DNA from: Ferrimonas sp. YFM
GTDB taxonomy: Bacteria; Pseudomonadota; Gammaproteobacteria; Enterobacterales; Shewanellaceae
Assembly: GCF_030296015.1 (NCBI RefSeq)
Contig: NZ_AP027368.1
Span: 1,364,001 to 1,428,000 of the forward strand
DNA: 64,000 nucleotides
Direction of reading: 5' to 3'
In this document: piece by piece, positions 1 through 64,000 of the stretch
Position numbering within the stretch: the first letter of the stretch is position 1
Layout: every line of letters begins with the position of its first letter
Program-made: the position numbers and the translations under genes
Notes under the pieces: model-generated
What the model was told of the DNA's origin: nothing
Database searches by the model: none
The model's input: only the letters and a program-made list of their open reading frames with translations

Positions 1-602
1 CTGTCTACGTCGAAGGTGCGGATGGACTCCAGCTCGTCGTCGAACAGATCCAGGCGCAGCGGCTGTTCGCTGCCCATGGGGAACAGATCGATGATGGAGC
101 CGCGTACCGCAAACTCACCATGTTCATACACCTGCTCCACATGGTGGTAGCCCGCCTGGGTCAGGTTATGGCGCAGGGCCTCGATGTCGATCTGCTGGCC
201 GGGCTCCAGCAGCAGCACGCTGCTGCCCACATAGTCCACCGGCGGAAGCCTGACCAGGGCGGTGTTGACCGGCACGATCACCAGGCCACTTTGAGTCTGG
301 GGCAGTCGATAGAGGGCTTCCAGGCGCTGGGAAACAATATCCTGATGGGGAGAGAAGCTGTCGTAGGGCAGGACCTCCCGGTCCGGGAACAGGGTGACCG
401 TCATCTCTGGGCAGAGGTAGGAGAGCTCCTGCTCCAGGTGCATGGCGGACGGGGTGTCCTGGGTGATCAGTAAGCTGACCCCCTGATGCTGTCGGGCCAG
501 GCGGCTGATGGTCAGGCTGAGGGCACTGCCGGTAAGGCCGGTAAGACGGCGCTTGCATCCGGCGCCGGCGGGGGCCGGAGCCAGGGGGGAAAAACTACTC
601 AT
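1..602 (-). CDS. mfd: Transcription-repair coupling factor Mfd, N-terminal part (runs off left edge)
   Basis: Mfd is the ATP-dependent translocase that removes stalled RNA polymerase from DNA lesions and recruits UvrA. Only the first 200 or so codons are present; the frame is open to base 1. It starts at ATG 602-600 (MSSFSPLAP). The visible part matches the UvrB-like N-terminal module, including the stretches VLPYDSFSPHQDI and EFAVRGSIIDLFPMGSEQP, which are typical of Mfd; the helicase domains lie outside the window. The gene is followed upstream, on the same strand, by the PilZ gene at 672-1253 with a 69-base gap. Identification is by remembered family sequence and is strong. No clear ribosome binding site is visible before the ATG. 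Confidence 0.92.
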   Translation of the reverse strand, partial: MSSFSPLAPAPAGAGCKRRLTGLTGSALSLTISRLARQHQGVSLLITQDTPSAMHLEQELSYLCPEMTVTLFPDREVLPYDSFSPHQDIVSQRLEALYRLPQTQSGLVIVPVNTALVRLPPVDYVGSSVLLLEPGQQIDIEALRHNLTQAGYHHVEQVYEHGEFAVRGSIIDLFPMGSEQPLRLDLFDDELESIRTFDVD

Positions 603-671
603 GATTCGGGCTTACTGAAGTTAGGTGCGGCTATTGTAGGCAAGGGGGGCGGGCGCTTCCACCCCGCCTTG

Positions 672-1253
672 TCAGGGAGTGTGTTGTTCGCGTCGGGCCT
701 GGGCCCGGGCACGCAGCAGTCTCTGCTCCACCTGCAGGCTGGCATGAACCAGACGCTCCTGGTCCGCCTCGATGATGCTGGTGAAGTCCAGGTCCCACAG
801 GTAGCCGTCCTCCTGGGGTAGACACTGGGTCAGTTCGGCAACGGCGAATACGGCGACGTTCTCTTCGGGCACCAGCAGCTTGATCTCGAGGATGGTGCCG
901 GGCTCCAGGGCCTCATCACTGTGGACCTGGGCACCACTGCCGCCAAAACGAACCCCCTGGCAGCGGTACTGGGCCTCGGTGCTCTTTTCCAGCTGAAGCT
1001 GCAATACCATATCCAGCTTGAGGTTTTGCAGGCTCAGGTACTCCGCCAGCTCGGCGGCGTGCTGGGCCAGGCTGGCCATCAGGGGCTGACAGCGCTGCTC
1101 CACTTCGTTGACCTGGGCCATCAGTTTGAAGGCCCGTGGCATCATGGCCAGCAGGGTATCGCCATCCACCAGGCGCTTGTCTGCGGGCAGGGGGTCGGCA
1201 AACAGGGTGAACTCGCAGCTGACGCTGAAAAAGCTTTGTTGCGTTTCGGACAT
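672..1253 (-). CDS. PilZ-domain protein (putative c-di-GMP receptor)
   Basis: This 193-aa protein has an N-terminal helical half (about residues 1-90, including NEVEQRCQPLMASLAQHAAE) and a C-terminal PilZ-type beta barrel (about 95-185). The barrel shows YRCQGVRFGGSGAQVHSDEAL, consistent with a degenerate RxxxR and (D/N)xSxxG pair, so c-di-GMP binding is plausible but not certain. PilZ proteins usually act in the cytoplasm as effectors of motility or surface attachment. A PilZ gene next to mfd and lolC is a common order in Shewanella-type genomes. It is likely co-transcribed with mfd on the minus strand and divergent from lolC. No membrane segments are seen. The specific role is unknown. Confidence 0.75.
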   Translation of the reverse strand: MSETQQSFFSVSCEFTLFADPLPADKRLVDGDTLLAMMPRAFKLMAQVNEVEQRCQPLMASLAQHAAELAEYLSLQNLKLDMVLQLQLEKSTEAQYRCQGVRFGGSGAQVHSDEALEPGTILEIKLLVPEENVAVFAVAELTQCLPQEDGYLWDLDFTSIIEADQERLVHASLQVEQRLLRARAQARREQHTP

Positions 1254-1323
1254 GGCCTGAACTTGTCTATTGGGGGCGAATAACTTTATTATCCGATAAC
1301 TTATCTATTTGGCAAATGGTTAG

Positions 1324-2547
1324 ATGTCGCCCTCTGTCTCCCTGCTTATCGGGTTGCGTTACTGGCGTGCCCGTAAGGACACCCAGTTCGTCTCCTTTAT
1401 TACCTTCTTCTCCGTGGCCGGTATCGCCCTGGGAGTGGCCGCGCTGATCGTGGTCAGCTCGGTGATGAACGGCCTGGAGGGGCGGCTGAAGACCCGCCTG
1501 CTCGGCGCCGTGCCCCAGGTGCTGGTGTCCGAGTCCCGTTATCTTGAAAGCCCCGCCGAGTTGCAACAGACTCTGGCCGCTCAGCCCGGGGTGGTGGGCG
1601 TGACCCCGCTGGTGAGTACCGAAGCGATGCTTCAGGGAGAGGGGGCCCTCAGTGGTGCCCAGATTCTCGGAGTGGATCCCGACCAGGAAGCCGGCTTCTC
1701 GACGGTTTCCGATCATCTGCTCAGCGGTCGCTGGCAGGATCTCGAGGCGGGGCAGTACCAGATTCTGATGGGCGCCCGCCTGGCCAGTCGCCTCAACCTG
1801 ATGCCCGGCGACAAGGTGCGGGTGATCTCCGCCACCGGCGCCGTCTACGGTCCCATGGGGCGCCTGCCCAGCCAGCGGGTGTTTACCCTGGCCGGGGTGT
1901 TTGAGCTTGGCGCCGAAGTGGATGGCAACCTGGCCTATGTGCACATCAACGACGCTGCCCGCCTCACCCGACTGGGCAAGGGAAAGGTGGCGTCCATGCG
2001 CCTCTATCTGGATGATGCCTTCAAGGCGCCCTCTCTGGCCGCCCAGCTGCAGACCCAGCTCGGAGAGGCGTTTCGGGTGCAGGACTGGCGCAACGACTAC
2101 GGCCAGCTGTTCAGTGCGGTCAAGATGGAGAAGAACATGATGGCCATGCTGCTGGCGCTGATCATCGCCATCGCCGCCTTCAACGTGGTCTCCGCCCTGG
2201 TGATGATGGTCACCGACAAAACTTCCGACATCGCCATCCTCAAAACCATGGGGCTGAGCCGCGCCTCGGTGATGGGGGTGTTCTCCGTCCAGGGGATGAC
2301 CAGTACCCTGCTGGGGGTGGTGATCGGCGCCCTGGCTGGCCTGGCGCTGGCGTTTAACCTGCAAGGGGTGATGGCCGCCCTGGGGATCTGGCTGTTGCCG
2401 CCCGGGCAGCCTCTGCCGGTTATCCTCAACTATGGCCAGATTGGCCTTATCCTGGCCGGCGCCATGCTGATCAGCTATCTGGCCACTCTCTATCCCGCTT
2501 GGCGGGCTTCCCTGATTCAACCCGCTGAGGCGTTACGTTATGAGTGA
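1324..2547 (+). CDS. lolC: Lipoprotein-releasing ABC transporter permease LolC
   Basis: LolC is a permease of the LolCDE complex, which extracts outer-membrane-destined lipoproteins from the inner membrane and hands them to LolA. At 407 aa it has the family layout: one N-terminal membrane segment (about 28-50, [20 protein letters not shown]), a large periplasmic domain (about 55-265), and three C-terminal segments with the FtsX-type fold near 270-400. The motif [11 protein letters not shown] precedes the second segment, as in FtsX-family permeases. It starts at ATG 1324 and overlaps lolD by 8 bases (2540-2547), indicating translational coupling. It is first in the lolC-lolD-lolE operon. The assignment to LolC rather than LolE rests on position and on similarity to the family as remembered. 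Confidence 0.93.
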
Positions 2548-3223
2548 TCTGTTGCTGCGTTGTGAGCAGCTGGGCAAGGAGTATCGGGAGGGTAAGCTGG
2601 CCACCCGGGTACTGACTGACCTCAATCTGGAGGTGCATGCCGGTGAACTGCTGGCGGTGGTGGGCAGCTCCGGTTCGGGCAAAAGTACCCTGCTGCACAT
2701 CATCGGCACCCTGGACAGCCCCAGCGAGGGCCAGGTGTGGTTTAAGGGGCAGGAGCTGTTTGCCTTGAGCGATGGCGCCCGCACTCAGCTGCGCAACCGT
2801 GAGCTGGGCTTTGTCTATCAGTTTCATCATCTGCTGCCGGAGTTCACTGCCCTGGAGAACGTGATCATGCCTCTGCTGATCGCCGGTCAGTCCAAGGCCC
2901 AGGCCAGAGCCCGGGGGGAGGAGCTGCTCAATCGGGTGGGGCTGAATCACCGCATGGCCCATAAGCCCTCTGAGCTTTCCGGAGGCGAGCGCCAGCGTGT
3001 GGCCATCGCCCGGGCCCTGGTGAACAAGCCGGCGCTGGTATTGGCGGATGAACCCACGGGCAACCTGGATGAGACCACCGCCGAAGAGGTGTATGAGCTG
3101 ATTCGGGAGCTGGCCGCCCAGGAGGGGACCGCCTTCGTGGTGGTCACCCACGACCGGGAACTGGCCGCCCGGCTGGATCGCCAGCTGATGATGCATGGCG
3201 GCCGATTGCAGGAAGCCCAATGA
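2540..3223 (+). CDS. lolD: Lipoprotein-releasing ABC transporter ATPase LolD
   Basis: LolD is the cytoplasmic ATPase that powers LolCE. At 227 aa it is the normal family length. Walker [10 protein letters not shown] lies at residues 42-50, the ABC signature LSGGERQR near 145, and Walker B with D-loop [12 protein letters not shown] near 165, followed by the switch histidine in VVTHDRELA. The start ATG 2540 lies inside the end of lolC, and the stop overlaps the lolE start by 4 bases (ATGA at 3220-3223), so the three genes form a tightly coupled operon. All catalytic motifs are intact. Confidence 0.96.
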
Positions 3224-4458
3224 AGAACCTGGCTCTCATCTGGCAACTGGGGTGGCGATTCCTGCGCACCCGCCACAGTAACCGCTTTATCTCGGTGATC
3301 TCCCTCTCCTCCATCATCGGGGTGGCACTGGGTGTCACTGTGCTGATCCTGGTGCTCTCCGCCATGAACGGCTTCGAAAGGGAGCTTAAAGACCGGTTGC
3401 TGGCGGTGGTGCCCCAGGCGGAACTCATCGCGGTGGACAGCCCCATTCTGGACTGGAACGCCATGGCGGATGATGCCCTGAGTGAACCCGGCGTGGCGGC
3501 AGCGGCTCCCTTTACCCTGGTTAACGGCCTGCTGCAAAAGGGAGAGAAGCTCAAAGGGGTGTCGGTGCGAGGGGTGGACCCTGAGCTGGAGGCTCAGGTC
3601 TCCGATGCCCAGAGTTATATGTCTTCCGAGGCCTGGGGCTCACTCTCCGGTGATGACTCGCCCCTGGTGCTGGGCAAAGCCCTGGCGGCCGAACTGGGCC
3701 TGAGTCTGGGGGACAAGGTCACCCTGCTGGTGCCCCGGCCTGCCGCCCAGGGGCAGCGCCCCCCCAAGCGGGTGGTGTTTACCCTGACCGGGCTGTTTGA
3801 TCTCGGCGGCGAGATTGACCGCACCATGGCCTTCACCAGCCTCAGCCGGGCCTCACAGATACGGGACTTTGGCCAGGGCGTGGGCGGCCTGCGCCTCAAA
3901 CTGGATGATCTGTTCGCGGCGCCTCAGGTGATTCGCGCCGTGGGCTATCGCCAGACCCATTATCTCTACCTCAATGACTGGACCCGTACCCAGGGGCACC
4001 TCTACTCCGACATTCAGCTGATCCGCAGCCTGATGTACCTGGTGCTGGTGCTGATGGTGGCGGTGGCCAGTTTTAACATCATCTGCTCTCTGGTGATGGC
4101 GGTGCGGGACAAGCAGGCGGAGATCGCCATTTTGCGCACCATGGGCCTGGAGCGACGGGCGGTGATGGGGGCTTTCCTGGTACAGGGGGCCCTGACCGGT
4201 CTGACCGGCTGCCTGTTGGGGGCGGCCCTGGGCAGTGCCCTGGGCTGGCGGCTGTCCGATCTGGTGCGCGCCATAGAGCAGAGCCTGGGGGTGACCCTGC
4301 TCTCCGGGGATGTCTACTTTATCGATTTTCTGCCGTCACAGCTGATCTGGAGTGACGTGGTGTCGGTGACGGTGCTGGCCTTCCTGGTGACCGTGGTGGC
4401 GTCTCTCTATCCCGCCTGGAAAGCGGCGGCCCAGGAGCCGGCTCAGGCACTCAGGTAG
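3220..4458 (+). CDS. lolE: Lipoprotein-releasing ABC transporter permease LolE
   Basis: This is the second permease of the LolCDE complex, 412 aa and paralogous to lolC. It has the same arrangement: a membrane segment after an arginine-rich start (about 25-48, [20 protein letters not shown]), a periplasmic domain (about 50-265), then three segments, with [20 protein letters not shown] ahead of the second. In the family, LolE engages the lipoprotein substrate and LolC contacts LolA. It is last in the operon; a 10-bp perfect stem follows at 4485-4507 before the convergent gene. LolC/LolE naming follows gene order. Confidence 0.93.
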
Positions 4459-4484
4459 GTGTCACACTGACACTCGGCAAAGAA

Positions 4485-4507
4485 AGAGGCACCCATGGGG
4501 TGCCTCT
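4485..4507. terminator. Bidirectional hairpin between lolE and the convergent oxidoreductase gene
   Basis: A perfect 10-bp stem (4485-4494 with 4498-4507) closes a 3-base loop. It sits between two convergent gene ends. The A-rich left flank gives a T-rich tail on the minus strand, so it fits best as the terminator of the gene ending at 4514 while also able to stop lolE transcripts. Confidence 0.7.
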
Positions 4508-4513
4508 GTTGCA

Positions 4514-5500
4514 TCAGGGGATCAGCAGCAGTTTGCCAGTGACCTTGCCCGCCTCGATGGTGCGATGGGCTTCGGCGGCCTCGCTCAGGGGCAGGGTGCT
4601 GTAGACCGGCTTGATCTTGCCTTCATCCAGCAGCTGGTAGAGTGCCTTCATGGAGCTTTCTACCAGTGGGTAGTCATTGAAGAAGGTGGCGTAGATCTCC
4701 GAGTAGGTGATGGTCGGGGCCTTACCGAAGTGCTTAAAGGCCTCCGCCTGCAGGTTGGTTTCGCCTGCGCCGCCCAGCAGCCCGAAGATCACCACGTGGC
4801 CCAGAGGTTTGAGCAGCTCCAGATCCTGGACAATGGTGTCACCTGCCACCGGGTTGAAGATGTAATCCACCCCCTCACCACCCGTAGCCTGTTTGACCTG
4901 CTCAACCCAGTTGTCATCTGAGGTGTCGAACATGAAATCGGCTCCCTGGCTGAGGCCATTGGCCAGCTTTTCTGCCTTGCGCTCCAGTCCCACCACGGTG
5001 AGGCCCGCATTTTTGGCCAGTTGGATCAGCGCAGTGCCCACACCGCCTGAGGCCGCATAGATCAGTGCGGTCTTACCGGGCTGCGCCCTGACGACGTTGT
5101 GCAGCATGTGGTAGGCGGTGAAGTAGTTCACCGGCAGTACCGCAGCTTCAAGCAGATCCGCATCACCAGACAGAGTCACCAGTCGGTCGGCCGGCACCGC
5201 GGCATACTCGGCGTAGGCGGACGCACCGATGGGGCCAAGGAAGGCCACCTTCTGCCCCGGCTTCAGCTCCGTGTTGTTGGCATCCACTATGGTGCCGCTG
5301 CCCTCGACGCCCGGAATAATGGGCAGCTCCGGCATCATGCCTGGAGGCATATTGCCTTCACGGATGATGGTGTCGATAAAGTTCACCGGGGCGGCGGCGA
5401 TCTTCACCAGCACCTCGCCTGTTTTTAGGGTTGGGGTGTCGACGTTCAGGTATTCAAGGGTGTCGGCTGCGCCGGTTTGCTTGATGCTAATTGCTTTCAT
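4514..5500 (-). CDS. Zinc-independent alcohol dehydrogenase / quinone oxidoreductase family protein
   Basis: This 328-aa protein belongs to the medium-chain dehydrogenase/reductase superfamily, quinone-oxidoreductase branch, which reduces quinones or alpha,beta-unsaturated carbonyls with NADPH. It has an N-terminal GroES-like domain (about 1-125, with PGVEGSGTIVDANNTELKPGQKVAF) and a Rossmann domain whose nucleotide loop is AASGGVGTALIQLAKNAG near 150-168. The cysteine cluster of zinc-dependent members is absent. It is divergent from the LysR gene at 5611 with a 110-base gap, the classical layout for a LysR regulator and its target. The substrate cannot be read from the sequence. Confidence 0.85.
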   Translation of the reverse strand: MKAISIKQTGAADTLEYLNVDTPTLKTGEVLVKIAAAPVNFIDTIIREGNMPPGMMPELPIIPGVEGSGTIVDANNTELKPGQKVAFLGPIGASAYAEYAAVPADRLVTLSGDADLLEAAVLPVNYFTAYHMLHNVVRAQPGKTALIYAASGGVGTALIQLAKNAGLTVVGLERKAEKLANGLSQGADFMFDTSDDNWVEQVKQATGGEGVDYIFNPVAGDTIVQDLELLKPLGHVVIFGLLGGAGETNLQAEAFKHFGKAPTITYSEIYATFFNDYPLVESSMKALYQLLDEGKIKPVYSTLPLSEAAEAHRTIEAGKVTGKLLLIP

Positions 5501-5610
5501 TCTGGGACTCTCCTCAGTGGCTATGGGGCAGATGCTAGGGGGGAATCCCTGTGGAGAACAGGCGTAAGAGCGGTTAAGATAATTCCATAAATGAGATTAT
5601 CGGGTGCCCG

Positions 5611-6513
5611 ATGAGAAAGTTATATGATGATCTGGAGCTGTTCTGCGCCGTGGTGGAAGCGGGGTCGCTGAAGGGGGCCTCCAGCACATTAGGGGTGCCC
5701 CACAGTACCGTCAGTCGCCGCATTGAGGCTTTAGAGCGGGAGATGGGACTCTCTTTGTTGCAGCGCACAACTCGCCAGCTGAAGGTGACCTCTCTGGGGG
5801 AGCAGATATACCAAGATTGTTCTCCCATGCTCAGGTCTATCAAAGACTCGCTCACATTGGCCAAGGAGAGAGAGCAGTCGTTCCAGGGGAGCTTGAAGGT
5901 CAGTATGCCCGTGAGAGCCGGGTTGGATTTTCTGGGATGCTGGATGTTGGACTTTGCCGCCGACCACCCCCGGATGCAGCTGGAGATGGAGCTTAGCGAT
6001 ACCTATGAAGATATGATTCACCGGGATATCGACTTGGCATTTCGAGTCGGCCCATTGAGCGACTCCTCGGCGGTAGCATCTCGTTTATGGGATATTCCCT
6101 ATACCCTGTTGGCCCACCCTGAGCTGTTGGAGCGTCATGGAGTTCAAGGCAGGATCCTGGACATCAGCCAGCTTGAGCAGTTGCCCTGTATTCAGGTGAA
6201 GCCGGTAATGAAATGGGGCTTTTGCTCTCAGGAAGGACAGATACTCTATGTTCAGCCTGGGCAGGGCGCTAGGGTGAATGACCTGGCGCTGGCCCATCAC
6301 GCCGCTGGGCTGGGGCTGGGAATTGTCTTCGGTCCCCGTGAAATGCACCGTAATAAAGATCTGGTGGAGCTTCAGGTGGAGGGTTGGCAGCCCATTCAAC
6401 GAACCATGTACGCATACCATATTGGCAAACGACACCTGAACAGCCGCATCCAGGCGATAGCCGAGTATGTTCGTCAGCGTCGTATCCAGTGGGAAACAGA
6501 GAGAAACCTCTGA
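5611..6513 (+). CDS. LysR-family transcriptional regulator
   Basis: This 300-aa regulator has an N-terminal winged helix-turn-helix (residues 1-60; ELFCAVVEAGSLKGASSTLG followed by HSTVSRRIEALEREMGLSLL), and a C-terminal periplasmic-binding-like effector domain (about 90-290). The variant opening FCAVVEAGSLKGAS and the effector region (DIDLAFRVGPLSDSS) resemble the CrgA/AaeR-like subgroup. It starts at ATG 5611 and is divergent from the oxidoreductase at 4514-5500, which it probably regulates through the shared 110-base intergenic region. A strong terminator follows at 6519-6544. The inducer is unknown. Confidence 0.88.
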   Translation: MRKLYDDLELFCAVVEAGSLKGASSTLGVPHSTVSRRIEALEREMGLSLLQRTTRQLKVTSLGEQIYQDCSPMLRSIKDSLTLAKEREQSFQGSLKVSMPVRAGLDFLGCWMLDFAADHPRMQLEMELSDTYEDMIHRDIDLAFRVGPLSDSSAVASRLWDIPYTLLAHPELLERHGVQGRILDISQLEQLPCIQVKPVMKWGFCSQEGQILYVQPGQGARVNDLALAHHAAGLGLGIVFGPREMHRNKDLVELQVEGWQPIQRTMYAYHIGKRHLNSRIQAIAEYVRQRRIQWETERNL

Positions 6514-6518
6514 CACAG

Positions 6519-6544
6519 AAAAGGCTCCTCTCGGAGCCTTTTTT
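6519..6544 (+). terminator. Rho-independent terminator of the LysR gene
   Basis: A 10-bp stem (6519-6528 with 6533-6542, loop TCTC) is followed by a T-run, starting 5 bases after the LysR stop codon. Confidence 0.9.
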
Positions 6545-6565
6545 GACGGAATTTACCGGCGAAGC

Positions 6566-7135
6566 TCAGCTGCCATTGCCATTGCCATTGCCATTGCCAT
6601 TGCCATTGCCATTGCCATTGCCATTGCGCTGTTTCTGGCGCTTCTTCCAGTTAAACAGGATGGAGTAGCGCCACAGGCTGTTGATCACGAAGTAGGTAAA
6701 CAGGGAACTGAGCACCCCAAGTACCAGACACCCTAACAGGAAGGGTTCGCCAATCTGGCCCAGGCTGGTGCTGAGCCACTCCCAACTGAGCTCAAACTGG
6801 AAGTGCCCCGCTTCGATTCCCAACAGGGAAGCCCCGACCAGGTAGGCCAGATAGAACATGAAGGGCATGGTGACCGGGTTGGTAAACCAGACGGTGACCA
6901 CCGCCAGGGGCAGATTAACCCCGAGGATGATGGCGGCGGCGGCGGCCAGGATCATCTGAAAGGGAACGGGAACCCACGCCATGAACATGCCGGCGGCAAG
7001 GGCGCCAGCGGCAGAGCGACGATTCAGGTGCCACAACCCCGGTTGATGGATCACATCACCGAAGAGTTTCAGGTGCTTGTGGTCCTTGAGCTTCTCAGGG
7101 TTCGGCATCAGCCGTTGAATGGTCTTTTTTGGCAT
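6566..7135 (-). CDS. DUF2062-domain membrane protein with a repeat-encoded Asn-Gly tail
   Basis: This 189-aa protein carries a DUF2062 domain: a basic N-terminus (PKKTIQRLMPNPEKLKDHKH), an amphipathic stretch, then about three membrane segments (around 48-75, 80-105 and 133-160). Family members of this kind are typically near 170 aa and the function is unknown; some sit next to comEC or glycosyltransferases. The odd part is the C-terminus: after WKKRQKQR come nine Asn-Gly pairs and a final Ser, encoded by a perfect hexanucleotide repeat at 6571-6627. The repeat runs straight into the stop codon, so unit-number changes would lengthen or shorten the tail without breaking the frame. It is divergent from comEC. 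Confidence 0.8.
   Translation of the reverse strand: MPKKTIQRLMPNPEKLKDHKHLKLFGDVIHQPGLWHLNRRSAAGALAAGMFMAWVPVPFQMILAAAAAIILGVNLPLAVVTVWFTNPVTMPFMFYLAYLVGASLLGIEAGHFQFELSWEWLSTSLGQIGEPFLLGCLVLGVLSSLFTYFVINSLWRYSILFNWKKRQKQRNGNGNGNGNGNGNGNGNGS
6571..6627. repeat. Perfect hexanucleotide tandem repeat, (TGCCAT)9 plus TGC
   Basis: Nine exact TGCCAT units (6571-6624) plus a partial unit are read on the minus strand as (Asn-Gly)9 at the C-terminus of the DUF2062 protein. Hexamers keep the frame, so this is a length-variable rather than an on/off repeat. Confidence 0.95.
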
Positions 7136-7165
7136 AGCGGTTTGTTATCGCCTAAACAGAGTCAG

Positions 7166-9355
7166 GTGAACAGTTTTCTTCTAGGTTGGGTGGCAGCCAT
7201 CAGCTCAGGCCTGTTCTGGCCGGCACTGCTGCCTCCCGGGTTTCTGGTCGTCATTGGAGCGGCCGCCCTCTGGCTAGTGCGGCAAAGGCCGATGCTGGCC
7301 GGATTGCTGCTGGGCATCTGCTGGTTCTCCTGGCACGGCGACCGTCATATCACGGCGTCGCAACCCCTGAATGAGGGGGAGCACCAGCTGGTGGCAAGGC
7401 TGCTCACTTTACCAACCCGCGGCGCACTATACCAGCGAACTCTATGGCAGGTCGAGAGAATCGGTGAAAGGTCACTGAAGTTTCACCATCCCAATCGCAT
7501 CTGGCTGAGCTACCAGGGAGAGACCCAATGGCAGGCGGGCCACCTCTATCAACTCAGGGTTAAATTGCGGCCCCCCATGGGTACCTTCAATCAGTTTAGC
7601 TGGAACCAGCGGCGCCATGCACTGGCCAACCGGGTGGTGGCTCAGGGACGCATCCTGGCGATGGAGCCCCTGGCGCAGAACAGCCACTGGCGGGTGCCCC
7701 TGGCCCAGACTCTGGAGCAGGCGGTGGCCCAGCTGCCCAGAGGGGATCTGCTGCGTGCCCTGGCCATGGCGGACCGGCGCGGCCTCAGTGATGAGCGCTG
7801 GCAGCAGCTGAGGGCCGCAGGCCTGACGCACCTGGTGGCGATCTCTGGACTGCATCTGAGCCTGGTGGCCCTGTTGCTGGTCACTGTGCTGGGCTGGTTG
7901 GCAAGGCGGCTGTTCCCCTCTCAGGGTGGTGGGGCACGTCTGCCCGTATTGATGGTGGCCGCCCTGGGGGTGACCGCCTATGCCCTGCTGGCCGGGCTGG
8001 GGCTGGCGACCCAGAGGGCGCTGATCATGGCTCTGGCGGCCATGGTGATGCTGGCCACCGGGCGATTCGGTCGTCCCTGGGAGCTGTTGCTTCGGGCCGC
8101 GGCGCTGTTGCTTTTGCTGGACCCCCTGGCGGTGCTGGGGCCGGGCTATTGGCTCTCCTGCTGCGCCGTTGCCATCATCATGCTGTTGGTGGCCCAGGCT
8201 CCCGGTTGGAGTCATGGCCGTCTGGCCAGCCTGGTGTGGATTCAATGTGGATTGACTCTGCTGCTGGGGCTGGTGCAACTGGGGTGGTTCGGCTCCCTGT
8301 CTCTCCATGCCCTGTGGGCCAATTTGTTGATGGTGCCCTGGGTGTCCCTGGTGGCTCTGCCCCTGACCCTGCTGGCCGCCCTGTGGAGCTGGAGCGCTTT
8401 GCCCTTTGCCGATGCTGGCTTGTGGTTGGCGGACCTGTCTCTGTGGCCTCTGGAGTGGGTGGCTCGACTGGCCCAGTCTCTGCCGGGGGCCAGTCTTGGC
8501 TGGGCCCATGGCCTGATGACCCTGATACTGCTCCCTCTGGCCCTGTGGCTGGTATGGCGTCCTCCTGTGCCCCTGGCCAGATGGCTGGCCCCCCTGTTGC
8601 TGATGCCGACACTGCTGACTCAGGTGGGAGAGCCCCCTTCGAGCTGGCGGGTGCATGTGATGGATGTCAGGCAGGGGCTGAGTGTGGTGGTGGAGAAGCA
8701 GGGCAGGGCCCTGGTGTACGACACCGGGGCGGCCTTTCCTTCCGGTTTCAGCTACGCCGAGCGGGTGGTGGATCCCTTCCTCAGAGGCAGGGGCATTGTC
8801 AGCCTGGATTATCTGGTGCTCTCCCATGGCGACAACGACCATGCGGGCGGGGCCGGGGCGATCAAACGCTTGTGGCCCGGGGTCGAGGAGATCTCGGGGG
8901 AGGGGTGCAAGCAAGGCCCCTCTCACTGGCAGGGGCTCGATCTGGCCTGGCAGAAGTTCGACTACCGGGGCAACAATGGTTCTTGCATCCTGCGCATCTC
9001 CGACGGTCAGCACAGCGTCCTGCTTCCCGGTGACATCGAGGCGGCCTCCGAGGCCAGGATGAGCCCGAAGCGGGCCACGGTATTGGTTACGCCCCACCAC
9101 GGCAGCCGCAGCTCCAGCACCGAGTCCTGGGTCAGGGCGGTCGCCCCCAGCATCGTTGTGCACCCGGCGGGCTGGCGCAACCGCTGGGGCTTCCCCCACC
9201 CGGAGATCGAGGCCAGGTACCAGGGCAGCGGGGCGCTTCAGAAAACCACGGGGCGTCAGGGGCAGGTGAGTGTTCACTTTCACCCTGAAGAGGTGAAGGT
9301 ATTGAGCTTCAGTGAGCAACTGGCTCCCTATTGGTACAACCAACGACGGTGGTAA
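7166..9355 (+). CDS. comEC: ComEC/Rec2-type DNA-uptake channel
   Basis: ComEC is the inner-membrane channel that takes up single-stranded DNA in natural transformation. From GTG 7166 (VNSFLLGWVAA) it is 729 aa. It has N-terminal membrane segments, an OB-like soluble region (about 60-160), the multi-pass Competence domain (about 170-470, with RALAMADRRGLSDERW and THLVAISGLHLSLVAL), and a C-terminal metallo-beta-lactamase domain (about 500-729) with LSHGDNDHAGG and a late TPHHGS motif. The frame is open to 6803, but that extension only mirrors the DUF2062 gene. TTG 7142 is an alternative start. It precedes msbA, as in many gammaproteobacteria, though msbA seems to have its own promoter. Confidence 0.88.
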   Translation: MNSFLLGWVAAISSGLFWPALLPPGFLVVIGAAALWLVRQRPMLAGLLLGICWFSWHGDRHITASQPLNEGEHQLVARLLTLPTRGALYQRTLWQVERIGERSLKFHHPNRIWLSYQGETQWQAGHLYQLRVKLRPPMGTFNQFSWNQRRHALANRVVAQGRILAMEPLAQNSHWRVPLAQTLEQAVAQLPRGDLLRALAMADRRGLSDERWQQLRAAGLTHLVAISGLHLSLVALLLVTVLGWLARRLFPSQGGGARLPVLMVAALGVTAYALLAGLGLATQRALIMALAAMVMLATGRFGRPWELLLRAAALLLLLDPLAVLGPGYWLSCCAVAIIMLLVAQAPGWSHGRLASLVWIQCGLTLLLGLVQLGWFGSLSLHALWANLLMVPWVSLVALPLTLLAALWSWSALPFADAGLWLADLSLWPLEWVARLAQSLPGASLGWAHGLMTLILLPLALWLVWRPPVPLARWLAPLLLMPTLLTQVGEPPSSWRVHVMDVRQGLSVVVEKQGRALVYDTGAAFPSGFSYAERVVDPFLRGRGIVSLDYLVLSHGDNDHAGGAGAIKRLWPGVEEISGEGCKQGPSHWQGLDLAWQKFDYRGNNGSCILRISDGQHSVLLPGDIEAASEARMSPKRATVLVTPHHGSRSSSTESWVRAVAPSIVVHPAGWRNRWGFPHPEIEARYQGSGALQKTTGRQGQVSVHFHPEEVKVLSFSEQLAPYWYNQRRW

Positions 9356-9400
9356 TTCATGTGGTAATTGACGGTTAAATCGACATTTGTTCACCTTGCG

Positions 9401-9429
9401 TTGGTATCCATGCCCTGTGTGGGTAGAAT
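9401..9429 (+). promoter_or_regulatory. Candidate sigma-70 promoter of msbA-lpxK
   Basis: TTGGTA (9401-9406) and TAGAAT (9424-9429) are separated by 17 bases and lie 30 bases upstream of the msbA start. Match is 4/6 and 5/6 to consensus. Not tested. Confidence 0.5.
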
Positions 9430-9459
9430 GGCCCCTTAAATTGAAATTCGGTTAACTCT

Positions 9460-11229
9460 ATGAGCGCCAAACCAACTCCTATGGAGAAGGGACAGACCTG
9501 GGCAACCTTCAAGCGTCTGTGGCCCTATGTTCTCCCCTACCGCGCCGCCTTCGTTGTCTCCATCTTGGGGATGATCACCTATGGTGCGGTGGACGCCGGT
9601 ATGATCTGGCTGGTTCAGCCCCTGATTGATAATGCCCTGACGGCGGGCAACAGCGATGTGCTGAAGATTGCCCCCTTTATTGTGGTGGGCATGTTCCTTG
9701 TCCGTGGCTCGGCCAACTTTGTCTCCACCTACTGCCTGGCCTGGGTCAGCCAGAAGGTGGTGCAGAGCATGCGTCAGATGGTGTTCGAGAAGTACCTCAA
9801 CCTGCCGGTGAGCTACTTTGACACCCAGAGCTCCGGTGACCTGATCAGCCGCATCACCTATGACACCGAGCAGGTGGCCCGCGCCTCCAGCAGCGCCCTG
9901 GTGAGCATGGTGCGCGATGGCGCCACGGTCATCGGCCTGCTGTTCATCATGTTCTATCAGAGCTGGCAGCTGTCACTGATCTTCTTCCTGATTGGGCCCC
10001 TGGTCGCCTGGGTGATCACCCTGGTGAGCCGTCGTTTCCGTAAGGTCTCCAAGGCGATTCAGAAGGCGATGGGCGGCGTGACCACGGCGTCTGAGCAGAT
10101 GATCAAAGGGCACAAGAATGTGATCGCCTTCGGTGGTCAGGCGATTGAGGCGGAGCGTTTCGCTAAGGTCAATAACCGCAACCGTCAGCAGAACATGAAG
10201 CTGTCGGCGGCTCAGGCGATCAGCCAGCCGGTGATTCAGATCATCGGCTCCGTGGCCCTGGGCGTGGTGCTCTATGTGGCCAGCTTCGACTTTATCTTCC
10301 AGAGCCTGAGCCCTGGCACCTTTATCACCATCGTCGGGTCCATGATGGGTCTGATGCAGCCGCTGAAACACCTGACCCGGGTCAATGCCGACTTCCAGCG
10401 GGGCATCACCGCCGCTCACTCGGTGTTTGAGGTACTGGATACCCCGAATGCGCCGGACGGCGGCAGCCATAAAGTGGACCGCATCGAGGGTGCCATCAGC
10501 TTCAAGGATGTGACCTTTTGCTACCCCAACACCAACAAGGATGAGCCGGCCCTGCGTGGGGTGTCTCTGGATGTGCCTCCAGGCAAAACCCTGGCGCTGG
10601 TGGGCCGCTCTGGTTCGGGTAAGAGTACCATCTCCAGCCTGTTGCCCCGTTTCTACGACGCCACCGCGGGTAGGATTCAGGTGGACGGGGTGGATGTGAA
10701 CGAATACGTCCTGAGTAACCTGCGCAGTCAGATTGCCATGGTGTCCCAGCAGGTGACCCTGTTCAACGACACCATCGCCAACAACATCGCCTACGCCTGT
10801 GAGCGCTGCAGCCGGGAGCAGATCGAAGCCGCCGCCGAAGCAGCTTACCTGATGGAGTTCGTCAAGGATCTGCCTCAGGGGCTGGACACCATGGTGGGTG
10901 AAAATGGCATCCTGCTCAGTGGCGGTCAGCGTCAGCGCATCGCCATCGCCCGCGCCATCCTGCGTGACGCCCCCATTCTGATTCTGGATGAGGCCACCTC
11001 GGCCCTGGATACCGAGTCCGAGCGTGCCATTCAGGCGGCACTGGATAACCTGCAGAAGGGGCGCACCTCAGTGGTGATCGCCCACCGCCTGTCCACCATC
11101 GAGAACGCCGACATCATCATGGTGGTGGACAAGGGCCAGGTGGTGGAGCAGGGCAGCCATCAGCAGCTGCTTGCCCACGGGGGCATCTACAGTCAGCTGC
11201 ACCAGATGCAGTTCGGTGACAATGAGTAG
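9460..11229 (+). CDS. msbA: Lipid A export ATP-binding/permease protein MsbA
   Basis: MsbA flips core-lipid A across the inner membrane using ATP. At 589 aa it is a half-transporter with six membrane segments in about residues 25-320 and an ATPase domain in about 345-585. Walker A GRSGSGKST is near 382-390, the signature LSGGQRQR near 486 and Walker B LILDEATSALD near 506, with the H-loop in VVIAHRLSTI. The start ATG 9460 follows a plausible promoter at 9401-9429. The stop overlaps the lpxK start by 8 bases (11222-11229), so the two are translationally coupled, as in E. coli. All motifs are intact. Confidence 0.96.
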   Translation: MSAKPTPMEKGQTWATFKRLWPYVLPYRAAFVVSILGMITYGAVDAGMIWLVQPLIDNALTAGNSDVLKIAPFIVVGMFLVRGSANFVSTYCLAWVSQKVVQSMRQMVFEKYLNLPVSYFDTQSSGDLISRITYDTEQVARASSSALVSMVRDGATVIGLLFIMFYQSWQLSLIFFLIGPLVAWVITLVSRRFRKVSKAIQKAMGGVTTASEQMIKGHKNVIAFGGQAIEAERFAKVNNRNRQQNMKLSAAQAISQPVIQIIGSVALGVVLYVASFDFIFQSLSPGTFITIVGSMMGLMQPLKHLTRVNADFQRGITAAHSVFEVLDTPNAPDGGSHKVDRIEGAISFKDVTFCYPNTNKDEPALRGVSLDVPPGKTLALVGRSGSGKSTISSLLPRFYDATAGRIQVDGVDVNEYVLSNLRSQIAMVSQQVTLFNDTIANNIAYACERCSREQIEAAAEAAYLMEFVKDLPQGLDTMVGENGILLSGGQRQRIAIARAILRDAPILILDEATSALDTESERAIQAALDNLQKGRTSVVIAHRLSTIENADIIMVVDKGQVVEQGSHQQLLAHGGIYSQLHQMQFGDNE

Positions 11230-12196
11230 CTGGTTTGAACGGGCCTGGCAGCAGGGGAGCCCGGTGCTGTGGCTGCTGGCCCCACTGACCGGGCTGTTTA
11301 TCCTGATCAGCGGCCTGCGTCGCCTGCTGTTTCGTCTGGGTCTCCTGCCCAGTGCCAGGTTGCCGGTTCCGGTGATCGTGGTGGGCAACCTCAGCGTCGG
11401 TGGCAATGGCAAGACGCCGGTGGTGCTCTATCTGATTGAGTTGCTTAGTCGCCACGGCTACAAGGTCGGGGTGATCAGTCGCGGCTATGGTGGTCAGGCG
11501 GAAGCCTGGCCTCAGTGGGTTTCTCCAGACACGGACCCCGCGCTGGTGGGGGACGAGCCGGCATTGATCGTTCAGCGAACCGGGGCGCCCATGGCGGTGG
11601 GACCGGACCGCATCAAGGCGGCACAACTGCTGCTGGAGCGGGCTGAGGTGGACGTGATCCTGGCCGACGACGGCCTGCAGCACTACCGTCTGCGTAGAGA
11701 CATTGAGTTGGTGGTGGTCGACGGCGAGCGCCGTTTTGGCAATGGCTTTCGGATGCCCATGGGGCCCATGCGAGAGCCGGTGAGCCGTCTTAAGAGTGTG
11801 GACATGGTGATCTGCAACGGCGGAAAGCCTCAGGCTGGCGAGTACCCCATGTCACTGGCGCCAGACCAACTCAAAGCGGTGGATGGCAGTGACCGGGCCT
11901 TCGACCCGGACCTGGAGATTGTGGCCATGGCGGGAATCGGCAATCCCCCAAGGTTCTTCACCTCGCTTGAGGAGCAGGGACTGTCGCCGCTGCGCTGCGT
12001 CCCCTTTGCCGATCACTATCTGTACAGCGAGGCGGAGCTGGCGGCACTGACCCCGGACGACGAGCTGCTGCTGATGACCGAGAAAGATGCGGTCAAGTGC
12101 CGTGGTTTTGCCCGGCCCAACTGGTTTTACCTACCGGTAACTGCTAATTTACCGGAAGAATTTGATGGCGCACTGCTGTCACGACTGAAGGAATAA
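11222..12196 (+). CDS. lpxK: Tetraacyldisaccharide 4'-kinase LpxK
   Basis: LpxK phosphorylates the 4'-position of the tetraacyldisaccharide precursor, the sixth step of lipid A synthesis, at the inner membrane. From ATG 11222 (MSSWFERAW) it is 324 aa, the usual length. After an N-terminal membrane-associated helix (about 16-40) comes the Walker A-like loop VGNLSVGGNGKTPVV near residue 52, then ISRGYGG and DDGLQH, both typical of LpxK. An in-frame start at 11171 would put 17 residues inside msbA; the overlapping ATG is preferred. It lies between msbA and a YcaR-like gene, the same order as E. coli. Confidence 0.95.
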   Translation: MSSWFERAWQQGSPVLWLLAPLTGLFILISGLRRLLFRLGLLPSARLPVPVIVVGNLSVGGNGKTPVVLYLIELLSRHGYKVGVISRGYGGQAEAWPQWVSPDTDPALVGDEPALIVQRTGAPMAVGPDRIKAAQLLLERAEVDVILADDGLQHYRLRRDIELVVVDGERRFGNGFRMPMGPMREPVSRLKSVDMVICNGGKPQAGEYPMSLAPDQLKAVDGSDRAFDPDLEIVAMAGIGNPPRFFTSLEEQGLSPLRCVPFADHYLYSEAELAALTPDDELLLMTEKDAVKCRGFARPNWFYLPVTANLPEEFDGALLSRLKE

Positions 12197-12199
12197 ACA

Positions 12200-12376
12200 A
12201 TGGCGTTCGATACCAAACTGCTAGAGATTATTGCCTGCCCTGTGTGCAAGGGTAAGCTGGAGTTCAATGCGGCTGAGCAGACCCTGACCTGCAAGGCAGA
12301 CCGTCTGGTTTACCCCATTGATGACGGTATTCCGGTGCTGCTGGAGAACCGTGCCACCGAGCTGAAGGAAGACTGA
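12200..12376 (+). CDS. YcaR-type Trm112-like small protein (UPF0434)
   Basis: This 58-aa protein starts at ATG 12200, 3 bases after lpxK. It has the UPF0434/Trm112-like pattern: [20 protein letters not shown] with one CPxC pair (residues 13-16), and [13 protein letters not shown] near 37-49. Family members are usually 55-65 aa; the equivalent E. coli gene, ycaR, sits between lpxK and kdsB, exactly as here. The function is unknown; the fold resembles the tRNA methyltransferase activator Trm112. It ends 2 bases before kdsB and is surely in the same operon. Confidence 0.9.
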
Positions 12377-12378
12377 GC

Positions 12379-13122
12379 ATGAGCTTTGTGGTGGTGATCC
12401 CCGCCCGCTATGCCTCGACCCGGTTGCCGGGCAAACCTCTGGCGGACATTGCCGGCAAACCCATGATCCAGTGGGTCTGTGAGCAGGCCCAGGCCAGCGG
12501 TGCCGACAGGGTGGTGGTGGCCACCGACGATCAGCGGGTGTTCGACGCGGTTACCGGTTTTGGCGCCGAAGTGGTGATGACCTCAGAGCATCATAACTCC
12601 GGAACCGAGCGCCTGGCCGAGGTGGTTGACCTGCTTAAGCTCAGTGAAGATCAGGTGGTGGTCAATGTTCAGGGTGACGAGCCGCTGATCCCACCGGCTA
12701 ACATCCGTCAAGTGGCGGAAAACCTGGTTTCCAGTGGCTTGCCCATGTCCACCCTGGGGGTGGCCATCGAAGACGCCGAGGAGATGTTCAATCCCAATGC
12801 GGTCAAGGTGGTGTGTGCCGCCGACGGCCGTGCTCTGTATTTCTCTCGTGCGCCCATTCCCTACCACAGGGATGGTTTTGCCGATGGACCCGCGGTGAGC
12901 CCGGGCGCGTTGCGTCATGTGGGCATCTATGGTTACCGTGCTGGTTTCATTCAGCGCTACATCAGCTGGCAACCCAGCCCCCTGGAGGGGATTGAGTCTC
13001 TGGAGCAGCTGAGGGTGCTCTACTACGGCGAGGGGATTCACGTGGAGGAGGCGAAACAGACGCCGCCTGCAGGGGTGGATACCCCGGAGGACCTGGACAG
13101 GGTCCGTGATATTCTAAGTTGA
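12379..13122 (+). CDS. kdsB: 3-deoxy-manno-octulosonate cytidylyltransferase KdsB
   Basis: KdsB makes CMP-Kdo from CTP and Kdo, activating Kdo for transfer to lipid A. At 247 aa it is the normal length. The N-terminus [20 protein letters not shown] is the nucleotide-binding signature, followed by [13 protein letters not shown] near residues 94-106 and [12 protein letters not shown] near 153-164. It starts at ATG 12379, 2 bases after the YcaR-like gene, and is last in the msbA-lpxK-ycaR-kdsB operon. A strong terminator follows at 13127-13151. Confidence 0.96.
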
Positions 13123-13126
13123 AAGC

Positions 13127-13151
13127 AGGCGGCCCCAAGGCCGCCTTTTTT
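13127..13151 (+). terminator. Rho-independent terminator after kdsB
   Basis: An 8-bp GC-rich stem (13127-13134 with 13139-13146, loop CCAA) is followed by a T-run, 5 bases after the kdsB stop. Confidence 0.9.
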
Positions 13152-13161
13152 AGGCCTGCCT

Positions 13162-13536
13162 TCAGTCCGGCCAGACTTCCGATCTGGCCTTGTTGATCTG
13201 CTGCTTAAAGGTGGTGGTGAGGGAAGCGCCATTGAGGTATTCGCTGGTGCCCCACTGGTAGGTGAGGCAGAGCACCGCCGCCAGAATCAGGCCGCGCCAG
13301 GTGCGGGTGCCAAACAGCAGGCTGAAGGCAACAGCCCCAAACAATCCCCCTACCAGCCAGGCCCAATGGCCGCTGATTCTGTCCAGTGACAGCTCCAGCA
13401 GTGCCAGGGCGACACACACGGTCAATGCCCCCAGCAGGGGGCCGGGAGTGGGTGAGCGGATCAGCACCGCCGCCCCATACACTGGCACCATGGAGACCAG
13501 TAACACCAGGGCGGCGAAAATCAGCAGATCAATCAT
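13162..13536 (-). CDS. Small membrane protein of unknown function, coupled to the upstream hydrolase
   Basis: From ATG 13536 this is a 124-aa protein (MIDLLIFAALVLLVSMVP). It shows about four hydrophobic segments (around 2-25, 32-50, 56-75 and 80-95) and a charged C-terminal tail ending RSEVWPD. I do not recognise the family. The frame is open upstream to 13653, but that stretch overlaps the hydrolase gene and has no protein character. The start overlaps the stop of the metallo-hydrolase gene by 8 bases (13529-13536), so the two are probably made together. A membrane partner of the periplasmic hydrolase is one possibility, but nothing in the sequence proves it. Confidence 0.65.
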   Translation of the reverse strand: MIDLLIFAALVLLVSMVPVYGAAVLIRSPTPGPLLGALTVCVALALLELSLDRISGHWAWLVGGLFGAVAFSLLFGTRTWRGLILAAVLCLTYQWGTSEYLNGASLTTTFKQQINKARSEVWPD

Positions 13537-14380
13537 GCAGCCTGTTTCGATCCTCGTAGAGAGTGGTGACCCAGCGCTCGGTGGTGATGAAGCGCCAGCT
13601 CCAGGAGGCCATGGATGCGGGGAAGGCTTTTTGCCAAGCCTCAAGTGGCGCATCCTTGTCCTGTTTTTTCGCCCATACTATTGAGTCTAGCAGCATTTTT
13701 TCGAACTTTTGCAGATCGGCCTTGTTGGCCAGCTTGCCGTGCCCCGGTATCACCCTGGTGTCTGCATCCATCCACTCCAGCGCCTTGGTGACCGCATTGA
13801 GGTACCCCTCCACACTGCCTCCCCCCTTGAGGTCGACGTAGGGGAACATGCCGTTGAAGAAGAGATCGCCCATGTGCACCACATTGGCTTTCTCGAACCG
13901 CACCAGGGCGTCGCCGTCGGTGTGGCCATGGGGCAGGTGGATCACCCGGATGGTGTCGCCGTTGAGGTGGAAGGTGATCCCCTTATCGAAGGTCACCACC
14001 GGCAGGTGCTCGGGGGAAAACTTATCATCGTCTGCCAGTCTCAGCCGGACGTTGTGATGGGCAAAGACCGTGGCCGGAGGAGCAAACTCGGCGTTGCCGC
14101 CGGTGTGATCCCCGTGGTAGTGAGTGTTGAGCACATAGTTCACCGGCCCGGGCTTGATGGCGGCCAGCGCCTGCTGGATGCGGCCCGCCAGGGGGGCGAA
14201 CTGGTCGTCGATGATAAGAATGCCATCGTCACCGGCGCTGACGCCGATGTTGCCACCGCTGCCTGTGAGCATATGGACCCCGTCGGACACCTGCTCGGTG
14301 AGAATCTTCACATCCTTAAAGCGATCCTCGGCGCTCAGAGGCATCGAAAACAGCAGGGTCATGAGAAGCAGTTTGCGCAT
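13529..14380 (-). CDS. Periplasmic metallo-beta-lactamase-fold hydrolase
   Basis: This 283-aa protein starts at ATG 14380 with a signal peptide (MRKLLLMTLLFSMPLSA, cleavage likely before EDRF). The metallo-beta-lactamase fold follows, with the zinc motif HYHGDH at residues 87-92, a downstream LPHGHTDGD and a late VIPGHG. These give the usual His/Asp metal ligands. The layout is like subclass B enzymes and the quinoprotein-relay-type hydrolases, so the substrate is not defined; a beta-lactamase role should not be assumed. It is divergent from the cytochrome gene at 14712 across 331 bases. Confidence 0.82.
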   Translation of the reverse strand: MRKLLLMTLLFSMPLSAEDRFKDVKILTEQVSDGVHMLTGSGGNIGVSAGDDGILIIDDQFAPLAGRIQQALAAIKPGPVNYVLNTHYHGDHTGGNAEFAPPATVFAHHNVRLRLADDDKFSPEHLPVVTFDKGITFHLNGDTIRVIHLPHGHTDGDALVRFEKANVVHMGDLFFNGMFPYVDLKGGGSVEGYLNAVTKALEWMDADTRVIPGHGKLANKADLQKFEKMLLDSIVWAKKQDKDAPLEAWQKAFPASMASWSWRFITTERWVTTLYEDRNRLHD

Positions 14381-14711
14381 AACAGATCTTCCTGATTGTT
14401 GTTTGTTGTTGAAAATAGCATCGATTCTGTGCGGTTGATAGACAAGTCACTTCCTCCATATAGCGACTTTGGCTTCTGGGTGGCGTCCTCAGATGGACCG
14501 GCAAGAAACAGGGCGTGTTACCGAGCCGTGCAAGGATTTTTTCTGCCGGCCTCGACTTTGGTTGATCTGCACCAGCTGCAGAGTGTGAGTTGCTGCGCAA
14601 TCCGCCGCCCTGGTAAAAAGTCAATATGTAAATACCGGGTCATTTGCAAAATTTAGCCTCCTATCATCGCTTCAAGGCCCCAAAGGGCTGCTTATAAAAA
14701 GGTGAATAGTG
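14381..14711. other. Intergenic region between divergent hydrolase and cytochrome genes
   Basis: These 331 bases hold no credible gene. The region must carry the start signals for both flanking genes. I see no promoter or FNR/CRP-type operator good enough to report. The base before the cytochrome start has AAGGTG (14699-14704), a usable ribosome binding site. Confidence 0.6.
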
Positions 14712-16496
14712 ATGATGAGAGAAACGCAAAAATGGCTGGCCTACGCGGCCATGGCCACGGCGCTGACCGCCTGTGGTGGCAGTGACGATAAGGATACCGC
14801 CGAGACCCCTGAGCCACCGCAAGTGACCGACCCGAACCGGCCCGCAGAGCGGGTATTCGGCCCCAGGCCGACCCATACCATGGCGGGGAAGAGCTTCAAT
14901 CTCTACTGGAACGAAGGCAGCGGCTTCTATTTCTATCCTGGCGGCATGGTGATCACCCCACCGGCTACCCGCCCCATAGTGATCACCGGCGATGAGGTGC
15001 TGCAGTGGCTGGATCAACACCATGGTGGTGAGTCCATCAAGAACCAGTATGTGAAGATGTTCAAGCCGGGCAACTTCACCGAGTTTGATGCCCTGGTGTA
15101 CGCCGCCGAGAACCGTAAGCAGGAGATCTGCGACCGCTGGGGCAAGGCCGCCGACTGCGAGGTCAATCTGGAGTACCAGTGGGATCCAGGCCGGCGCAGT
15201 TTTGATATCACCATCAATGGTGACGGCAACTGGATGACCGCCCAGGACTACGACGGCGGCGACGAAACCGCGGTCAACAACTGGGGGCTGGAGCACATCG
15301 GCTACTTCAGGCCGGACGAGATTCTGGTGAAGCACAAGATGAACTTCGGTTTTGCGCCTTACCCCCAGGACGAGGTGGAGTTCTACTACCAGGCTCAGCG
15401 GGAGGAGATCACTCGCCTCGAGGAGAATGGCGGCAAGGTCATCGTTGCCGAGATTCAGGTTCAGACAGGCATGCGCCTCAATAGCCAGATGGAGTTTGAG
15501 ACCCGTTACATCAAGGAGTACAACAGGGCCAACCCCTACGAGTCGGTGTTCACCGAGGAGCGCTCCGAAGCTCAGCTGGACGACAATGGCCAGCCCATGT
15601 ACCACACCGGCTTTATGATGGAGGGGATGTTCATCAGCTGTGGCATCGAAGGGCTGATCTGTTGGGACTATGAGCCGGACTACCGGATTCGCAATGTGGA
15701 GGTGAAGCCCCACAACCTGCGTCCCGACTATTACTACGATGGCGTGGTGACCATGGCCGACGTGGCCCTGTCTCTCAATGATGTTCCCGGTCACTCGGGC
15801 AGCCTGATCCTCTGGCCCTCATTGGACACCAACACCACGGTGGAGACCTACGCCATCAACGACATCGACGGCCTCTACTCCAGCGGCTTCTATGGCTGGA
15901 ATTACAACTGGAGCCATAAGATGCTGTTCGAGCGCGAAGGCGCGCCTTACCAGAAACTGGGCCAGACGCCTTTCGATTACTCGCCCCATATCGTTGGAGA
16001 CATGGCGGTACTGGGTAGCCCGGATGTGATGGTGTTCCAGTATGGCGACTTCTACCGCTCCTACTATGAGGTGCAGGAGTTCCTTCAGGGGGATGAACAC
16101 GACCCTTACCGGTTGACCCGAGGCAGTATTGCCGAGCCTATGGCGCCCCTGTCTGAGGCCCACTTTGGCTGGAAAGTGGCAAACTGCGGCATGTGTCATA
16201 CTCCCAAGGATATGGACTATGGCAAGCACCCCTCTCTGGTGGACGATAGGGTGATAGAGCCTGCCAAGTGCGCGGAATGCCACGGCAACAACGGTGCGCC
16301 CGAGGGGCACGATCAGAAGGCCGGTTGTTATCGTTGCCACTTCGACATGGTGGGCCATGGGGATGCCATCGAGGCCAACTTCACCGCTCACCCCTTTGAG
16401 AAGCTGGGCAAGGGCCAGAGTGCGACCTTCCCCGATCCCTACTCCTGTGTCAGTTGCCATGCGAACCAGCAGGATGTGTTGGTAGGCGGTAAGTAA
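14712..16496 (+). CDS. Tetraheme c-type cytochrome lipoprotein with a large unrecognised N-terminal region
   Basis: From ATG 14712 this is a 594-aa lipoprotein. The signal peptide ends in the lipobox LTAC (cysteine near residue 19), followed by GGSDDKD. Residues about 45-470 form a soluble region rich in Tyr, Trp and Asp that I do not recognise and that has no heme motif. The last 110 residues hold four CXXCH sites (CGMCH near 492, CAECH near 520, CYRCH near 538, CVSCH near 579). Five further histidines in this tail could serve as distal ligands. It is probably an outer-membrane electron-transfer protein, by analogy with Shewanella-type surface cytochromes, but it is not the decaheme MtrC/OmcA type. 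GTG 14709 and ATG 14715 are alternative starts. A dyad at 16510-16537 probably ends the transcript. Confidence 0.8.
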   Translation: MMRETQKWLAYAAMATALTACGGSDDKDTAETPEPPQVTDPNRPAERVFGPRPTHTMAGKSFNLYWNEGSGFYFYPGGMVITPPATRPIVITGDEVLQWLDQHHGGESIKNQYVKMFKPGNFTEFDALVYAAENRKQEICDRWGKAADCEVNLEYQWDPGRRSFDITINGDGNWMTAQDYDGGDETAVNNWGLEHIGYFRPDEILVKHKMNFGFAPYPQDEVEFYYQAQREEITRLEENGGKVIVAEIQVQTGMRLNSQMEFETRYIKEYNRANPYESVFTEERSEAQLDDNGQPMYHTGFMMEGMFISCGIEGLICWDYEPDYRIRNVEVKPHNLRPDYYYDGVVTMADVALSLNDVPGHSGSLILWPSLDTNTTVETYAINDIDGLYSSGFYGWNYNWSHKMLFEREGAPYQKLGQTPFDYSPHIVGDMAVLGSPDVMVFQYGDFYRSYYEVQEFLQGDEHDPYRLTRGSIAEPMAPLSEAHFGWKVANCGMCHTPKDMDYGKHPSLVDDRVIEPAKCAECHGNNGAPEGHDQKAGCYRCHFDMVGHGDAIEANFTAHPFEKLGKGQSATFPDPYSCVSCHANQQDVLVGGK

Positions 16497-16509
16497 AACC
16501 CTTTGAACT

Positions 16510-16537
16510 GGACACCCCTGACAGGCCTGGGGTGTCC
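16510..16537 (+). terminator. Hairpin after the tetraheme cytochrome gene
   Basis: A perfect 9-bp stem (16510-16518 with 16529-16537) encloses a 10-base loop, 13 bases after the cytochrome stop. The following bases are not a T-run, so termination may be partial. It overlaps the open frame upstream of the LuxR gene and argues for the later LuxR start. Confidence 0.5.
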
Positions 16538-16564
16538 GCTTTGGCAATGAACTCTGAGGTTGCT

Positions 16565-17323
16565 ATGAAACGAGGCAGATTAAGGGTTGAAGAGGAGGAG
16601 CTTCTGCTCCCTGCATTGGCAGAGTTTGGCATCAGCTCCTTCTACTACACCCTGTTTTATCTTCCGGAAGGTGACGATGCGTTGGACATGGAGTTTGCCA
16701 ACAAAGTGGATTTCAAGACCTACTCGCCGGCCAGGATGCTGAGGAAGAGCTATGTGTCCGGCGGTGACCAGGCCACCTTGCCCTACATCGAGCAGTACCT
16801 GAAGCGTTACGCCGAGCAGGATCGCTGTTTCTATTACGATGCGTCTGAGGAGTTCGAGTTTTATCAGCCCAGATGCGGTGAGCGTAAGAACCAGGCCCTG
16901 CTGAAGCTGATGGCCAGTCATCACGTGAATGCGGAGATGGGAACCGGGGTAATCGACAGGGTCAGGCCTGGGTTCTTTGGTTTTTTCTTCCTGACCTCCT
17001 CCCTGCCGTCGGAGCAGTTCGAGGTGGCCGCGCTGAAGCGGAAAACCGAGATCCGTGCGGTGTTGGAGCGCTTCCATCATCAGGTGTGTGGCCGTTACTT
17101 CAGGGAGCTCAATCCCTGGTTTGATTCAGGGCTGATACCTGAGCAGGCGCTGGAGATACTCCAGCTGTTGTCCCGGGGCTACATCACCAAGGAGATCGCC
17201 GAGCTGAAGAGTCTCTCCAGTCGCGGGGTGGATTATCATCTGGATAATCTTAAATCCTGTCTCAATGCCCGAAACCGGATCCATCTGGTGGCCAAATCCT
17301 ACGAACTTGGGATTCTTCCCTGA
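16565..17323 (+). CDS. LuxR-type transcriptional regulator
   Basis: From ATG 16565 this is 252 aa. The C-terminal 65 residues form a LuxR/FixJ helix-turn-helix: ALEILQLLSRGYITKEIAEL, then SSRGVDYHLDNLKSCLNARN. The N-terminal part (about 10-175) has the length of an autoinducer-binding-type domain, but I cannot confirm the ligand residues; no receiver domain is visible. The frame is open from GTG 16532, but that extension contains the hairpin at 16510-16537. GAGG at 16556-16559 sits 5 bases before ATG 16565. It follows the cytochrome gene on the same strand and may regulate it or the TonB receptor gene that converges on it; no luxI-like gene is in the window. Confidence 0.75.
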   Translation: MKRGRLRVEEEELLLPALAEFGISSFYYTLFYLPEGDDALDMEFANKVDFKTYSPARMLRKSYVSGGDQATLPYIEQYLKRYAEQDRCFYYDASEEFEFYQPRCGERKNQALLKLMASHHVNAEMGTGVIDRVRPGFFGFFFLTSSLPSEQFEVAALKRKTEIRAVLERFHHQVCGRYFRELNPWFDSGLIPEQALEILQLLSRGYITKEIAELKSLSSRGVDYHLDNLKSCLNARNRIHLVAKSYELGILP

Positions 17324-17332
17324 ACCGACCAA

Positions 17333-17362
17333 AAAGCCCGGCAGATGCCGGGCTTTGTTTTT
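17333..17362. terminator. Bidirectional terminator between LuxR gene and TonB receptor gene
   Basis: A perfect 10-bp stem (17333-17342 with 17347-17356) has A-rich and T-rich flanks and lies between two convergent genes. Confidence 0.88.
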
Positions 17363-17375
17363 GGGAGTCTTTGCC

Positions 17376-19763
17376 TTAGTACCTGTAGGTCAGGTCCATG
17401 TAGTAGTAACCGCCATTGAACCCGAAGGGGGTGTTGGTGAGCGGGTAGACGAAGATGCCGTTGAAGTTGTTGTCCTCTGGGCGCTTTTCCGGATAGGTGT
17501 CAAACAGGTTCTGAGCACCGGCGGTCAGGGTCAGGTCATCGGTCAGGGCATAGCTGGCACTGAGATCCGTGGTCCACTTGGCGTCATATTTCACCTCGGA
17601 GCGGGAGTAGCCCACGGTGTAGGTGCCGAAGTAGCTGAACCTCAGGTGGGTAGTCAGATCCTTCAAGCTGTGGGTGAAGCCGATGTTGCCCTTATGGTGC
17701 AGGTTGGCGTCGGTGGCGCGGATCTCCTCTCTGCGGTCGAACAGCTGCTCCTCCTGGCCACTCAAGATGGTGGGCAGGTTCACCGACTGAATCTCGGTGT
17801 CGTTGTAGGCGTAAGCCAGGTTGGCTTTCAGCTCACCCCAGCTGCCCAGGTCAAACTCCTGGGTGGCCACCAGGTCCAGGCCCTGGGTGCGGGTGTCCAG
17901 GCCGTTGATGAAGAAGCGGGCAGACTCGGCGTTGGTGCCGGCGAACAGGGCTTCAATTTGTGGGGAGGACTCCTTGTCCACCGAGCCGGAGAGGATGATG
18001 CGATCGTCCACATCGATGCGGTAGGCATCCAGGGTGACGGTCAGGCCGCTGTCGTGGCTGTACACCAGACCCAGGCTGTAGGAGTGGGAGATCTCCGGCT
18101 CCAGCTCATTTACACCCAGGGCCTGGGTGATGGGCGCCAGGGTGTTGAAGGTGCCGGACTCACGGGGCACAAACTCGCCGGTGACCGGATCCGGGTCGAA
18201 GAAGGTGGAGATGTTGGTGAAGTACAGCTGCTGCACGCTGGGGGCGCGGAAGCCGGTGTTGGTGGTGGCACGCAGCGCCAGGGAATCGGTGAAGTCCCAG
18301 CGCCCCGCCAGCTTCCAGCTGGTGTTGCTGCCAAAGTCAGAGTAGTCCTCGTAACGGGCGGCGGCGGCCCAGTAGAACTGGTCGCTGTACTGGTTTTCCA
18401 GCTCCAGGTAGAGCCCCAGGTTGTGACGGTCCTCGTCTACCGCAGACTCGGGAGTGAAGCCGCCAAAGCCCTGGCTGCCACCGGATTTGCCCTGGTAATC
18501 GCCGCGGATGTAGGAGGCTTCCTCACCGGCTTCCACTTTATAGCCGCTGTTGCGCCAGCTGGCGCCCAGGGCGACCACCAGTTCGGAGTCGTTGACGAAG
18601 TCATAGTAGCGGGAGGCGTCGATGTTGAGGTTGAGCTCGTTGGTGGTCAGCTTACCCGCATCGAATTCGGTTTGGCTGGTGGGGCCCAAAGAGGCGTTCA
18701 GGCTGTTCTTTACCCGGTACTCGAAGCTGTTTTGGCCATAACCGGCGGAGGCATCCAGGCTCCATTCGCCCACCTCGAATTCATAACCCACCAGTAGGGA
18801 GGCGTCGATGATCTCGGGGTTGATCTGGGGCAGGAAGCCGTCGGGGTAGATCTCCGGTACGTTGCGGCTGTCTCTGGCGCGGCGGTAGAAGGCGCCGGAG
18901 GTGGACTCACGCTCGGAGTAGCCGCCGAAGAAGTACAGCTGGTCGTCGCCACTGATGGCGGTGCCGGCGTTGAGGAACAGGCCGTAGTTCTGGTAGTCGC
19001 TGTCACCCACATGGTGGTTGTTGCGGTCGAAGGTCTCCTCGCGGGGATCCGGGCTGCCGTCGGCCAGCTCAGGGTACTGCTGGCGGGGGTCGTTACCGGC
19101 GCGGTTTGTGGGGTTCTTGTGATGGCTCTCCAGAGAGAGGTTCAGGAAGCCCTCGTTGCCAAACTGCATGCCGTGATTCAGGCCGATGCGCACCTGCTCA
19201 CCGTCACCTTCGTAAGTCTGGCCCAGGTGGGTGCTGATGCTGCCTCCCTGGTCGGCGTCCTTGAGCACCACGTTGATCACCCCGGCGATGGCGTCGGAGC
19301 CGTACTGGGCGGCGGCACCGTCACGGAGAATTTCGATGCGCTTGATGGCGGACATGGGGATGGCGTTCAGATCCACGTTGGAGGAACCCTTGCCCACGGT
19401 GCCGGAGAGGTGCACCAGGGCGGTGGTGTGGCGGCGTTTGCCGTTGACCAGCACCAGGGTGTGATCCGGGGACATGCCGCGCAGGTTGGCGGGGCGAACC
19501 GCGTCGGTGCCGTCGGTGACCGAGGAGAAGGGGAAACTGTAGCTGGGGGCGGCAAACTGCAGCGCCTTGGCGGTTTCCAGCTGACCGGTGGCGGCCAGGT
19601 CTTCGGCGGAGATGATGTCTACCGGGGCGGCAGAGTCGGTGGCGGTGCGCAGGGCGATGCGGGAGCCCACCACTTCGATACGTTCAACAGCGGCCTCTTC
19701 GGCGGCCAACAGGGGGGCTGGCAGGGTTGCTGCGACAGCCAACGCAACAAGGTTTCTAAACAT
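17376..19763 (-). CDS. TonB-dependent outer-membrane receptor
   Basis: From ATG 19763 (MFRNLVALAVAAT) this is a 795-aa receptor with a signal peptide cleaved after about PAPLLA. A TonB box-like IEVVG follows near residue 29, then the plug domain (about 40-160; LVLVNGKRRHT and IEILRDGAAAQYGSDAIAGVINVVL) and a 22-strand-type beta barrel to the C-terminal YMDLTYRY, ending in an aromatic residue as expected. An in-frame start at 19784 adds 7 residues. The ligand is unknown: no transporter or siderophore gene lies next to it, and no Fur box was recognised. It is convergent with the LuxR gene. Confidence 0.88.
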   Translation of the reverse strand: MFRNLVALAVAATLPAPLLAAEEAAVERIEVVGSRIALRTATDSAAPVDIISAEDLAATGQLETAKALQFAAPSYSFPFSSVTDGTDAVRPANLRGMSPDHTLVLVNGKRRHTTALVHLSGTVGKGSSNVDLNAIPMSAIKRIEILRDGAAAQYGSDAIAGVINVVLKDADQGGSISTHLGQTYEGDGEQVRIGLNHGMQFGNEGFLNLSLESHHKNPTNRAGNDPRQQYPELADGSPDPREETFDRNNHHVGDSDYQNYGLFLNAGTAISGDDQLYFFGGYSERESTSGAFYRRARDSRNVPEIYPDGFLPQINPEIIDASLLVGYEFEVGEWSLDASAGYGQNSFEYRVKNSLNASLGPTSQTEFDAGKLTTNELNLNIDASRYYDFVNDSELVVALGASWRNSGYKVEAGEEASYIRGDYQGKSGGSQGFGGFTPESAVDEDRHNLGLYLELENQYSDQFYWAAAARYEDYSDFGSNTSWKLAGRWDFTDSLALRATTNTGFRAPSVQQLYFTNISTFFDPDPVTGEFVPRESGTFNTLAPITQALGVNELEPEISHSYSLGLVYSHDSGLTVTLDAYRIDVDDRIILSGSVDKESSPQIEALFAGTNAESARFFINGLDTRTQGLDLVATQEFDLGSWGELKANLAYAYNDTEIQSVNLPTILSGQEEQLFDRREEIRATDANLHHKGNIGFTHSLKDLTTHLRFSYFGTYTVGYSRSEVKYDAKWTTDLSASYALTDDLTLTAGAQNLFDTYPEKRPEDNNFNGIFVYPLTNTPFGFNGGYYYMDLTYRY

Positions 19764-19984
19764 CCGTACTATCCAAATAACCAAAGTGAATATGAAAGTG
19801 TGAGGATGTTAACATTTCCAAGTTCGCCGAATTATAACCAAATCGTCTGAATCATCGTGCTCCGGTCTAAAAACCGTTGAAATAAACTCCTGTTTTAACT
19901 TGGCTTAAGTCTGTTGTTAAGAGTTGGTTTTGGGGCCTGAAAAAAGGGAGGCCTAAGCCTCCCGAACGACGGTGGGAAAACTCA
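19764..19984. other. Intergenic region upstream of the TonB receptor, downstream of the RND operon
   Basis: This AT-rich 221-base stretch contains the receptor promoter region at its left end and the terminator of the RND operon at 19940-19963. No gene is seen. Confidence 0.6.
19940..19963 (-). terminator. Rho-independent terminator of the RND efflux operon
   Basis: On the minus strand a 7-bp stem (19957-19963 with 19946-19952) is followed by six T residues (19945-19940), 22 bases past the stop of the second RND gene. Confidence 0.85.
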
Positions 19985-22900
19985 TTACATCCAGTTGGGC
20001 AGTTTGTCGTCGCTCCACTGCTTGATGCGGGCGCAGCGCTGGGCGTAGAAGTGACGCATGCGACTGAGCAGCAGGTAGCAGTAGGGCACCAGGAACAGGC
20101 TGGTGACGGTGGAGAACAGCAGACCGCCGATGATGGCCAGGGCCATGGGGGTGTAGGAGGGGCCGCCGCCGGCCAGGCGGGTGTCATTCAGGGCCAGAGG
20201 CACCAGCCCCAGCACCGTGGTGGCCACCGTCATCAGCACCGGTCGCAGACGGGAGGCGGCCGCCTCGATGATCGCCTGCTTGAGACGGTCGATGTCCGGC
20301 TCTCTCTGGTTGATCTGGTCCACCAGCACGATGCCGTTGTTCACCACCACCCCCATCAGGATCAGGATGCCGATCATCCCCATGATGGACATATCCTGCC
20401 CCAGCACCATGAAGGTCCAGTAGACCCCGGTGATGGAGAACAGGATGGAGGTGATCACTGCCGTGGGCAGAAGCAGGGATTCGAACAGCGCCGCCATCAC
20501 AATGTAGATCATGGCGATGGCCAGCAGCATGTTGATCATCATGATCTGCTCGCTGTCCTGCTGCTGACGGAAGCCGCCGCCGAAGCTGTACTCGTAGCCG
20601 GGGGGCCAGTGGATGGAGTCCAGCACCTTGGTCAGGTCTTCACGCACCTCATCCATGGAGCGGTCCTCGACGTTGCCGCCGATGGTCAGGGCGGTCTGGC
20701 GGTTGAAGTGGCGAATCCCCTGCAACTGGGGCTGGCTGTCGATGCTGGCCAGCATCTCCAGGGTGTAGACCCGCTCTCCGTCTCGGACTATGGGCAGCTG
20801 CTTGAGCTGCTGCAGTGAATCACGCCACTGGCGCTCCCAGGCGAGGAAGATCTGAATCTCGCCGCTGGGGTCGTGGCGGAAGGAGCGCAGGTTCTGGCCA
20901 CGCACCGCCAGGGCCAGGGTCTGGGCGGCGTCGCTGACCTCCAGCCCCAGGCGGGAGAGCAGTTGGCGGTCAAACTGCACCACCAGCTCCTGCTGGCCGG
21001 CACCGGCGTCGGAGCGCACATCTTCCAGTCCTTCGATGCGGTTCATCAGGGGCACCAGCTGCTCCGCCAGCTCCATCAACACCGTGGTGGAGCGACCAGT
21101 GAGGGTGATCCTCATGCCGCTGTCATCACCACCGCCCCAGCCAAACTCAGGCTCGGCGTTGGCCAGCCTGGGCATGTTGTCGCGGATGGTCTGCTTGATG
21201 GACTCGATGTCTGCAGGCAGCTCTTCGCGCATGATCAGGGTGGTGGTGGCGTTGTCTGTGGCGTAGTAGCTGTAGATGCTGTCAAAACCCAGCTCCTCCT
21301 GGTTGGCAAACAGGTACTCCTCCACTCTGTCCACCATGGCTTCGGTGACCGCCACCGGCTGGTTCTCCTGCAGGTGGTAGCGCAGGTAGAGACGGGTGTT
21401 GTCGTCGTCATCGTCCGCCATCTTGACCTGACTGATGGGCAGGGCGGTGCTGCCAAGCAACACCAGGGCGATGATTCCCGAGGTCTTGGGCCACTCCAGG
21501 CAGCGGGTCAGCCACTTGCGGTATCTGGGGTGGTGGCTGCTGCCTTTGGGGCTGGATTTCAGTCCCTTGAGGCGGGAGAGCAGCAGGGGCAGCAGGGTCT
21601 TGGCCAGCAACAGGGAGGCCAGCAGGGAGATGCAGATGGCGATGGCCACATGCTCCAGGAACATGGTCAGCTGCACCTTGGTACCGAAGATGTTCGGCAG
21701 AAACACGATGATGGTAGTCAGGGTGCCGGCCATTACGGCCAGGGCTACCTTGTTGACCCCAGCCAGAATCGCGTCCTTGGTGTCCTTATACTTGCCGCTC
21801 TCCTGAGCCTGCAGCACCGACTCGGTGACCACCACAGAGTTGTCGATCAGCATGCCTACCGCCAGCAGCAAACCCATCATCGACAGGATGTTGAGGCTGT
21901 AGTTCATCAGGTACATGGCCGCCAGGGTGATGGCGATGGAGATGGGCACGGACACCACCACAATCAGGGTCATGGGGATGTTGCGCAGGAACAGGAACAG
22001 CACCCCGAAGGAGAGGCCTGCGCCTATCAGGCCGGCCATCAGCAGGTCATGCAGGGAGCTTTTTACCCCCTGGGCCTGGTCGTCCATGGAGAACAGCTCG
22101 ATGCCCTGGAACTGGGGGTTGTCGTTGGCCTGGTCGATCACCTTGGTGACCCGGTCGGCCACCTCCACCAGGTTGGCGCCGGACTCCTTGAAGATGTCCA
22201 GGCCGATGGCGTAGGCGCGATTGAGGTGGCGGCCATCGATGCGCTCTGCCTGGGTGTAGCCAATCTCGGCCACATCACCCAGGCGCAGGCCGGGGCGCAG
22301 CACCAGATTCTCGATTTCACTGACGCTGCGAAACTCCCCTTTAGGCGAGAGTTGCCACAGGGTCTGCTGGCTGCGCAGGGTGCCGCCGCTGAGGGTGAAG
22401 TTCTCCTGGTTCAGGCGCTGTTGCAGCTTGTCAGGATTGATCCCCATGGTGGCCAGGGCATCGGCATCGACGCGAATCTCGATGCGGGGCTTGTCCACAC
22501 CGTAGAGGGTGACCTGGGAGACGCCGGGCAGGCGCTCCAGAGGACGCTTGAGCTGACTCTCCAGCAGATCATAGGCGCCGCTGAGATCCCGCTTGGAGGA
22601 GATCCTCAGGGTATAGATGGGCATGTCTGCGGTAGAGAACTGGCGCAGCAGCACCCGCTCGACGTCGGTGGGCAGCAAATGACGCACCGAGTCCAGCCGT
22701 TCCCTGGCTTCCACCGTCTTGGTGGCGATGGGCACACCCCAGTCGAAGCGCATCTCGATAAAGGCGCCATTCTCGGTGGAGTGGGAGCGCATGCTCTTGA
22801 CATCACTCAGGGTGGCCAGGGACTCCTCCAGCACCGTGGTGATGCCGCGCTCCACCTCCTGGGGTGAGGCGCCCTGGTAGGGTACCTCCACCATGATCTG

Positions 22901-23035
22901 GGGGATCTCCAGGCCGGGAAACATCTCCAGGGGCAGCAGTCGGCTGGAGACCAGCCCCATCAGCAGCATCGCCAGGAAGGCCATGGTGATGGTCACCGGC
23001 CTCTTCAGCGCCAGCTTGGTCAGATTAGTGGTCAT
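19985..23035 (-). CDS. RND-family efflux permease, second of a pair
   Basis: From ATG 23035 (MTTNLTKLALKRP) this is a 1016-aa inner-membrane proton-driven pump with the normal RND length: twelve membrane segments and two large periplasmic loops. The TM4 region reads AVGMLIDNSVVVTESV, with one of the two AcrB-type aspartates replaced by asparagine, as in many non-AcrB members. The start overlaps the upstream RND gene by 11 bases (23025-23035). It shares the adaptor at 26262-27335. Whether the two pumps form a mixed trimer, like MdtBC, or work separately cannot be read from the sequence. A further in-frame start lies at 23053. Confidence 0.88.
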   Translation of the reverse strand: MTTNLTKLALKRPVTITMAFLAMLLMGLVSSRLLPLEMFPGLEIPQIMVEVPYQGASPQEVERGITTVLEESLATLSDVKSMRSHSTENGAFIEMRFDWGVPIATKTVEARERLDSVRHLLPTDVERVLLRQFSTADMPIYTLRISSKRDLSGAYDLLESQLKRPLERLPGVSQVTLYGVDKPRIEIRVDADALATMGINPDKLQQRLNQENFTLSGGTLRSQQTLWQLSPKGEFRSVSEIENLVLRPGLRLGDVAEIGYTQAERIDGRHLNRAYAIGLDIFKESGANLVEVADRVTKVIDQANDNPQFQGIELFSMDDQAQGVKSSLHDLLMAGLIGAGLSFGVLFLFLRNIPMTLIVVVSVPISIAITLAAMYLMNYSLNILSMMGLLLAVGMLIDNSVVVTESVLQAQESGKYKDTKDAILAGVNKVALAVMAGTLTTIIVFLPNIFGTKVQLTMFLEHVAIAICISLLASLLLAKTLLPLLLSRLKGLKSSPKGSSHHPRYRKWLTRCLEWPKTSGIIALVLLGSTALPISQVKMADDDDDNTRLYLRYHLQENQPVAVTEAMVDRVEEYLFANQEELGFDSIYSYYATDNATTTLIMREELPADIESIKQTIRDNMPRLANAEPEFGWGGGDDSGMRITLTGRSTTVLMELAEQLVPLMNRIEGLEDVRSDAGAGQQELVVQFDRQLLSRLGLEVSDAAQTLALAVRGQNLRSFRHDPSGEIQIFLAWERQWRDSLQQLKQLPIVRDGERVYTLEMLASIDSQPQLQGIRHFNRQTALTIGGNVEDRSMDEVREDLTKVLDSIHWPPGYEYSFGGGFRQQQDSEQIMMINMLLAIAMIYIVMAALFESLLLPTAVITSILFSITGVYWTFMVLGQDMSIMGMIGILILMGVVVNNGIVLVDQINQREPDIDRLKQAIIEAAASRLRPVLMTVATTVLGLVPLALNDTRLAGGGPSYTPMALAIIGGLLFSTVTSLFLVPYCYLLLSRMRHFYAQRCARIKQWSDDKLPNWM

Positions 23036-26000
23036 GCTGACCCTCCATGGCAAATTGCTTGTTGTCGAACAGGCTGTAGAGCACCGGCAGCACCACCAGG
23101 GTAAGCAGGGTGGAGATCATCAGCCCGGCAATTACGGTAATGGCCATGGGGGCGCGCATCTCGGCGCCTTCGCCCAGGCCGATGGCCATGGGGGCCAGAC
23201 CCAGGGTGGTGGTGAGGGTGGTCATCAGGATGGGGCGGAGCCTGGAGTGGGCCGCTTCCATGATGGCCTGGCCACGTTCCACGCCCTCCTGGCGCAGCTG
23301 GTTGATCCTATCCACCAGGACGATGGCGTTGTTCACCACGATACCCGCCAGCATGATCAGGCCGATGAAGACGATCACCGAGATGTGGGTGCCGGTGAGC
23401 CACAGTCCATAGACACTGCCGGCCAGGGCCATGGGCACCGCCGCCAGAATCAGCAGGGGGTGCAGCAGGGATTCAAACTGGCTGGCCATCACCAGGTAGA
23501 CCAGGAACACCGCCAGACCCAGGGCGATGTAGAGGGAGTTCAGTGAGTGCTCCATCTCCTCATTCTGGCCACCAAACTGAATGCTGGTGCCCGGGGGCAG
23601 CGACAGTGAGTCCAGCAGGGTAGAGGCGGCGTCCACCCCCTCCTTGAGGGAGCCGTAGGCCAGGTTGGCGGAGACGATGGCCACCCGCTGCTGGGCGATA
23701 CGGTTGATGGACGCCGGGCCAATCTCCTCCTTGATGGTGGCCACCGCATCCAGGGCGATGGGACGCTCTGAGCCCGGGTTGACGATCAGGCTGGCCAGAT
23801 CCTCATGTTGATCCCGTTGGGCGGGCAGGGCTCGCACCAGAATGTCGATTTTGCGGTCGCGCACCGTGTATCGGGAGGCCACACTGCCGCCGATCACCGA
23901 GGCGACCCGGTTGGCCACATCCGGGGCGGTCAGCCCCAGAGACGCCAGCTTGGCGTGGTCGAAACGGATGGTCAGCTCGGGCTGGCCCTCCTTGAGGCTG
24001 TTCTGAATATCTTTGAAGCGGTCGGACTGAGCCAGGGTGGCCGCCACCTGACCGCTGGCCAGGCCCAGCATATCCAGGTCATAGCCGCTGATTTCAAGCT
24101 CCAGAGGAGTCTTGAAACTGAACAGTTCCGGCGACTGGGCGGAGTACTCCAGATCCGGGATGCGCGAGGCGCTGTGGCGCAGGGCGCTCATCACCCGGAC
24201 TTGCTGGCTGGCGTCACTGAGCACCACCTGCAGGCGGCCCCAGTTTTCGCCGCCAATCTGGGAGGCGGAGCTGAGCAGGCCGCCGCTGCCCGCCTGGGAG
24301 TAGACCTTGTCCACCGCCTCATCGTCCATCAGGCTGTCCGCCAGGTGGCGCAGCACCTTGTCGGTGTGACTGACCTCGGTGCCCGGTGGCAGTTGCACCT
24401 CCAGGTAGAACTCCCCCTGGTTCATGGGGGGGATCAGCTCCATACCCAGGCGCGGGGCCAGGGAGAAGGCCAGGGCGGTGACCGCCACCGCCACGCCCAG
24501 AGTCAGCACCCGGGCACTCAGGGCCAGGTTCAGCAGCTTGGGGTAGGCCCAGGAGAGGGCGCCGTAGAGGCGGTCAAAGCCCCAGAGCACCGGAGTCAGC
24601 AGCAGGGCGAACAGCTTGCGCAGGGCGCGAACCACCACCATCACCACCCCAATCAACAGGCTGGGAATATAGGAGAACAGCAGCACGAAGGGGAAGCTGA
24701 ACACCGTCGCCGCATGGTGGCGCACCTTGCCCCAGCGGGTGGTGGGCTTGGCCTTGGGCTGGCTGTTTTGATTGACCTTGAGCTCAATCCCCTTGCGGGA
24801 GGAGAGCATGGGGATGGCGGACAGGGCCACCAGTAGAGAGGCGATCAGGGCGAAGGTGACCGTCATCGCCTGATCGGCAAATAGCTGACCGGCGATGCCG
24901 TCGACAAAAATCAGCGGCACAAACACCGCCAGGGTGGTGAGGGTGGAGGCGACGATGGCGCCACTCACTTCCCGGGTACCCTTCTCGGCGGCCTGATGCA
25001 GGTCATCTCCCAGGCGACGGCGACGGTCGATGTTCTCCAGTACCACGATGGCGTTGTCCACCAGCAGGCCCACCGCCAGGGCGATGCCACCGAGGGACAT
25101 GATGTTGAGGCTGATGCCGGCGAAGTACATCAGGTTGAAGGTGGCGATCACCGACACCGGGATGGAGAGGGAGATGATCATGGTGGGCTTGAGCTGGCCC
25201 AGGAACAGGAAGATCACCGCCATGGCCAGCACGGCGCCCACCAGGGCGGCGCTGGTCACCTCGTTGACCGCATTCTCAATGAAGCGGGACTGATCGTAGA
25301 GCAGGTTGATGGGGTAGGGGGTCTCCTCCTCCAGGGTTTTGAGCTTGGCCTTCAGGGCCTGGGCCACCGCAACGGTGTTGGCGTCCCCCTCCTTGTAGAT
25401 GGCCAGCTCCACCGCTTCCTGGCCCTGGCTGCGGGCGATGTTGTCCCGCTCCTTGAAGCTGTCTTTGACCTGGGCCACCTCGAACAGGCGCACCTGGCGC
25501 TGGTCGTCGCGATAGACCACCATCTGGCGCAGCTCCTCCAGGTTCTGGAACTGATTGAGGGTGCGGATCAGCAGCTCCTGATCCCCCTGGGTCAGCTTGC
25601 CGGCGGACAGGTTGAGGTTTTCGCTGCGAATGCGCTCAATCAGTTGGGCGGCGGTGAGGTTGAGCTGAGCCATCTTTTGTTGGTCGATGAGGATCTGCAC
25701 CTCCTGCTCCAGACCGCCGGAGGGGCGCACCGAGGCCACACCGGGTACGGTTTCCAGGGTGCGTTTGAGCTCCTCTTCCACCCAGGTGCGCATCTGCACC
25801 AGGGCGGCTTCGTTGCTCTCCTCGGTGGTGACCGCCAGACGGACTATGGGGTCCAGGTTGGGGTTAAAGCGCAGAATCAGCGGCTTATCCACATCCAGGG
25901 GCAGCTCGATGGCATCCAGCTTCTCGCGGCTGTCCAAGGCGGCCAGATCCATGTCTGTGCCCCACTCGAACTCCAGGTGAACGTCGGACAGACCGGCTCT

Positions 26001-26252
26001 GGAGGTGGAGGAGACCTGGCGCAGCCCCTTGACCACGCCCACGGATTCTTCGATGGGCTTGCTGACCAGCTGCTCCACTTCCGCCGGGGCAGCCCCCGGA
26101 TAAAGGGTGCGCACCGTCAGGGTGGGGTAGCTCATGTCCGGCAGCAGGTTGACGCTGAGGCGACTCAGGCCCACCAGGCCGAACATGACGATGGCCAGGA
26201 TGAACATCCAGACGGTGACCGGACGTTTGACTGAGGTGTTGATGATTCCCAT
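23025..26252 (-). CDS. RND-family efflux permease, first of a pair
   Basis: This 1075-aa RND pump starts at ATG 26252 (MGIINTSVKRPVTVWMFILA), 9 bases after the adaptor gene. It has twelve membrane segments and paired periplasmic loops. The TM4 motif is GGIALAVGLLVDNAIVVLEN, again with Asp-Asn. An insertion of about 60 residues between the two halves (around 480-540, basic then hydrophobic) makes it longer than its partner. It overlaps the second RND gene by 11 bases. No outer-membrane TolC-like gene is present, so the complex probably borrows TolC from elsewhere. The substrate is unknown. Confidence 0.88.
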   Translation of the reverse strand: MGIINTSVKRPVTVWMFILAIVMFGLVGLSRLSVNLLPDMSYPTLTVRTLYPGAAPAEVEQLVSKPIEESVGVVKGLRQVSSTSRAGLSDVHLEFEWGTDMDLAALDSREKLDAIELPLDVDKPLILRFNPNLDPIVRLAVTTEESNEAALVQMRTWVEEELKRTLETVPGVASVRPSGGLEQEVQILIDQQKMAQLNLTAAQLIERIRSENLNLSAGKLTQGDQELLIRTLNQFQNLEELRQMVVYRDDQRQVRLFEVAQVKDSFKERDNIARSQGQEAVELAIYKEGDANTVAVAQALKAKLKTLEEETPYPINLLYDQSRFIENAVNEVTSAALVGAVLAMAVIFLFLGQLKPTMIISLSIPVSVIATFNLMYFAGISLNIMSLGGIALAVGLLVDNAIVVLENIDRRRRLGDDLHQAAEKGTREVSGAIVASTLTTLAVFVPLIFVDGIAGQLFADQAMTVTFALIASLLVALSAIPMLSSRKGIELKVNQNSQPKAKPTTRWGKVRHHAATVFSFPFVLLFSYIPSLLIGVVMVVVRALRKLFALLLTPVLWGFDRLYGALSWAYPKLLNLALSARVLTLGVAVAVTALAFSLAPRLGMELIPPMNQGEFYLEVQLPPGTEVSHTDKVLRHLADSLMDDEAVDKVYSQAGSGGLLSSASQIGGENWGRLQVVLSDASQQVRVMSALRHSASRIPDLEYSAQSPELFSFKTPLELEISGYDLDMLGLASGQVAATLAQSDRFKDIQNSLKEGQPELTIRFDHAKLASLGLTAPDVANRVASVIGGSVASRYTVRDRKIDILVRALPAQRDQHEDLASLIVNPGSERPIALDAVATIKEEIGPASINRIAQQRVAIVSANLAYGSLKEGVDAASTLLDSLSLPPGTSIQFGGQNEEMEHSLNSLYIALGLAVFLVYLVMASQFESLLHPLLILAAVPMALAGSVYGLWLTGTHISVIVFIGLIMLAGIVVNNAIVLVDRINQLRQEGVERGQAIMEAAHSRLRPILMTTLTTTLGLAPMAIGLGEGAEMRAPMAITVIAGLMISTLLTLVVLPVLYSLFDNKQFAMEGQHDH

Positions 26253-26261
26253 GTGCCGTCC

Positions 26262-27335
26262 TTAGCGCTGGGCCAGTTGCAGTGGGGCGATAACCTCCAC
26301 GCTGGCGTCATCCTTCAACTGATGCTGTCCACGCACCACCACCTGGTCGTTCAGGGCCAGTCCCTGGGTGATCTCCACCCGGCCCTCATCCTCGTAGCCC
26401 AGTTCCACGGCGCGGCGCTTGGCCTTGCCTTCTTCCACCACGAACACGGCGTGTCCCTGGTCCTGGCGTAGCAGGGCGTTTTTGGAGATCACCAGGGTAC
26501 CTTCGTGGGCGTCATACTTGAGTCTGGCCCGGGCAAACATCCCGGCCTTGAGGTTGCCCTGGCCATTGGGCACGGTCAGGGTCACCTTGAAGGTGCCGGT
26601 GTCGGCGTCGACGATGGGGCTGATGCGCAGCACCTTGGCCTGATGCTTGCGCTCATCGCCGCTGAGAATCAGCTCCGCCATCTGGCCTTTACGTACCTGG
26701 GCCAGCTCCTGCTCTGGCAGGTGGATGATGCCGTGCAGCTCATCCTGACGAACGATGTAGAACAGCTCCTTGTATTGTTCCGCCATGTTGCCTCGCTTCA
26801 CCAGGCGCTTGGCAACCACGCCGTCGAAAGGCGCTTCGGCGCGGCTCTCTTTCAGTTGCAGGGCGGCCAGGTCACGATCGGCGATGGCGGAGAGGCGGCG
26901 GAACTCCAGTTTGGCCATCGCTTCTTCGCTGACCAGCTGCTGGTTGGCGATCTTCTTCAGACGATTGAGCTCCTGGTCAATCACATCCAGCTCGGCCTGG
27001 GCCTTGTCCAGGTTGTAGCGGTAGCGCTCGGAATCGATGCTGGCCAGGACCTGGCCCTGGGTGACCTTGTCGCCCTCTTCGACGTTCACCTGAGTGATCA
27101 CCCCGGGTACCCGGCTGACCACCATCGCCTCTTCCGGAGCTTCCAGGATGGCGGTGGAGCTGTAGTAGGACGCGACGGTGTCCTGGACCACGGGTTGGGT
27201 TTCCACCGGCAGGGTGACCACCTGCTCCTCTTTGGCGGCATCGGCTTCTTTGCTGGTGTCATCGGCGGCGGGTGCCTGGCCACAGGCGGAGAGAATCCAT
27301 ACCAGGGAGAGGGCGGTCAGGGAGAGGCGTTTCAT
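26262..27335 (-). CDS. RND efflux periplasmic adaptor lipoprotein
   Basis: This 357-aa membrane-fusion protein starts at ATG 27335. The signal peptide ends in the lipobox LSAC (cysteine near residue 18). The biotinyl-lipoyl halves are seen around VPGVITQVNVEEGDKVTQGQ and APFDGVVAKRLVKRGNMAEQ, flanking a short coiled-coil hairpin (about 110-165), then a beta barrel and a membrane-proximal domain ending at the C-terminus. It is the first gene of the adaptor-RND-RND operon and bridges the pumps to an outer-membrane channel. Confidence 0.9.
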   Translation of the reverse strand: MKRLSLTALSLVWILSACGQAPAADDTSKEADAAKEEQVVTLPVETQPVVQDTVASYYSSTAILEAPEEAMVVSRVPGVITQVNVEEGDKVTQGQVLASIDSERYRYNLDKAQAELDVIDQELNRLKKIANQQLVSEEAMAKLEFRRLSAIADRDLAALQLKESRAEAPFDGVVAKRLVKRGNMAEQYKELFYIVRQDELHGIIHLPEQELAQVRKGQMAELILSGDERKHQAKVLRISPIVDADTGTFKVTLTVPNGQGNLKAGMFARARLKYDAHEGTLVISKNALLRQDQGHAVFVVEEGKAKRRAVELGYEDEGRVEITQGLALNDQVVVRGQHQLKDDASVEVIAPLQLAQR

Positions 27336-27490
27336 GGCGCAAATCCTTTATGTCGTTATTCGGAAGTTACGCTTGGAATGCACAGCCTGTGCCAGATTTT
27401 TTAACAATATAAAATCAATGGCTTACGTGGTAGATGAGTGGTTAGGTAAACAAAGTGTTGAGGGGATTCACCAAGAGTTGGTGAGTTTTC

Positions 27491-28399
27491 TTAACTTAAT
27501 TGAGTGAGTTTGGCACTGCCGCCCTGGTGTTTGCGAAGTCCACTGCCGATAACGGCAGCCAGCCCTCCCCATATCAGCATAAAACCCAGCAACTGCTCCG
27601 GAGGACACAGCTCATTGAACACCCAGATCCCCAGCAGGAACTGCAGGCTGGGATCGATAAACTGCATCAGCCCGTAGGTGGTGAAATTGACTTTCTGAAT
27701 GCCGTGATTGAGCAGGGTCAGGGCAAAGAGGATGAGGGGGGCGAAGCCAAGCTGCAGCCACAGGCTGCTCTGGTCGCTGATCAGGCTGGGCTCTCCCTGC
27801 CAGTGGAGGTAGCCCCAGTACCCCAATGCCAGGGGCAGGACCGCCAGGTGCTCCAGGATTAGGGAGGTGAAGGTGTCGGTTTGGGCGCACTTTTTCAGGA
27901 AACCGTAGAGGGCGAACAGGGCGCCTATCCCTACTGCCAGGAGTACAGAGAAGCTGTGGTTGCCAAATTGCAGCATCAGGCCGATGGCCGCCGCAATCAG
28001 GGCCAGCTTTTGCAGCGGGGAGAGTCGCTCCCTGAGCAGCACCACGGCCAGCAGTACGGACACAAAGGGTGAGAGATACTGTCCCAGGCTGGCGGCGAGG
28101 ATCTGCTGGTTGAGGTAGGCCCAGATACTGAGCAGGCCGGCGGCCATGGCCAGCGGCGCCGCCAGCATGCAGCACAGGGCGGCTTTGGGGTCACGTTTGA
28201 CCTGACGCAGCAGGGGACGCCACTTACCCCTGACAAGAAGCAGGCCGAACAGAATGGCGCTGCCCAGGATGATTCTCAGGGCCACCAAATGGGTTACCTG
28301 GGTCTCGGGCATCAGGTTCAGGTAGAGAGGCAGCATCCCGAAGATGCTGAACGCTATCACGATTTCCAGTTTATGAAACAAGGGACCCACCTCAGGCAA
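27491..28399 (-). CDS. EamA/RarD-type membrane transporter
   Basis: This 302-aa protein has ten hydrophobic segments and two EamA-like halves, the drug/metabolite transporter architecture. The phrase LAASLGQYLSPFVSVLLAVVL aligns with the RarD-specific pattern SLGYFINPL, and LMQFIDPSLQFLLGIWVFNE matches its second half. It lies next to a second RarD-type gene on the same strand with a 73-base gap and is likely an older tandem duplicate. The substrate is unknown. The start at 28399 may be slightly early; the first membrane helix begins near residue 10. Confidence 0.82.
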   Translation of the reverse strand: MPEVGPLFHKLEIVIAFSIFGMLPLYLNLMPETQVTHLVALRIILGSAILFGLLLVRGKWRPLLRQVKRDPKAALCCMLAAPLAMAAGLLSIWAYLNQQILAASLGQYLSPFVSVLLAVVLLRERLSPLQKLALIAAAIGLMLQFGNHSFSVLLAVGIGALFALYGFLKKCAQTDTFTSLILEHLAVLPLALGYWGYLHWQGEPSLISDQSSLWLQLGFAPLILFALTLLNHGIQKVNFTTYGLMQFIDPSLQFLLGIWVFNELCPPEQLLGFMLIWGGLAAVIGSGLRKHQGGSAKLTQLS

Positions 28400-28472
28400 A
28401 ACTGACCCAATGTAGCACCCGCAGTGGCCCCTGGCAGTGAGACGAATTCGGAAATCGGAACTGGATCGCCTC

Positions 28473-29390
28473 TTAAGTCGAATCGGAAGTGTGGCTTGGC
28501 TGCCGGGTGGTTCTGCGCCGAATGCCCGCCATGGCTTCCACAGAGCAGAGCAGCAGCCCCAGCCAGATCAGGCCAAAGCTGACGGCTTTGACCTCGTCAA
28601 AGGCTTCGGCAAACACCAGGGTGGCCAGCAGGAACTGCAGACTGGGCTCGATGTACTGCATCAGTCCCACCATGGTCAGACTGGTGCGGTTGATGGCCAG
28701 GGTAAAGAGCACCAGGGGGATCAGGGTCACCGGGCCGGCGCCCAGGTAGAGCAGCAGGGTGGCGGTGTCCGAGGTGATAAAGGTCAGCCCCTGAGTCTGG
28801 CCGCGCCAGACAAGGTAGGCCAGGGCAGGGGGGATCAGCAGCACCGCCTCCACCATGACCGAGTTGAGGGCATCGAAGCGGATGAATTTCTTAATCAGAC
28901 CATAGAGGGCAAAGGCGCCACCCATCACCAGGGAGAGCCAGGGAAGCTCACCATATTGCCACACCTGGTAGCCGATGCCGGCGGTGGCCAGGATCACCGC
29001 GGCGCGCTGTGCCGGGCTGAGTTTGTCACCCAGAAAGAGCACCCCCAGGGCGACCGCCATCAGAGGGTTGATAAAGAATCCCAGGCTGGCGGCCAGAACC
29101 TGGCCGTTGGTCAGGGCCCAGGTAAAGCTGTACCAGGAGGTGCACATGACGGTGGAGGCCAACAGGCAGAGCAGCAGAGAGCGTTTGTCTGCCCACATGG
29201 CGCTCAGGGAGAGCACGGGTCTGCGCAGCACCAGAATAAGCAGCAGCATGGCCGGTGCCGAGGTGATGATCCTCAGGGCCAGCATCTCCTCCATCTGAGC
29301 GCCCTCCAGCGGGGCATAGTAGAGAGGAAGCAGGCCATAGGCCACGAAAGAGAGGGCTGCCAGCAGGTTGCCGAGTCGGGTTGCGCTCAT
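28473..29390 (-). CDS. rarD: RarD family EamA transporter
   Basis: This 305-aa protein starts at ATG 29390 and has ten hydrophobic segments. The core LAASLGFFINPLMAVALGVL and the later LMQYIEPSLQFLLATLVF match E. coli RarD closely. RarD was named from chloramphenicol-related phenotypes, but its substrate is not established. It lies next to a more diverged paralogue at 27491-28399. The C-terminal tail RRRTTRQPSHTSDST is cytoplasmic. Fairly sure about family, less so about strict orthology. Confidence 0.82.
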   Translation of the reverse strand: MSATRLGNLLAALSFVAYGLLPLYYAPLEGAQMEEMLALRIITSAPAMLLLILVLRRPVLSLSAMWADKRSLLLCLLASTVMCTSWYSFTWALTNGQVLAASLGFFINPLMAVALGVLFLGDKLSPAQRAAVILATAGIGYQVWQYGELPWLSLVMGGAFALYGLIKKFIRFDALNSVMVEAVLLIPPALAYLVWRGQTQGLTFITSDTATLLLYLGAGPVTLIPLVLFTLAINRTSLTMVGLMQYIEPSLQFLLATLVFAEAFDEVKAVSFGLIWLGLLLCSVEAMAGIRRRTTRQPSHTSDST

Positions 29391-29510
29391 GGGTGATGTT
29401 CAAGGGAAAAAGAGGGCGCCATTCTACTGCCGAGGCGGTGTCGGCGACAGGGGGCTTGGGAATAAATTGAGGAGGAGTTCGCGAATACCGGTCGGCGATT
29501 AACCTGGGGT

Positions 29511-29849
29511 TCAGCGTTTGGGGTGGGGGTCCAGCTGCTTCAGCTTGGAGTCCAGCTCTCCGGTGACCGCGTCTTTCAGCATCACCCAATCCCCCAACAG
29601 GCTGTAGAAGGGGTACTGGAAGGTGGCGGGGCGATTTTTCTCGAATCCGAAATGGCCCGCCCAGGCGAAACCATAGCCGATGACTGGCAGGCTGAGCAGT
29701 AACAGGTATTTGCCGGAGGCCACGGCGATGCCCGCCATCAGCAGCACCAGCGCTGAGCCGACGTAATGAAGGATGCGGCAACGGCGATCCCGATGCTCAC
29801 CTAAATAGAAGGGGTAGAATTCGTCAAAAGAGCTAAAGCGCTTATCCAT
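29511..29849 (-). CDS. Mpo1-like / DUF962 membrane protein
   Basis: This 112-aa protein matches the DUF962 (YGL010w/Mpo1-like) family: MDKRFSSFDEFYPFYLGEHR, then R-x-LHYVGSALVLLM, and GYGFAWAGHFGFEKNRPATF, with two or three membrane segments. Yeast Mpo1 is a dioxygenase of 2-hydroxy fatty acids and the conserved histidines (EH, LHY, GHF) are present, but the bacterial role is untested. The start codon, ATG 29849-29847, lies inside one arm of a perfect 15-bp inverted repeat (29848-29888), which on the mRNA would pair the ribosome-binding region. Confidence 0.82.
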   Translation of the reverse strand: MDKRFSSFDEFYPFYLGEHRDRRCRILHYVGSALVLLMAGIAVASGKYLLLLSLPVIGYGFAWAGHFGFEKNRPATFQYPFYSLLGDWVMLKDAVTGELDSKLKQLDPHPKR

Positions 29850-29888
29850 AAACCTGTTGTGACCAAAAACTAATCACAACAGGTTTAT
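29848..29888. promoter_or_regulatory. Perfect 15-bp inverted repeat overlapping a start codon
   Basis: Arms 29848-29862 and 29874-29888 are exact complements with an 11-base spacer. On the Mpo1-like mRNA the downstream arm contains the AGG of the ribosome binding site and the first two bases of the start codon, so a folded RNA would hide both. It could instead be a protein-binding operator. Confidence 0.6.
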
Positions 29889-29891
29889 CAT

Positions 29892-30115
29892 GCTGGTGGC
29901 TAGAGCGCCATATAGTTTCAGAAAAAACACCAGCGAGAGGCAAAATTTTCCCAGGCTAGGCAGATTTCTGACGATCTAGTGGCCCTAAATCGAGGAAATC
30001 TAACGACGCATGGGGGAATTTTGACCTCGCCCTCCGGGAGCGCCGGAAAGTCACTCATCTTTAGTTGTGTCAGTTTGAAAGAGGACTGATATGGCTTGCA
30101 TGAGTGATTTTTCGG
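29892..30115. repeat. Dyad-rich intergenic element (candidate REP/MITE-like unit or structured RNA)
   Basis: Three or four consecutive inverted repeats fill this gene-free stretch: 29892-29898 with 29928-29934 (7/7); 29934-29952 with 30012-30029 (imperfect, AAAATTTT core); 29962-29968 with 29995-30001 (7/7) nested inside; and 30043-30058 with 30100-30115 (14/16). No open frame of note exists. The strand of any transcript is unclear. Confidence 0.5.
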
Positions 30116-30139
30116 TAGCTCTGGTGTTCGTTGACGAAC

Positions 30140-30757
30140 CTATTTGGCGCTCTGGGTGGCAAGGTCCGCTTGGGCACGCAGGACGTCGAAGCCTTCGGCC
30201 TGGAGCATCTCGGTGAGGCGGATCAGCGGCAGACCCATCAGGGTGTTGGGGTCGCGGCCACTCAAGCGGTCGAACAGGGCGATGCCCAGGCCTTCGCTTT
30301 TGAAGCTGCCGGCGCAGTTATAGGGCTGTTCCGCCTTGAGGTAGGCGTCGATCTGCTTGTGGCTCAGGGTGCGGAAGTACACCTTGAAGGTTTCCACGTC
30401 CACCTGGCTTTCACCGGTGTCGGTGTTGAGCAGACACAGGCTGGTATAGAAGGTGACCTTTTTGCCACTGGCTGCGGTCAGTTGCTCAATCGCCTTCTCA
30501 TGGGTGCCGGGCTTGCCCAGGATCTCATCATCGATGACCGCCACCTGGTCGGAACCGATGACCCAGGCGTCGTTGTGCTGAGCACCGGCGGCACGGGCCT
30601 TGGCTTCGGCCAGGCGCATAACCAGCTGATAAGCGGTTTCATTGTCGAGAGGGGTCTCGTCCACTTCTGGCTTTTCACAACTGAAAGGGAGATTCAGTTT
30701 CTCTAGGATTTCTCGGCGAAAGGGCGAAGTGGAGCCCAAAATAAGCGGCTTTTTCAT
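30140..30757 (-). CDS. yceF: Maf-family nucleotide pyrophosphatase, YceF subfamily
   Basis: This 205-aa protein starts at ATG 30757. It shows the Maf signature LILGSTSPFRREILEKL with the downstream KPEVDET and a central GSDQVA(V) motif that supplies the catalytic Asp. Maf/YceF proteins hydrolyse modified nucleoside triphosphates; the E. coli YceF branch prefers 7-methyl-GTP. Genomic position supports YceF: it is divergent from yceD-rpmF-plsX-fab, exactly as in E. coli. The C-terminus is slightly longer than usual (ADLATQSAK). Confidence 0.92.
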   Translation of the reverse strand: MKKPLILGSTSPFRREILEKLNLPFSCEKPEVDETPLDNETAYQLVMRLAEAKARAAGAQHNDAWVIGSDQVAVIDDEILGKPGTHEKAIEQLTAASGKKVTFYTSLCLLNTDTGESQVDVETFKVYFRTLSHKQIDAYLKAEQPYNCAGSFKSEGLGIALFDRLSGRDPNTLMGLPLIRLTEMLQAEGFDVLRAQADLATQSAK

Positions 30758-30991
30758 AGGCTGTCTGGTAAAAAGTGAGACAAATTTTCAGGCCGCAAGC
30801 CTAGCAGACTCGAGGCCGGGGCACCATGGAGCCCATTGATTTGGGTCAAACGTCCGCCACTCTAACGGAGTTCAAGGGTTTTACCCTGGAAAAACGGGGC
30901 AAAAATCAGCCATCAAGCTATATTTTACCGACCTCGGCCCGTAGTATGGTCAGCCCTTAGCCAGCCTGGGTTTTCGCAGCTAAAATTTCCT

Positions 30992-31020
30992 TTGACTCAG
31001 CTTGAGACGATCGATAAACT
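30992..31020 (+). promoter_or_regulatory. Candidate sigma-70 promoter immediately ahead of yceD
   Basis: TTGACT (30992-30997) and TAAACT (31015-31020) are 17 bases apart. The expected transcription start near 31027 would leave almost no leader before ATG 31030. Confidence 0.5.
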
Positions 31021-31029
31021 GCGCGGCCT

Positions 31030-31557
31030 ATGCAGAATGTACAAATTCCGGTTTCGCTCGACCCAAAACGAGCCGCCCAAAGAAGATTGGTGTATGAAGG
31101 TCTCCTTCTCGCTAAGAATCTGAAGCGATTGATTGGTGTGAGTTCCGGCGATTGCACTGATGCCGAGGTGACCGTTGAATGCGGCACTGACATCCAGGGG
31201 ATAGTCTACCTCAAGGGGAAGGCTGTGACGGAGCTCACTCTGACATGTCAGCGTTGTATGGAGCCTTTTCGGCAGACTCTCGCAGTTGAATTCGCATACA
31301 GCCCTGTGACCGACGAAGCACAGGTCGAAGAGCTCCCGGATGCTTACGAACCCGTCGAGTTAGATGAACACGGTGAGGTTCGACTTCATGAACTGGTGGA
31401 GGATGAGCTGCTGCTGATGGTCCCGATGATGCCTATGCATGATCTGGCCGACTGCAGTCGCCCCGAAACCGAAGTCGTCGTCGGCGACCTGCCCAAAGAG
31501 AGTGAAGATGAGCGTCCGAATCCCTTTGCGGTGTTACAAAAGCTTAAGAGTAAGTAA
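31030..31557 (+). CDS. yceD: YceD-family 23S rRNA accumulation protein (DUF177)
   Basis: This 175-aa protein starts at ATG 31030 (MQNVQIPVSLDPKRAAQRR), the same start as E. coli YceD. It contains the DUF177 core with LTCQRCMEPF near residues 74-83 and the C-terminal acidic/NPFAVLQKLK tail. YceD is linked with 23S rRNA accumulation and ribosomal large-subunit assembly. It is the first gene of the yceD-rpmF-plsX-fab cluster. No ribosome binding site is visible before the ATG; a promoter-like pair at 30992-31020 suggests a leaderless or near-leaderless transcript. Confidence 0.93.
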   Translation: MQNVQIPVSLDPKRAAQRRLVYEGLLLAKNLKRLIGVSSGDCTDAEVTVECGTDIQGIVYLKGKAVTELTLTCQRCMEPFRQTLAVEFAYSPVTDEAQVEELPDAYEPVELDEHGEVRLHELVEDELLLMVPMMPMHDLADCSRPETEVVVGDLPKESEDERPNPFAVLQKLKSK

Positions 31558-31573
31558 TTAGGAGATTGGGGCC

Positions 31574-31744
31574 ATGGCCGTACAACAGAATAAAGTTACC
31601 CGTTCACGTCGCGGTATGCGTCGTTCTCACGATGCGCTGACCACTTGCCAGCTGTCTGTGGACGCAACTTCCGGTGAAACCCACCGTCGCCACCACGTAA
31701 CCGCTGACGGTTACTACCGTGGTAAAAAGGTAATCAACAAGTAA
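31574..31744 (+). CDS. rpmF: 50S ribosomal protein L32
   Basis: This 56-aa protein starts at ATG 31574 after a GGAG-type ribosome binding site (31561-31564, with AGGAGA across the line). The sequence [20 protein letters not shown] is the classic L32 start, and the C-terminus ends [11 protein letters not shown]. The zinc-finger cysteines of some L32 forms are absent apart from one Cys (residue 25), as in the non-zinc gammaproteobacterial type. Its codon use is visibly biased toward highly expressed codons. It sits 16 bases after yceD and is co-transcribed with plsX. Confidence 0.97.
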
Positions 31745-31756
31745 GTTGATACCGCT

Positions 31757-32785
31757 TTGACTCATCTAACCCTAGCGTTAGATACCATGGGGGGCGATCA
31801 CGGCCCCCATGTCACAGTGCCTGCAGCTTTGCAGGCATTGTCGGTTTACGCCGACCTTCATCTGATCCTCGTGGGCGACCGCCCCACCATCCTCTCTATT
31901 ATGCGTCAGCGTCAGGCCTGTGAATCAGAACGCCTGAGGATTCTGCACGCCGAGCAGGTGGTTCAGATGGGCGATAAGCCGCTGCATGCCCTGCGTCGAC
32001 TCAAGCACAGCTCCATGCGACTGGCCCTGGATCTCGTGGCCAATGGCCAGGCTCACGCCTGCGTCAGTGCCGGAAATACCGGTGCCCTGATGACCATGGC
32101 CAAGGTGGTGCTGAAAACTCTGCCTGGTGTCGACCGCCCCGCTTTAGTGACCGCGTTGCCCACCATGACGGGTGACCCGGTCTATCTGATGGATCTCGGT
32201 GCCAACGCCAGTTGCGACTCTCATGCGCTGTTTCAGTTTGCCGTGATGGGTTCGGTGCTCGCCGAGCAGGTGGCAGGTAAGACCAACCCCAGGGTTGCCC
32301 TGCTGAATATTGGTACCGAAGAGATCAAAGGAAATGATCAGGTTCAGCAGGCATCCGGCCTGCTGCAGTCCACACCGCACATTAACTACACCGGGTATGT
32401 GGAGGGTGACCGCATCTTCTCCGGCGAGGCCGACGTGATTGTCTGCGACGGCTTTGTGGGGAACGTTACCCTGAAGACCACGGAGGGGATAGCCCGCCTG
32501 TTGATGCACCAGATAGCTCAGTCGGTTAAGCGGAATCCGCTGGCCCGCTGTCTGAGCTGGCTGCTCAAGGGCAGGCTGAAAAAGCTGTTTTTGCAAATGA
32601 ACCCCGACCACTATAACGGTGCGAGTCTGTTAGGATTGCGCCATATTGTGGTGAAGAGCCACGGTAATGCTGATGAGCTGGCCTTTCTGCGCGCTGTCGA
32701 AGAAGCCATGACAGAGGTTCAAAGGCAAGTGCCTGGCAAGATTGAAGCTCAACTCGAGTCGGTGTTACTAGAAAAGTCCTGTTGA
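31757..32785 (+). CDS. plsX: Phosphate acyltransferase PlsX
   Basis: PlsX converts acyl-ACP to acyl-phosphate for the first acylation of glycerol-3-phosphate, linking fatty acid and phospholipid synthesis. At 342 aa it is the normal length. [12 protein letters not shown] lies at the N-terminus, and SAGNTGALM and [14 protein letters not shown] follow. The start is TTG 31757; the rpmF stop is in the same frame just upstream, and no ATG or GTG precedes the conserved region, so the rare TTG start is well supported. It ends 7 bases before fabH. Confidence 0.95.
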
Positions 32786-32792
32786 TATTCCT

Positions 32793-33758
32793 ATGTATAC
32801 AAAAATTTTAGGTACTGGGAGCTACCTGCCCACCCAGATCCGCACCAATGCTGATCTGGAAAAGATGGTGGATACCTCCGATGAGTGGATTCTGGAACGT
32901 ACCGGCATCCGTTCACGCCACATCGCCACCGGCGATGAAAATGTCTCCACCATGAGCCATCGCGCCGCGGTGAAAGCTCTGGAGATGGCCGGCATTGATG
33001 CCTCCGAGTTGGATATGATCATCTGCGGCACCTGCAGTGCCCCCAACTCCTTCCCCTCCGCCGCCTGTGAGGTTCAGGAACTGCTGGGTATTGGCAGCAT
33101 TCCCGCCTTTGACGTGGCCGCTGCCTGCAGTGGCTTCATCTATGCACTGGCCGTGGCGGACCAGTTTGTTAAATCCGGTGCCTGCAAGAAGGTGCTGGTG
33201 ATTGGTGCCGATGCCCTGGCAGACATGTGCGATCCCGATGACCGTACCACAGTGATTCTGTTTGGTGACGGGGCCGGTGCCGCCGTGGTCGGCGCCTCTG
33301 AAGAGCCTGGTGTGCTCTCCACTCACATTCACGCCGATGGTCGTCAAGGCCCGCTGCTCAAGGCCGCCGCGCCCGCCCGCAGCAAGACTCCACGTGCCAC
33401 CAGCAGTGACGAGTACATGTTTATGAAGGGGAACGAGGTGTTCAAGCACGCCGTGACCCGACTGGCGGAAGTGGTCGAGGAGACTCTGGAAGCCAACCAG
33501 ATGGATCGCAGTGAGATCGACTGGCTGGTGCCCCACAACGCCAACTACCGCATTCTTAAGGCAACCGCCAAGAAGCTGAATATGGGTATGGACCAGGTGG
33601 TTCTGACCCTGGCCGAGCACGGCAACACCTCGGCGGCCTCCGTGCCCATCGCCCTGGATGTGGCGGTGCGTGACGGTCGCATCCAGCGTGGCCAGGTGCT
33701 GCTGCTGGAAGCCTTTGGCGCCGGTTTTGCCTGGGGCTCTGCCCTGATCCGTTTTTAA
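32793..33758 (+). CDS. fabH: 3-oxoacyl-ACP synthase III FabH
   Basis: FabH starts fatty acid synthesis by condensing acetyl-CoA with malonyl-ACP. At 321 aa it is the normal length. The active-site cysteine lies in [13 protein letters not shown] near residue 113, with the catalytic His in VPHNANYRI near 247 and Asn in EHGNTSAAS near 277. It starts at ATG 32793, 7 bases after plsX, and precedes fabD. Confidence 0.96.
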
Positions 33759-33772
33759 AGGAATCTGAGATT

Positions 33773-34696
33773 ATGTCCAAGTTTGCTTTTGTATTTCCCG
33801 GCCAGGGCAGCCAGGCCGTAGGGATGCTGTCCGAGATCGCCGCCGAGAATCCGGTGATTGAACAGACCTTTGCCGAAGCCTCCGAAGTACTGGGTTACGA
33901 CCTGTGGCAACTGGTGAGTCAGGGCCCGGCCGAGGACCTGAATCAGACCCAGCGTACCCAGCCTGCACTGCTGACCGCCAGTGTGGCGCTCTACCGTGCC
34001 TACCAGGCTGCCGGTGGCCAGGCGCCTGCCGCCATGGCTGGCCACAGCCTGGGTGAGTACTCCGCCCTGGTGTGTGCCGGTGTGATCGACTTTAAAGACG
34101 CAGTGAAACTGGTTGAGCTGCGTGGCCTGGCGATGCAGGATGCGGTTCCTGCCGGTACCGGTGCCATGTACGCCATCATCGGCCTGGCCGATGACGCCAT
34201 CGCCACCGCCTGTGAGCAGGCGGCTCAGGGGCAGGTGGTGTCTCCGGTGAACTACAACAGCCCGGGTCAGGTGGTGATCGCCGGCGAAAAAGCCGCCGTT
34301 GAGCGTGCCGGTGAGCTGTGCAAAGAGGCTGGCGCCAAGCGTGCCCTGCCACTGCCAGTGAGCGTGCCTTCCCACTGCGCCCTGATGAAGCCTGCTGCCG
34401 AGAAGCTGGCGGATGCCCTGGCCAAGCTGGAGCTGAACGCCCCAGCCATTCCTGTACTGAACAACGTGGATGTGGCGGCTGCCGACGATGTGGACGCCAT
34501 CCGTGATGCCCTGGTGCGTCAGCTGTACAGCCCGGTTCGCTGGACCGAGACCATCAACGCCATGGCAGAGATGGGAATTGAGACTACCTTTGAGTGTGGT
34601 CCCGGCAAAGTGCTCACCGGCCTGGCCAAACGAATTAACAAGACGATCGCTGCAGCGGCGCTGAACGACTCGGCGACCCTGGCGGCGGCCCTATAA
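33773..34696 (+). CDS. fabD: Malonyl-CoA:ACP transacylase FabD
   Basis: FabD loads malonyl groups onto ACP. At 307 aa it is the normal length. The nucleophile elbow GHSLGEYSALV lies near residues 90-100, the conserved Arg near 117 in LRGLAMQDAV, and the catalytic His in VPSHCALM near 201. The N-terminus FVFPGQGSQAVGML is typical. It starts at ATG 33773, 14 bases after fabH, in the same operon. Confidence 0.96.
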   Translation: MSKFAFVFPGQGSQAVGMLSEIAAENPVIEQTFAEASEVLGYDLWQLVSQGPAEDLNQTQRTQPALLTASVALYRAYQAAGGQAPAAMAGHSLGEYSALVCAGVIDFKDAVKLVELRGLAMQDAVPAGTGAMYAIIGLADDAIATACEQAAQGQVVSPVNYNSPGQVVIAGEKAAVERAGELCKEAGAKRALPLPVSVPSHCALMKPAAEKLADALAKLELNAPAIPVLNNVDVAAADDVDAIRDALVRQLYSPVRWTETINAMAEMGIETTFECGPGKVLTGLAKRINKTIAAAALNDSATLAAAL

Positions 34697-34712
34697 CAAG
34701 GAAACGACTCCT

Positions 34713-35459
34713 ATGAGCATTAGTATGGATCTGAGCGGCAAGATCGCCCTGGTCACCGGCGCCAGCCGTGGCATCGGTCGTGCCATTGCTGAGCAACTGG
34801 TAGCAGCCGGAGCCAAGGTGATTGGTACCGCCACCAGCGAGCGTGGCGCGGGCGCCATCAGCGACTACCTGGGCGACAACGGCCAGGGTATGGTACTGAA
34901 TGTGACCGAACAGGCCTCCATCGATGAACTTTTTGCGGCAATTAAGGCCGAACATGGTGACATCGATATTCTGGTGAACAACGCCGGCATCACCCGTGAC
35001 AACCTGATGATGCGGATGAAAGAGGATGAGTGGAACGATATCATCGACACCAACCTCACCTCAGTGTTCCGCACCTCCAAGGCGGTACTGCGTGCCATGA
35101 TGAAGAAGCGCAACGGTCGCATCATCAACATCGGCTCCGTAGTCGGCACCATGGGTAACGCCGGTCAGGCCAACTACAGCGCCGCCAAAGCGGGTCTGCT
35201 GGGCTTCACCAAGTCACTGGCTCAGGAAGTGGCCAGCCGTGGTATCACAGTGAATGCTGTGGCTCCCGGTTTCATCCAGACCGATATGACTGACGAGCTT
35301 ACCGAAGACCAGAAACAGGGAATCATGGGCCAGGTGCCTGTAGCCCGTCTGGGTCAGCCGCAAGAGATTGCTGACGCAGTTGTATTTTTGGCTTCCGATC
35401 GTGCAAGCTATATCACTGGTGAAACTTTGCATGTCAACGGTGGGATGGTGATGGCCTAA
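34713..35459 (+). CDS. fabG: 3-oxoacyl-ACP reductase FabG
   Basis: FabG reduces 3-oxoacyl-ACP with NADPH in each elongation cycle. It is a 248-aa short-chain dehydrogenase with the cofactor loop VTGASRGIGRAIAEQL near residues 14-30, NNAG near 90 and the catalytic Ser-Tyr-Lys set (GSVVGTMGN, YSAAKAG). The start ATG 34713 has AAGGA a few bases upstream; ATG 34725 is an alternative. The stop is followed by 166 bases leading to acpP. Confidence 0.96.
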   Translation: MSISMDLSGKIALVTGASRGIGRAIAEQLVAAGAKVIGTATSERGAGAISDYLGDNGQGMVLNVTEQASIDELFAAIKAEHGDIDILVNNAGITRDNLMMRMKEDEWNDIIDTNLTSVFRTSKAVLRAMMKKRNGRIINIGSVVGTMGNAGQANYSAAKAGLLGFTKSLAQEVASRGITVNAVAPGFIQTDMTDELTEDQKQGIMGQVPVARLGQPQEIADAVVFLASDRASYITGETLHVNGGMVMA

Positions 35460-35625
35460 ATTTTGGGCCGGATCGTGATCCAGTAGGTAATTTGAGTCTA
35501 ATTTCGCCTAAATGATGCAAACTCCGTGGTTTGACCATTAAGACCTCGCTTGCATTGTGGGATGAATCGAATAAACTACTCGCAACTCTACGCAGATGCG
35601 TAAATTTAATAGGAAAGCGAAGACT

Positions 35626-35859
35626 ATGAGCAACATCGAAGAACGAGTTAAGAAGATTATCGTTGAACAGCTGGGCGTAAAAGAAGAAGACGTTAAGGCT
35701 GAAGCTTCTTTCGTTGACGATCTGGGTGCTGATTCTCTGGACACCGTTGAGCTGGTTATGGCTCTGGAAGAGGAGTTCGATACCGAGATTCCTGACGAGG
35801 AAGCCGAGAAGATCACCACCGTTCAGGCTGCGATCGACTACGTTACTGCTAACCAGTAA
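35626..35859 (+). CDS. acpP: Acyl carrier protein
   Basis: ACP carries growing acyl chains on a 4'-phosphopantetheine arm attached to the serine in [12 protein letters not shown] (Ser37 by family numbering). From ATG 35626 ([12 protein letters not shown]) it is 77 aa, the normal size, and strongly acidic. Codon use is that of a highly expressed gene. The open frame extends up to 35596, but the short form with AGGAAAG upstream matches the family. It lies between fabG and fabF, with its own terminator/attenuator at 35874-35905. Confidence 0.97.
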
Positions 35860-35873
35860 GCAGAAGAATTATG

Positions 35874-35905
35874 AAACAGGCGGCATGGGCCGCCTGTTTT
35901 TGTTT
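35874..35905 (+). terminator. Terminator or attenuator between acpP and fabF
   Basis: An 11-bp stem (35874-35884 with 35889-35899) is followed by a T-rich tail, 14 bases after the acpP stop and 17 bases before fabF. This would let acpP be made in excess over fabF. Confidence 0.85.
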
Positions 35906-35921
35906 CTGACGGAGAGAGACA

Positions 35922-37160
35922 ATGACCAAGCGCCGTATCGTAGTCACTGGCCTGGGTGCCGTGACTCCTGTCGGACATGATGTGGACACCACCTGGGCCA
36001 ACCTGCTGGCCGGTAAGAGTGGCGTAACCCCCATCACCCACTTTGACGCCAGCGAGTTTGCTGTGCGTTTCTCTGCCTCAGTCAAAGATTTTGATATCGA
36101 GGCTTATCTTTCCAAGAAAGATGCCCGCAAGATGGATCTGTTCATCCAGTATGGTATGGCAGCGTCTATCCAGGCGATGCGCGACAGCGGCATCGAGGTG
36201 ACCGAAGACAATGCCCACCGTATTGGCGCCGCTATCGGTGCTGGTATGGGTGGTTTGCAGCTGATCGAGGCCAATCACGACCAGTTCAAGAAATCTGGTC
36301 CTCGCCGGATCTCCCCCTTCTTCGTGCCCTCCACCATCATCAATATGATTGCTGGCCACCTGTCCATCATGTATGGCTTTACCGGCCCCAACATCGCCAT
36401 TACCACCGCCTGTACCACAGGGGTGCACAATATCGGCCATGCGGCGCGCATGATCGCCTATGGTGATGCGGACGTTATGGTTGCCGGCGGTGCCGAGATG
36501 GCCACCACCGAGCTGGGCGTGGGCGGTTTTGCGGCCGCCAAGGCACTTTCCACCCGCAACGACGACCCCACCAAGGCCAGCCGCCCCTGGGACAAAGACC
36601 GTGATGGCTTTGTGATCGGTGACGGTGCCGGCGTAATCGTGCTGGAAGAGTACGAACACGCCAAGGCCCGTGGCGCCAAGATCTACGCCGAGCTGGTCGG
36701 CTTTGGCATGAGCGGCGATGCTCACCACATGACCTCGCCACCGGCGGACGGTCGTGGCGGTGCTGCTGCCATGCGTAACGCCCTGAACGATGGCGACGTT
36801 GCGCCAGAGAAGGTGGGTTACATCAACGCTCACGGCACCTCCACCCCGGCCGGCGACATCGCCGAAGTGAACGGTGTGAAGTCTGTGTTCGGTGATCACG
36901 CCTACAAGCTGATGATGGGCTCCACCAAGTCCATGACCGGTCACCTGCTGGGTGCGGCGGGATCTGCTGAAGCGATCTTCACCATCCTGGCTCTGCACGA
37001 CCAGAAAGTGCCGCCAACCATCAACCTGGAAAACCCCGATGACGGGTGTGACCTGGACTTCGTTGGCCCTGTGGCCCGCGAGGCGGAGCTGGAGTATGCC
37101 CTGTGCAACTCCTTCGGCTTCGGTGGTACCAACGGCTCTCTGCTGTTCAAGAAAGCCTGA
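35922..37160 (+). CDS. fabF: 3-oxoacyl-ACP synthase II FabF
   Basis: FabF elongates acyl-ACP and is important for cis-vaccenate formation. At 412 aa it is the normal length. The active-site Cys is in [13 protein letters not shown] near residue 163, with catalytic histidines in [11 protein letters not shown] near 303 and [12 protein letters not shown] near 340. The start ATG 35922 has GGAGAGA just upstream. It is the last fab gene here; pabC, mltG, tmk and holB, which often follow fabF, are replaced by a convergent Tad operon. Confidence 0.96.
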
Positions 37161-37177
37161 GACTGAGTCTCAGAGCG

Positions 37178-37207
37178 AAAAACGGCGCCCCAGGGCGCCG
37201 TTTTTTT
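37178..37207. terminator. Terminator after fabF, shared with the Tad operon end
   Basis: A perfect stem of about 11 bp (37178-37188 with 37192-37202 region) with A- and T-runs on both sides lies between fabF and the convergent OmpA-domain gene. Confidence 0.9.
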
Positions 37208-37218
37208 GTGCCTGTTGA

Positions 37219-37827
37219 CTACAACTTGTGGATCTCCACCCGGCGGTTGGCGGCCCGCCCCTCTCGAGTGCCGTTGTCCTTGAGGGGGGTGGATTCTCCC
37301 TTGCTGTCGGTGGTCAGCTTGTCGCGCTCCATACCCAGTTGCGAGAGGGCCTCGGCGGTATGCTCGGCCCGGGCCAGCCCCAGCTGCTGGTTGTAGCTCT
37401 CAGTGCCTGTGCTGTCGGTATGACCGGTGATGGTCAGAGGCTGAGCGTTGATGCGCTGGGCCAGCTCACCCAGGATGGTGCGGGAGGCCGGAGTCAGGTC
37501 GCTGCGGTCAAAGTCGAAGTAGATGCGGGCCAGAGGGGCATCCTTGGCGATGCCAGCCTGCTTGAGCATCTCCAGGCAGTCGCTGCCCAGGTCAATCATC
37601 TGAGTGCTCTTGGCCAGCTCTGAGGCCAGAGCGGAGCCGTCCTGGCGAATCTGCAGTTGGCCATCCCTGTGATGGCCCATGGCCACCACGGGCGCTATGG
37701 CGACGTTATGGCGCACCTCCAGGCTGTCGGTGGCACACAGCTGGGCGATGCGGGCGTTGAGGGTGTCATCGGCCACTACTGGCAGGCTCAGCAGGGTCAA
37801 GGTAAGCAAGGTCAGTCTGTGGGTCAT
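37219..37827 (-). CDS. OmpA-domain protein at the end of the Tad operon
   Basis: From ATG 37827 (MTHRLTLLTLTLLSLPVVA) this is a 202-aa secreted protein with a signal peptide ending at ADD. The C-terminal domain (about 95-200) is an OmpA-like peptidoglycan-binding fold: IYFDFDRSDLTPASRTIL, ITGHTDSTGTESYNQQLG, then RAEHTAEALSQLGM and a final NRRVEIHKL. It starts just 4 bases after the tadG stop, so it belongs to the Tad operon; OmpA-like proteins close many tad loci and may anchor the pilus system to the cell wall. In-frame starts up to 37869 overlap tadG and are unlikely. Confidence 0.85.
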   Translation of the reverse strand: MTHRLTLLTLTLLSLPVVADDTLNARIAQLCATDSLEVRHNVAIAPVVAMGHHRDGQLQIRQDGSALASELAKSTQMIDLGSDCLEMLKQAGIAKDAPLARIYFDFDRSDLTPASRTILGELAQRINAQPLTITGHTDSTGTESYNQQLGLARAEHTAEALSQLGMERDKLTTDSKGESTPLKDNGTREGRAANRRVEIHKL

Positions 37828-37831
37828 GATT

Positions 37832-39352
37832 CTATCCTGAGTGTCGGTAGTAGAGTCGGCTGATGCCATCGGTGCGGGCGCCCTTGGCGATCAGCTCTTC
37901 GATCTTTCTTTTGAGGTCACCGGAGTTATTCACGTCGATCACCTCATTGGCGCAGCGTTCAAAGGCCTGCTGGCTGGTGGCGCTGTATTTGATCCCCAGC
38001 ACCCCGATGTAGAGGGGAACCTCTCCCCCCTTGAACTTCTCCCGGATGGCGGTGCACAGCCCCTTGTCCACCAGCTTGCCGAAGGTGCTTTGGAAAGGTT
38101 GCTCCGAACCGTCGCTGAGGATGATGATCATCTTGGCCCGGCGCTTGTATTCCTCCACCACGGTTTCGTTGGCGCCGCTGCCTGGGATGCCATCGGCCAG
38201 GATCTGGGCGCCGCGCAGCAGCCCCTGATACACCGCGGTGTAGCCATTGGACCTCATGCCGTTGATGCTGGGCGGGGTTTTTGCCAGGGGCAGGGTTTTG
38301 AATTCGGTTTCGCACAGGCCCCAGCCATAGGGGGTGTGGTACTGGCTGGGATGGCGCTTGGCAAACCGGCGCTTGTCATCAAACAGCTTGTTGACCGTCC
38401 CCTGGAAGGCGATGAAGCTGTAGGGGTCAAGATAGTAGGGGTTGTCTACCCCGGTTTCCTGACGGGCGGCTTCAAACACCTTGAGCATGGAGCGCGCTTC
38501 GCTGCGAGGGCGGTTGTGGCAATAATCGCTGTAGCTGTATCCCTCGGCACAGTATCTAATGTCCCTATAGCTGTGGCTACTCCAGGCTCGCCAGTCGATG
38601 CTCTCATGGCCCACTTCCACACCGGTATTGTTGGCGTTTTTGTAGTCCAGCTGAGACACACAGCGATAATCGCCGTTTATCTGCTCGATGGTGCGCATGT
38701 TGAAGGGGACAAAGCCGATGCGGTGATCGAAGCCGTCCGCCTTGGCCTGGTCGGAGAGCAGGTCAGCGGTAATGGCGTTGATCTCCTCTTTGAGCACCTG
38801 AATTTTGGATTTGTAGCTGTTCCAGCTGCGATTCATGGAGCCGGAGAAGTCCGCCACAAACACCAGGTCGATATTACGCTCCCGCTTGATGGGGTAGCTC
38901 TTGGCCATGGCTCGGTTGGCCACCTTCTCCTGGGACTGGAAGCTGGGGATGATGTTGCCTGTATTGCCAAACCAGGAGTTGTGCTTGGTGGTGGCACTGA
39001 CCTGGTACTGGATGTATTCCGCCGCTTCGCCGCCTATCAACTCCTCCCCCTCGGTCTTGAGTATCTGCAGGTCGTCGATCTCCACCGTATGGCGCATATA
39101 GGCGTTGATGTAGGCGGTTGCCAGCCGTTTACGAAACTCAGCCGGGGTCTCTCCCCCTGGGCCGGGAACATTGCGGTTGGCCATGGAGACCGCCATGGAG
39201 GCAGCTTCGGTGGCGTCGGCCAGACGGTTTTTCTTTTGGATATAGCGGGTGCCCTCGACCGCCAGAAACACCATGCTGAACATGGGGGCCAACAGGAAGG
39301 CCAGGTAGATGGCGGCGACGCCTCGCTGAATTTTAGGGCTTAACCTTTTCAC
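37832..39352 (-). CDS. tadG: TadG-like pilus assembly protein with von Willebrand factor A domain
   Basis: From GTG 39352 (VKRLSPKIQRGVAAIYLAFL) this is 506 aa. The N-terminal hydrophobic segment, behind a Gly-containing prepilin-like stretch, is the TadE/G type. A VWA domain follows from about residue 150, with the metal-site motif DFSGSMNRS near 158, so divalent-metal-dependent adhesion is possible. The GTG start is preferred because GGGGAG lies 7 bases upstream inside the end of tadF; the open frame extends to 39436 but overlaps tadF. It is TadG by order (tadE, tadF, tadG). Confidence 0.82.
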   Translation of the reverse strand: MKRLSPKIQRGVAAIYLAFLLAPMFSMVFLAVEGTRYIQKKNRLADATEAASMAVSMANRNVPGPGGETPAEFRKRLATAYINAYMRHTVEIDDLQILKTEGEELIGGEAAEYIQYQVSATTKHNSWFGNTGNIIPSFQSQEKVANRAMAKSYPIKRERNIDLVFVADFSGSMNRSWNSYKSKIQVLKEEINAITADLLSDQAKADGFDHRIGFVPFNMRTIEQINGDYRCVSQLDYKNANNTGVEVGHESIDWRAWSSHSYRDIRYCAEGYSYSDYCHNRPRSEARSMLKVFEAARQETGVDNPYYLDPYSFIAFQGTVNKLFDDKRRFAKRHPSQYHTPYGWGLCETEFKTLPLAKTPPSINGMRSNGYTAVYQGLLRGAQILADGIPGSGANETVVEEYKRRAKMIIILSDGSEQPFQSTFGKLVDKGLCTAIREKFKGGEVPLYIGVLGIKYSATSQQAFERCANEVIDVNNSGDLKRKIEELIAKGARTDGISRLYYRHSG

Positions 39353-39354
39353 TG

Positions 39355-39888
39355 TTATCTCCCCGGCATCACTGAGGTGGCGGAAATCAGGTGCTGACCT
39401 ATGGCTTTGTCGTACCAGGAGCTGGAGGTCATGCACAGGGTCACCTGATAAAGGGGAAAGCGTTTGCCCGCATCGTTCTCCGGAACCAGCTCACTGAGGG
39501 TTGAGATGTTGTTGTCAGGCACACAGGGGGTGTCACCGGCAAAGGTCTTGCTGAAGCTCACCTGAGTTCCCTCCACCAGAGATTGAACCGAGATGCCGAA
39601 CTGGTCCTGTTCCTCTGCGGTGCTCTTGTGCAGCAGCCGGGCGGCGATCTCTTGAATCTGCAGGAAGTCGGCCCGGCTCAGGGGCTCCCGCTCTGCGTAG
39701 AAACGCTGACGCTCCTTGACCAGATTCACCAGGGAGTAGCTGACCCTGTCCAGCTTGGCCCGGTTCAGCACCTGCTGGGAGAGATCGGCACTGAACAGGA
39801 ACAGGGTGACCAGAAAAGCCAGCACAAAGGCCATCTCGATGGCAAAGGCCCCCTGCTGTTGGTGGACAGAGGCGCGGATACTACTCAT
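39355..39888 (-). CDS. tadF: TadF-like pseudopilin
   Basis: From ATG 39888 (MSSIRASVHQQQG) this is 177 aa. The segment QQQGAFAIEMAFVLAFLVTL is a type IVb prepilin-like signal: Gly, then Glu at +5 and a hydrophobic helix, so TadV should process it. A soluble periplasmic domain follows. In the Tad system TadE and TadF are pseudopilins needed for fibre assembly. The start overlaps the tadE stop by 8 bases (39881-39888). The in-frame start at 39903 lies within tadE and is less likely. Confidence 0.82.
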   Translation of the reverse strand: MSSIRASVHQQQGAFAIEMAFVLAFLVTLFLFSADLSQQVLNRAKLDRVSYSLVNLVKERQRFYAEREPLSRADFLQIQEIAARLLHKSTAEEQDQFGISVQSLVEGTQVSFSKTFAGDTPCVPDNNISTLSELVPENDAGKRFPLYQVTLCMTSSSWYDKAIGQHLISATSVMPGR

Positions 39889-40359
39889 CGCTCCACCCCT
39901 CATGCTCCTGAATGGAGAGGAAGCGCCGGGTAATGGTGCGGTCTCCCATGGTGCCTATGAAGTAGATTGGCTGATAGTCGTAGCTCAGCTCCACCTCCAC
40001 CAGGGGGCAGCGATCGCCGCAACTGCTGCTGGGTCTGCCCGCGGCCAGATCGTCCAGGCTGTCGTAGTAGGTGCGGCTGATGCGGTAGCGCTCAACATCC
40101 ACCAGGCTGCCCCACATCTCGCCATCATGCTGAAACATCTGGTCCTGACGTTCGCCATAGCCCTGGCCCATCCGCTCCCCCTCGAATACCCGGGTATCCC
40201 GGGCTGACTCGGACAGGGCGGTTTCGGTGAGATTGACGATATAGACAAAGCGGCTCATCTCGAACACGGCAAAGGTGGTGAGAAACAGCACCATGGCGCC
40301 CAGGGCGAACTCGATGGAGAGTACCCCCGCTGTCTGTTTTTTCCGTAGAGCATCTTCAT
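39881..40359 (-). CDS. tadE: TadE-like pseudopilin with a reading-frame break at A-AAA-AAC
   Basis: Translation should begin at ATG 40359-40357, which overlaps the tadD stop (ATGA), but that frame (MKMLYGKN...) stops after 34 codons. The true TadE frame is -1 to it and has no ATG, GTG or TTG until ATG 40293, which lies inside the membrane helix. The prepilin signal GVLSIEF and helix EFALGAMVLFLTTFAVFE are only encoded in the -1 frame upstream of that ATG. The frames join at six A residues forming A-AAA-AAC in phase (minus strand, 40342-40336). A -1 slip there gives a 159-aa TadE of normal layout. It may be programmed frameshifting, a real mutation or a missing A in the sequence. Confidence 0.75.
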
Positions 40360-41063
40360 GGGGTGAGCGCCTGCAGCTGTCGGAGGACCCGGGAGACGGG
40401 CTGGTCCGGATAGATGCGGCTCAGCAGTTTGTGGGCCTTCTCCAGTTCACCCCCCTTGGCCCAGGCCAGGGCCAGGTTGGCCTGCACCTGCTCGTTGTCC
40501 GGGTGACGGCGATAGAGCCCCTCCAGCAACTGACTGGCCTGGTGATAATGTCCCTGGGCCATCTGCACCATGGCCAGATTGTTTTTGACTGCCAGCTCAT
40601 CGTGGCCTCTTAGCCTGGCGGTATTAAAGGCGTTGGTGGCGGCCTCATACTGACCCAGCTGGCTGTGGGCCACCCCCTGGCGCAAGGCCAGTTCGCTGCT
40701 GCTCAGCCCCTGAAGCTGAGCCTTGGCGTAATGCTCCAGGGCCCTGGCAAATTCCCCCTGGTCGGCGGCGGCTTTGCCCGCCAGCAGGCTCTGTTGGGGG
40801 CTCTGGTGACCAAGGGTCTCAAGGTGGCTTAAGTAGAACTGGGCAGACTCCAGGTCGTTGCTCTGGTAATAGGCCTGGGCCAGTTTCAGCAGCAGCACCG
40901 GGTCATTGGGATGGCTGGCCAGTTGCCCCCGCAGGTGCTCAGCCAGTCCGCTGTAGTTGCCTGTGGTTTCAAGTTGCTCTTCAACTGAAGGTGAGGGAGC
41001 CCCGGTAGATGCACAGGCTGCAAGAAATGTCATTAGGATAGGAATCAGATAGTTTTTCATCAT
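40356..41063 (-). CDS. tadD: TadD-like tetratricopeptide lipoprotein
   Basis: This 235-aa protein starts at ATG 41063 with a lipoprotein signal ending in LAAC (cysteine near residue 17). About five TPR repeats follow (for example LLKLAQAYYQSNDLESAQFY and VHSQLGQYEAATNAFNTARL patterns). In the Tad system TadD is a TPR lipoprotein needed for pilus assembly, possibly a pilotin-like helper of the secretin. It overlaps tadC by 4 bases at its start and tadE by 4 bases at its end. Confidence 0.82.
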   Translation of the reverse strand: MMKNYLIPILMTFLAACASTGAPSPSVEEQLETTGNYSGLAEHLRGQLASHPNDPVLLLKLAQAYYQSNDLESAQFYLSHLETLGHQSPQQSLLAGKAAADQGEFARALEHYAKAQLQGLSSSELALRQGVAHSQLGQYEAATNAFNTARLRGHDELAVKNNLAMVQMAQGHYHQASQLLEGLYRRHPDNEQVQANLALAWAKGGELEKAHKLLSRIYPDQPVSRVLRQLQALTP

Positions 41064-41905
41064 TGGAAATTCAACATTAATTGACTGATACCAGGGGCAA
41101 GGATCAGGATTACAATTGGCATCATTATCAGGATGATCAGAGGAACACTCATCTTGGCGGACAGCTTGCCGATCTTCTCCTCCACCGAGAGTACCTGCAT
41201 CCGGCGCATATCCTCGGACAGGTCGGACAGCACCTGAGCGATGGAGGTGCCGTACTGCAGGTTCTGAATCAGGGTAAAGGCGAAGGAGCGGATCTCCGGA
41301 GTGGGTACCCGTTCGGACAGGTCGTGCAGGGCTTTTTCCAGCCCTTTGACCGCTGCCGCATCCGAGGTCTTGCGGATCTGGTAGCAGAGATCCTTGTCGA
41401 AGGCCTGGAGTTCATCCCCCAGGTAGCGGAAAGCCGCTTCTATGGTCATGCCGGTCTGGATGCACACCGCCATCATATCCAGCATGTAGGGCAGCTGACG
41501 GGCGGTTTTGGCGATGAGCCATTTTTTCCTCATCCCCAGGTAGAGATCCGGCAGCACAATGATGGCCACCAGGGTCAGGGCAGCGGCCATCATCTTGTGT
41601 GTACCGCTCAGGGACGAAAAGGCGATGGCGGCCATGGCAATGAAGAGCAGGCCATACTTGGCGGGGAGAAAGTAACGTGCCCAGCTGCCCTGGTAGATGC
41701 CAGCATCCAGCAGTTTTTGTTGAATGTCCGCCTCCTGGTTCTGGCTGAGCTTGCTCATCAGCTTGGTGACCCAGGTGGCGCCCTTGGCATTTCTTGGTTG
41801 CAGGTAGCCGCGGATGCGCGCTTCGCGGCTGCGACCCTGCACCGCCTGAGTCAACAGCCAGGCCAGCAGGGCGGCAAAGGCGAGGGCGATGGCCAGATAG
41901 ATCAT
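41060..41905 (-). CDS. tadC: Tad inner-membrane platform protein TadC
   Basis: This 281-aa protein of the GspF/TadC family has N-terminal membrane segments (about 1-15, 70-110), a cytoplasmic helical domain with EAAFRYLGDELQAFDKDL near residues 155-172, and two C-terminal segments (about 245-280). TadB and TadC form the inner-membrane platform for the ATPase TadA. It overlaps tadB by 1 base and tadD by 4 bases. Confidence 0.9.
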   Translation of the reverse strand: MIYLAIALAFAALLAWLLTQAVQGRSREARIRGYLQPRNAKGATWVTKLMSKLSQNQEADIQQKLLDAGIYQGSWARYFLPAKYGLLFIAMAAIAFSSLSGTHKMMAAALTLVAIIVLPDLYLGMRKKWLIAKTARQLPYMLDMMAVCIQTGMTIEAAFRYLGDELQAFDKDLCYQIRKTSDAAAVKGLEKALHDLSERVPTPEIRSFAFTLIQNLQYGTSIAQVLSDLSEDMRRMQVLSVEEKIGKLSAKMSVPLIILIMMPIVILILAPGISQLMLNFQ

Positions 41906-42813
41906 CAGCGAATCCCCCGGACCAGCAGCCAGATGATGGTCAGCCCCAAAGCTTCGCTTCCCAGCACGTAGAAGAGGATCCAGCGGCCGTCCGGATGAAA
42001 CAAAACGTATTGTAAGTTATCAGGTGTTATGAAGTGCATGACCCCCATAAAAGCCAGGGGCAGGGCGGCGACGATCTTGGCAGAGAGGCGGGCTTCCGAG
42101 GTCAGGGCCATCTTCTTCTTCTCCATGGCCCTGGAGTCCACCAATACCCGGATCAGCTTGGCCATCACCTGCTTCAGTTGGCCACCCCGGCTCATGTTGG
42201 CGCGAATGGTCACCACAAAGAACAGGTAGGCGGGGTAGGGGAAGCGCTTGCAGGAGCGGTTAAACACCTGCTCCGGGGGTTCACCCAGCTTCAGTCGTTC
42301 CCCCACATATTTAAATTCCCGGCCAATCTCGTTATCCAGGGTTTTGCCTACGTAGATGATGGACTGGGTGATGCTGTCCCCGGCGGTGATGGCGCTCATC
42401 ATGATGTTGAGGGCATCGGGAAACCCCTGCTCGAAGCTGGCCCGTCGCCGCCGCAGCATCAGGTTCCAGCCCCAGATGAAGGCGGCCAGAGTCACCGCCG
42501 CCGGCAGCAGCAGGGGATTCAGCTGAAGCCATTTCTGGTTCAGGTAGGAGGTGGCGGTAAACACCAGCATCAGGAACAGGCCAATCTTCAGCCAGGCGCC
42601 ATCACCCAGGAGATCCAGTACCGGATCCCCCAGCTCCTTGAGCTTGAGGTAGAGGGGGGATTTCCCCAGGCTTTGCAGGTTGACCGCCAGGGGCGTCTGC
42701 TCCTGCTGTTGGGGCTCATCCGGGCGCAGGAAGGCGGCCTTGGGATCCGGCTTGCTCTTGCGGTAGAAGGCCAGGGCCAGGCCACCGAGGATCAGGGCGA
42801 TATAGAGGCTCAT
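41905..42813 (-). CDS. tadB: Tad inner-membrane platform protein TadB
   Basis: This 302-aa GspF-domain protein has an N-terminal membrane segment (1-15), a pair near 82-118, a cytoplasmic GspF domain (about 125-255) with ALNIMMSAITAGDSI and GGQLKQVMAKL, and C-terminal segments. With TadC it forms the platform for pilus extension. It overlaps tadA by 4 bases (42810-42813). Confidence 0.9.
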   Translation of the reverse strand: MSLYIALILGGLALAFYRKSKPDPKAAFLRPDEPQQQEQTPLAVNLQSLGKSPLYLKLKELGDPVLDLLGDGAWLKIGLFLMLVFTATSYLNQKWLQLNPLLLPAAVTLAAFIWGWNLMLRRRRASFEQGFPDALNIMMSAITAGDSITQSIIYVGKTLDNEIGREFKYVGERLKLGEPPEQVFNRSCKRFPYPAYLFFVVTIRANMSRGGQLKQVMAKLIRVLVDSRAMEKKKMALTSEARLSAKIVAALPLAFMGVMHFITPDNLQYVLFHPDGRWILFYVLGSEALGLTIIWLLVRGIR

Positions 42814-44090
42814 GCGGGCACCCCTGTCTGGAACGCCTCCATCAACTCCTCCTGCAGGCCATAATAGGCGGCCTGGCGCATCAGCATGGAGCGCTGCATC
42901 AGCCCGGAGGAGACAAACTCCCCGGTGATCTTATCCCTGGCTTGATGGTCATCGGAGTGGAACTGGAACAGCTCCTCCATCACCGCGTTGTCCCCCTCCA
43001 GGCCCACCACTTCGCTGATGGAGGTGATCTTGCGGCTGCCGTCGCGCATTCGGTTGACCTGAACGATAAGGTGCACCGCAGAGACTATGGTGCGGCGAAT
43101 GGCGGACAGGGGCAGGTTGAGGTTGGCCATCATCACCATGGACTCGATACGGGCCAGGGCATCTCTTGGAGAGTTGGCGTGCAGGGTGGACATGGAGCCG
43201 TCGTGGCCGGTGTTCATCGCCTGCAGCATCTCGAACGCTTCCGGACCCCGGCACTCACCGAGGATGATGCGGTCAGGTCGCATCCGCAGGGCGTTGATCA
43301 CCAGGGCCCTCTGGGTAATGGCACCGGTATTCTCCACACTGGGGGCCCGGGTTTCCAGGCGCACCACATGGGGCTGCATCATCCTCAGTTCGGCGGCATC
43401 CTCGATGGTGAGAATCCGCTCATCTTCGGCGATGTACTGGGACAGGGCGTTGAGCAGGGTGGTCTTACCCGACCCGGTGCCGCCGGAGATGACGATATTG
43501 AGGCGACAGCGGGCGGCGATCATCAGAATCCTGGCCATGGGCTCTGACAGGGTGCCGAACTTCACCATATCCTCCAGACCAATCTTCTGTTCGCGGAATT
43601 TACGGATGGAGATGGTGGTGCCATCCAGGGCAACTGGCTTGAGGACAATGTTAACCCGGCTGCCGTCGTCCAGGCGGGCGTCCACCATGGGGGAGGATTC
43701 ATCTACCCGGCGCCCCACCCGGGAGGCGATGCGCTGGGCGATCTCTACCAGCTGCTGCTCGTTGACGAAGGCCAGGTCTGAGCGGTGCAGTTTGCCGCCC
43801 CGTTCGAAGAAGATGTCGTTGACCCCGTTCACCATGATGTCGGTGATGCTCTGATCCTCCATCAGCGGCTGCAGTGGCCCCAGGCCCACCAGCTCGTCCA
43901 CCAGGTTCTTGACCAGGCCGGCACGCATCACCGCAGGCACCGGGCTGTGGTAGTTGGCGGCCAGGACGCCGACGGCGCCTTCAATCTGGGCGGTCAGCTC
44001 ATTGCGGCCCATACCTGAGACGGCGCTGGCGTCCAACACCTCAAAGATGCGGTTGCGAAAGTCGGCGTAGATCGCCTTGCTGGTGCTCAT
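42810..44090 (-). CDS. tadA: Tad secretion ATPase TadA (CpaF)
   Basis: TadA is the hexameric ATPase of the Tad pilus, used for extension and, in some species, retraction. At 426 aa it is the normal length. Walker A ISGGTGSGKTTLLNAL lies near residues 199-214, the Asp box TIEDAAELRM near 227-236, the Walker B equivalent RIILGECRGPEAFEML near 276-291 and the His box STLHANS near 300-306. The usual GEVRG is GECRG here, a mild change. It overlaps tadZ by 4 bases. Confidence 0.95.
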   Translation of the reverse strand: MSTSKAIYADFRNRIFEVLDASAVSGMGRNELTAQIEGAVGVLAANYHSPVPAVMRAGLVKNLVDELVGLGPLQPLMEDQSITDIMVNGVNDIFFERGGKLHRSDLAFVNEQQLVEIAQRIASRVGRRVDESSPMVDARLDDGSRVNIVLKPVALDGTTISIRKFREQKIGLEDMVKFGTLSEPMARILMIAARCRLNIVISGGTGSGKTTLLNALSQYIAEDERILTIEDAAELRMMQPHVVRLETRAPSVENTGAITQRALVINALRMRPDRIILGECRGPEAFEMLQAMNTGHDGSMSTLHANSPRDALARIESMVMMANLNLPLSAIRRTIVSAVHLIVQVNRMRDGSRKITSISEVVGLEGDNAVMEELFQFHSDDHQARDKITGEFVSSGLMQRSMLMRQAAYYGLQEELMEAFQTGVPA

Positions 44091-45319
44091 CGTTTAAACA
44101 CCTCTTTGAACAGAGATAGTGGGGTGGACTTCTGCGGGGCCAATTGGCCGTTGATCAACCTGTAGAGGGTGGTCAGAGGTTTCTGCTTGCCAGACTCCTG
44201 CTTATGCAGACGGCGCCCCTCCAACACCAGATGGGCGGTCTGCTTGTTGTAGGGGATGACGATGTCCATCTCCCGCTCCAGGAATTGATGCATCTCCTGC
44301 AGGCTCAGGGAGAAGGAGGACTCAGGCCTGTGGTAGTTGGCCACCAGCAGCAGCCGGGTGTCATCGCCCCCGTCCAGGTTGAACTTGGCCACCTGCTCCA
44401 GCAGTTGCTGGCCATTGCGCAGGGAGGTGACCGAGGGCTCCAGCACCAGTACGATCATGTCGCTGCGCTTGTAGAGGGCTTCCATCTCCAGGGGAAAATC
44501 GATGGAGGCGGAGTAGTCCTCCACCATGAAGTTGGCCTGCCTGAGGAGCAGATCGCACAGGGAGTGGGTAAATTCGGTGAGCTCCCTCTGGGGGGCGTCA
44601 CCGGTGAGGCCCAGCAGATTCAGGCGCCGGCTTACCTTGGTGAGGTAGCTAAAAGCGGCGTCCTCATCCAGCTCATGCAGCTGCAGGCTGATGTTCTTTA
44701 CATCCTGCTTGGCCAGGTCTTTCTGCCCCAGGATGATGTCGATGTTGCTCAGTTGGTACTTGTGATCCACCAGCACGGTTTCGGCGCCGGAGCCGGCCAG
44801 GGCGGAGGCCAGCTCGGTGGCGATCAGCGTGGTGCCGCATCCGCCCCGGGTCCCCACCACGGAGATCCGTTTGGCTTTACGGTTCTGGCTGACCCCGGAG
44901 AATTTCTGCTGATTGGCGTGCACATGACGCAAAAACTCGGTGAGCTCCTGTTTGCCCACAGGCCAGAACAGGTAGTAGAACCCCATCTCCTTGAGGGCGC
45001 GCATGGTGGTGATGGCGTCCTCCTTGCCGATGATGATGATCCCCTTCTTGTTGGGCATCTGGCTGGCGAACTGACGGGCATCGGCCACCACATTGTCCGA
45101 GTCGTTAAGCTCCAGGATGACGATGTCCTGCAGCTTCTCCGGGTTGATCCCCTGGGACTCCTTCTGGCTGTGGGGTTCTGGCCATCCTTCGAAGCGGCAT
45201 ACCTCCTGGACCAGGTTGTGACACTCAGGGGTCTGGTAGAACAGGCTGAAGCCCGCCGGTCCCCGCTCCTGGGGCTCACTCTTGGTATTGGCGCTGATCG
45301 CCTTGGCGAGATCAAACAT
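44087..45319 (-). CDS. tadZ: TadZ/CpaE-type pilus localisation protein
   Basis: TadZ is a MinD/ParA-related protein that places the Tad apparatus, often at a pole. This 410-aa protein has an N-terminal receiver-like domain (about 25-140, with atypical residues) and a C-terminal P-loop domain (about 150-390). The P-loop reads GTRGGCGTTLIATELA near 156-171: the Walker lysines of a MinD-type loop are missing (CGTT in place of GKT). Atypical ATPase loops are known in some TadZ proteins, so this may be natural. It overlaps tadA by 4 bases and follows the CpaD-like gene by 1 base. Confidence 0.87.
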   Translation of the reverse strand: MFDLAKAISANTKSEPQERGPAGFSLFYQTPECHNLVQEVCRFEGWPEPHSQKESQGINPEKLQDIVILELNDSDNVVADARQFASQMPNKKGIIIIGKEDAITTMRALKEMGFYYLFWPVGKQELTEFLRHVHANQQKFSGVSQNRKAKRISVVGTRGGCGTTLIATELASALAGSGAETVLVDHKYQLSNIDIILGQKDLAKQDVKNISLQLHELDEDAAFSYLTKVSRRLNLLGLTGDAPQRELTEFTHSLCDLLLRQANFMVEDYSASIDFPLEMEALYKRSDMIVLVLEPSVTSLRNGQQLLEQVAKFNLDGGDDTRLLLVANYHRPESSFSLSLQEMHQFLEREMDIVIPYNKQTAHLVLEGRRLHKQESGKQKPLTTLYRLINGQLAPQKSTPLSLFKEVFKR

Positions 45320-45320
45320 G

Positions 45321-45809
45321 TCACTGACCTCCTTTGGCCAGGGAGTCTGGGTGGCGGGTGTGAGTCACCCGGTTGGCGTCCACGGCGCACCCCAGCCTGG
45401 CATAGGGCTGATCCAGTCGGTGGGCGCTGCACTCTCCGACCAGGGTTTTCCAGAGGGAGACGCGCAGGCTGATGGGGGTGTCCAGCTGACTGTCCTCAAT
45501 CAGCGTGATGCGGGCGGGATTCAGCCCGTCTGTCAGCAACGCCTGCCTGAGCTGCTTAGCCTGAGGGCCCCAGCTCGGAGCATGGTGCAGGGCCAGGCGG
45601 GAAGCATCGGCATCGAACTGGGCGACCAGTTCAGACACCTTGGCTTTCATGGTGCTGACATCCTGACCCTTGGGTCTTAAGTCAAACCTGTGCTGCTCTG
45701 CGTAGACCAGAGCTTCTGAGCCCGGGCTGTCCATGGCGTGGTCGGCACACCCGACAATCAGGGCTGTGCCCAGAAGCGCGGCCAGCAGGGGAGAGAGAGT
45801 TCGAATCAT
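45321..45809 (-). CDS. CpaD-like lipoprotein
   Basis: This 162-aa protein starts at ATG 45809 with a lipoprotein signal ending in IVGC (cysteine near residue 21). The C-terminal LGCAVDANRVTHTRHPDSL is the recognisable CpaD-family pattern (GCA...N...PxD). CpaD-type lipoproteins (RcpB in Aggregatibacter is comparable in position) assist secretin assembly at the outer membrane. Its start overlaps the secretin gene end by 4 bases (45806-45809). Family call by motif only. Confidence 0.72.
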   Translation of the reverse strand: MIRTLSPLLAALLGTALIVGCADHAMDSPGSEALVYAEQHRFDLRPKGQDVSTMKAKVSELVAQFDADASRLALHHAPSWGPQAKQLRQALLTDGLNPARITLIEDSQLDTPISLRVSLWKTLVGECSAHRLDQPYARLGCAVDANRVTHTRHPDSLAKGGQ

Positions 45810-47143
45810 TGGATAAAGCCTCCGCGCTCCAGCAGCTCCAGGGTGAGAGCCTGCTCCTTGGTGTCGTTGGGGTTGGGATCCGGTAGGTTGAACAACCGGT
45901 TCAGGGTGGTGCTGCGCTGTATGTGGGGCAGCACAATCTGATCCGGGGTCACCGGCTTCACCAGATTGACGGTGGCGATGATCACCAGCTCGGTCTTACG
46001 TCTGGTGGTGGTGGCCTTGCGGAACAGGCCGCCGAAGAAGGGGATGTCGCCGATGCCGGGCACTCTCGCCAGCTCCTCCACCTCTTCACTGCTCATCAGT
46101 CCCCCCAGCATAAAGCTGTCGCCATCCCCCAGTTCCACTGTGGTCATGGCACGTCTGGAGCTGAGCTGAGGCACTTCGATGCCCAGGGTCCGCACATAGC
46201 CCTCGATGGCGCTCACCTCCGGGGCCAGCTGCAGGCGGATCTGCTCGCTGCTGATCACCTTGGCGGTGAGGTCCAGACCGATGCCAAACTCCTTGAAGGT
46301 GACGTTGGTGTTGTTGTTGTTGGTGACGATCACCGGCACCTCGCCGCCGACCAGGAAGCTGGCGGACTCGCCGGAGATGACGGTGAGGTTGGGCTCGGCC
46401 AGCAGCTCGGCCAGGCTGTCATCCCCCAGGGCGGTGATGATGGTGGAGAGATCCGCCGCTTCGAAATCCGCAAAGGTGAAGGTGCCGGGCAAAGAGCCGA
46501 TGGAGGACCAGTCCACCCCCAGGGTCTCGTTGAACTCGTCGGTCACCTGGGCCACGGAGATCTTCACGTTCACCTGCTGGGGCCGGTCCAGCTCCAGCAG
46601 CTCGATGATCCCTTCGTAGGTGTAGAGGCGGTGGAAGGTGGCCAGGCCACTCTCCTTCATGCCGTTGTCAAACTCCAGCACTTCAGTTTCGCCGTAACGT
46701 TCCATGCGCTTTCGACCTAAGAGTCCGGCTACCAGGGCGTAGAGTTCATCCCGCTGCTTGTCGCTGAACACCTTGCCTTTGACGGCGACCTGATCGCCTA
46801 GCGCCTTAAGTTGGATGCTGAGGTCGGGATAGCGCAGGGCAATTTCCCGGTGGATAGGCGTGAGGTCGATGTCCACCCGCACCAGATCCGAGGCAAGCAC
46901 CTTGCCGGATTTGGCGTAGACGATGAGCCGGGTTTGGCCCAGCCCCTGGCCGAAGAGTACCAACTGGCGGTCACCGACCACCTTGTAATCGGCGATGTCC
47001 GGCTGACTGATGAAGATGGTGCCCAGATCCTCGTTGAAGCTGAGGTTGAGGGCATCCCCCTGGATGAGGTTGCGCTCGCCGGCGATAAGGCCCAGGGGTA
47101 GCAGCAGGGCTAGCAGGGTAAGCAATCTGGTTATAAGGCTCAT
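45806..47143 (-). CDS. rcpA: Tad outer-membrane secretin RcpA/CpaC
   Basis: This 445-aa protein has a signal peptide (MSLITRLLTLLALLLPLGLIAG), a BON/N0-like region with QPDIADYKVVGDRQLVLFGQ near 50-69 typical of pilus-type secretins, and a secretin domain (about 225-420). The secretin core shows the late VPGIGDIPFFGGLFRK motif near 383-398 and a terminal NLVKPVTPD. It forms the outer-membrane pore for the Flp pilus. It abuts the CpaB gene (1-base overlap at 47143) and overlaps the CpaD-like gene. Confidence 0.93.
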   Translation of the reverse strand: MSLITRLLTLLALLLPLGLIAGERNLIQGDALNLSFNEDLGTIFISQPDIADYKVVGDRQLVLFGQGLGQTRLIVYAKSGKVLASDLVRVDIDLTPIHREIALRYPDLSIQLKALGDQVAVKGKVFSDKQRDELYALVAGLLGRKRMERYGETEVLEFDNGMKESGLATFHRLYTYEGIIELLELDRPQQVNVKISVAQVTDEFNETLGVDWSSIGSLPGTFTFADFEAADLSTIITALGDDSLAELLAEPNLTVISGESASFLVGGEVPVIVTNNNNTNVTFKEFGIGLDLTAKVISSEQIRLQLAPEVSAIEGYVRTLGIEVPQLSSRRAMTTVELGDGDSFMLGGLMSSEEVEELARVPGIGDIPFFGGLFRKATTTRRKTELVIIATVNLVKPVTPDQIVLPHIQRSTTLNRLFNLPDPNPNDTKEQALTLELLERGGFIQ

Positions 47144-47961
47144 CAGAAGGCGCCTCCAAGGTCGTCACCACTGTCGTCGTCGCCGCCGCGAAGCTCCTTG
47201 ATGCCGGTGTAGTTGGCGATGATGTCGCTGACATCTGCATCGGGAATGGGGTGCTGGCGCTGACTGCGGTAGATTTCGATGAACATGGTGCGCTGGGCCA
47301 GGGAGAGTCTGGAGACCGCCTGGGGGGCAACCTCGATTACCACCGTGGTTTCCAGCTCGCCATTGATGCCCACCTTGGGTTTGACGCCGTTGTCGGACTG
47401 ACTGTCCAGGGCCATCACCCGAACCTGTTGCATCAACAGGCCGGCCCGCACGCCGGTGAACTGGGTCAGTTCGGCGGTGGCATTGGAGAGGTTGGTGTGG
47501 GGGGAGCTCACCGTCAGGATGTCGATGTAATCCCCGGGGTGGATGTAGTTGTCCACCAGATTGGTGGCCGAGATGGTCAGCGGATAGAGCACCATCCCCT
47601 CAGTGGTGAGGAGATCGAGATAACCGGGCTGACCAGGCTGGCTAAGCTGCTCGGGGAAGACCCACTCTCCGTCATCGATGTTGCGCGCCGCCAGGGTGGC
47701 CGGGGTCAGCGTCAGAGAGATATCCTCATTGGCCCCCAACTGGGCAGCTTCCTCCTGAGTCAGGGTGACTCGGGTCAGGATCGAGCCTGAGACGGCCTCG
47801 CCCTCGGCGATGGCACTGCTGGCCTGCCATAGGGTTACCATCTTCACTTCAGGCGGCGGGGGCGTGGCCGGTTCACCATTGCCACTGACCAGGTCCAGGA
47901 TGCCGTAGAGGCCGAAGATGACCGCCAAAAAGGCGATAAGGTAGGTCACTTTTGAACTCAT
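47143..47961 (-). CDS. rcpC: RcpC/CpaB-type pilus assembly protein
   Basis: This 272-aa protein starts at ATG 47961 with an N-terminal membrane anchor (about 4-23). An SAF-like domain follows (about 40-110) with VTLTQEEAAQLG, then YPLTISATNLVDNYIHPGDYIDIL, a highly conserved CpaB/RcpC pattern near 125-150. The acidic tail GGDDDSGDDLG is unusual. RcpC links the secretin with the periplasm during Flp pilus export. It lies between tadV and rcpA. Confidence 0.9.
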   Translation of the reverse strand: MSSKVTYLIAFLAVIFGLYGILDLVSGNGEPATPPPPEVKMVTLWQASSAIAEGEAVSGSILTRVTLTQEEAAQLGANEDISLTLTPATLAARNIDDGEWVFPEQLSQPGQPGYLDLLTTEGMVLYPLTISATNLVDNYIHPGDYIDILTVSSPHTNLSNATAELTQFTGVRAGLLMQQVRVMALDSQSDNGVKPKVGINGELETTVVIEVAPQAVSRLSLAQRTMFIEIYRSQRQHPIPDADVSDIIANYTGIKELRGGDDDSGDDLGGAF

Positions 47962-47985
47962 AATGTGGTTCGCCGTTCGACTGTT

Positions 47986-48426
47986 TTAGGTATTGAGCGT
48001 CGAGACAAGAAGCTGGAATCCCACCCCCAGCAAGATGGCGAGGCCATAGGGGAGTCCCGGGTCTTCCTTGCTCCGGTCAAAAATTCGGTACTTGATGAGG
48101 TAGCCTGCGGCCAGCACACCGCCGATAAGCAGTATCCAGAAGCTGGCGTGGAGCAGTTCATCTAAAGTCATCAGTGGCGCCAGGGCCATATAGAGCTTGG
48201 CGTCCCCGCCTGCCCAGAAGCGGACCAGGTAGAGGGCCAGGCCGATAACAATGGCCAGGGCAAAGCTTGGCAGTGCCTCAGGCCAGGTGCCGCCGATGAG
48301 GGCGACCAGCCAGGTGAGCAGCAGCAGCAGCCCCACCTGGCCGTTGGATATCCGCCGATGGCGGATATCCGACAGGGCGATCCAGCAGGCTTCCAGTGTG
48401 ATAACAGCGGATAGAACCGGAAGCAT
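47986..48426 (-). CDS. tadV: Prepilin peptidase TadV/CpaA
   Basis: This 146-aa A24-type aspartic peptidase cleaves prepilin leaders. The two catalytic aspartates are visible: one in ALSDIRHRRISN near residue 21 and one in AGGDAKLYMALAPL near 74 (the usual GxGD written GGD). About five membrane segments fill the chain, which is the compact size of TadV rather than the larger PilD. It should process the Flp pilin and TadE/TadF. It starts 18 bases after the pilin gene and lies 24 bases before rcpC. Confidence 0.9.
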   Translation of the reverse strand: MLPVLSAVITLEACWIALSDIRHRRISNGQVGLLLLLTWLVALIGGTWPEALPSFALAIVIGLALYLVRFWAGGDAKLYMALAPLMTLDELLHASFWILLIGGVLAAGYLIKYRIFDRSKEDPGLPYGLAILLGVGFQLLVSTLNT

Positions 48427-48444
48427 TTGGGACCGCCTTGCTAA

Positions 48445-48669
48445 TTAGCCGTCAGCCTGAACGGCTTGTTCACCGAGCATTGTGCCAATGGTGCCAAAGG
48501 CTTGCTTAAGTGAAGTAAAAATCGCACCGTCGTTAGCAAATGCTACGCCTAGAATTACAGCCATAGCTACACCAATCAGGCCGTACTCGATGGCGGTTAC
48601 ACCGCGCTCGTCGCGCTTGAAGGTGGTCAGGGCGGCTTGGGCTTTGGCGTAGGTTTTGATCATGTTCAC
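48445..48669 (-). CDS. flp: Flp-type major pilin
   Basis: This is the type IVb pilin subunit of the Tad pilus. From GTG 48669 it is 74 aa; the prepilin site is KRDERG|VTAIEYGLIGVAMAV with Glu-Tyr at +5/+6, the Flp hallmark. The mature pilin is about 50 aa. The start is chosen because AAGGAG ends 6 bases before this GTG; ATG 48675 is only 0 bases from it and ATG 48663 is 12 bases away. It heads the 14-gene Tad operon. A second pilin gene is not present in the window. Confidence 0.92.
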   Translation of the reverse strand: MNMIKTYAKAQAALTTFKRDERGVTAIEYGLIGVAMAVILGVAFANDGAIFTSLKQAFGTIGTMLGEQAVQADG

Positions 48670-48973
48670 TGTCATCTCCTTATAAACATTTTTAGGCGTG
48701 AATGAATCACGGAATTGATGTTATTGAGATGCTGAAATCTTAAAAAGATGGGTTCTATAAGAGTGGCTTATGGAAAGTTTGCTGAATATAGTATTTTCAA
48801 CGGGTTAGTTCTTGGTGGGTTCCACCTGATTTAATGTGAAAATTTGATGTATATACCATTTGGTACAGGTGAGTCAGGGGAATTGTTGGATATTACAAGG
48901 GGAGTATAGACGAAAATGGGAGCGAAAGAGTTTCGCTCCCATGGAAAAATCATCAAATTTGATGAGGCAGGAA
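48670..48973. other. Intergenic region upstream of the Tad operon
   Basis: This AT-rich 304-base stretch holds the leader and promoter region of the Tad operon on the minus strand and the terminator of the LysR gene (48916-48942). Open frames here have no protein character. I saw no convincing sigma-54 or sigma-70 site. Confidence 0.55.
48916..48942 (-). terminator. Terminator of the LysR gene at 48974
   Basis: A perfect 12-bp stem (48916-48927 with 48931-48942, 3-base loop) is followed on the minus strand by TTTTC. It lies 31 bases past the LysR stop and could also insulate the Tad promoter region. Confidence 0.65.
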
Positions 48974-49855
48974 TTATTGACGGACGTGCGCCAGTTTATT
49001 AAAGAGCCACAGCCCGGCATCGTGGAATTGATGGCCATTGGGCCAAAGCAATGTAGCACGCCAGTCAAAATGAGAAATTCGGTCAAAATCGAACTGGATA
49101 GGGGTCAGTTTATTGTTCTCCAGATCCTGTTTAATTACGAAATCAGGCAGGCAGGAGATGCCTATGCCGCTTCGACAGAAGCTCAATAGTGTATTGAGGT
49201 CTTCCACCTGCCACACCTGCACCATATCGGTCATTTTGCGCATGGATTGCTCCGGCAGGTTGGTGGGCAGCAGCAGCCTCGAGTGGCACAGACTGGCGTA
49301 GCGGATGGGTTGCCCCAGGGATTCGGCCAGCTGGGGAGAAGCAACCCAGTGACTGCTTATCTGAAAAGCATCCACCGAGGTAAAGTCCACCATGTCGGTC
49401 TTTGGGAACAGGCCAAGAACCGCATCTAGCTGTCCATCATCAATTTTTTGCAAAAGAGACTGACTGTTTTGCTGAACCAGGTAGAGCTCTACGTGGGGAA
49501 AGGTTTCAGCAAACTCTGACATGATGGTGAGCAGCTCAGGTGTGCCGACTAAGGGGTCGACACCGATGCGCAGGCGGGGCTCGGCCACCCCTTCAAGGGA
49601 GCGCGCTTGCTCGGAAAAGTGCTCTACCTGGGAGAGCATCATCCTGGCATCTTTGAGCAGTCTCTGGCCTTTCTCCGTCAGTTTTGGGTATTTCCCTTGC
49701 CGGCTAAAGAGATCAAAACCCAAATCAATTTCCAGGTTTTGTACCTGTTGGCTGATGGCAGCTTGGGTCTTTTTTAATTGTCTTCCTGCGGCGGTAAAGG
49801 ATCCCTCATCCGCGGCAGCAACGAAGGCTCTGACTGCTTCCAGTTGCAGTTTCAT
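48974..49855 (-). CDS. LysR-family transcriptional regulator
   Basis: From ATG 49855 (MKLQLEAVRAFVAAADEGSF) this is 293 aa. The winged helix-turn-helix (residues 1-60) shows SFTAAGRQLKKTQAAISQQVQNLE, and the effector domain (about 88-290) includes LRIGVDPLVGTPELL and a final WLFNKLAHVRQ. In-frame starts up to 49927 add 24 residues without family character. It is divergent from the LruC gene at 50128 by 272 bases and is a candidate regulator of it, or of the Tad operon on its other side. The inducer is unknown. Confidence 0.87.
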   Translation of the reverse strand: MKLQLEAVRAFVAAADEGSFTAAGRQLKKTQAAISQQVQNLEIDLGFDLFSRQGKYPKLTEKGQRLLKDARMMLSQVEHFSEQARSLEGVAEPRLRIGVDPLVGTPELLTIMSEFAETFPHVELYLVQQNSQSLLQKIDDGQLDAVLGLFPKTDMVDFTSVDAFQISSHWVASPQLAESLGQPIRYASLCHSRLLLPTNLPEQSMRKMTDMVQVWQVEDLNTLLSFCRSGIGISCLPDFVIKQDLENNKLTPIQFDFDRISHFDWRATLLWPNGHQFHDAGLWLFNKLAHVRQ

Positions 49856-50127
49856 AAAGCTGTCCCTAATAAAACTCTGGCACAAATAAATTAGAAAAAG
49901 AGGGGCTGAATAGGGAGGCCCACTCATTAGAGATAATTATTGTTGGCGTTTTTTCACATCAAGATCAACAGTGAATGCCACTCAGTGGCGATTTTTTTGC
50001 ATATTTGCCGGTTGCATAATGCAAAAACATCAGCGTCATATTTTTCAAAGTGCTGACTTGATTGAGTTTTTCATCTTGGCATGGAAATTTCTTTATCCCT
50101 TTCAAACCTATGCCTGGAGGGGATGAG

Positions 50128-52194
50128 ATGTTTCGATTAGCCACACTTTTAATGGCGGTGTCAGCTGGGGCGGCGGCGACGCCCTTTAACAACTGCCCAA
50201 CAGAAGCCTTTCTGTTTCAGAAGGACACCACGGTGTATGGGGTCGATCTGGTGACCGGTGATTACCAGGTTTTGAAGGAGGACCTGACCCTTCCGGGCAA
50301 CGTGAATGCCATTGGTTTCAATCAGACCGACAACTACATCTATGGCTTCAGCAAAAGCCAGCTTAATGTGGTTCGGGTGGGCAGTGATTATGAGGCTGAG
50401 ATCCTGGGGGTCACAGGCCTGCCGTCAGGGGTGCACTTCTATGTGGGGGATGTGCATGAAAACACCTACTGGATCTATCACAGGAATCACGGTCTCTACG
50501 CCATCTCCCTGACCGCCTCAGACCCGAACTATCTGCAGGCGGTGAAGATTCAGGGGGCCGATACGTCCATGAACCTCACCGACTTCGCCTTCCACCCGGA
50601 CGATGGCGAGCTCTATGCCGTGGATAACAGCAGCGGCGCCGTGTATCAGGTTGACATCGGCGACGGCAGCCGCGAGATCCTGGGTTACAGCGGCGTCACC
50701 GGCACCTTTGGCGCCGGCTATTTCGATAAGAGTGGCTACTACTACATCAGTCGCAATCAGGACGGCAATATCTTCCGCCTGGATCTGCGCAATCCTGAAC
50801 AGCTCGATCCCACCGCCGAGTTCTATGCCAATGGCCCCAGCTCCAATCAGAACGATGGCGCGCGCTGTGCCATCGCGCCTGTGGTGGCTAACAACGTCGA
50901 CTTTGGTGATGCGCCGGACAGCTACGGTACCACCATGGAGGAGAATGGCGCCCGACACAGCCTGGAGCCGCAAGGCCCCATGCTTGGCAGTCAGGTGGAC
51001 GCGGAACCGGACGGTTTCAAGTCGCCGAGGAGCGATGAGTCTGATGGGCTCAATGATGAGGATGGCATCAGCTTTAAAAACGGCCTGACTGCGGGCCAGA
51101 CCGCCATCATAGGGGTGTCGGTGGGCCGACAAGCCGGTTACCTGCAGGGCTTTTTCGACTGGAACAGTGACGGCGACTTTGACGATGCCGGAGAACACGC
51201 GGTACAGGATGAGTGGCTGGCCGTTGGCAGCAGTGATATCCAGGTGGCGGTGCCCGCCGATGCGTCCGGTGTGGTGCAGACCCGCTTCCGCATCGCTTCT
51301 GCCGCCGGGGTTCGCTCCCGAGGAGGGGCGCCGGACGGCGAGGTGGAAGATTACGCTGAAGCCGTGCTGGCACCTGGGGTCACCCAGATCCCCTACCCAA
51401 GCAGTGGCTGGGCCACCGTCGCCTTTGAGGACCGTTGGCCCAGAATGCCCGACTACGACATGAACGACGTGGTGGTGGATCTCAAGTTTATCCAGTATCT
51501 GCAGTCAGGCGAGATCACCCGCCTCAAGGTCACCGGACAGCTGCGCGCCGCTGGCGCTGCCTATCACAACGGCTTGGCACTGCATCTGCCAGGCATCAGC
51601 CGAGGCAACATCCGCAGTGACTCGACGCTGATTAAGACCAGTGGCTCGGTGGAAGGGGCGGGTCTGGAAGCGGGGCAAAGCAATGCGGTGTTTGTCATCA
51701 GCGAGGATCTTAAGACCGAAGTCACCACCAATTGCCTTTACTACCGCACCATTGTGGGGTGTGACGAAGCGATTCAGATGAGCTTCGAGCTGGATATCCA
51801 TTTCGCCGATGGCATTCCGGCCAATGCCATGCCCAGGGCACCCTTTGATCCCTTTATCTTCGCGACCCCGGGCAAGGCGAGAACCGGCTTCGATGGTGCT
51901 CCCGGTCGCGGCCTGGAGATCCACATGGCGGATTATCCCCCCACGGATCTGGCCAGCGACCTCTACTTTGGTACCGAGCAGGATGACAGTGCGCCGGGCA
52001 GCGGTCGCTACTACCGCACCAGCAACAGCCTGCCCTGGGCTCTGGAATTCAGCCACCAATGGAGCTATCCCGCCGAGCAGGAGGACCTGCTGCAGACCTA
52101 CCCGGACTTCGAGAAGTACCTGGAGTATGACGGTGGCCAGTACACCGACTGGCATCAGAAGAGTAATGGCGTCCAGCAGAAGCTGTTTGATTGA
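50128..52194 (+). CDS. LruC-domain secreted protein with GEVED domain
   Basis: From ATG 50128 (MFRLATLLMAVSAGAAATPF) this is 688 aa with a signal peptide cleaved after about AAA. Residues about 25-255 look like a beta-propeller (repeated IYGFS, LYAVD, YYISR blocks). A GEVED-type domain follows (about 270-430, with FDWNSDGDFDDAGE and DGEVEDYAEAV). Then the LruC domain (about 440-680), opening WATVAFEDRWPRMPDYDMND. LruC proteins are secreted and known from Leptospira and marine bacteria; function is not settled. A good GGAGG site precedes the ATG; the in-frame start at 50062 is too early. A lipoprotein gene follows 11 bases later. Confidence 0.85.
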   Translation: MFRLATLLMAVSAGAAATPFNNCPTEAFLFQKDTTVYGVDLVTGDYQVLKEDLTLPGNVNAIGFNQTDNYIYGFSKSQLNVVRVGSDYEAEILGVTGLPSGVHFYVGDVHENTYWIYHRNHGLYAISLTASDPNYLQAVKIQGADTSMNLTDFAFHPDDGELYAVDNSSGAVYQVDIGDGSREILGYSGVTGTFGAGYFDKSGYYYISRNQDGNIFRLDLRNPEQLDPTAEFYANGPSSNQNDGARCAIAPVVANNVDFGDAPDSYGTTMEENGARHSLEPQGPMLGSQVDAEPDGFKSPRSDESDGLNDEDGISFKNGLTAGQTAIIGVSVGRQAGYLQGFFDWNSDGDFDDAGEHAVQDEWLAVGSSDIQVAVPADASGVVQTRFRIASAAGVRSRGGAPDGEVEDYAEAVLAPGVTQIPYPSSGWATVAFEDRWPRMPDYDMNDVVVDLKFIQYLQSGEITRLKVTGQLRAAGAAYHNGLALHLPGISRGNIRSDSTLIKTSGSVEGAGLEAGQSNAVFVISEDLKTEVTTNCLYYRTIVGCDEAIQMSFELDIHFADGIPANAMPRAPFDPFIFATPGKARTGFDGAPGRGLEIHMADYPPTDLASDLYFGTEQDDSAPGSGRYYRTSNSLPWALEFSHQWSYPAEQEDLLQTYPDFEKYLEYDGGQYTDWHQKSNGVQQKLFD

Positions 52195-52205
52195 GGAGAT
52201 GGATT

Positions 52206-52694
52206 ATGAAGAGTTTCAACCTAGCAGTGCTCACCCTGTTTCTCTGCGCCTGTGGTGGGGGAGGCGGTGGCGGGGGCAGTGCACCCGCTCCGGATACGCC
52301 GGCGGTGCCGGACACCCCCTCGACACCGACCACTCCGGACACCCCGGCGACACCTGATGCTCCTGAAGAGCCTCAAACCACCGCGGATCTGGTGGCGTCA
52401 CCTCAGATGGATTTTGCCAGCAGCAGTGAGCTGTCGGTCAGTGTGACCGTGGATCCCGGCCGCTCCGCCTATGTGGCGCTTTACTCTGTGTTTGACTCCA
52501 TTGGCGGAAGTTTTCAGCCGGATTACCAAAACCGACTGGCGGCCGGGGTCACCGATGCGGGTCAGTTCAAGGCGGAACTGATGGCCGCGGACGAGCAGCA
52601 GGAGCTGCTGGTGGAGGTGTGGTACCACGGAGAATCCACGCCGCTGCAACAGGTGTTCAGCATGCCGGCTGAGCGCATTGAGTGGGAGTTGTAG
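52206..52694 (+). CDS. Lipoprotein partner of the LruC protein, with Gly and Pro-Thr repeats
   Basis: From ATG 52206 (MKSFNLAVLTLFLCAC) this is a 162-aa lipoprotein: the lipobox LCAC gives a cysteine near residue 16, followed directly by eight glycines. Next comes a Pro/Thr/Asp-rich linker with repeated PDTP units (about 30-58), then a compact beta-rich domain of about 100 residues that I do not recognise. It lies 11 bases after the LruC gene with GAGGAGA upstream, so the two are co-transcribed. An LruC gene with a small lipoprotein behind it recurs in Shewanella-like genomes, as far as I recall. The function is unknown. Confidence 0.75.
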   Translation: MKSFNLAVLTLFLCACGGGGGGGGSAPAPDTPAVPDTPSTPTTPDTPATPDAPEEPQTTADLVASPQMDFASSSELSVSVTVDPGRSAYVALYSVFDSIGGSFQPDYQNRLAAGVTDAGQFKAELMAADEQQELLVEVWYHGESTPLQQVFSMPAERIEWEL

Positions 52695-52835
52695 CCACTG
52701 ACCTTGCTGAGCAGGCAAGGGGCGTAGTGCCCGGAATAAGCGCTTGCCTGCTCTACTCTTTTACTTTTTACAGGCTCGCAATCCTGGCCTATCTGGCACA
52801 CAATGAATCCACTTTCGTTGTTCAGAGGGAAAACA

Positions 52836-53702
52836 ATGGCCAAGGTTGCCTTTATTGGATTGGGCGTCATGGGTTACCCCATGGCGGGTCACCTGCAGCA
52901 AGCGGGGCATGATGTCACCGTCTATAACCGTACCACCGCCAAGGCGCAGCGTTGGCAGGAGCAGTATGGCGGCAGTTATACCCTGACCCCAAAGGACGCT
53001 GCCCAGGGGTGTGAGTTTGTCTTCGTCTGCGTGGGTAATGACGATGACCTTCGTCAGGTGGTGGCTGGCAAGCATGGCACCCTGGCGGGGATGAGCTCAG
53101 GTGCGGTGCTGGTGGATCACACCACGGCCTCTGCCGATGTGGCCAGAGAGTTGGCAGCCAAGGCTGGGGAGCAGGGTGTTGGCTTTGTGGATGCGCCGGT
53201 CTCCGGTGGTCAGGCGGGTGCGGAAAATGGCGTGTTGACCGTCATGGCCGGTGGTGAACCCGAGCAGTTCGAGCGTGCCCGACCTGTGATAGATGCCTAT
53301 GCCCGCTGCGCCGAGCTGATGGGGTCCGTGGGCAGCGGTCAGCTGTGCAAGATGGTGAACCAGATCTGCATCGCCGGTGTGGTTCAGGGGCTGGCCGAAG
53401 GGATGCACTTTGCCCAGAAGGCGGGCCTGGATGGCGATAAGGTGCTGGAGGTCATCGGCAAAGGCGCGGCCCAGTCCTGGCAGATGGATAACCGCGGACA
53501 CACCATGCTCAAAGATGAGTATGACTTTGGTTTCGCCGTCGACTGGATGCGTAAAGATCTGGGCATTGCCCTGGATGAAGCCAGAGGCAACGGGGCTCAG
53601 CTGCCGCTGACCGCCCTGGTGGATCAGTTTTATGCGGAGGTGCAGCGTCTGGGTGGCAGCCGCATGGACACCTCTTCGTTAAAACTGCGCTTACCCAAAT
53701 AG
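52836..53702 (+). CDS. Beta-hydroxyacid dehydrogenase family NAD(P)-binding oxidoreductase
   Basis: From ATG 52836 (MAKVAFIGLGVMGYPMAGHL) this is 288 aa, the family length. The N-terminal Rossmann loop GLGVMGYPM is at residues 8-16, DAPVSGGQAGA near 116-126 is the substrate-site motif, and the catalytic lysine is in GQLCKMVNQ near 170. This family includes 3-hydroxyisobutyrate and tartronate semialdehyde dehydrogenases; substrate preference cannot be told here. The in-frame start at 52803 adds 11 residues; GAGGG before 52836 supports the shorter form. A terminator follows at 53706-53731. Confidence 0.88.
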   Translation: MAKVAFIGLGVMGYPMAGHLQQAGHDVTVYNRTTAKAQRWQEQYGGSYTLTPKDAAQGCEFVFVCVGNDDDLRQVVAGKHGTLAGMSSGAVLVDHTTASADVARELAAKAGEQGVGFVDAPVSGGQAGAENGVLTVMAGGEPEQFERARPVIDAYARCAELMGSVGSGQLCKMVNQICIAGVVQGLAEGMHFAQKAGLDGDKVLEVIGKGAAQSWQMDNRGHTMLKDEYDFGFAVDWMRKDLGIALDEARGNGAQLPLTALVDQFYAEVQRLGGSRMDTSSLKLRLPK

Positions 53703-53705
53703 AAA

Positions 53706-53731
53706 ATGCCGCCCCATTGGGCGGCATTTTT
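53706..53731 (+). terminator. Rho-independent terminator after the dehydrogenase gene
   Basis: A GC-rich stem (about 53706-53713 with 53719-53726) is followed by a T-run, starting 4 bases after the stop codon. Confidence 0.88.
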
Positions 53732-53840
53732 TCCCCTGTATTTAGGAGGCTATGCGCTCATTCTCCAGCCTGGGTCTTGGTTTAGGCCCCGGTTGAACAC
53801 CAGGCGGCGTCGACCCGCCTGCATCTTCTTTACGCTCTTA

Positions 53841-54728
53841 TTAAGCTTCCGCTTTGAAAACTTCAAGTTTCACCTGGCTGACTGTGGCCAGAGCATCGCT
53901 GGCGCTGTGAACAAAGCTGATCTGACCCCGAGCACTCTCCACCAGCACGGCGCGGCGGATGCTGTCGAAGGGCAGTCCCATACGAGCCATGCCGTTCAGA
54001 GCGATCTGCATCGCTGGCAGACTGGGATTGAAGGCGGCGTTCTCGGCATAACGACCCACAAACACCCGGCCGGTATCCGTCTCCAGGGCGATGGCCGCCG
54101 GAGTCTTGGAGTAGGGGGCGTAGGAGGCGTTGGCCTCACGCAGGGCACGTTGCACCAGGGAGTCGTCACTCTCCAGCACCATTTCATGGTCGTTGCCGTC
54201 CAGCAGGCCATCTTCCATACCCAGGTCCTTGGGCCCGAAGGCGTAGGGCAGGTAGTGGGTCAGAGGCTGGGGTTGCTGCTCGGGCAGACGGATGGTCAGG
54301 CCTTCGTTGTTGTTCAGTTCGGTCATGAACTGACGACAGTGGCCGCAGGGAGAGTAGTTAACGGTGATCCCCACCAGTTTACGCTCGCCCGCCAGCCAGG
54401 CGTGGCTGATGGCGGATTGTTCGGCGTGAACGGAGTGGAACAGGGCTTCCCCTACCAGCTCCATGTTGGCGCCCATATAGGCGTCGCCAGACACCCCATG
54501 GGCGATGGCACCAACAAAGAAGTTGGAGATGGGCGCGTAGGAGAGTGTCGCGGCGATGGGCAGCAGAGCCAGGTACAGCTCGGTGCCGCTTAAGCCGGAT
54601 TTCTCACTGAGCTCCTTCAGCTGATCGGCGGACAGGTGACCGGCAAAATGCTCGGTCAACATGGGGGCTACCGCCTCCGCCAAGGCTTCGGGCATCTGAG
54701 TCAACGCGTCGGCAAAACGGGTACTCAT
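53841..54728 (-). CDS. cdd: Cytidine deaminase
   Basis: Cdd deaminates cytidine and deoxycytidine to uridine forms in pyrimidine salvage. This is the long dimeric E. coli-type enzyme (295 aa from ATG 54728, MSTRFADALTQ). The catalytic HAEQSAISHA is near residues 100-110 and the zinc cysteines PCGHCRQF near 127-134; the C-terminal half repeats the fold without the active site. GAGG directly precedes ATG 54728; TTG 54734 is the longer alternative. It is convergent with the dehydrogenase gene and followed upstream by sbcB. Confidence 0.95.
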   Translation of the reverse strand: MSTRFADALTQMPEALAEAVAPMLTEHFAGHLSADQLKELSEKSGLSGTELYLALLPIAATLSYAPISNFFVGAIAHGVSGDAYMGANMELVGEALFHSVHAEQSAISHAWLAGERKLVGITVNYSPCGHCRQFMTELNNNEGLTIRLPEQQPQPLTHYLPYAFGPKDLGMEDGLLDGNDHEMVLESDDSLVQRALREANASYAPYSKTPAAIALETDTGRVFVGRYAENAAFNPSLPAMQIALNGMARMGLPFDSIRRAVLVESARGQISFVHSASDALATVSQVKLEVFKAEA

Positions 54729-54844
54729 CCTCAATCCTCAATTTATGAAACTGGGTTACAGTTTAGGTGGTTGCGGATCGTTCTGATGTGACGCCGATCA
54801 CACCCACTTCCAAATATAGGGGAAGTGGGCAACATTTCTTTAAT

Positions 54845-56254
54845 TTACAACGATTGGAGATGATGATAGAGCGCTTTCAGTAACGCCATCTTGGTCTCAT
54901 CCTGTTGATGCGTCTCCACTAACTGCTCCAGTCGCATCACGTACTCGGGGTCGTTGATCCGCTCCTGGCAGTGGTTGTGCCAGCGTTTCTGCTCCTGCTC
55001 GGACAGGGTCTGCGGGAAGTTGCGGGCCCGGAAACGGAAGAACAGCGGGGCCAGCCTGGGGTCGCTGAACTGAGGGTTGAGCGCCGCCAGGTGCTCCGGC
55101 GCCGTGGTGCGGATGAGCTCCATCTGACTGCGGTCGCTATCGGAGAAGAAGCCGCCGTACAGCTGCTGGTCCACATCCCGGCTGTCGTCCGAGGCCCACT
55201 CTTCGCTGTAGAGGGCGGTGAGCTTCTCCCGAACCTGCTGATGGTGGCTGCGCAAAAGCTTGTAGTTGTCACGACAGCGCTGCTTATCCAGTCCCAGCCG
55301 CTCTGCCTGGGCATCTTCCAGGGTGGCCGCCGGGGCGATGAAGGGGCTCTTGTTGAAGTGCAATAGTTTCACCGGCACCCGCAGGTCACCTTCATTGAGT
55401 TCACGACTTGGGGTGTACAGCCGCTCCTTGAGCTGTTCGGCACTCCATTCGATCAGTGGGGTGACGTCCTGATGCAGGTCCACCACCACCACGGCGTTGC
55501 GGTTCTCCGGGTGCCAGGCCATGGGCATCACCAGGGTGGTGCAGCCCTGGCTGGCGGGGAAGCGTGAGGAGACATGGAGCAGGGGCTTCATCGCCAGCAC
55601 ATCCACCAGCTTGGCCACCGCCTGCTTACGCCTCAGGCCAAAGAACCAGTCGTACAGCTTGGGCTGAGCCTCTTTGATCAGCTTGGCCAGGGCGATGGTG
55701 GCCTGAACGTCGGACACCGCATCGTGGGCATTGCCGTGATCCAGGCCGTTGGCGGCGGTCAGATGCTCCAGCTTGAAGCTGGGGTTGCCGTCTTCGCGCA
55801 AGGGCCACTCTATGCCTTCGGGACGCAGCGCGTAACAGGCGCGAACCAGATCGATGATGTCCCAGCGGCTGTTGCCGTTTTGCCACTCCCGGGCATAGGG
55901 ATCATGGAAGTTGCGATACAGGGTGTATCGGGTTACCTCATCATCGAAACGGATGGAGTTGTAACCGACGGTGCAGGTGCCAGGCTTGGCCATCTCCGCT
56001 TCCACCTTGGCGATAAACTGCGCCTCAACCTCACCCAGGCGGTTGGCCCGCTGAGGGGTGATGCCGGTGACAAACATCGCTTCCGGGGAGGGCAGGTAAT
56101 CTGCGGGCAGTTTGCAGAACAGCTCTATGGGCTCGCCGATGGGATTGAGATCCAGGTCGGTGCGGATGGCAGCGAACTGCGCCGGGCGATCGGAGGAAGG
56201 GTTGGCACCCCAGGTTTCATAGTCGTGCCACAGCAGGCTTGGGCCGTCGGTCAT
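54845..56254 (-). CDS. sbcB: Exodeoxyribonuclease I
   Basis: SbcB degrades single-stranded DNA 3' to 5' in recombination and repair. From ATG 56254 (MTDGPSLLWHDYETWG) it is 469 aa, the normal length. The DEDDh exonuclease residues appear as HDYET at the N-terminus, GYNSIRFDDEV near 95 and HDAVSDVQATIALAKLI near 180; the SH3-like and C-terminal regions follow. The frame is open to 56401, but that part is a copy of the end of the transglutaminase gene (see 56311-56429) and is not coding for SbcB. A TATACT at 56292-56287 (minus strand) is a possible -10 element. Confidence 0.95.
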   Translation of the reverse strand: MTDGPSLLWHDYETWGANPSSDRPAQFAAIRTDLDLNPIGEPIELFCKLPADYLPSPEAMFVTGITPQRANRLGEVEAQFIAKVEAEMAKPGTCTVGYNSIRFDDEVTRYTLYRNFHDPYAREWQNGNSRWDIIDLVRACYALRPEGIEWPLREDGNPSFKLEHLTAANGLDHGNAHDAVSDVQATIALAKLIKEAQPKLYDWFFGLRRKQAVAKLVDVLAMKPLLHVSSRFPASQGCTTLVMPMAWHPENRNAVVVVDLHQDVTPLIEWSAEQLKERLYTPSRELNEGDLRVPVKLLHFNKSPFIAPAATLEDAQAERLGLDKQRCRDNYKLLRSHHQQVREKLTALYSEEWASDDSRDVDQQLYGGFFSDSDRSQMELIRTTAPEHLAALNPQFSDPRLAPLFFRFRARNFPQTLSEQEQKRWHNHCQERINDPEYVMRLEQLVETHQQDETKMALLKALYHHLQSL

Positions 56255-56286
56255 CGAAACTCGGTCTTTTACAGGAATTTGGGCTG

Positions 56287-56292
56287 AGTATA
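56287..56292 (-). promoter_or_regulatory. Possible -10 element for sbcB
   Basis: TATACT on the minus strand, 33 bases ahead of the sbcB start. No good -35 partner is visible, and the -35 region overlaps the displaced repeat copy. Confidence 0.3.
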
Positions 56293-56310
56293 CACCAGTG
56301 CGCCGCTGGC

Positions 56311-56429
56311 GACACTCGGGCCACCCTAGCGGATCTCCATCGCAGAGCCCGAGCCGATCTCGGCTTTCAGGGCCCGGCGCAGCTTCAGGAACTGGCGCCA
56401 CATCGCCAGCCGCAGCAGCCGGCGCTTGC
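56311..56429. repeat. 119-bp direct repeat, copy 1 (displaced 3' end of the transglutaminase gene)
   Basis: Identical to 57996-58114 except for three substitutions. On the minus strand it still encodes the last 33 residues and stop codon of the transglutaminase (one Val to Ile change, others silent), but no start codon serves it. With copy 2 it brackets an AT-rich insert, as attachment-site repeats do. Confidence 0.9.
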
Positions 56430-56982
56430 GGATCCGGCTATGCTTTTTGTGATTGATTTTCTTGGCTGTGTTTGGGCGAAGTGAATTTCACATAGATATC
56501 CATAATCGAGAGGATGGTTTCGTCAGGCAATCACTACCGAACACACGTTAACCTTGTGTGTTGGTCCCAAGGATGTGCTCTTTAGCCTCAAAGCTTTTTG
56601 CTACGACTTTGATAGGAGTATTCCTTGTCTCGTTGTAGGAAATAGTCAATCGTTTGATTAAGGCGAAATGATACTGTTGTGATTTGAGATTTCTTTTGTT
56701 GTGGAGCTGGGGCTAATTAAACTGCATAGGTGGGGAATTACTGGTTGAATTAACTGTTAGGTTGTTGTTTGGGTGGTTGATGCGGCTTGTTTAACATGTC
56801 GTTTACAACTGATTTGTTTTATGAATTTACGTTCTGTCAATAGCTGATATATAATTTTTTAAATATAGACAGGAACATTCTCTTTACATAAATTACTTTC
56901 ATCAAGTTCAAGTGATTCAGGGTCTATTGGCGCCCGAAGTTGTACTTGATGGGAAGTAAATAATTAGACATAGGATGTAAGT
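56430..56982. other. AT-rich island, gene-free left part
   Basis: 553 bases with markedly lower GC than the flanks. Short minus-strand frames are present but none has a credible start; a basic stretch (KKINHKKHSRIRKRR) runs into repeat copy 1 with no start codon. A 7-bp dyad around 56539-56560 and a perfect TATAAT at 56850-56855 are the only signals seen. Confidence 0.6.
56850..56855 (+). promoter_or_regulatory. Possible -10 element for the island gene
   Basis: TATAAT in an AT-rich stretch, 128 bases before the gene at 56983. The -35 candidate 17 bases upstream (TTACGT) is weak. Confidence 0.35.
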
Positions 56983-57687
56983 ATGTTTTTTAAAAAGATA
57001 GCAATTGTAGCAATGCCGCTTATTCCACTCGTCGCCTCCTTTGGTGTTCAGGCTCTCGATGCTGATGATTATGAAATGGTAAGAGAAACTTTTGGAGTGT
57101 ACAATTGGACTAATTGTAGTTATCAAAAAGGTAGTGGTGAGCCCAATTTTTATAATCTTAAGGGTGGGTTGCAGCCTTATGTGCCAAGACACTATAAGGG
57201 ACTGACTGCAACAGGTTATATCGACAAGGTAGATACTTCGGCTCCCTCAGAAGACTTGGTCACACCTTATAAAATAGGTTGTTACCAAGATCAGTATCTG
57301 CCAAACGCAGAGACCCAAGTATTGTGGCACAACTACAGGCCGAAAGTGTCTTTTACCTATTCAGAAGATCGCTATTGGAGCGGAGGAGTAAATAAAGTTA
57401 CATTTACGGCTAATGCTACTGATTATGATGGTTACATCGAACAGTATACATGGTATGTAAATGGTGTAAAACAGGTGTCAACTAATAATACATTAACTTT
57501 TTACACTTTTGATGGTGGAACGCATCGGGTAAGTGTTAGGGCGCAAGATAACGGTAGGAAGTTTATTCATTCCAGTCAAGAATATTGGTATAACTTTGGC
57601 GAGCCCGCTATGAAGCTAACTGCAGAGGATACAAGAGAAGTTGTCCTGAGCCCTTGGAGTTGCCTGGGCCGTTGTGACCCTCTTTAA
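56983..57687 (+). CDS. Secreted protein with PKD-like domain, sole gene of the island
   Basis: This 234-aa protein starts at ATG 56983 with a signal peptide (MFFKKIAIVAMPLIPLVASFGVQA, cleavage before LDADD). The middle part (about 30-115) is not recognised and contains Cys45 and Cys100. Residues about 117-195 look like a PKD or Ig-like fold: TFTANATDYDGYIEQYTWYV, then GGTHRVSVRAQDNG. A Cys pair lies near the C-terminus (CLGRC). Codon use is AT-rich, unlike all neighbours, as expected for transferred DNA. AGGATG a few bases upstream may serve as ribosome binding site. No function can be assigned. Confidence 0.7.
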   Translation: MFFKKIAIVAMPLIPLVASFGVQALDADDYEMVRETFGVYNWTNCSYQKGSGEPNFYNLKGGLQPYVPRHYKGLTATGYIDKVDTSAPSEDLVTPYKIGCYQDQYLPNAETQVLWHNYRPKVSFTYSEDRYWSGGVNKVTFTANATDYDGYIEQYTWYVNGVKQVSTNNTLTFYTFDGGTHRVSVRAQDNGRKFIHSSQEYWYNFGEPAMKLTAEDTREVVLSPWSCLGRCDPL

Positions 57688-57995
57688 CGTTAAAATATGT
57701 AGAAGATGAAAGCCTAATAATCTATGGGTCTCAAGTTCAATGAGCGCCCATAGATATTGCCATTAACTACTAATCTTACTAAGATCTTCCAATTTAAAGT
57801 TGTGGCTCGGGTATTGCATTCTAAGCTCTATTTAACCCCTTTCTATAAGAGAAAAATAACTGAGTTTTTGCTGTGTGTCATATTTTTCCCTAGAATTTTT
57901 TGGCCTAAATTCGAGTCTTCAGAGTGTAGAACTGGCCTGAATCTGTGTACATCTCTGTTTTATCCGTCACTTTCTAAGTGGTTTGTGATAGCAAG
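57688..57995. other. AT-rich island, gene-free right part
   Basis: 308 bases with low GC. It holds a hairpin at 57720-57755 after the island gene and no credible gene. A plus-strand open frame (57757-58014) runs into repeat copy 2 and shows no protein character. Confidence 0.55.
57720..57755 (+). terminator. Hairpin after the island gene
   Basis: A 9-bp stem (57720-57728 with 57747-57755) encloses an 18-base loop, 32 bases after the stop codon. There is no T-run, so termination is uncertain. Confidence 0.4.
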
Positions 57996-58114
57996 GACAC
58001 TCGGGCCACCCTAGCGGATCTCCATCGCAGAGCCCGAGCCAACCTCGGCTTTCAGGGCCCGGCGCAGCTTCAGGAACTGACGCCACATCGCCAGCCGCAG
58101 CAGCCGGCGCTTGC
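57996..58114. repeat. 119-bp direct repeat, copy 2 (in place at the 3' end of the transglutaminase gene)
   Basis: Matches 56311-56429 at 116 of 119 positions, same orientation. It supplies the working C-terminus and stop codon of the transglutaminase gene. Confidence 0.9.
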
Positions 58115-59972
58115 CAGGAGGGAGGTCGGCGTAGCGCAGGCGATAGAACAGCCGCTGCAGCAGGCGTACAGGGAGAGAGGCCGGCGGGCAGTGGTGGCGG
58201 GTCATGGCCACCAGTTGGGAAACCGAGGTGGCGGGGCCGGGCTGGGCACCGAGGCGACTCAGACGCTTGGACAGCCAGCGCCACAGCAGCAGCTCCGGCG
58301 CCGGCAGCCTGGGTGGGGTCAGCATTCTGGCCAGTTTCAGGTGAATCAGCAGGGTGGTGAGCACTATGGCGGCTGCCAGCAGCATCAGGTTCTGAACGGA
58401 GAGTTTACCCAGCCACTGGCTCAGCCATTGCTGCTGACTGAGGCGGTCAAAGCCGCTGACCTGCTGATGCCACAGGGCATTGAGGCTGTCGGCCCAGGCG
58501 CCCAGGGTGCGCACCGGTGCGCTCTCCTTCAGCCAACCTGAGAGTCCCCACCACTGGGCCAATCGTTGTTCCCCCAGTATCTGTACCCGGTCCGGGGCCA
58601 CCATGTTGGTGGGGTCAGTGCGGATCCAGCCCTGGGCCGGCAGCCAGTACTCCACCCAGGCGTGGGCATTGAGCTGACGAACCTGCAGCCGGTTGCTGTC
58701 GCCCAGCCAGCGTCCGCCCTGATAGCCGGTGACCAGCCGGGCGGGGATGCCGGCGGCCCTGAGGACGAACACCATGGCACCGGCATAGTGGCCGCAGAAT
58801 CCAGCCTGGGTGTCGAACAGGAAATCATCGATCTCATTGGGCCCTGTGGCGGGCGGCGACAGGGTGTAGTGGAAGGGATTATCCCTGAACCTGCGCAGCA
58901 CCCGGTGAACGATCTCCCGCTGGCTGAGCCCCTTTAAGGATTCTCCCAACTGCCTGGCCCTGGGGTTGCCCGAGGCGGGCAGCATCAGCGCCTCGGTGAT
59001 GGCCGCGGGGGCCGCCGGAATTGCCCTGGGTCGCCAGCTCAGTACCTGGTCCTGCTGAATCCGGCCCTGCCACAGCCCATCCCCCAGGGGACGCATGCCG
59101 GGGGAGAGTCCCTGGCTCATGGCCAATGTGGGTAACCTGACTCCGGAGTACCAATGACTGATGCGATACAGGTGACCCTCTTCCGCCCGGGTGGCGGTGA
59201 TGGCGTCCAGGGGGTAGGGGCGGGCCCCGTGCCAGGTGCGGCCATCATAGAGGTTGTGGATCCACACCCGGAAGTAGAGCAGCTCCTGAGGCGGTCGCAG
59301 TTCGAAGCTGGCGTTGAAGGCCATCTCGGTGGACTGGGTCAACTCGGCGATCTCCCCCAGCGACAGGGTGTCGCTCAGGCCGGTTTGTGCCCCGGGGCGC
59401 ACGCCCTGGTGCCAGAGGGGGTCCACCCTGGGCACCAGCAGGTAGAGCAGCAGAGTCATGGGCAGGCTGAACAGCGCCAAGCGCAAGGTGGTACCTAGGT
59501 TGCTGCGGGCAGAACTGCTGCTGTGCAGGCTCAGCAGCACGGTGATGTTCAGGGTGAACAGGGCCAGGGCCGACGCCAGTTTCAAGGGGGATTGCTGAGG
59601 GATGAGGCTCAGTGAGATGAGGAAAAAGCCCACCAGGGTCAGCACCAGGATGTCGCGCCGGGAGCGCACCTCCAGGGATTTGAGGCTGTAGGCCAGGGCG
59701 ATCATCACCGACAGGGTGATGGCCAGCCCCTCCCCCAGATAGAGGGGCACCAGGCTCAGCAGCACCATGAGTGAGATCAGAAACAGCACCCAGGGCCGGG
59801 GAGGCGGGACCTTGCCCAGGAAAATGGCCAGTCGCCAGGCCAGGGCCAGGTTGGCGATGGCCAGGGCCCAGTCCGGCAATATGCCTATCAGGTGGACCAC
59901 CATCATCTGTTGGGTCAGCAGCAGCCACCCCAGAGTTTGGCGGAAGGCTGCCTGCGGGAATTCAGCGACCAT
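58011..59972 (-). CDS. DUF3488/transglutaminase-domain membrane protein
   Basis: From ATG 59972 (MVAEFPQAAFRQTLGWLL) this is 653 aa: about six N-terminal membrane segments (DUF3488 region, 12-190), a periplasmic transglutaminase-like domain (about 230-510), one more segment (about 548-565) and a cytoplasmic C-terminal tail with a DUF4129-like look. The catalytic triad is visible as Cys in GFCGHYAGAM near 394, His in NAHAWVEYW near 435 and Asp in WIRTDPTN near 451. Such proteins pair with MoxR ATPase and DUF58 genes; the substrate is unknown. It overlaps the DUF58 gene by 11 bases. The last 33 codons lie in repeat copy 2. Confidence 0.9.
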   Translation of the reverse strand: MVAEFPQAAFRQTLGWLLLTQQMMVVHLIGILPDWALAIANLALAWRLAIFLGKVPPPRPWVLFLISLMVLLSLVPLYLGEGLAITLSVMIALAYSLKSLEVRSRRDILVLTLVGFFLISLSLIPQQSPLKLASALALFTLNITVLLSLHSSSSARSNLGTTLRLALFSLPMTLLLYLLVPRVDPLWHQGVRPGAQTGLSDTLSLGEIAELTQSTEMAFNASFELRPPQELLYFRVWIHNLYDGRTWHGARPYPLDAITATRAEEGHLYRISHWYSGVRLPTLAMSQGLSPGMRPLGDGLWQGRIQQDQVLSWRPRAIPAAPAAITEALMLPASGNPRARQLGESLKGLSQREIVHRVLRRFRDNPFHYTLSPPATGPNEIDDFLFDTQAGFCGHYAGAMVFVLRAAGIPARLVTGYQGGRWLGDSNRLQVRQLNAHAWVEYWLPAQGWIRTDPTNMVAPDRVQILGEQRLAQWWGLSGWLKESAPVRTLGAWADSLNALWHQQVSGFDRLSQQQWLSQWLGKLSVQNLMLLAAAIVLTTLLIHLKLARMLTPPRLPAPELLLWRWLSKRLSRLGAQPGPATSVSQLVAMTRHHCPPASLPVRLLQRLFYRLRYADLPPGKRRLLRLAMWRQFLKLRRALKAEVGSGSAMEIR

Positions 59973-60876
59973 GAGGCACCCCGGCCAAGCTGTCGAGAAT
60001 CCGGCCCAGGTGATTGCCATCCAGGCCTGGGGGGATCTCCATATGAGGCCCCCGGAGTCCGAAGGGGACCCCCTGCTGCTGACAGTGCAGTGCCGCGCCG
60101 GTCAACTGACTCAGGTGCTGCTCCAGATCGCCGTGGCCAGGGTTGAGCTCCAGCCAGAAGGCCTGATTGTTGTTGTCATTGAATTGTTTGAGCATCTTGC
60201 CGCGCTGTCTGGCCAGCTGTTTCCAGTCCATCCGTGAGAGGCTGTGGCCGGGTTGCCAGGGGCACAGGCCATCAAGCTCCTGCCATTGGCTGGTCTGGGA
60301 GGGGGAGGAGACTGCCGGGATGGACCGGTCGGGTGGGGTCGGGCTGGGCCAGACCCAGCATCCGACCTCTGGCCTGATGTGGGCCCAGACCCGGCACAGG
60401 CCCAGGGGATAGTGACTGCTGACTCGCACCCTGCCGGGCAGCAGCCGGCCGCGCCGTTTTCCCAGTGTGCCCAGCTCCAGTCGTTGCCCCGGCGTGACCA
60501 GAAGTTGCAACCTCTGCTGTGCCCCCTTGTCCAGGCTGAGGGTCAGGGCATGGCGCGCCCGGTCGCTGGCCAGTTCCAGGGGGAACCCCACCTGCTCACC
60601 GGCAAAGCCGGAACGGCCAGGCTGAAACCTCAGGGAGAGCCCGGACAGGTTGCGAAAGCAGATAAGCAAGCAGGAGCTGAACAGGCTGAACATCAGGAAG
60701 GAGAGGATCAGGATCAGATTGTTCTGGTAGTTGGAGCCAAAGACGAACAGCACCCCGGCCAGGGCAAGGTAAAAGATGCCAAATCGAGAGGGCAGAATCA
60801 GTATGTCGTTGTGTTCCAGCCGCGCGTTGGGGGAGGCCTGGATCTCAGGGGGCTGCCAGAATTTGGGGATCTTCAT
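59962..60876 (-). CDS. DUF58-domain protein
   Basis: This 304-aa protein has two membrane segments near residues 33-72 (IFYLALAGVLFVFGSN, then LILSFLMFSLFSSCLLIC), and the DUF58/VWA-like domain in the rest, with a CxWxHYPLGLCRVW-like stretch near 150. The gene overlaps the MoxR gene by 4 bases (60873-60876) and the transglutaminase gene by 11 bases. MoxR-DUF58-transglutaminase operons are widespread; the DUF58 protein is thought to act as a membrane partner of the ATPase. The exact role is unknown. Confidence 0.87.
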   Translation of the reverse strand: MKIPKFWQPPEIQASPNARLEHNDILILPSRFGIFYLALAGVLFVFGSNYQNNLILILSFLMFSLFSSCLLICFRNLSGLSLRFQPGRSGFAGEQVGFPLELASDRARHALTLSLDKGAQQRLQLLVTPGQRLELGTLGKRRGRLLPGRVRVSSHYPLGLCRVWAHIRPEVGCWVWPSPTPPDRSIPAVSSPSQTSQWQELDGLCPWQPGHSLSRMDWKQLARQRGKMLKQFNDNNNQAFWLELNPGHGDLEQHLSQLTGAALHCQQQGVPFGLRGPHMEIPPGLDGNHLGRILDSLAGVPHGR

Positions 60877-61778
60877 CGGATGGGATTTACCCTGTCCAGC
60901 AGCCGCTGAGCCCCGGAGCTGCCCCGTTCACCGGAGGCCAGCCTGTGGCCGGCCACGGCGGCGAAGACCGCCTGTACATCGTCAGGCACGGCGAAGCTGC
61001 GGCCATCCATCAGTGCCCAGGCGCGGCTGGCGGCCAGCAGCGCCCGGCTGCACCTGGGGGAGAGGGGCAGCAGGCCCTCACTGTTGTCCCGGCTGTGTTG
61101 CACTAGCTCCAGCAGGTAATCCAGCACAGGCTCGGCAACGGCCACCGCGTCGGCACGCTGCTGCATCTGGCTCAGATCCGCGGCACTGAGCAGAGCGGGG
61201 AGCTCCCGCACCCTGTCCGCCAGGTGGTCGCCGCGCAGCAGCAATTTCTCCGACTCGATACTGGGAAAGCCCAGGCTGAGTCTCATCATAAAGCGGTCCA
61301 GCTGAGATTCGGGCAGGGGAAAGGTGCCGGATTGCTCCTGGGGATTTTGGGTGGCGATGACGAAGAAGGGGTCGGGCAGGGTGCGAGTGGTGCCATCACA
61401 GCTGACCTGGTGTTCCGCCATGGCTTCGAGCAGGGCACTCTGAGTCTTGGGGCTGGCGCGATTCACCTCATCGGCGAGCACCACCTGGCTGAACAGAGGG
61501 CCGGGGTGGAAGCGAAACTCCTGGGACTCCGACGAGAAGATGGAGAAACCGGTGAGATCCGCCGGCAGCATGTCTGCGGTGAACTGCACCCGTTGATGGC
61601 TCAGCCCCAGGGTGGTGGCCAGGGCCTGGGACAGGGTGGTTTTCCCCATCCCGGGCAGATCCTCGATAAGCAGGTGGCCACGGGCGATGAGGCAGGCCAG
61701 TGCCAGCCTGATCTCTCTGGGTTTATCCAGCACCACCTGTTGTAGCTGACCGAGAACGGGGTCCAGGCTCTGCACCAT
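60873..61778 (-). CDS. MoxR-family AAA ATPase
   Basis: This 301-aa AAA+ protein starts at ATG 61778 (MVQSLDPVLGQLQQ). Walker A is LPGMGKTTLSQ near residues 39-49 and Walker B is VVLADEVNRASPKTQSALLEAM near 100-121, with a sensor 1 ATQNPQEQ near 144 and the C-terminal lid domain. MoxR ATPases act as chaperones for VWA-domain partners, here the DUF58 protein. It is the first gene of the MoxR-DUF58-transglutaminase operon, separated by 70 bases from slt upstream. Confidence 0.93.
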   Translation of the reverse strand: MVQSLDPVLGQLQQVVLDKPREIRLALACLIARGHLLIEDLPGMGKTTLSQALATTLGLSHQRVQFTADMLPADLTGFSIFSSESQEFRFHPGPLFSQVVLADEVNRASPKTQSALLEAMAEHQVSCDGTTRTLPDPFFVIATQNPQEQSGTFPLPESQLDRFMMRLSLGFPSIESEKLLLRGDHLADRVRELPALLSAADLSQMQQRADAVAVAEPVLDYLLELVQHSRDNSEGLLPLSPRCSRALLAASRAWALMDGRSFAVPDDVQAVFAAVAGHRLASGERGSSGAQRLLDRVNPIR

Positions 61779-61848
61779 GTTGCGCTCCTTGGGGTTGTCA
61801 CACCCTCAAGGATAGTCGAGCCCTGCCGCGGCGTGAGCCGCAGCCGGT

Positions 61849-63738
61849 TCAGTAGCGGCGGCTCAGCTCCTCCTCGGAGAGCAACAGGCCTGGGGTGCCC
61901 AGCAGGTCGTTGTAGATCAGCTGGTAACTCAGTACCGCTTTGACATAGTCCCGGGTCTCCTTGAAGGGGATGGTTTCCACCCACTGGTCGGTGGCCAGGT
62001 TGCCGTCGGAGCGTTTCAGCCAGCGGCTGACCCTATGGGGGCCGGCATTGTAGGCGGCGGTGGCCAGGATGCGGTTGCCGTCATAGCGTTCCAGCAGCTG
62101 ATTGATGTAGGCACTGCCCAGCCGAATGTTGTACCCCGGATCATAGAGCTGACTGCGGCCCTGGTAGGAGGTGCCAATGCGCCGGGCGGTCTCCTTGGCG
62201 GTCGAGGGCAGCAGCTGCATCAGACCATAGGCGTTGGCGCCGGAACGAGCCCTGGGGTAGAGGGCGCTCTCCCGCCGGGCGATGGCCCGAAGCAGCGCCG
62301 GGTCCAGTTGCCAGTGCTTGCCCTGACGGTTGAACTCGTCGTTGTAGGCGGCGGGGAAGCGCCAGGGGATGGCGTTCCAGGCCTTGGCGGTGATGGTGCC
62401 CTGGACCGTCAGGAAGTGCCAGCCCATCTCATCGGCCAGGGCGGTCAGGGCATGCTGCTCCTCCTTGGTGACTCTGAGCAGTTGCCAACGCCACTCGGCC
62501 CTGGCCTCAGGCAGTCTGTCCAGGGCCATCAGCTCGGTGATGCGCAGCAGGGCAGGCAGCCGGGCGACCTTGTCACTGGCCTGTACTGAGGGGCTGGGCA
62601 GTGTGGTGTTCAGGCTGTAGGGCTGTCCCAGGCGTTGGGACACCAGGAAGCCGTAGTAGCTGCGCTCCTTGGTCAGCTCCCGGTACGCGGCCATCGCTTC
62701 CTGCTCAAGCCCCAGTTCCTCCAGGGCCCGGGCGCGCCAGTAGCGCCAGTCGTCCGCTTCCACATCCTGAATCCGCGACAGCCACAGGTTGATTTGCGCC
62801 CAGTCGCCGTTGCCGATGAGCTGACGGGTGCGGCGGATGATCAGGTCATCCTCGGGATATTGCTCCATCAGGCTGGCCAGTTGTTCCGTCCAGATGTTGT
62901 CGCCCAGGGCGCTGCGGATGATCTCCCGTCGAACCTGGGCTTCCTGATCTCCCAGTTCACCCTGCCAGTTGAAGTATTGCTTGAGGGCGTACTTGGCGTC
63001 AGAGCGTGCCAGCCGTTTCAGCGCCGCGGCGGCCATCTGCGGAGCCTGAGGGTAGCGCTTGATGCTGCCCTGATTGCGCACCTCTCTGGGGTAGCGGTAG
63101 AGGCGCACCAGGCGCTCGCCGCGGCTTTTCCACTCTCCCTTGAGCAGGGTGTTGAGGTAGGCCAGTCGTTGCCCCTGACGAGCGTCGAAGGTCAGCAGCA
63201 TCCGCTGCCATATCAGTTCATTGGTTCTGCGTCCGGCTTTACGCCACTCGTTCAGCAGCGGGGTGCAGGCTTCGGGCAGGCTCTTGGGGGTCAACCAAAG
63301 CTGGTCGGCGCCCTCCCAGGCAAGGTCGGGCTCTCCCAGGGTGCGTTTGGCGCGATAGTAGTAGCATCGAAGGTCGGTGCTTCGTGGCGGCTGAGGACTG
63401 ATGGCCACAAAGCTCTCCCAGCGCTTGCGCTTTCCTGCCTGCACCAGGAACCGGTGCTTGAAACTGTCGTACAGAGGGGTGTTGGCGAGGTTGGCGAGGA
63501 TCTCCACCGCCTGCTGGGTGGTCAGCTTACTCATCTGGGTGGTGCGATATTCATACTCCAGATAGGGGGCCAGGGGGTAGGCTTTAAGCTGTTTCCTCAG
63601 CAGGTGATACTCAGCCTGATCTCCGGAGTCGATGGCGTTCATCGCCTGTTCGAAGGCGTCTCTTTGCGTCGTGTCTGCCCAGATGTGGGCGCTCAGCAGA
63701 GCCGATACCAGTACCAGCGTCCGGGCAATCCAACCCAT
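61849..63738 (-). CDS. slt: Soluble lytic murein transglycosylase
   Basis: Slt cleaves peptidoglycan glycan strands in the periplasm, forming 1,6-anhydromuropeptides. From ATG 63738 (MGWIARTLVLVSALLSAHIWA) it is 629 aa with a signal peptide. A long helical superhelix (about 25-450) precedes the goose-lysozyme-type catalytic domain (about 465-620): the catalytic Glu is in AIARRESALYPRARSGANAY near 488, followed by GLMQLLPSTA and AAYNAGPHRVSRW. AAAGGAGGAG lies just upstream, supporting this start over the longer one at 63762. Confidence 0.95.
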   Translation of the reverse strand: MGWIARTLVLVSALLSAHIWADTTQRDAFEQAMNAIDSGDQAEYHLLRKQLKAYPLAPYLEYEYRTTQMSKLTTQQAVEILANLANTPLYDSFKHRFLVQAGKRKRWESFVAISPQPPRSTDLRCYYYRAKRTLGEPDLAWEGADQLWLTPKSLPEACTPLLNEWRKAGRRTNELIWQRMLLTFDARQGQRLAYLNTLLKGEWKSRGERLVRLYRYPREVRNQGSIKRYPQAPQMAAAALKRLARSDAKYALKQYFNWQGELGDQEAQVRREIIRSALGDNIWTEQLASLMEQYPEDDLIIRRTRQLIGNGDWAQINLWLSRIQDVEADDWRYWRARALEELGLEQEAMAAYRELTKERSYYGFLVSQRLGQPYSLNTTLPSPSVQASDKVARLPALLRITELMALDRLPEARAEWRWQLLRVTKEEQHALTALADEMGWHFLTVQGTITAKAWNAIPWRFPAAYNDEFNRQGKHWQLDPALLRAIARRESALYPRARSGANAYGLMQLLPSTAKETARRIGTSYQGRSQLYDPGYNIRLGSAYINQLLERYDGNRILATAAYNAGPHRVSRWLKRSDGNLATDQWVETIPFKETRDYVKAVLSYQLIYNDLLGTPGLLLSEEELSRRY

Positions 63739-63770
63739 CGCTCCTCCTTTGTTCCGTTCCAACTCGCCTG

Positions 63771-64000
63771 TTACTCCCCCGCTGCCTCGTCCAGGGTGGG
63801 GTTGAGGGCGTCCTCCAGCAGAGCCGCCTGAGGCTGTTTGCTGGTGGTGGCACCCAGCTGTTTCATCTGTTCCGCCTGACGCAGCAGGTTGCCACGCCCG
63901 GAGGAGAACTTGTTGACCGCCTTGTCGTAGCTGCCCTGAGCGGTTTCCAGGGCTCGTCCCACCTTGAGCAGATCGTCGGAGAAGCCCACCAGCTTGTCGT
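63771..64000 (-). CDS. rmuC: DNA recombination protein RmuC, C-terminal part (runs off right edge)
   Basis: Only the last 76 or so codons are present; the frame is open to base 64000. The visible end (KLVGFSDDLLKVGRALETAQ, then SYDKAVNKFSSGRGNLLRQAEQMKQLG) matches the RmuC C-terminal region, with the conserved SSGRGN. RmuC is a coiled-coil, nuclease-like protein linked to limiting DNA inversions at short repeats. It ends 32 bases before slt, same strand. Confidence 0.88.
   Translation of the reverse strand, partial: DKLVGFSDDLLKVGRALETAQGSYDKAVNKFSSGRGNLLRQAEQMKQLGATTSKQPQAALLEDALNPTLDEAAGE

Follow-up and report, generated by a model that had tools for sequence, protein, structure and literature searches.

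An AT-rich insertion between 119-bp copies of a transglutaminase gene end in Ferrimonas, possibly formed with duplication of its target

In the genome of Ferrimonas sp. YFM, an AT-rich segment carrying one orphan gene lies between a transglutaminase-like (TGase) gene and an sbcB-type exonuclease gene and is bracketed by two copies of the TGase 3′ end. We regard it as a real, recent and rather ordinary insertion, and the recurrence of insertion at this one junction as mildly surprising. With a probability of roughly 0.52, we consider that it entered with duplication of a 119-bp host target, through general or illegitimate recombination or a single crossover, and not by means of a dedicated integrase. 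This reading was adopted because two unrelated inserts were found, both with long duplications of the one gene end and neither with a recognisable recombinase. The window below is the whole stretch of 64,000 nucleotides that was analysed, and the features of the junction are collected in Table 1.

Table 1. Positions in the window of the repeats, the insert and the neighbouring genes.
Feature	Positions	Strand	Basis
sbcB-type exonuclease gene, other side of the junction	54845..56254	-	ORF; RNase_T, Exonuc_X-T_C; start codon picked by eye
TATACT hexamer, sbcB leader	56287..56292	-	adjoins sbcB in all five clade species
Copy 1, detached duplicate of the TGase 3′ end, sbcB side	56311..56429	-	self-comparison, own-genome search; native sbcB-side flank common to G009 and G012
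AT-rich insert, 1566 bp, missing from sister species	56430..57995	.	GC profile, locus comparison, DNA searches
Orphan ORF, 234 aa, with Ig-like part	56983..57687	+	ORF list; Pfam Big_7 23.5 bits, just under the cut-off of 24.1
Stable hairpin 3′ of the 234-aa ORF	57721..57754	+	folding z -3.1 for 57688-57800
Copy 2, TGase 3′ end in use (33 codons, TAG, 15 bp)	57996..58114	-	ORF list, repeat search, own-genome search
TGase-like gene (TgpA-type), 3′ end duplicated	58011..60020	-	ORF; Pfam TgpA_N and Transglut_core

Self-comparison confirmed the earlier observation that the two repeats match at 116 of 119 bases in the same orientation (97%; 97.5% alike), the three differences between copy 1 and copy 2 being C/T, A/G and C/T. 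Since the block matched nowhere else in the 4.66-Mb own genome at an E threshold of 0.001 (E 1.1e-56 and 8.6e-53 for the two places), the pair is not a chance resemblance. The earlier note had described the block as the last 33 residues and the stop of the TGase gene; the codons and the TAG stood, but the block runs 15 bp beyond the stop. Its remark that copy 2 alone is continuous with the gene was right as well, and so was its description of about 1.57 kb of AT-rich DNA with a single gene between the copies. The insert has 39.1% GC, against 60.1 and 65.6% in the 2 kb on either side, and is foreign-looking, AT-rich DNA. Searches with its DNA gave no match in plasmids and phages, and among 13 congeners yielded only short matches (E 0.12 to 0.86). 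On the sbcB side, the conserved hexamer of the sbcB leader may have a promoter role. No Rfam family matched at gathering scores in window positions 54500-60500 or in the loci L150 and L035. Two further observations concern the window. Positions 56300-56330 of the TGase-sbcB spacer are without about 48 bp that are found in F. futtsuensis, a segment that seems rich in GC and might contain a hairpin following the TGase gene; another direct repeat, of 56 nt at 82%, was noticed at 27618-27673 and 28612-28667.

The 234-aa ORF is the one plausible gene of the insert: in the ORF list of the window, which holds frames of at least 60 aa, the other ORFs touching the insert have at most 91 aa, leaving aside frames that belong to the flanking genes or begin within the repeats. 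Its N-terminus resembles a secretion signal, so the product reads like a secreted protein. A promoter-like site lies ahead of it at 56826-56855 (6 such sites were found against 3.2 expected), and no terminator-like site was found. Searches for relatives returned only the protein itself in 14 genomes of the genus and in 369 genomes of the class, and seven others in 394 genomes of the order, with E values from 3.3e-4 to 8.4e-4 and all over the Ig-like part. No relative was found in viral contigs or phages; a single partial match among plasmids (E 9e-3) is annotated as an Ig-like domain protein. Solved structures gave no match at E 1, and structure prediction from the single sequence was poor (mean pLDDT 43), being better only in a strand-bearing part, residues 121-204.

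The state before insertion was sought in 15 other TGase loci, from 13 congeners and two family members, 10 of which had sbcB within the stretch compared. In F. futtsuensis (G009) and F. sediminicola (G012), the TGase gene is followed directly by sbcB and has a single 3′ end, which is the empty site that the earlier note had proposed to look for. In the TGase tree, the own genome (G000) groups with G009 (support 100/99), then with G012 (100/100), and then with a pair formed by G005 and G008 (83/81); the tree was midpoint-rooted and two long branches (G002 and G024) were flagged, and the placement of G005 and G008 is less sure. Because these nearest relatives have the empty site, the insertion is taken as derived, and the pattern is most simply read as a fairly recent, single insertion, with one genome per species compared and the own species represented by one strain. 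Over the block, either copy is about 75% identical to F. futtsuensis (86/114 and 85/114) and the two copies are 97.5% alike; therefore, the duplication is younger than the split from this sister species, or the copies were homogenised by gene conversion. The same values do not polarise the copies. The proposal that copy 1 is the displaced original agrees with the native sbcB-side flank found there, but its other half, that copy 2 came with the element, is unsupported, the copies being equidistant from the sister species.

Two of the 15 loci, those of G005 and G008, contain a direct duplication of the TGase end, which again surrounds an insert at the TGase-sbcB junction. The duplicated block of G005 measures 167 bp at 82% identity (169 alignment columns) and comprises 49 codons, the stop and 16 bp beyond it, which reach into the sbcB leader and include TATACTCAGCG; the match in G008 extends over 128 bp at 74%. 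TATACT also lies within the G005 block and was not kept in copy 2 of G008. This second insert, of about 590 bp and more diverged, is 90% alike between both genomes, and no DNA shared with the window insert was detected. Frames of flanking genes aside, no ORF touching these inserts exceeds 76 aa. The inserts carry a 56-aa gene, membrane-protein-like, that occurs once in each of five of the 14 genomes of the genus: at the TGase-sbcB junction in G005 and G008, and elsewhere in G000, G009 and G012, where it adjoins a gene that was labelled low-molecular-weight phosphatase-like from a reading of its protein sequence. The DNA upstream of the phosphatase-like gene of G005 held no copy of the 56-aa gene. 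In addition, about 155 bp of the insert match, with 79% identity, intergenic DNA at another place in G005. At one joint in G005 stands CTGAGT, which is also present in the target and in the G009 copy of the 56-aa gene, a copy that serves as comparison and is not the true donor; the hexamer is incomplete in the G000 and G012 copies. The G005/G008 insert thus holds host-type DNA from at least two settings.

Two repeated elements were noticed in the DNA of these species. Upstream of the 56-aa gene, an inverted repeat TTAGGC...GCCTAA occurs at both loci inspected, L035:3854-4024 (G005) and L160:1495-1755 (own genome, contig position 3168539-3168700). The motif GGTCTCCAAAACCG is shared by intergenic DNA of G005, G008 and G012 (L150:1552, L035:4356 on the minus strand, L036:4517 on the minus strand, and L173:1562), with one base different in L035 of G005. 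We take it to resemble the anticodon arm of tRNA-Trp; no tRNA was called at the motif sites, and a dispersed repeat and an old attachment site are both possible.

The neighbourhood of the TGase gene varies among the remaining congeners. A profile search identified the gene overlapping the TGase end in G001, G011 and G013 as MltF-like (SLT and SBP_bac_3), and in G002 the gene after TGase is a Na+/H+ antiporter, so that this neighbourhood has been rearranged between species. In G002 (L039), a stretch of 32 nt that matched at 84% was not counted as a duplication of the TGase end. Eighty further loci, mostly Pseudomonas-like, were also searched for duplicated TGase ends, which is how all the other loci were examined, the overlap of the query with its own end being filtered out. 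Two of them (L075 and L116) were too short, which left 78; these include L056 and L057, the loci of F. futtsuensis and F. sediminicola already counted above, and none of the 78 had a duplication of the gene end longer than 58 nt. Short matches (E 0.01) in 26 of the 78, the longest of 58 nt and many of them inverted, were not counted as duplications.

We propose that the window arrangement may have arisen in one event, in which AT-rich DNA with the orphan gene would have entered the TGase-sbcB junction while 119 bp of the target were duplicated. The joining could have proceeded by template switching or by repair of a staggered break; alternatively, a single crossover with a circle carrying a short piece of the TGase gene would leave the same structure. 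The duplication would restore the TGase end and leave the sbcB leader intact, so that events of this kind may persist at gene ends, and the 119-bp repeats could allow later loss of the insert by homologous recombination. What was found is foreign DNA between two copies of the duplicated target, with no recombinase recognised. The host-type DNA of the G005/G008 insert fits duplication of the target better than it fits an element, and by analogy, which is all that the G005/G008 case can offer for the window, it would support the same mechanism there. Duplications of this kind have been obtained experimentally in E. coli: among 60 Lac-minus recombinants, 56 yielded a PCR product that is diagnostic for duplication of the lacZ end, 14 sequenced duplications measured 109-950 bp, and single crossovers of circular DNA were concluded to be the cause, while homology-facilitated illegitimate recombination (HFIR) proper is described there as usually producing deletions, not duplications (PMC3240628). 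The proposal of target duplication is weakened by the fact that a regenerated 3′ end with a displaced fragment is also left by integrase islands. Moreover, the single-crossover route needs a circle that already has the TGase tail, and this route does not explain the first joining.

The principal competitor, which we consider possible and hold only tentatively, is that the insert is what is left of a site-specific integrative element, or a satellite of one: recombination between attP and an attB in the TGase 3′ end would have let the tail of the element regenerate the gene and displace the original, with the integrase later deleted or acting in trans. Such an element would account for the regenerated end and the displaced copy, for relatives with an empty site, for AT-rich orphan cargo and for the second insert at the same junction in G005 and G008, and the e14 element in icd has the same anatomy with a 163-bp repeat (PMC6379469). 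The own genome has eight matches to the tyrosine recombinase family PF00589, enzymes that could act in trans, which counts against target duplication. When these eight were examined as domains, two were Xer-like below the cut-offs, one was an integron integrase over its cut-off, one was an integrase domain below the cut-off, three were weakly Xer-like and one gave no match; a distance of about 470 kb separates the TGase-sbcB junction from the nearest of the eight. Within the insert, as the earlier note had stated, no recombinase was recognised among the ORFs, and no phage or NCBIfam family either. A larger element between TGase-end repeats, which it had proposed to look for, was seen at none of the 15 loci or the 78 further loci (one genome per species, via duplicated gene ends), the repeat block is without a match in phage or plasmid records, and the insert, at 1.57 kb, is smaller than the 2-kb minimum applied in a published survey of islands (PMC12424338). 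Of the mobile-element reading, the derived insertion is supported; a recombinase or a larger element is not, and the host-type DNA in the G005/G008 insert counts against it. The remark that a protein-coding 3′ end is unusual as an attachment site fails as a general statement: in a survey of 1.76 million mapped islands, 43.4% fell in coding sequences, with some false positives anticipated by the authors and 3′ ends not counted separately (PMC12424338), and e14 uses the 3′ end of icd (PMC6379469).

Two other explanations appear improbable. First, the TGase end may have been duplicated once, long ago, in an ancestor common to the five species; the duplication would later have been lost in G009 and G012, with the spacer replaced in G000 and gene conversion keeping the G000 copies alike. 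In favour of this, both duplications involve one and the same gene end and reach 15-16 bp beyond the stop codon; the two inserts, however, share no detected DNA, the inner boundaries of the blocks differ (119 against 167 bp), and the tree demands two losses and one replacement. Second, and equally doubtful, the TGase-sbcB junction might be a docking site for tiny one-gene cassettes without a recombinase, inserted in trans with a copy of 120-170 bp of the gene end by an enzyme of host or foreign origin; the 56-aa gene, found at two loci, would then be another such cassette.

Known classes of small elements are hardly credible. The repeat lies at the 3′ end of a gene and its length is like that of repeats in diversity-generating retroelements (DGRs), and an integron integrase is encoded in the own genome (TIGR02249, 288.7 bits against a cut-off of 265); nevertheless, a DGR pair, an integron cassette and an insertion sequence or MITE were each rejected. 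Against a DGR speak the types of difference, only one of the three falling at an adenine of copy 1, and the insert is without an ORF of reverse-transcriptase size. Against a cassette, no RYYYAAC/GTTRRRY pair 35-160 bp apart, as expected for attC, was found in the insert, by a crude pattern whose stricter form also missed the attC-like repeats of the genome's own integron, and comparison of the insert with that integron region gave nothing beyond 16 and 14 exact bases. An insertion sequence or MITE is opposed by the lack of a terminal inverted pair joining the insert ends; a separate search for inverted arms spanned arms up to 150 bp apart. A phage satellite of the PICI or P4 type was set aside, with no phage-related genes in the insert and, in PHROG at E 0.1, only a match to a Hoc-like protein (0.021) over the Ig-like part, and so was a tRNA attachment site, with no tRNA called anywhere in the 64-kb window. 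The chromosomal integron itself (L167-L168, own genome 2941000-2980800) encodes the integrase that exceeded the TIGR02249 cut-off; its attC-like repeats measure about 100 bp, and its region contains a 1.5-kb duplication at 98%.

With an empty site in the sister species and repeats that are 97.5% alike, the window offers a clean case in which a new gene was acquired at the end of another and left that one undamaged; the TGase-sbcB junction was probably hit twice among five related species. Should insertions of this kind occur without an integrase, direct repeats bordering an insert at a gene end would not suffice to identify a mobile element, which would bear on the calling of small islands.

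Several known systems resemble the insertion in part. The e14 element in icd is likewise inserted at the 3′ end of a protein gene, regenerates that end and leaves a displaced copy of 163 bp, but it is a 15.2-kb prophage, whereas the window insert has 1.57 kb and no recognisable recombinase (PMC6379469). The islands in protein genes mapped by TIGER/Islander share the empty site in relatives and the direct-repeat borders, yet that survey admits only islands that encode an integrase and measure 2 kb or more (PMC12424338), and neither is true of the window insert. Small variable genome segments are similar in being short and lineage-specific, and in one study 41-56% of E. coli microdiversity loci were ascribed to illegitimate recombination; repeats flank only 10-18% of such segments, however, and most of these repeats are below 30 bp, against 119 bp here (PMC2884548). 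Finally, the single-crossover insertion duplications from the HFIR assay in E. coli differ in that their homologous piece came from a laboratory construct, and they agree with the window in that foreign DNA came to lie next to a 109-950 bp duplication of a gene end and that an integrase is not required (PMC3240628).
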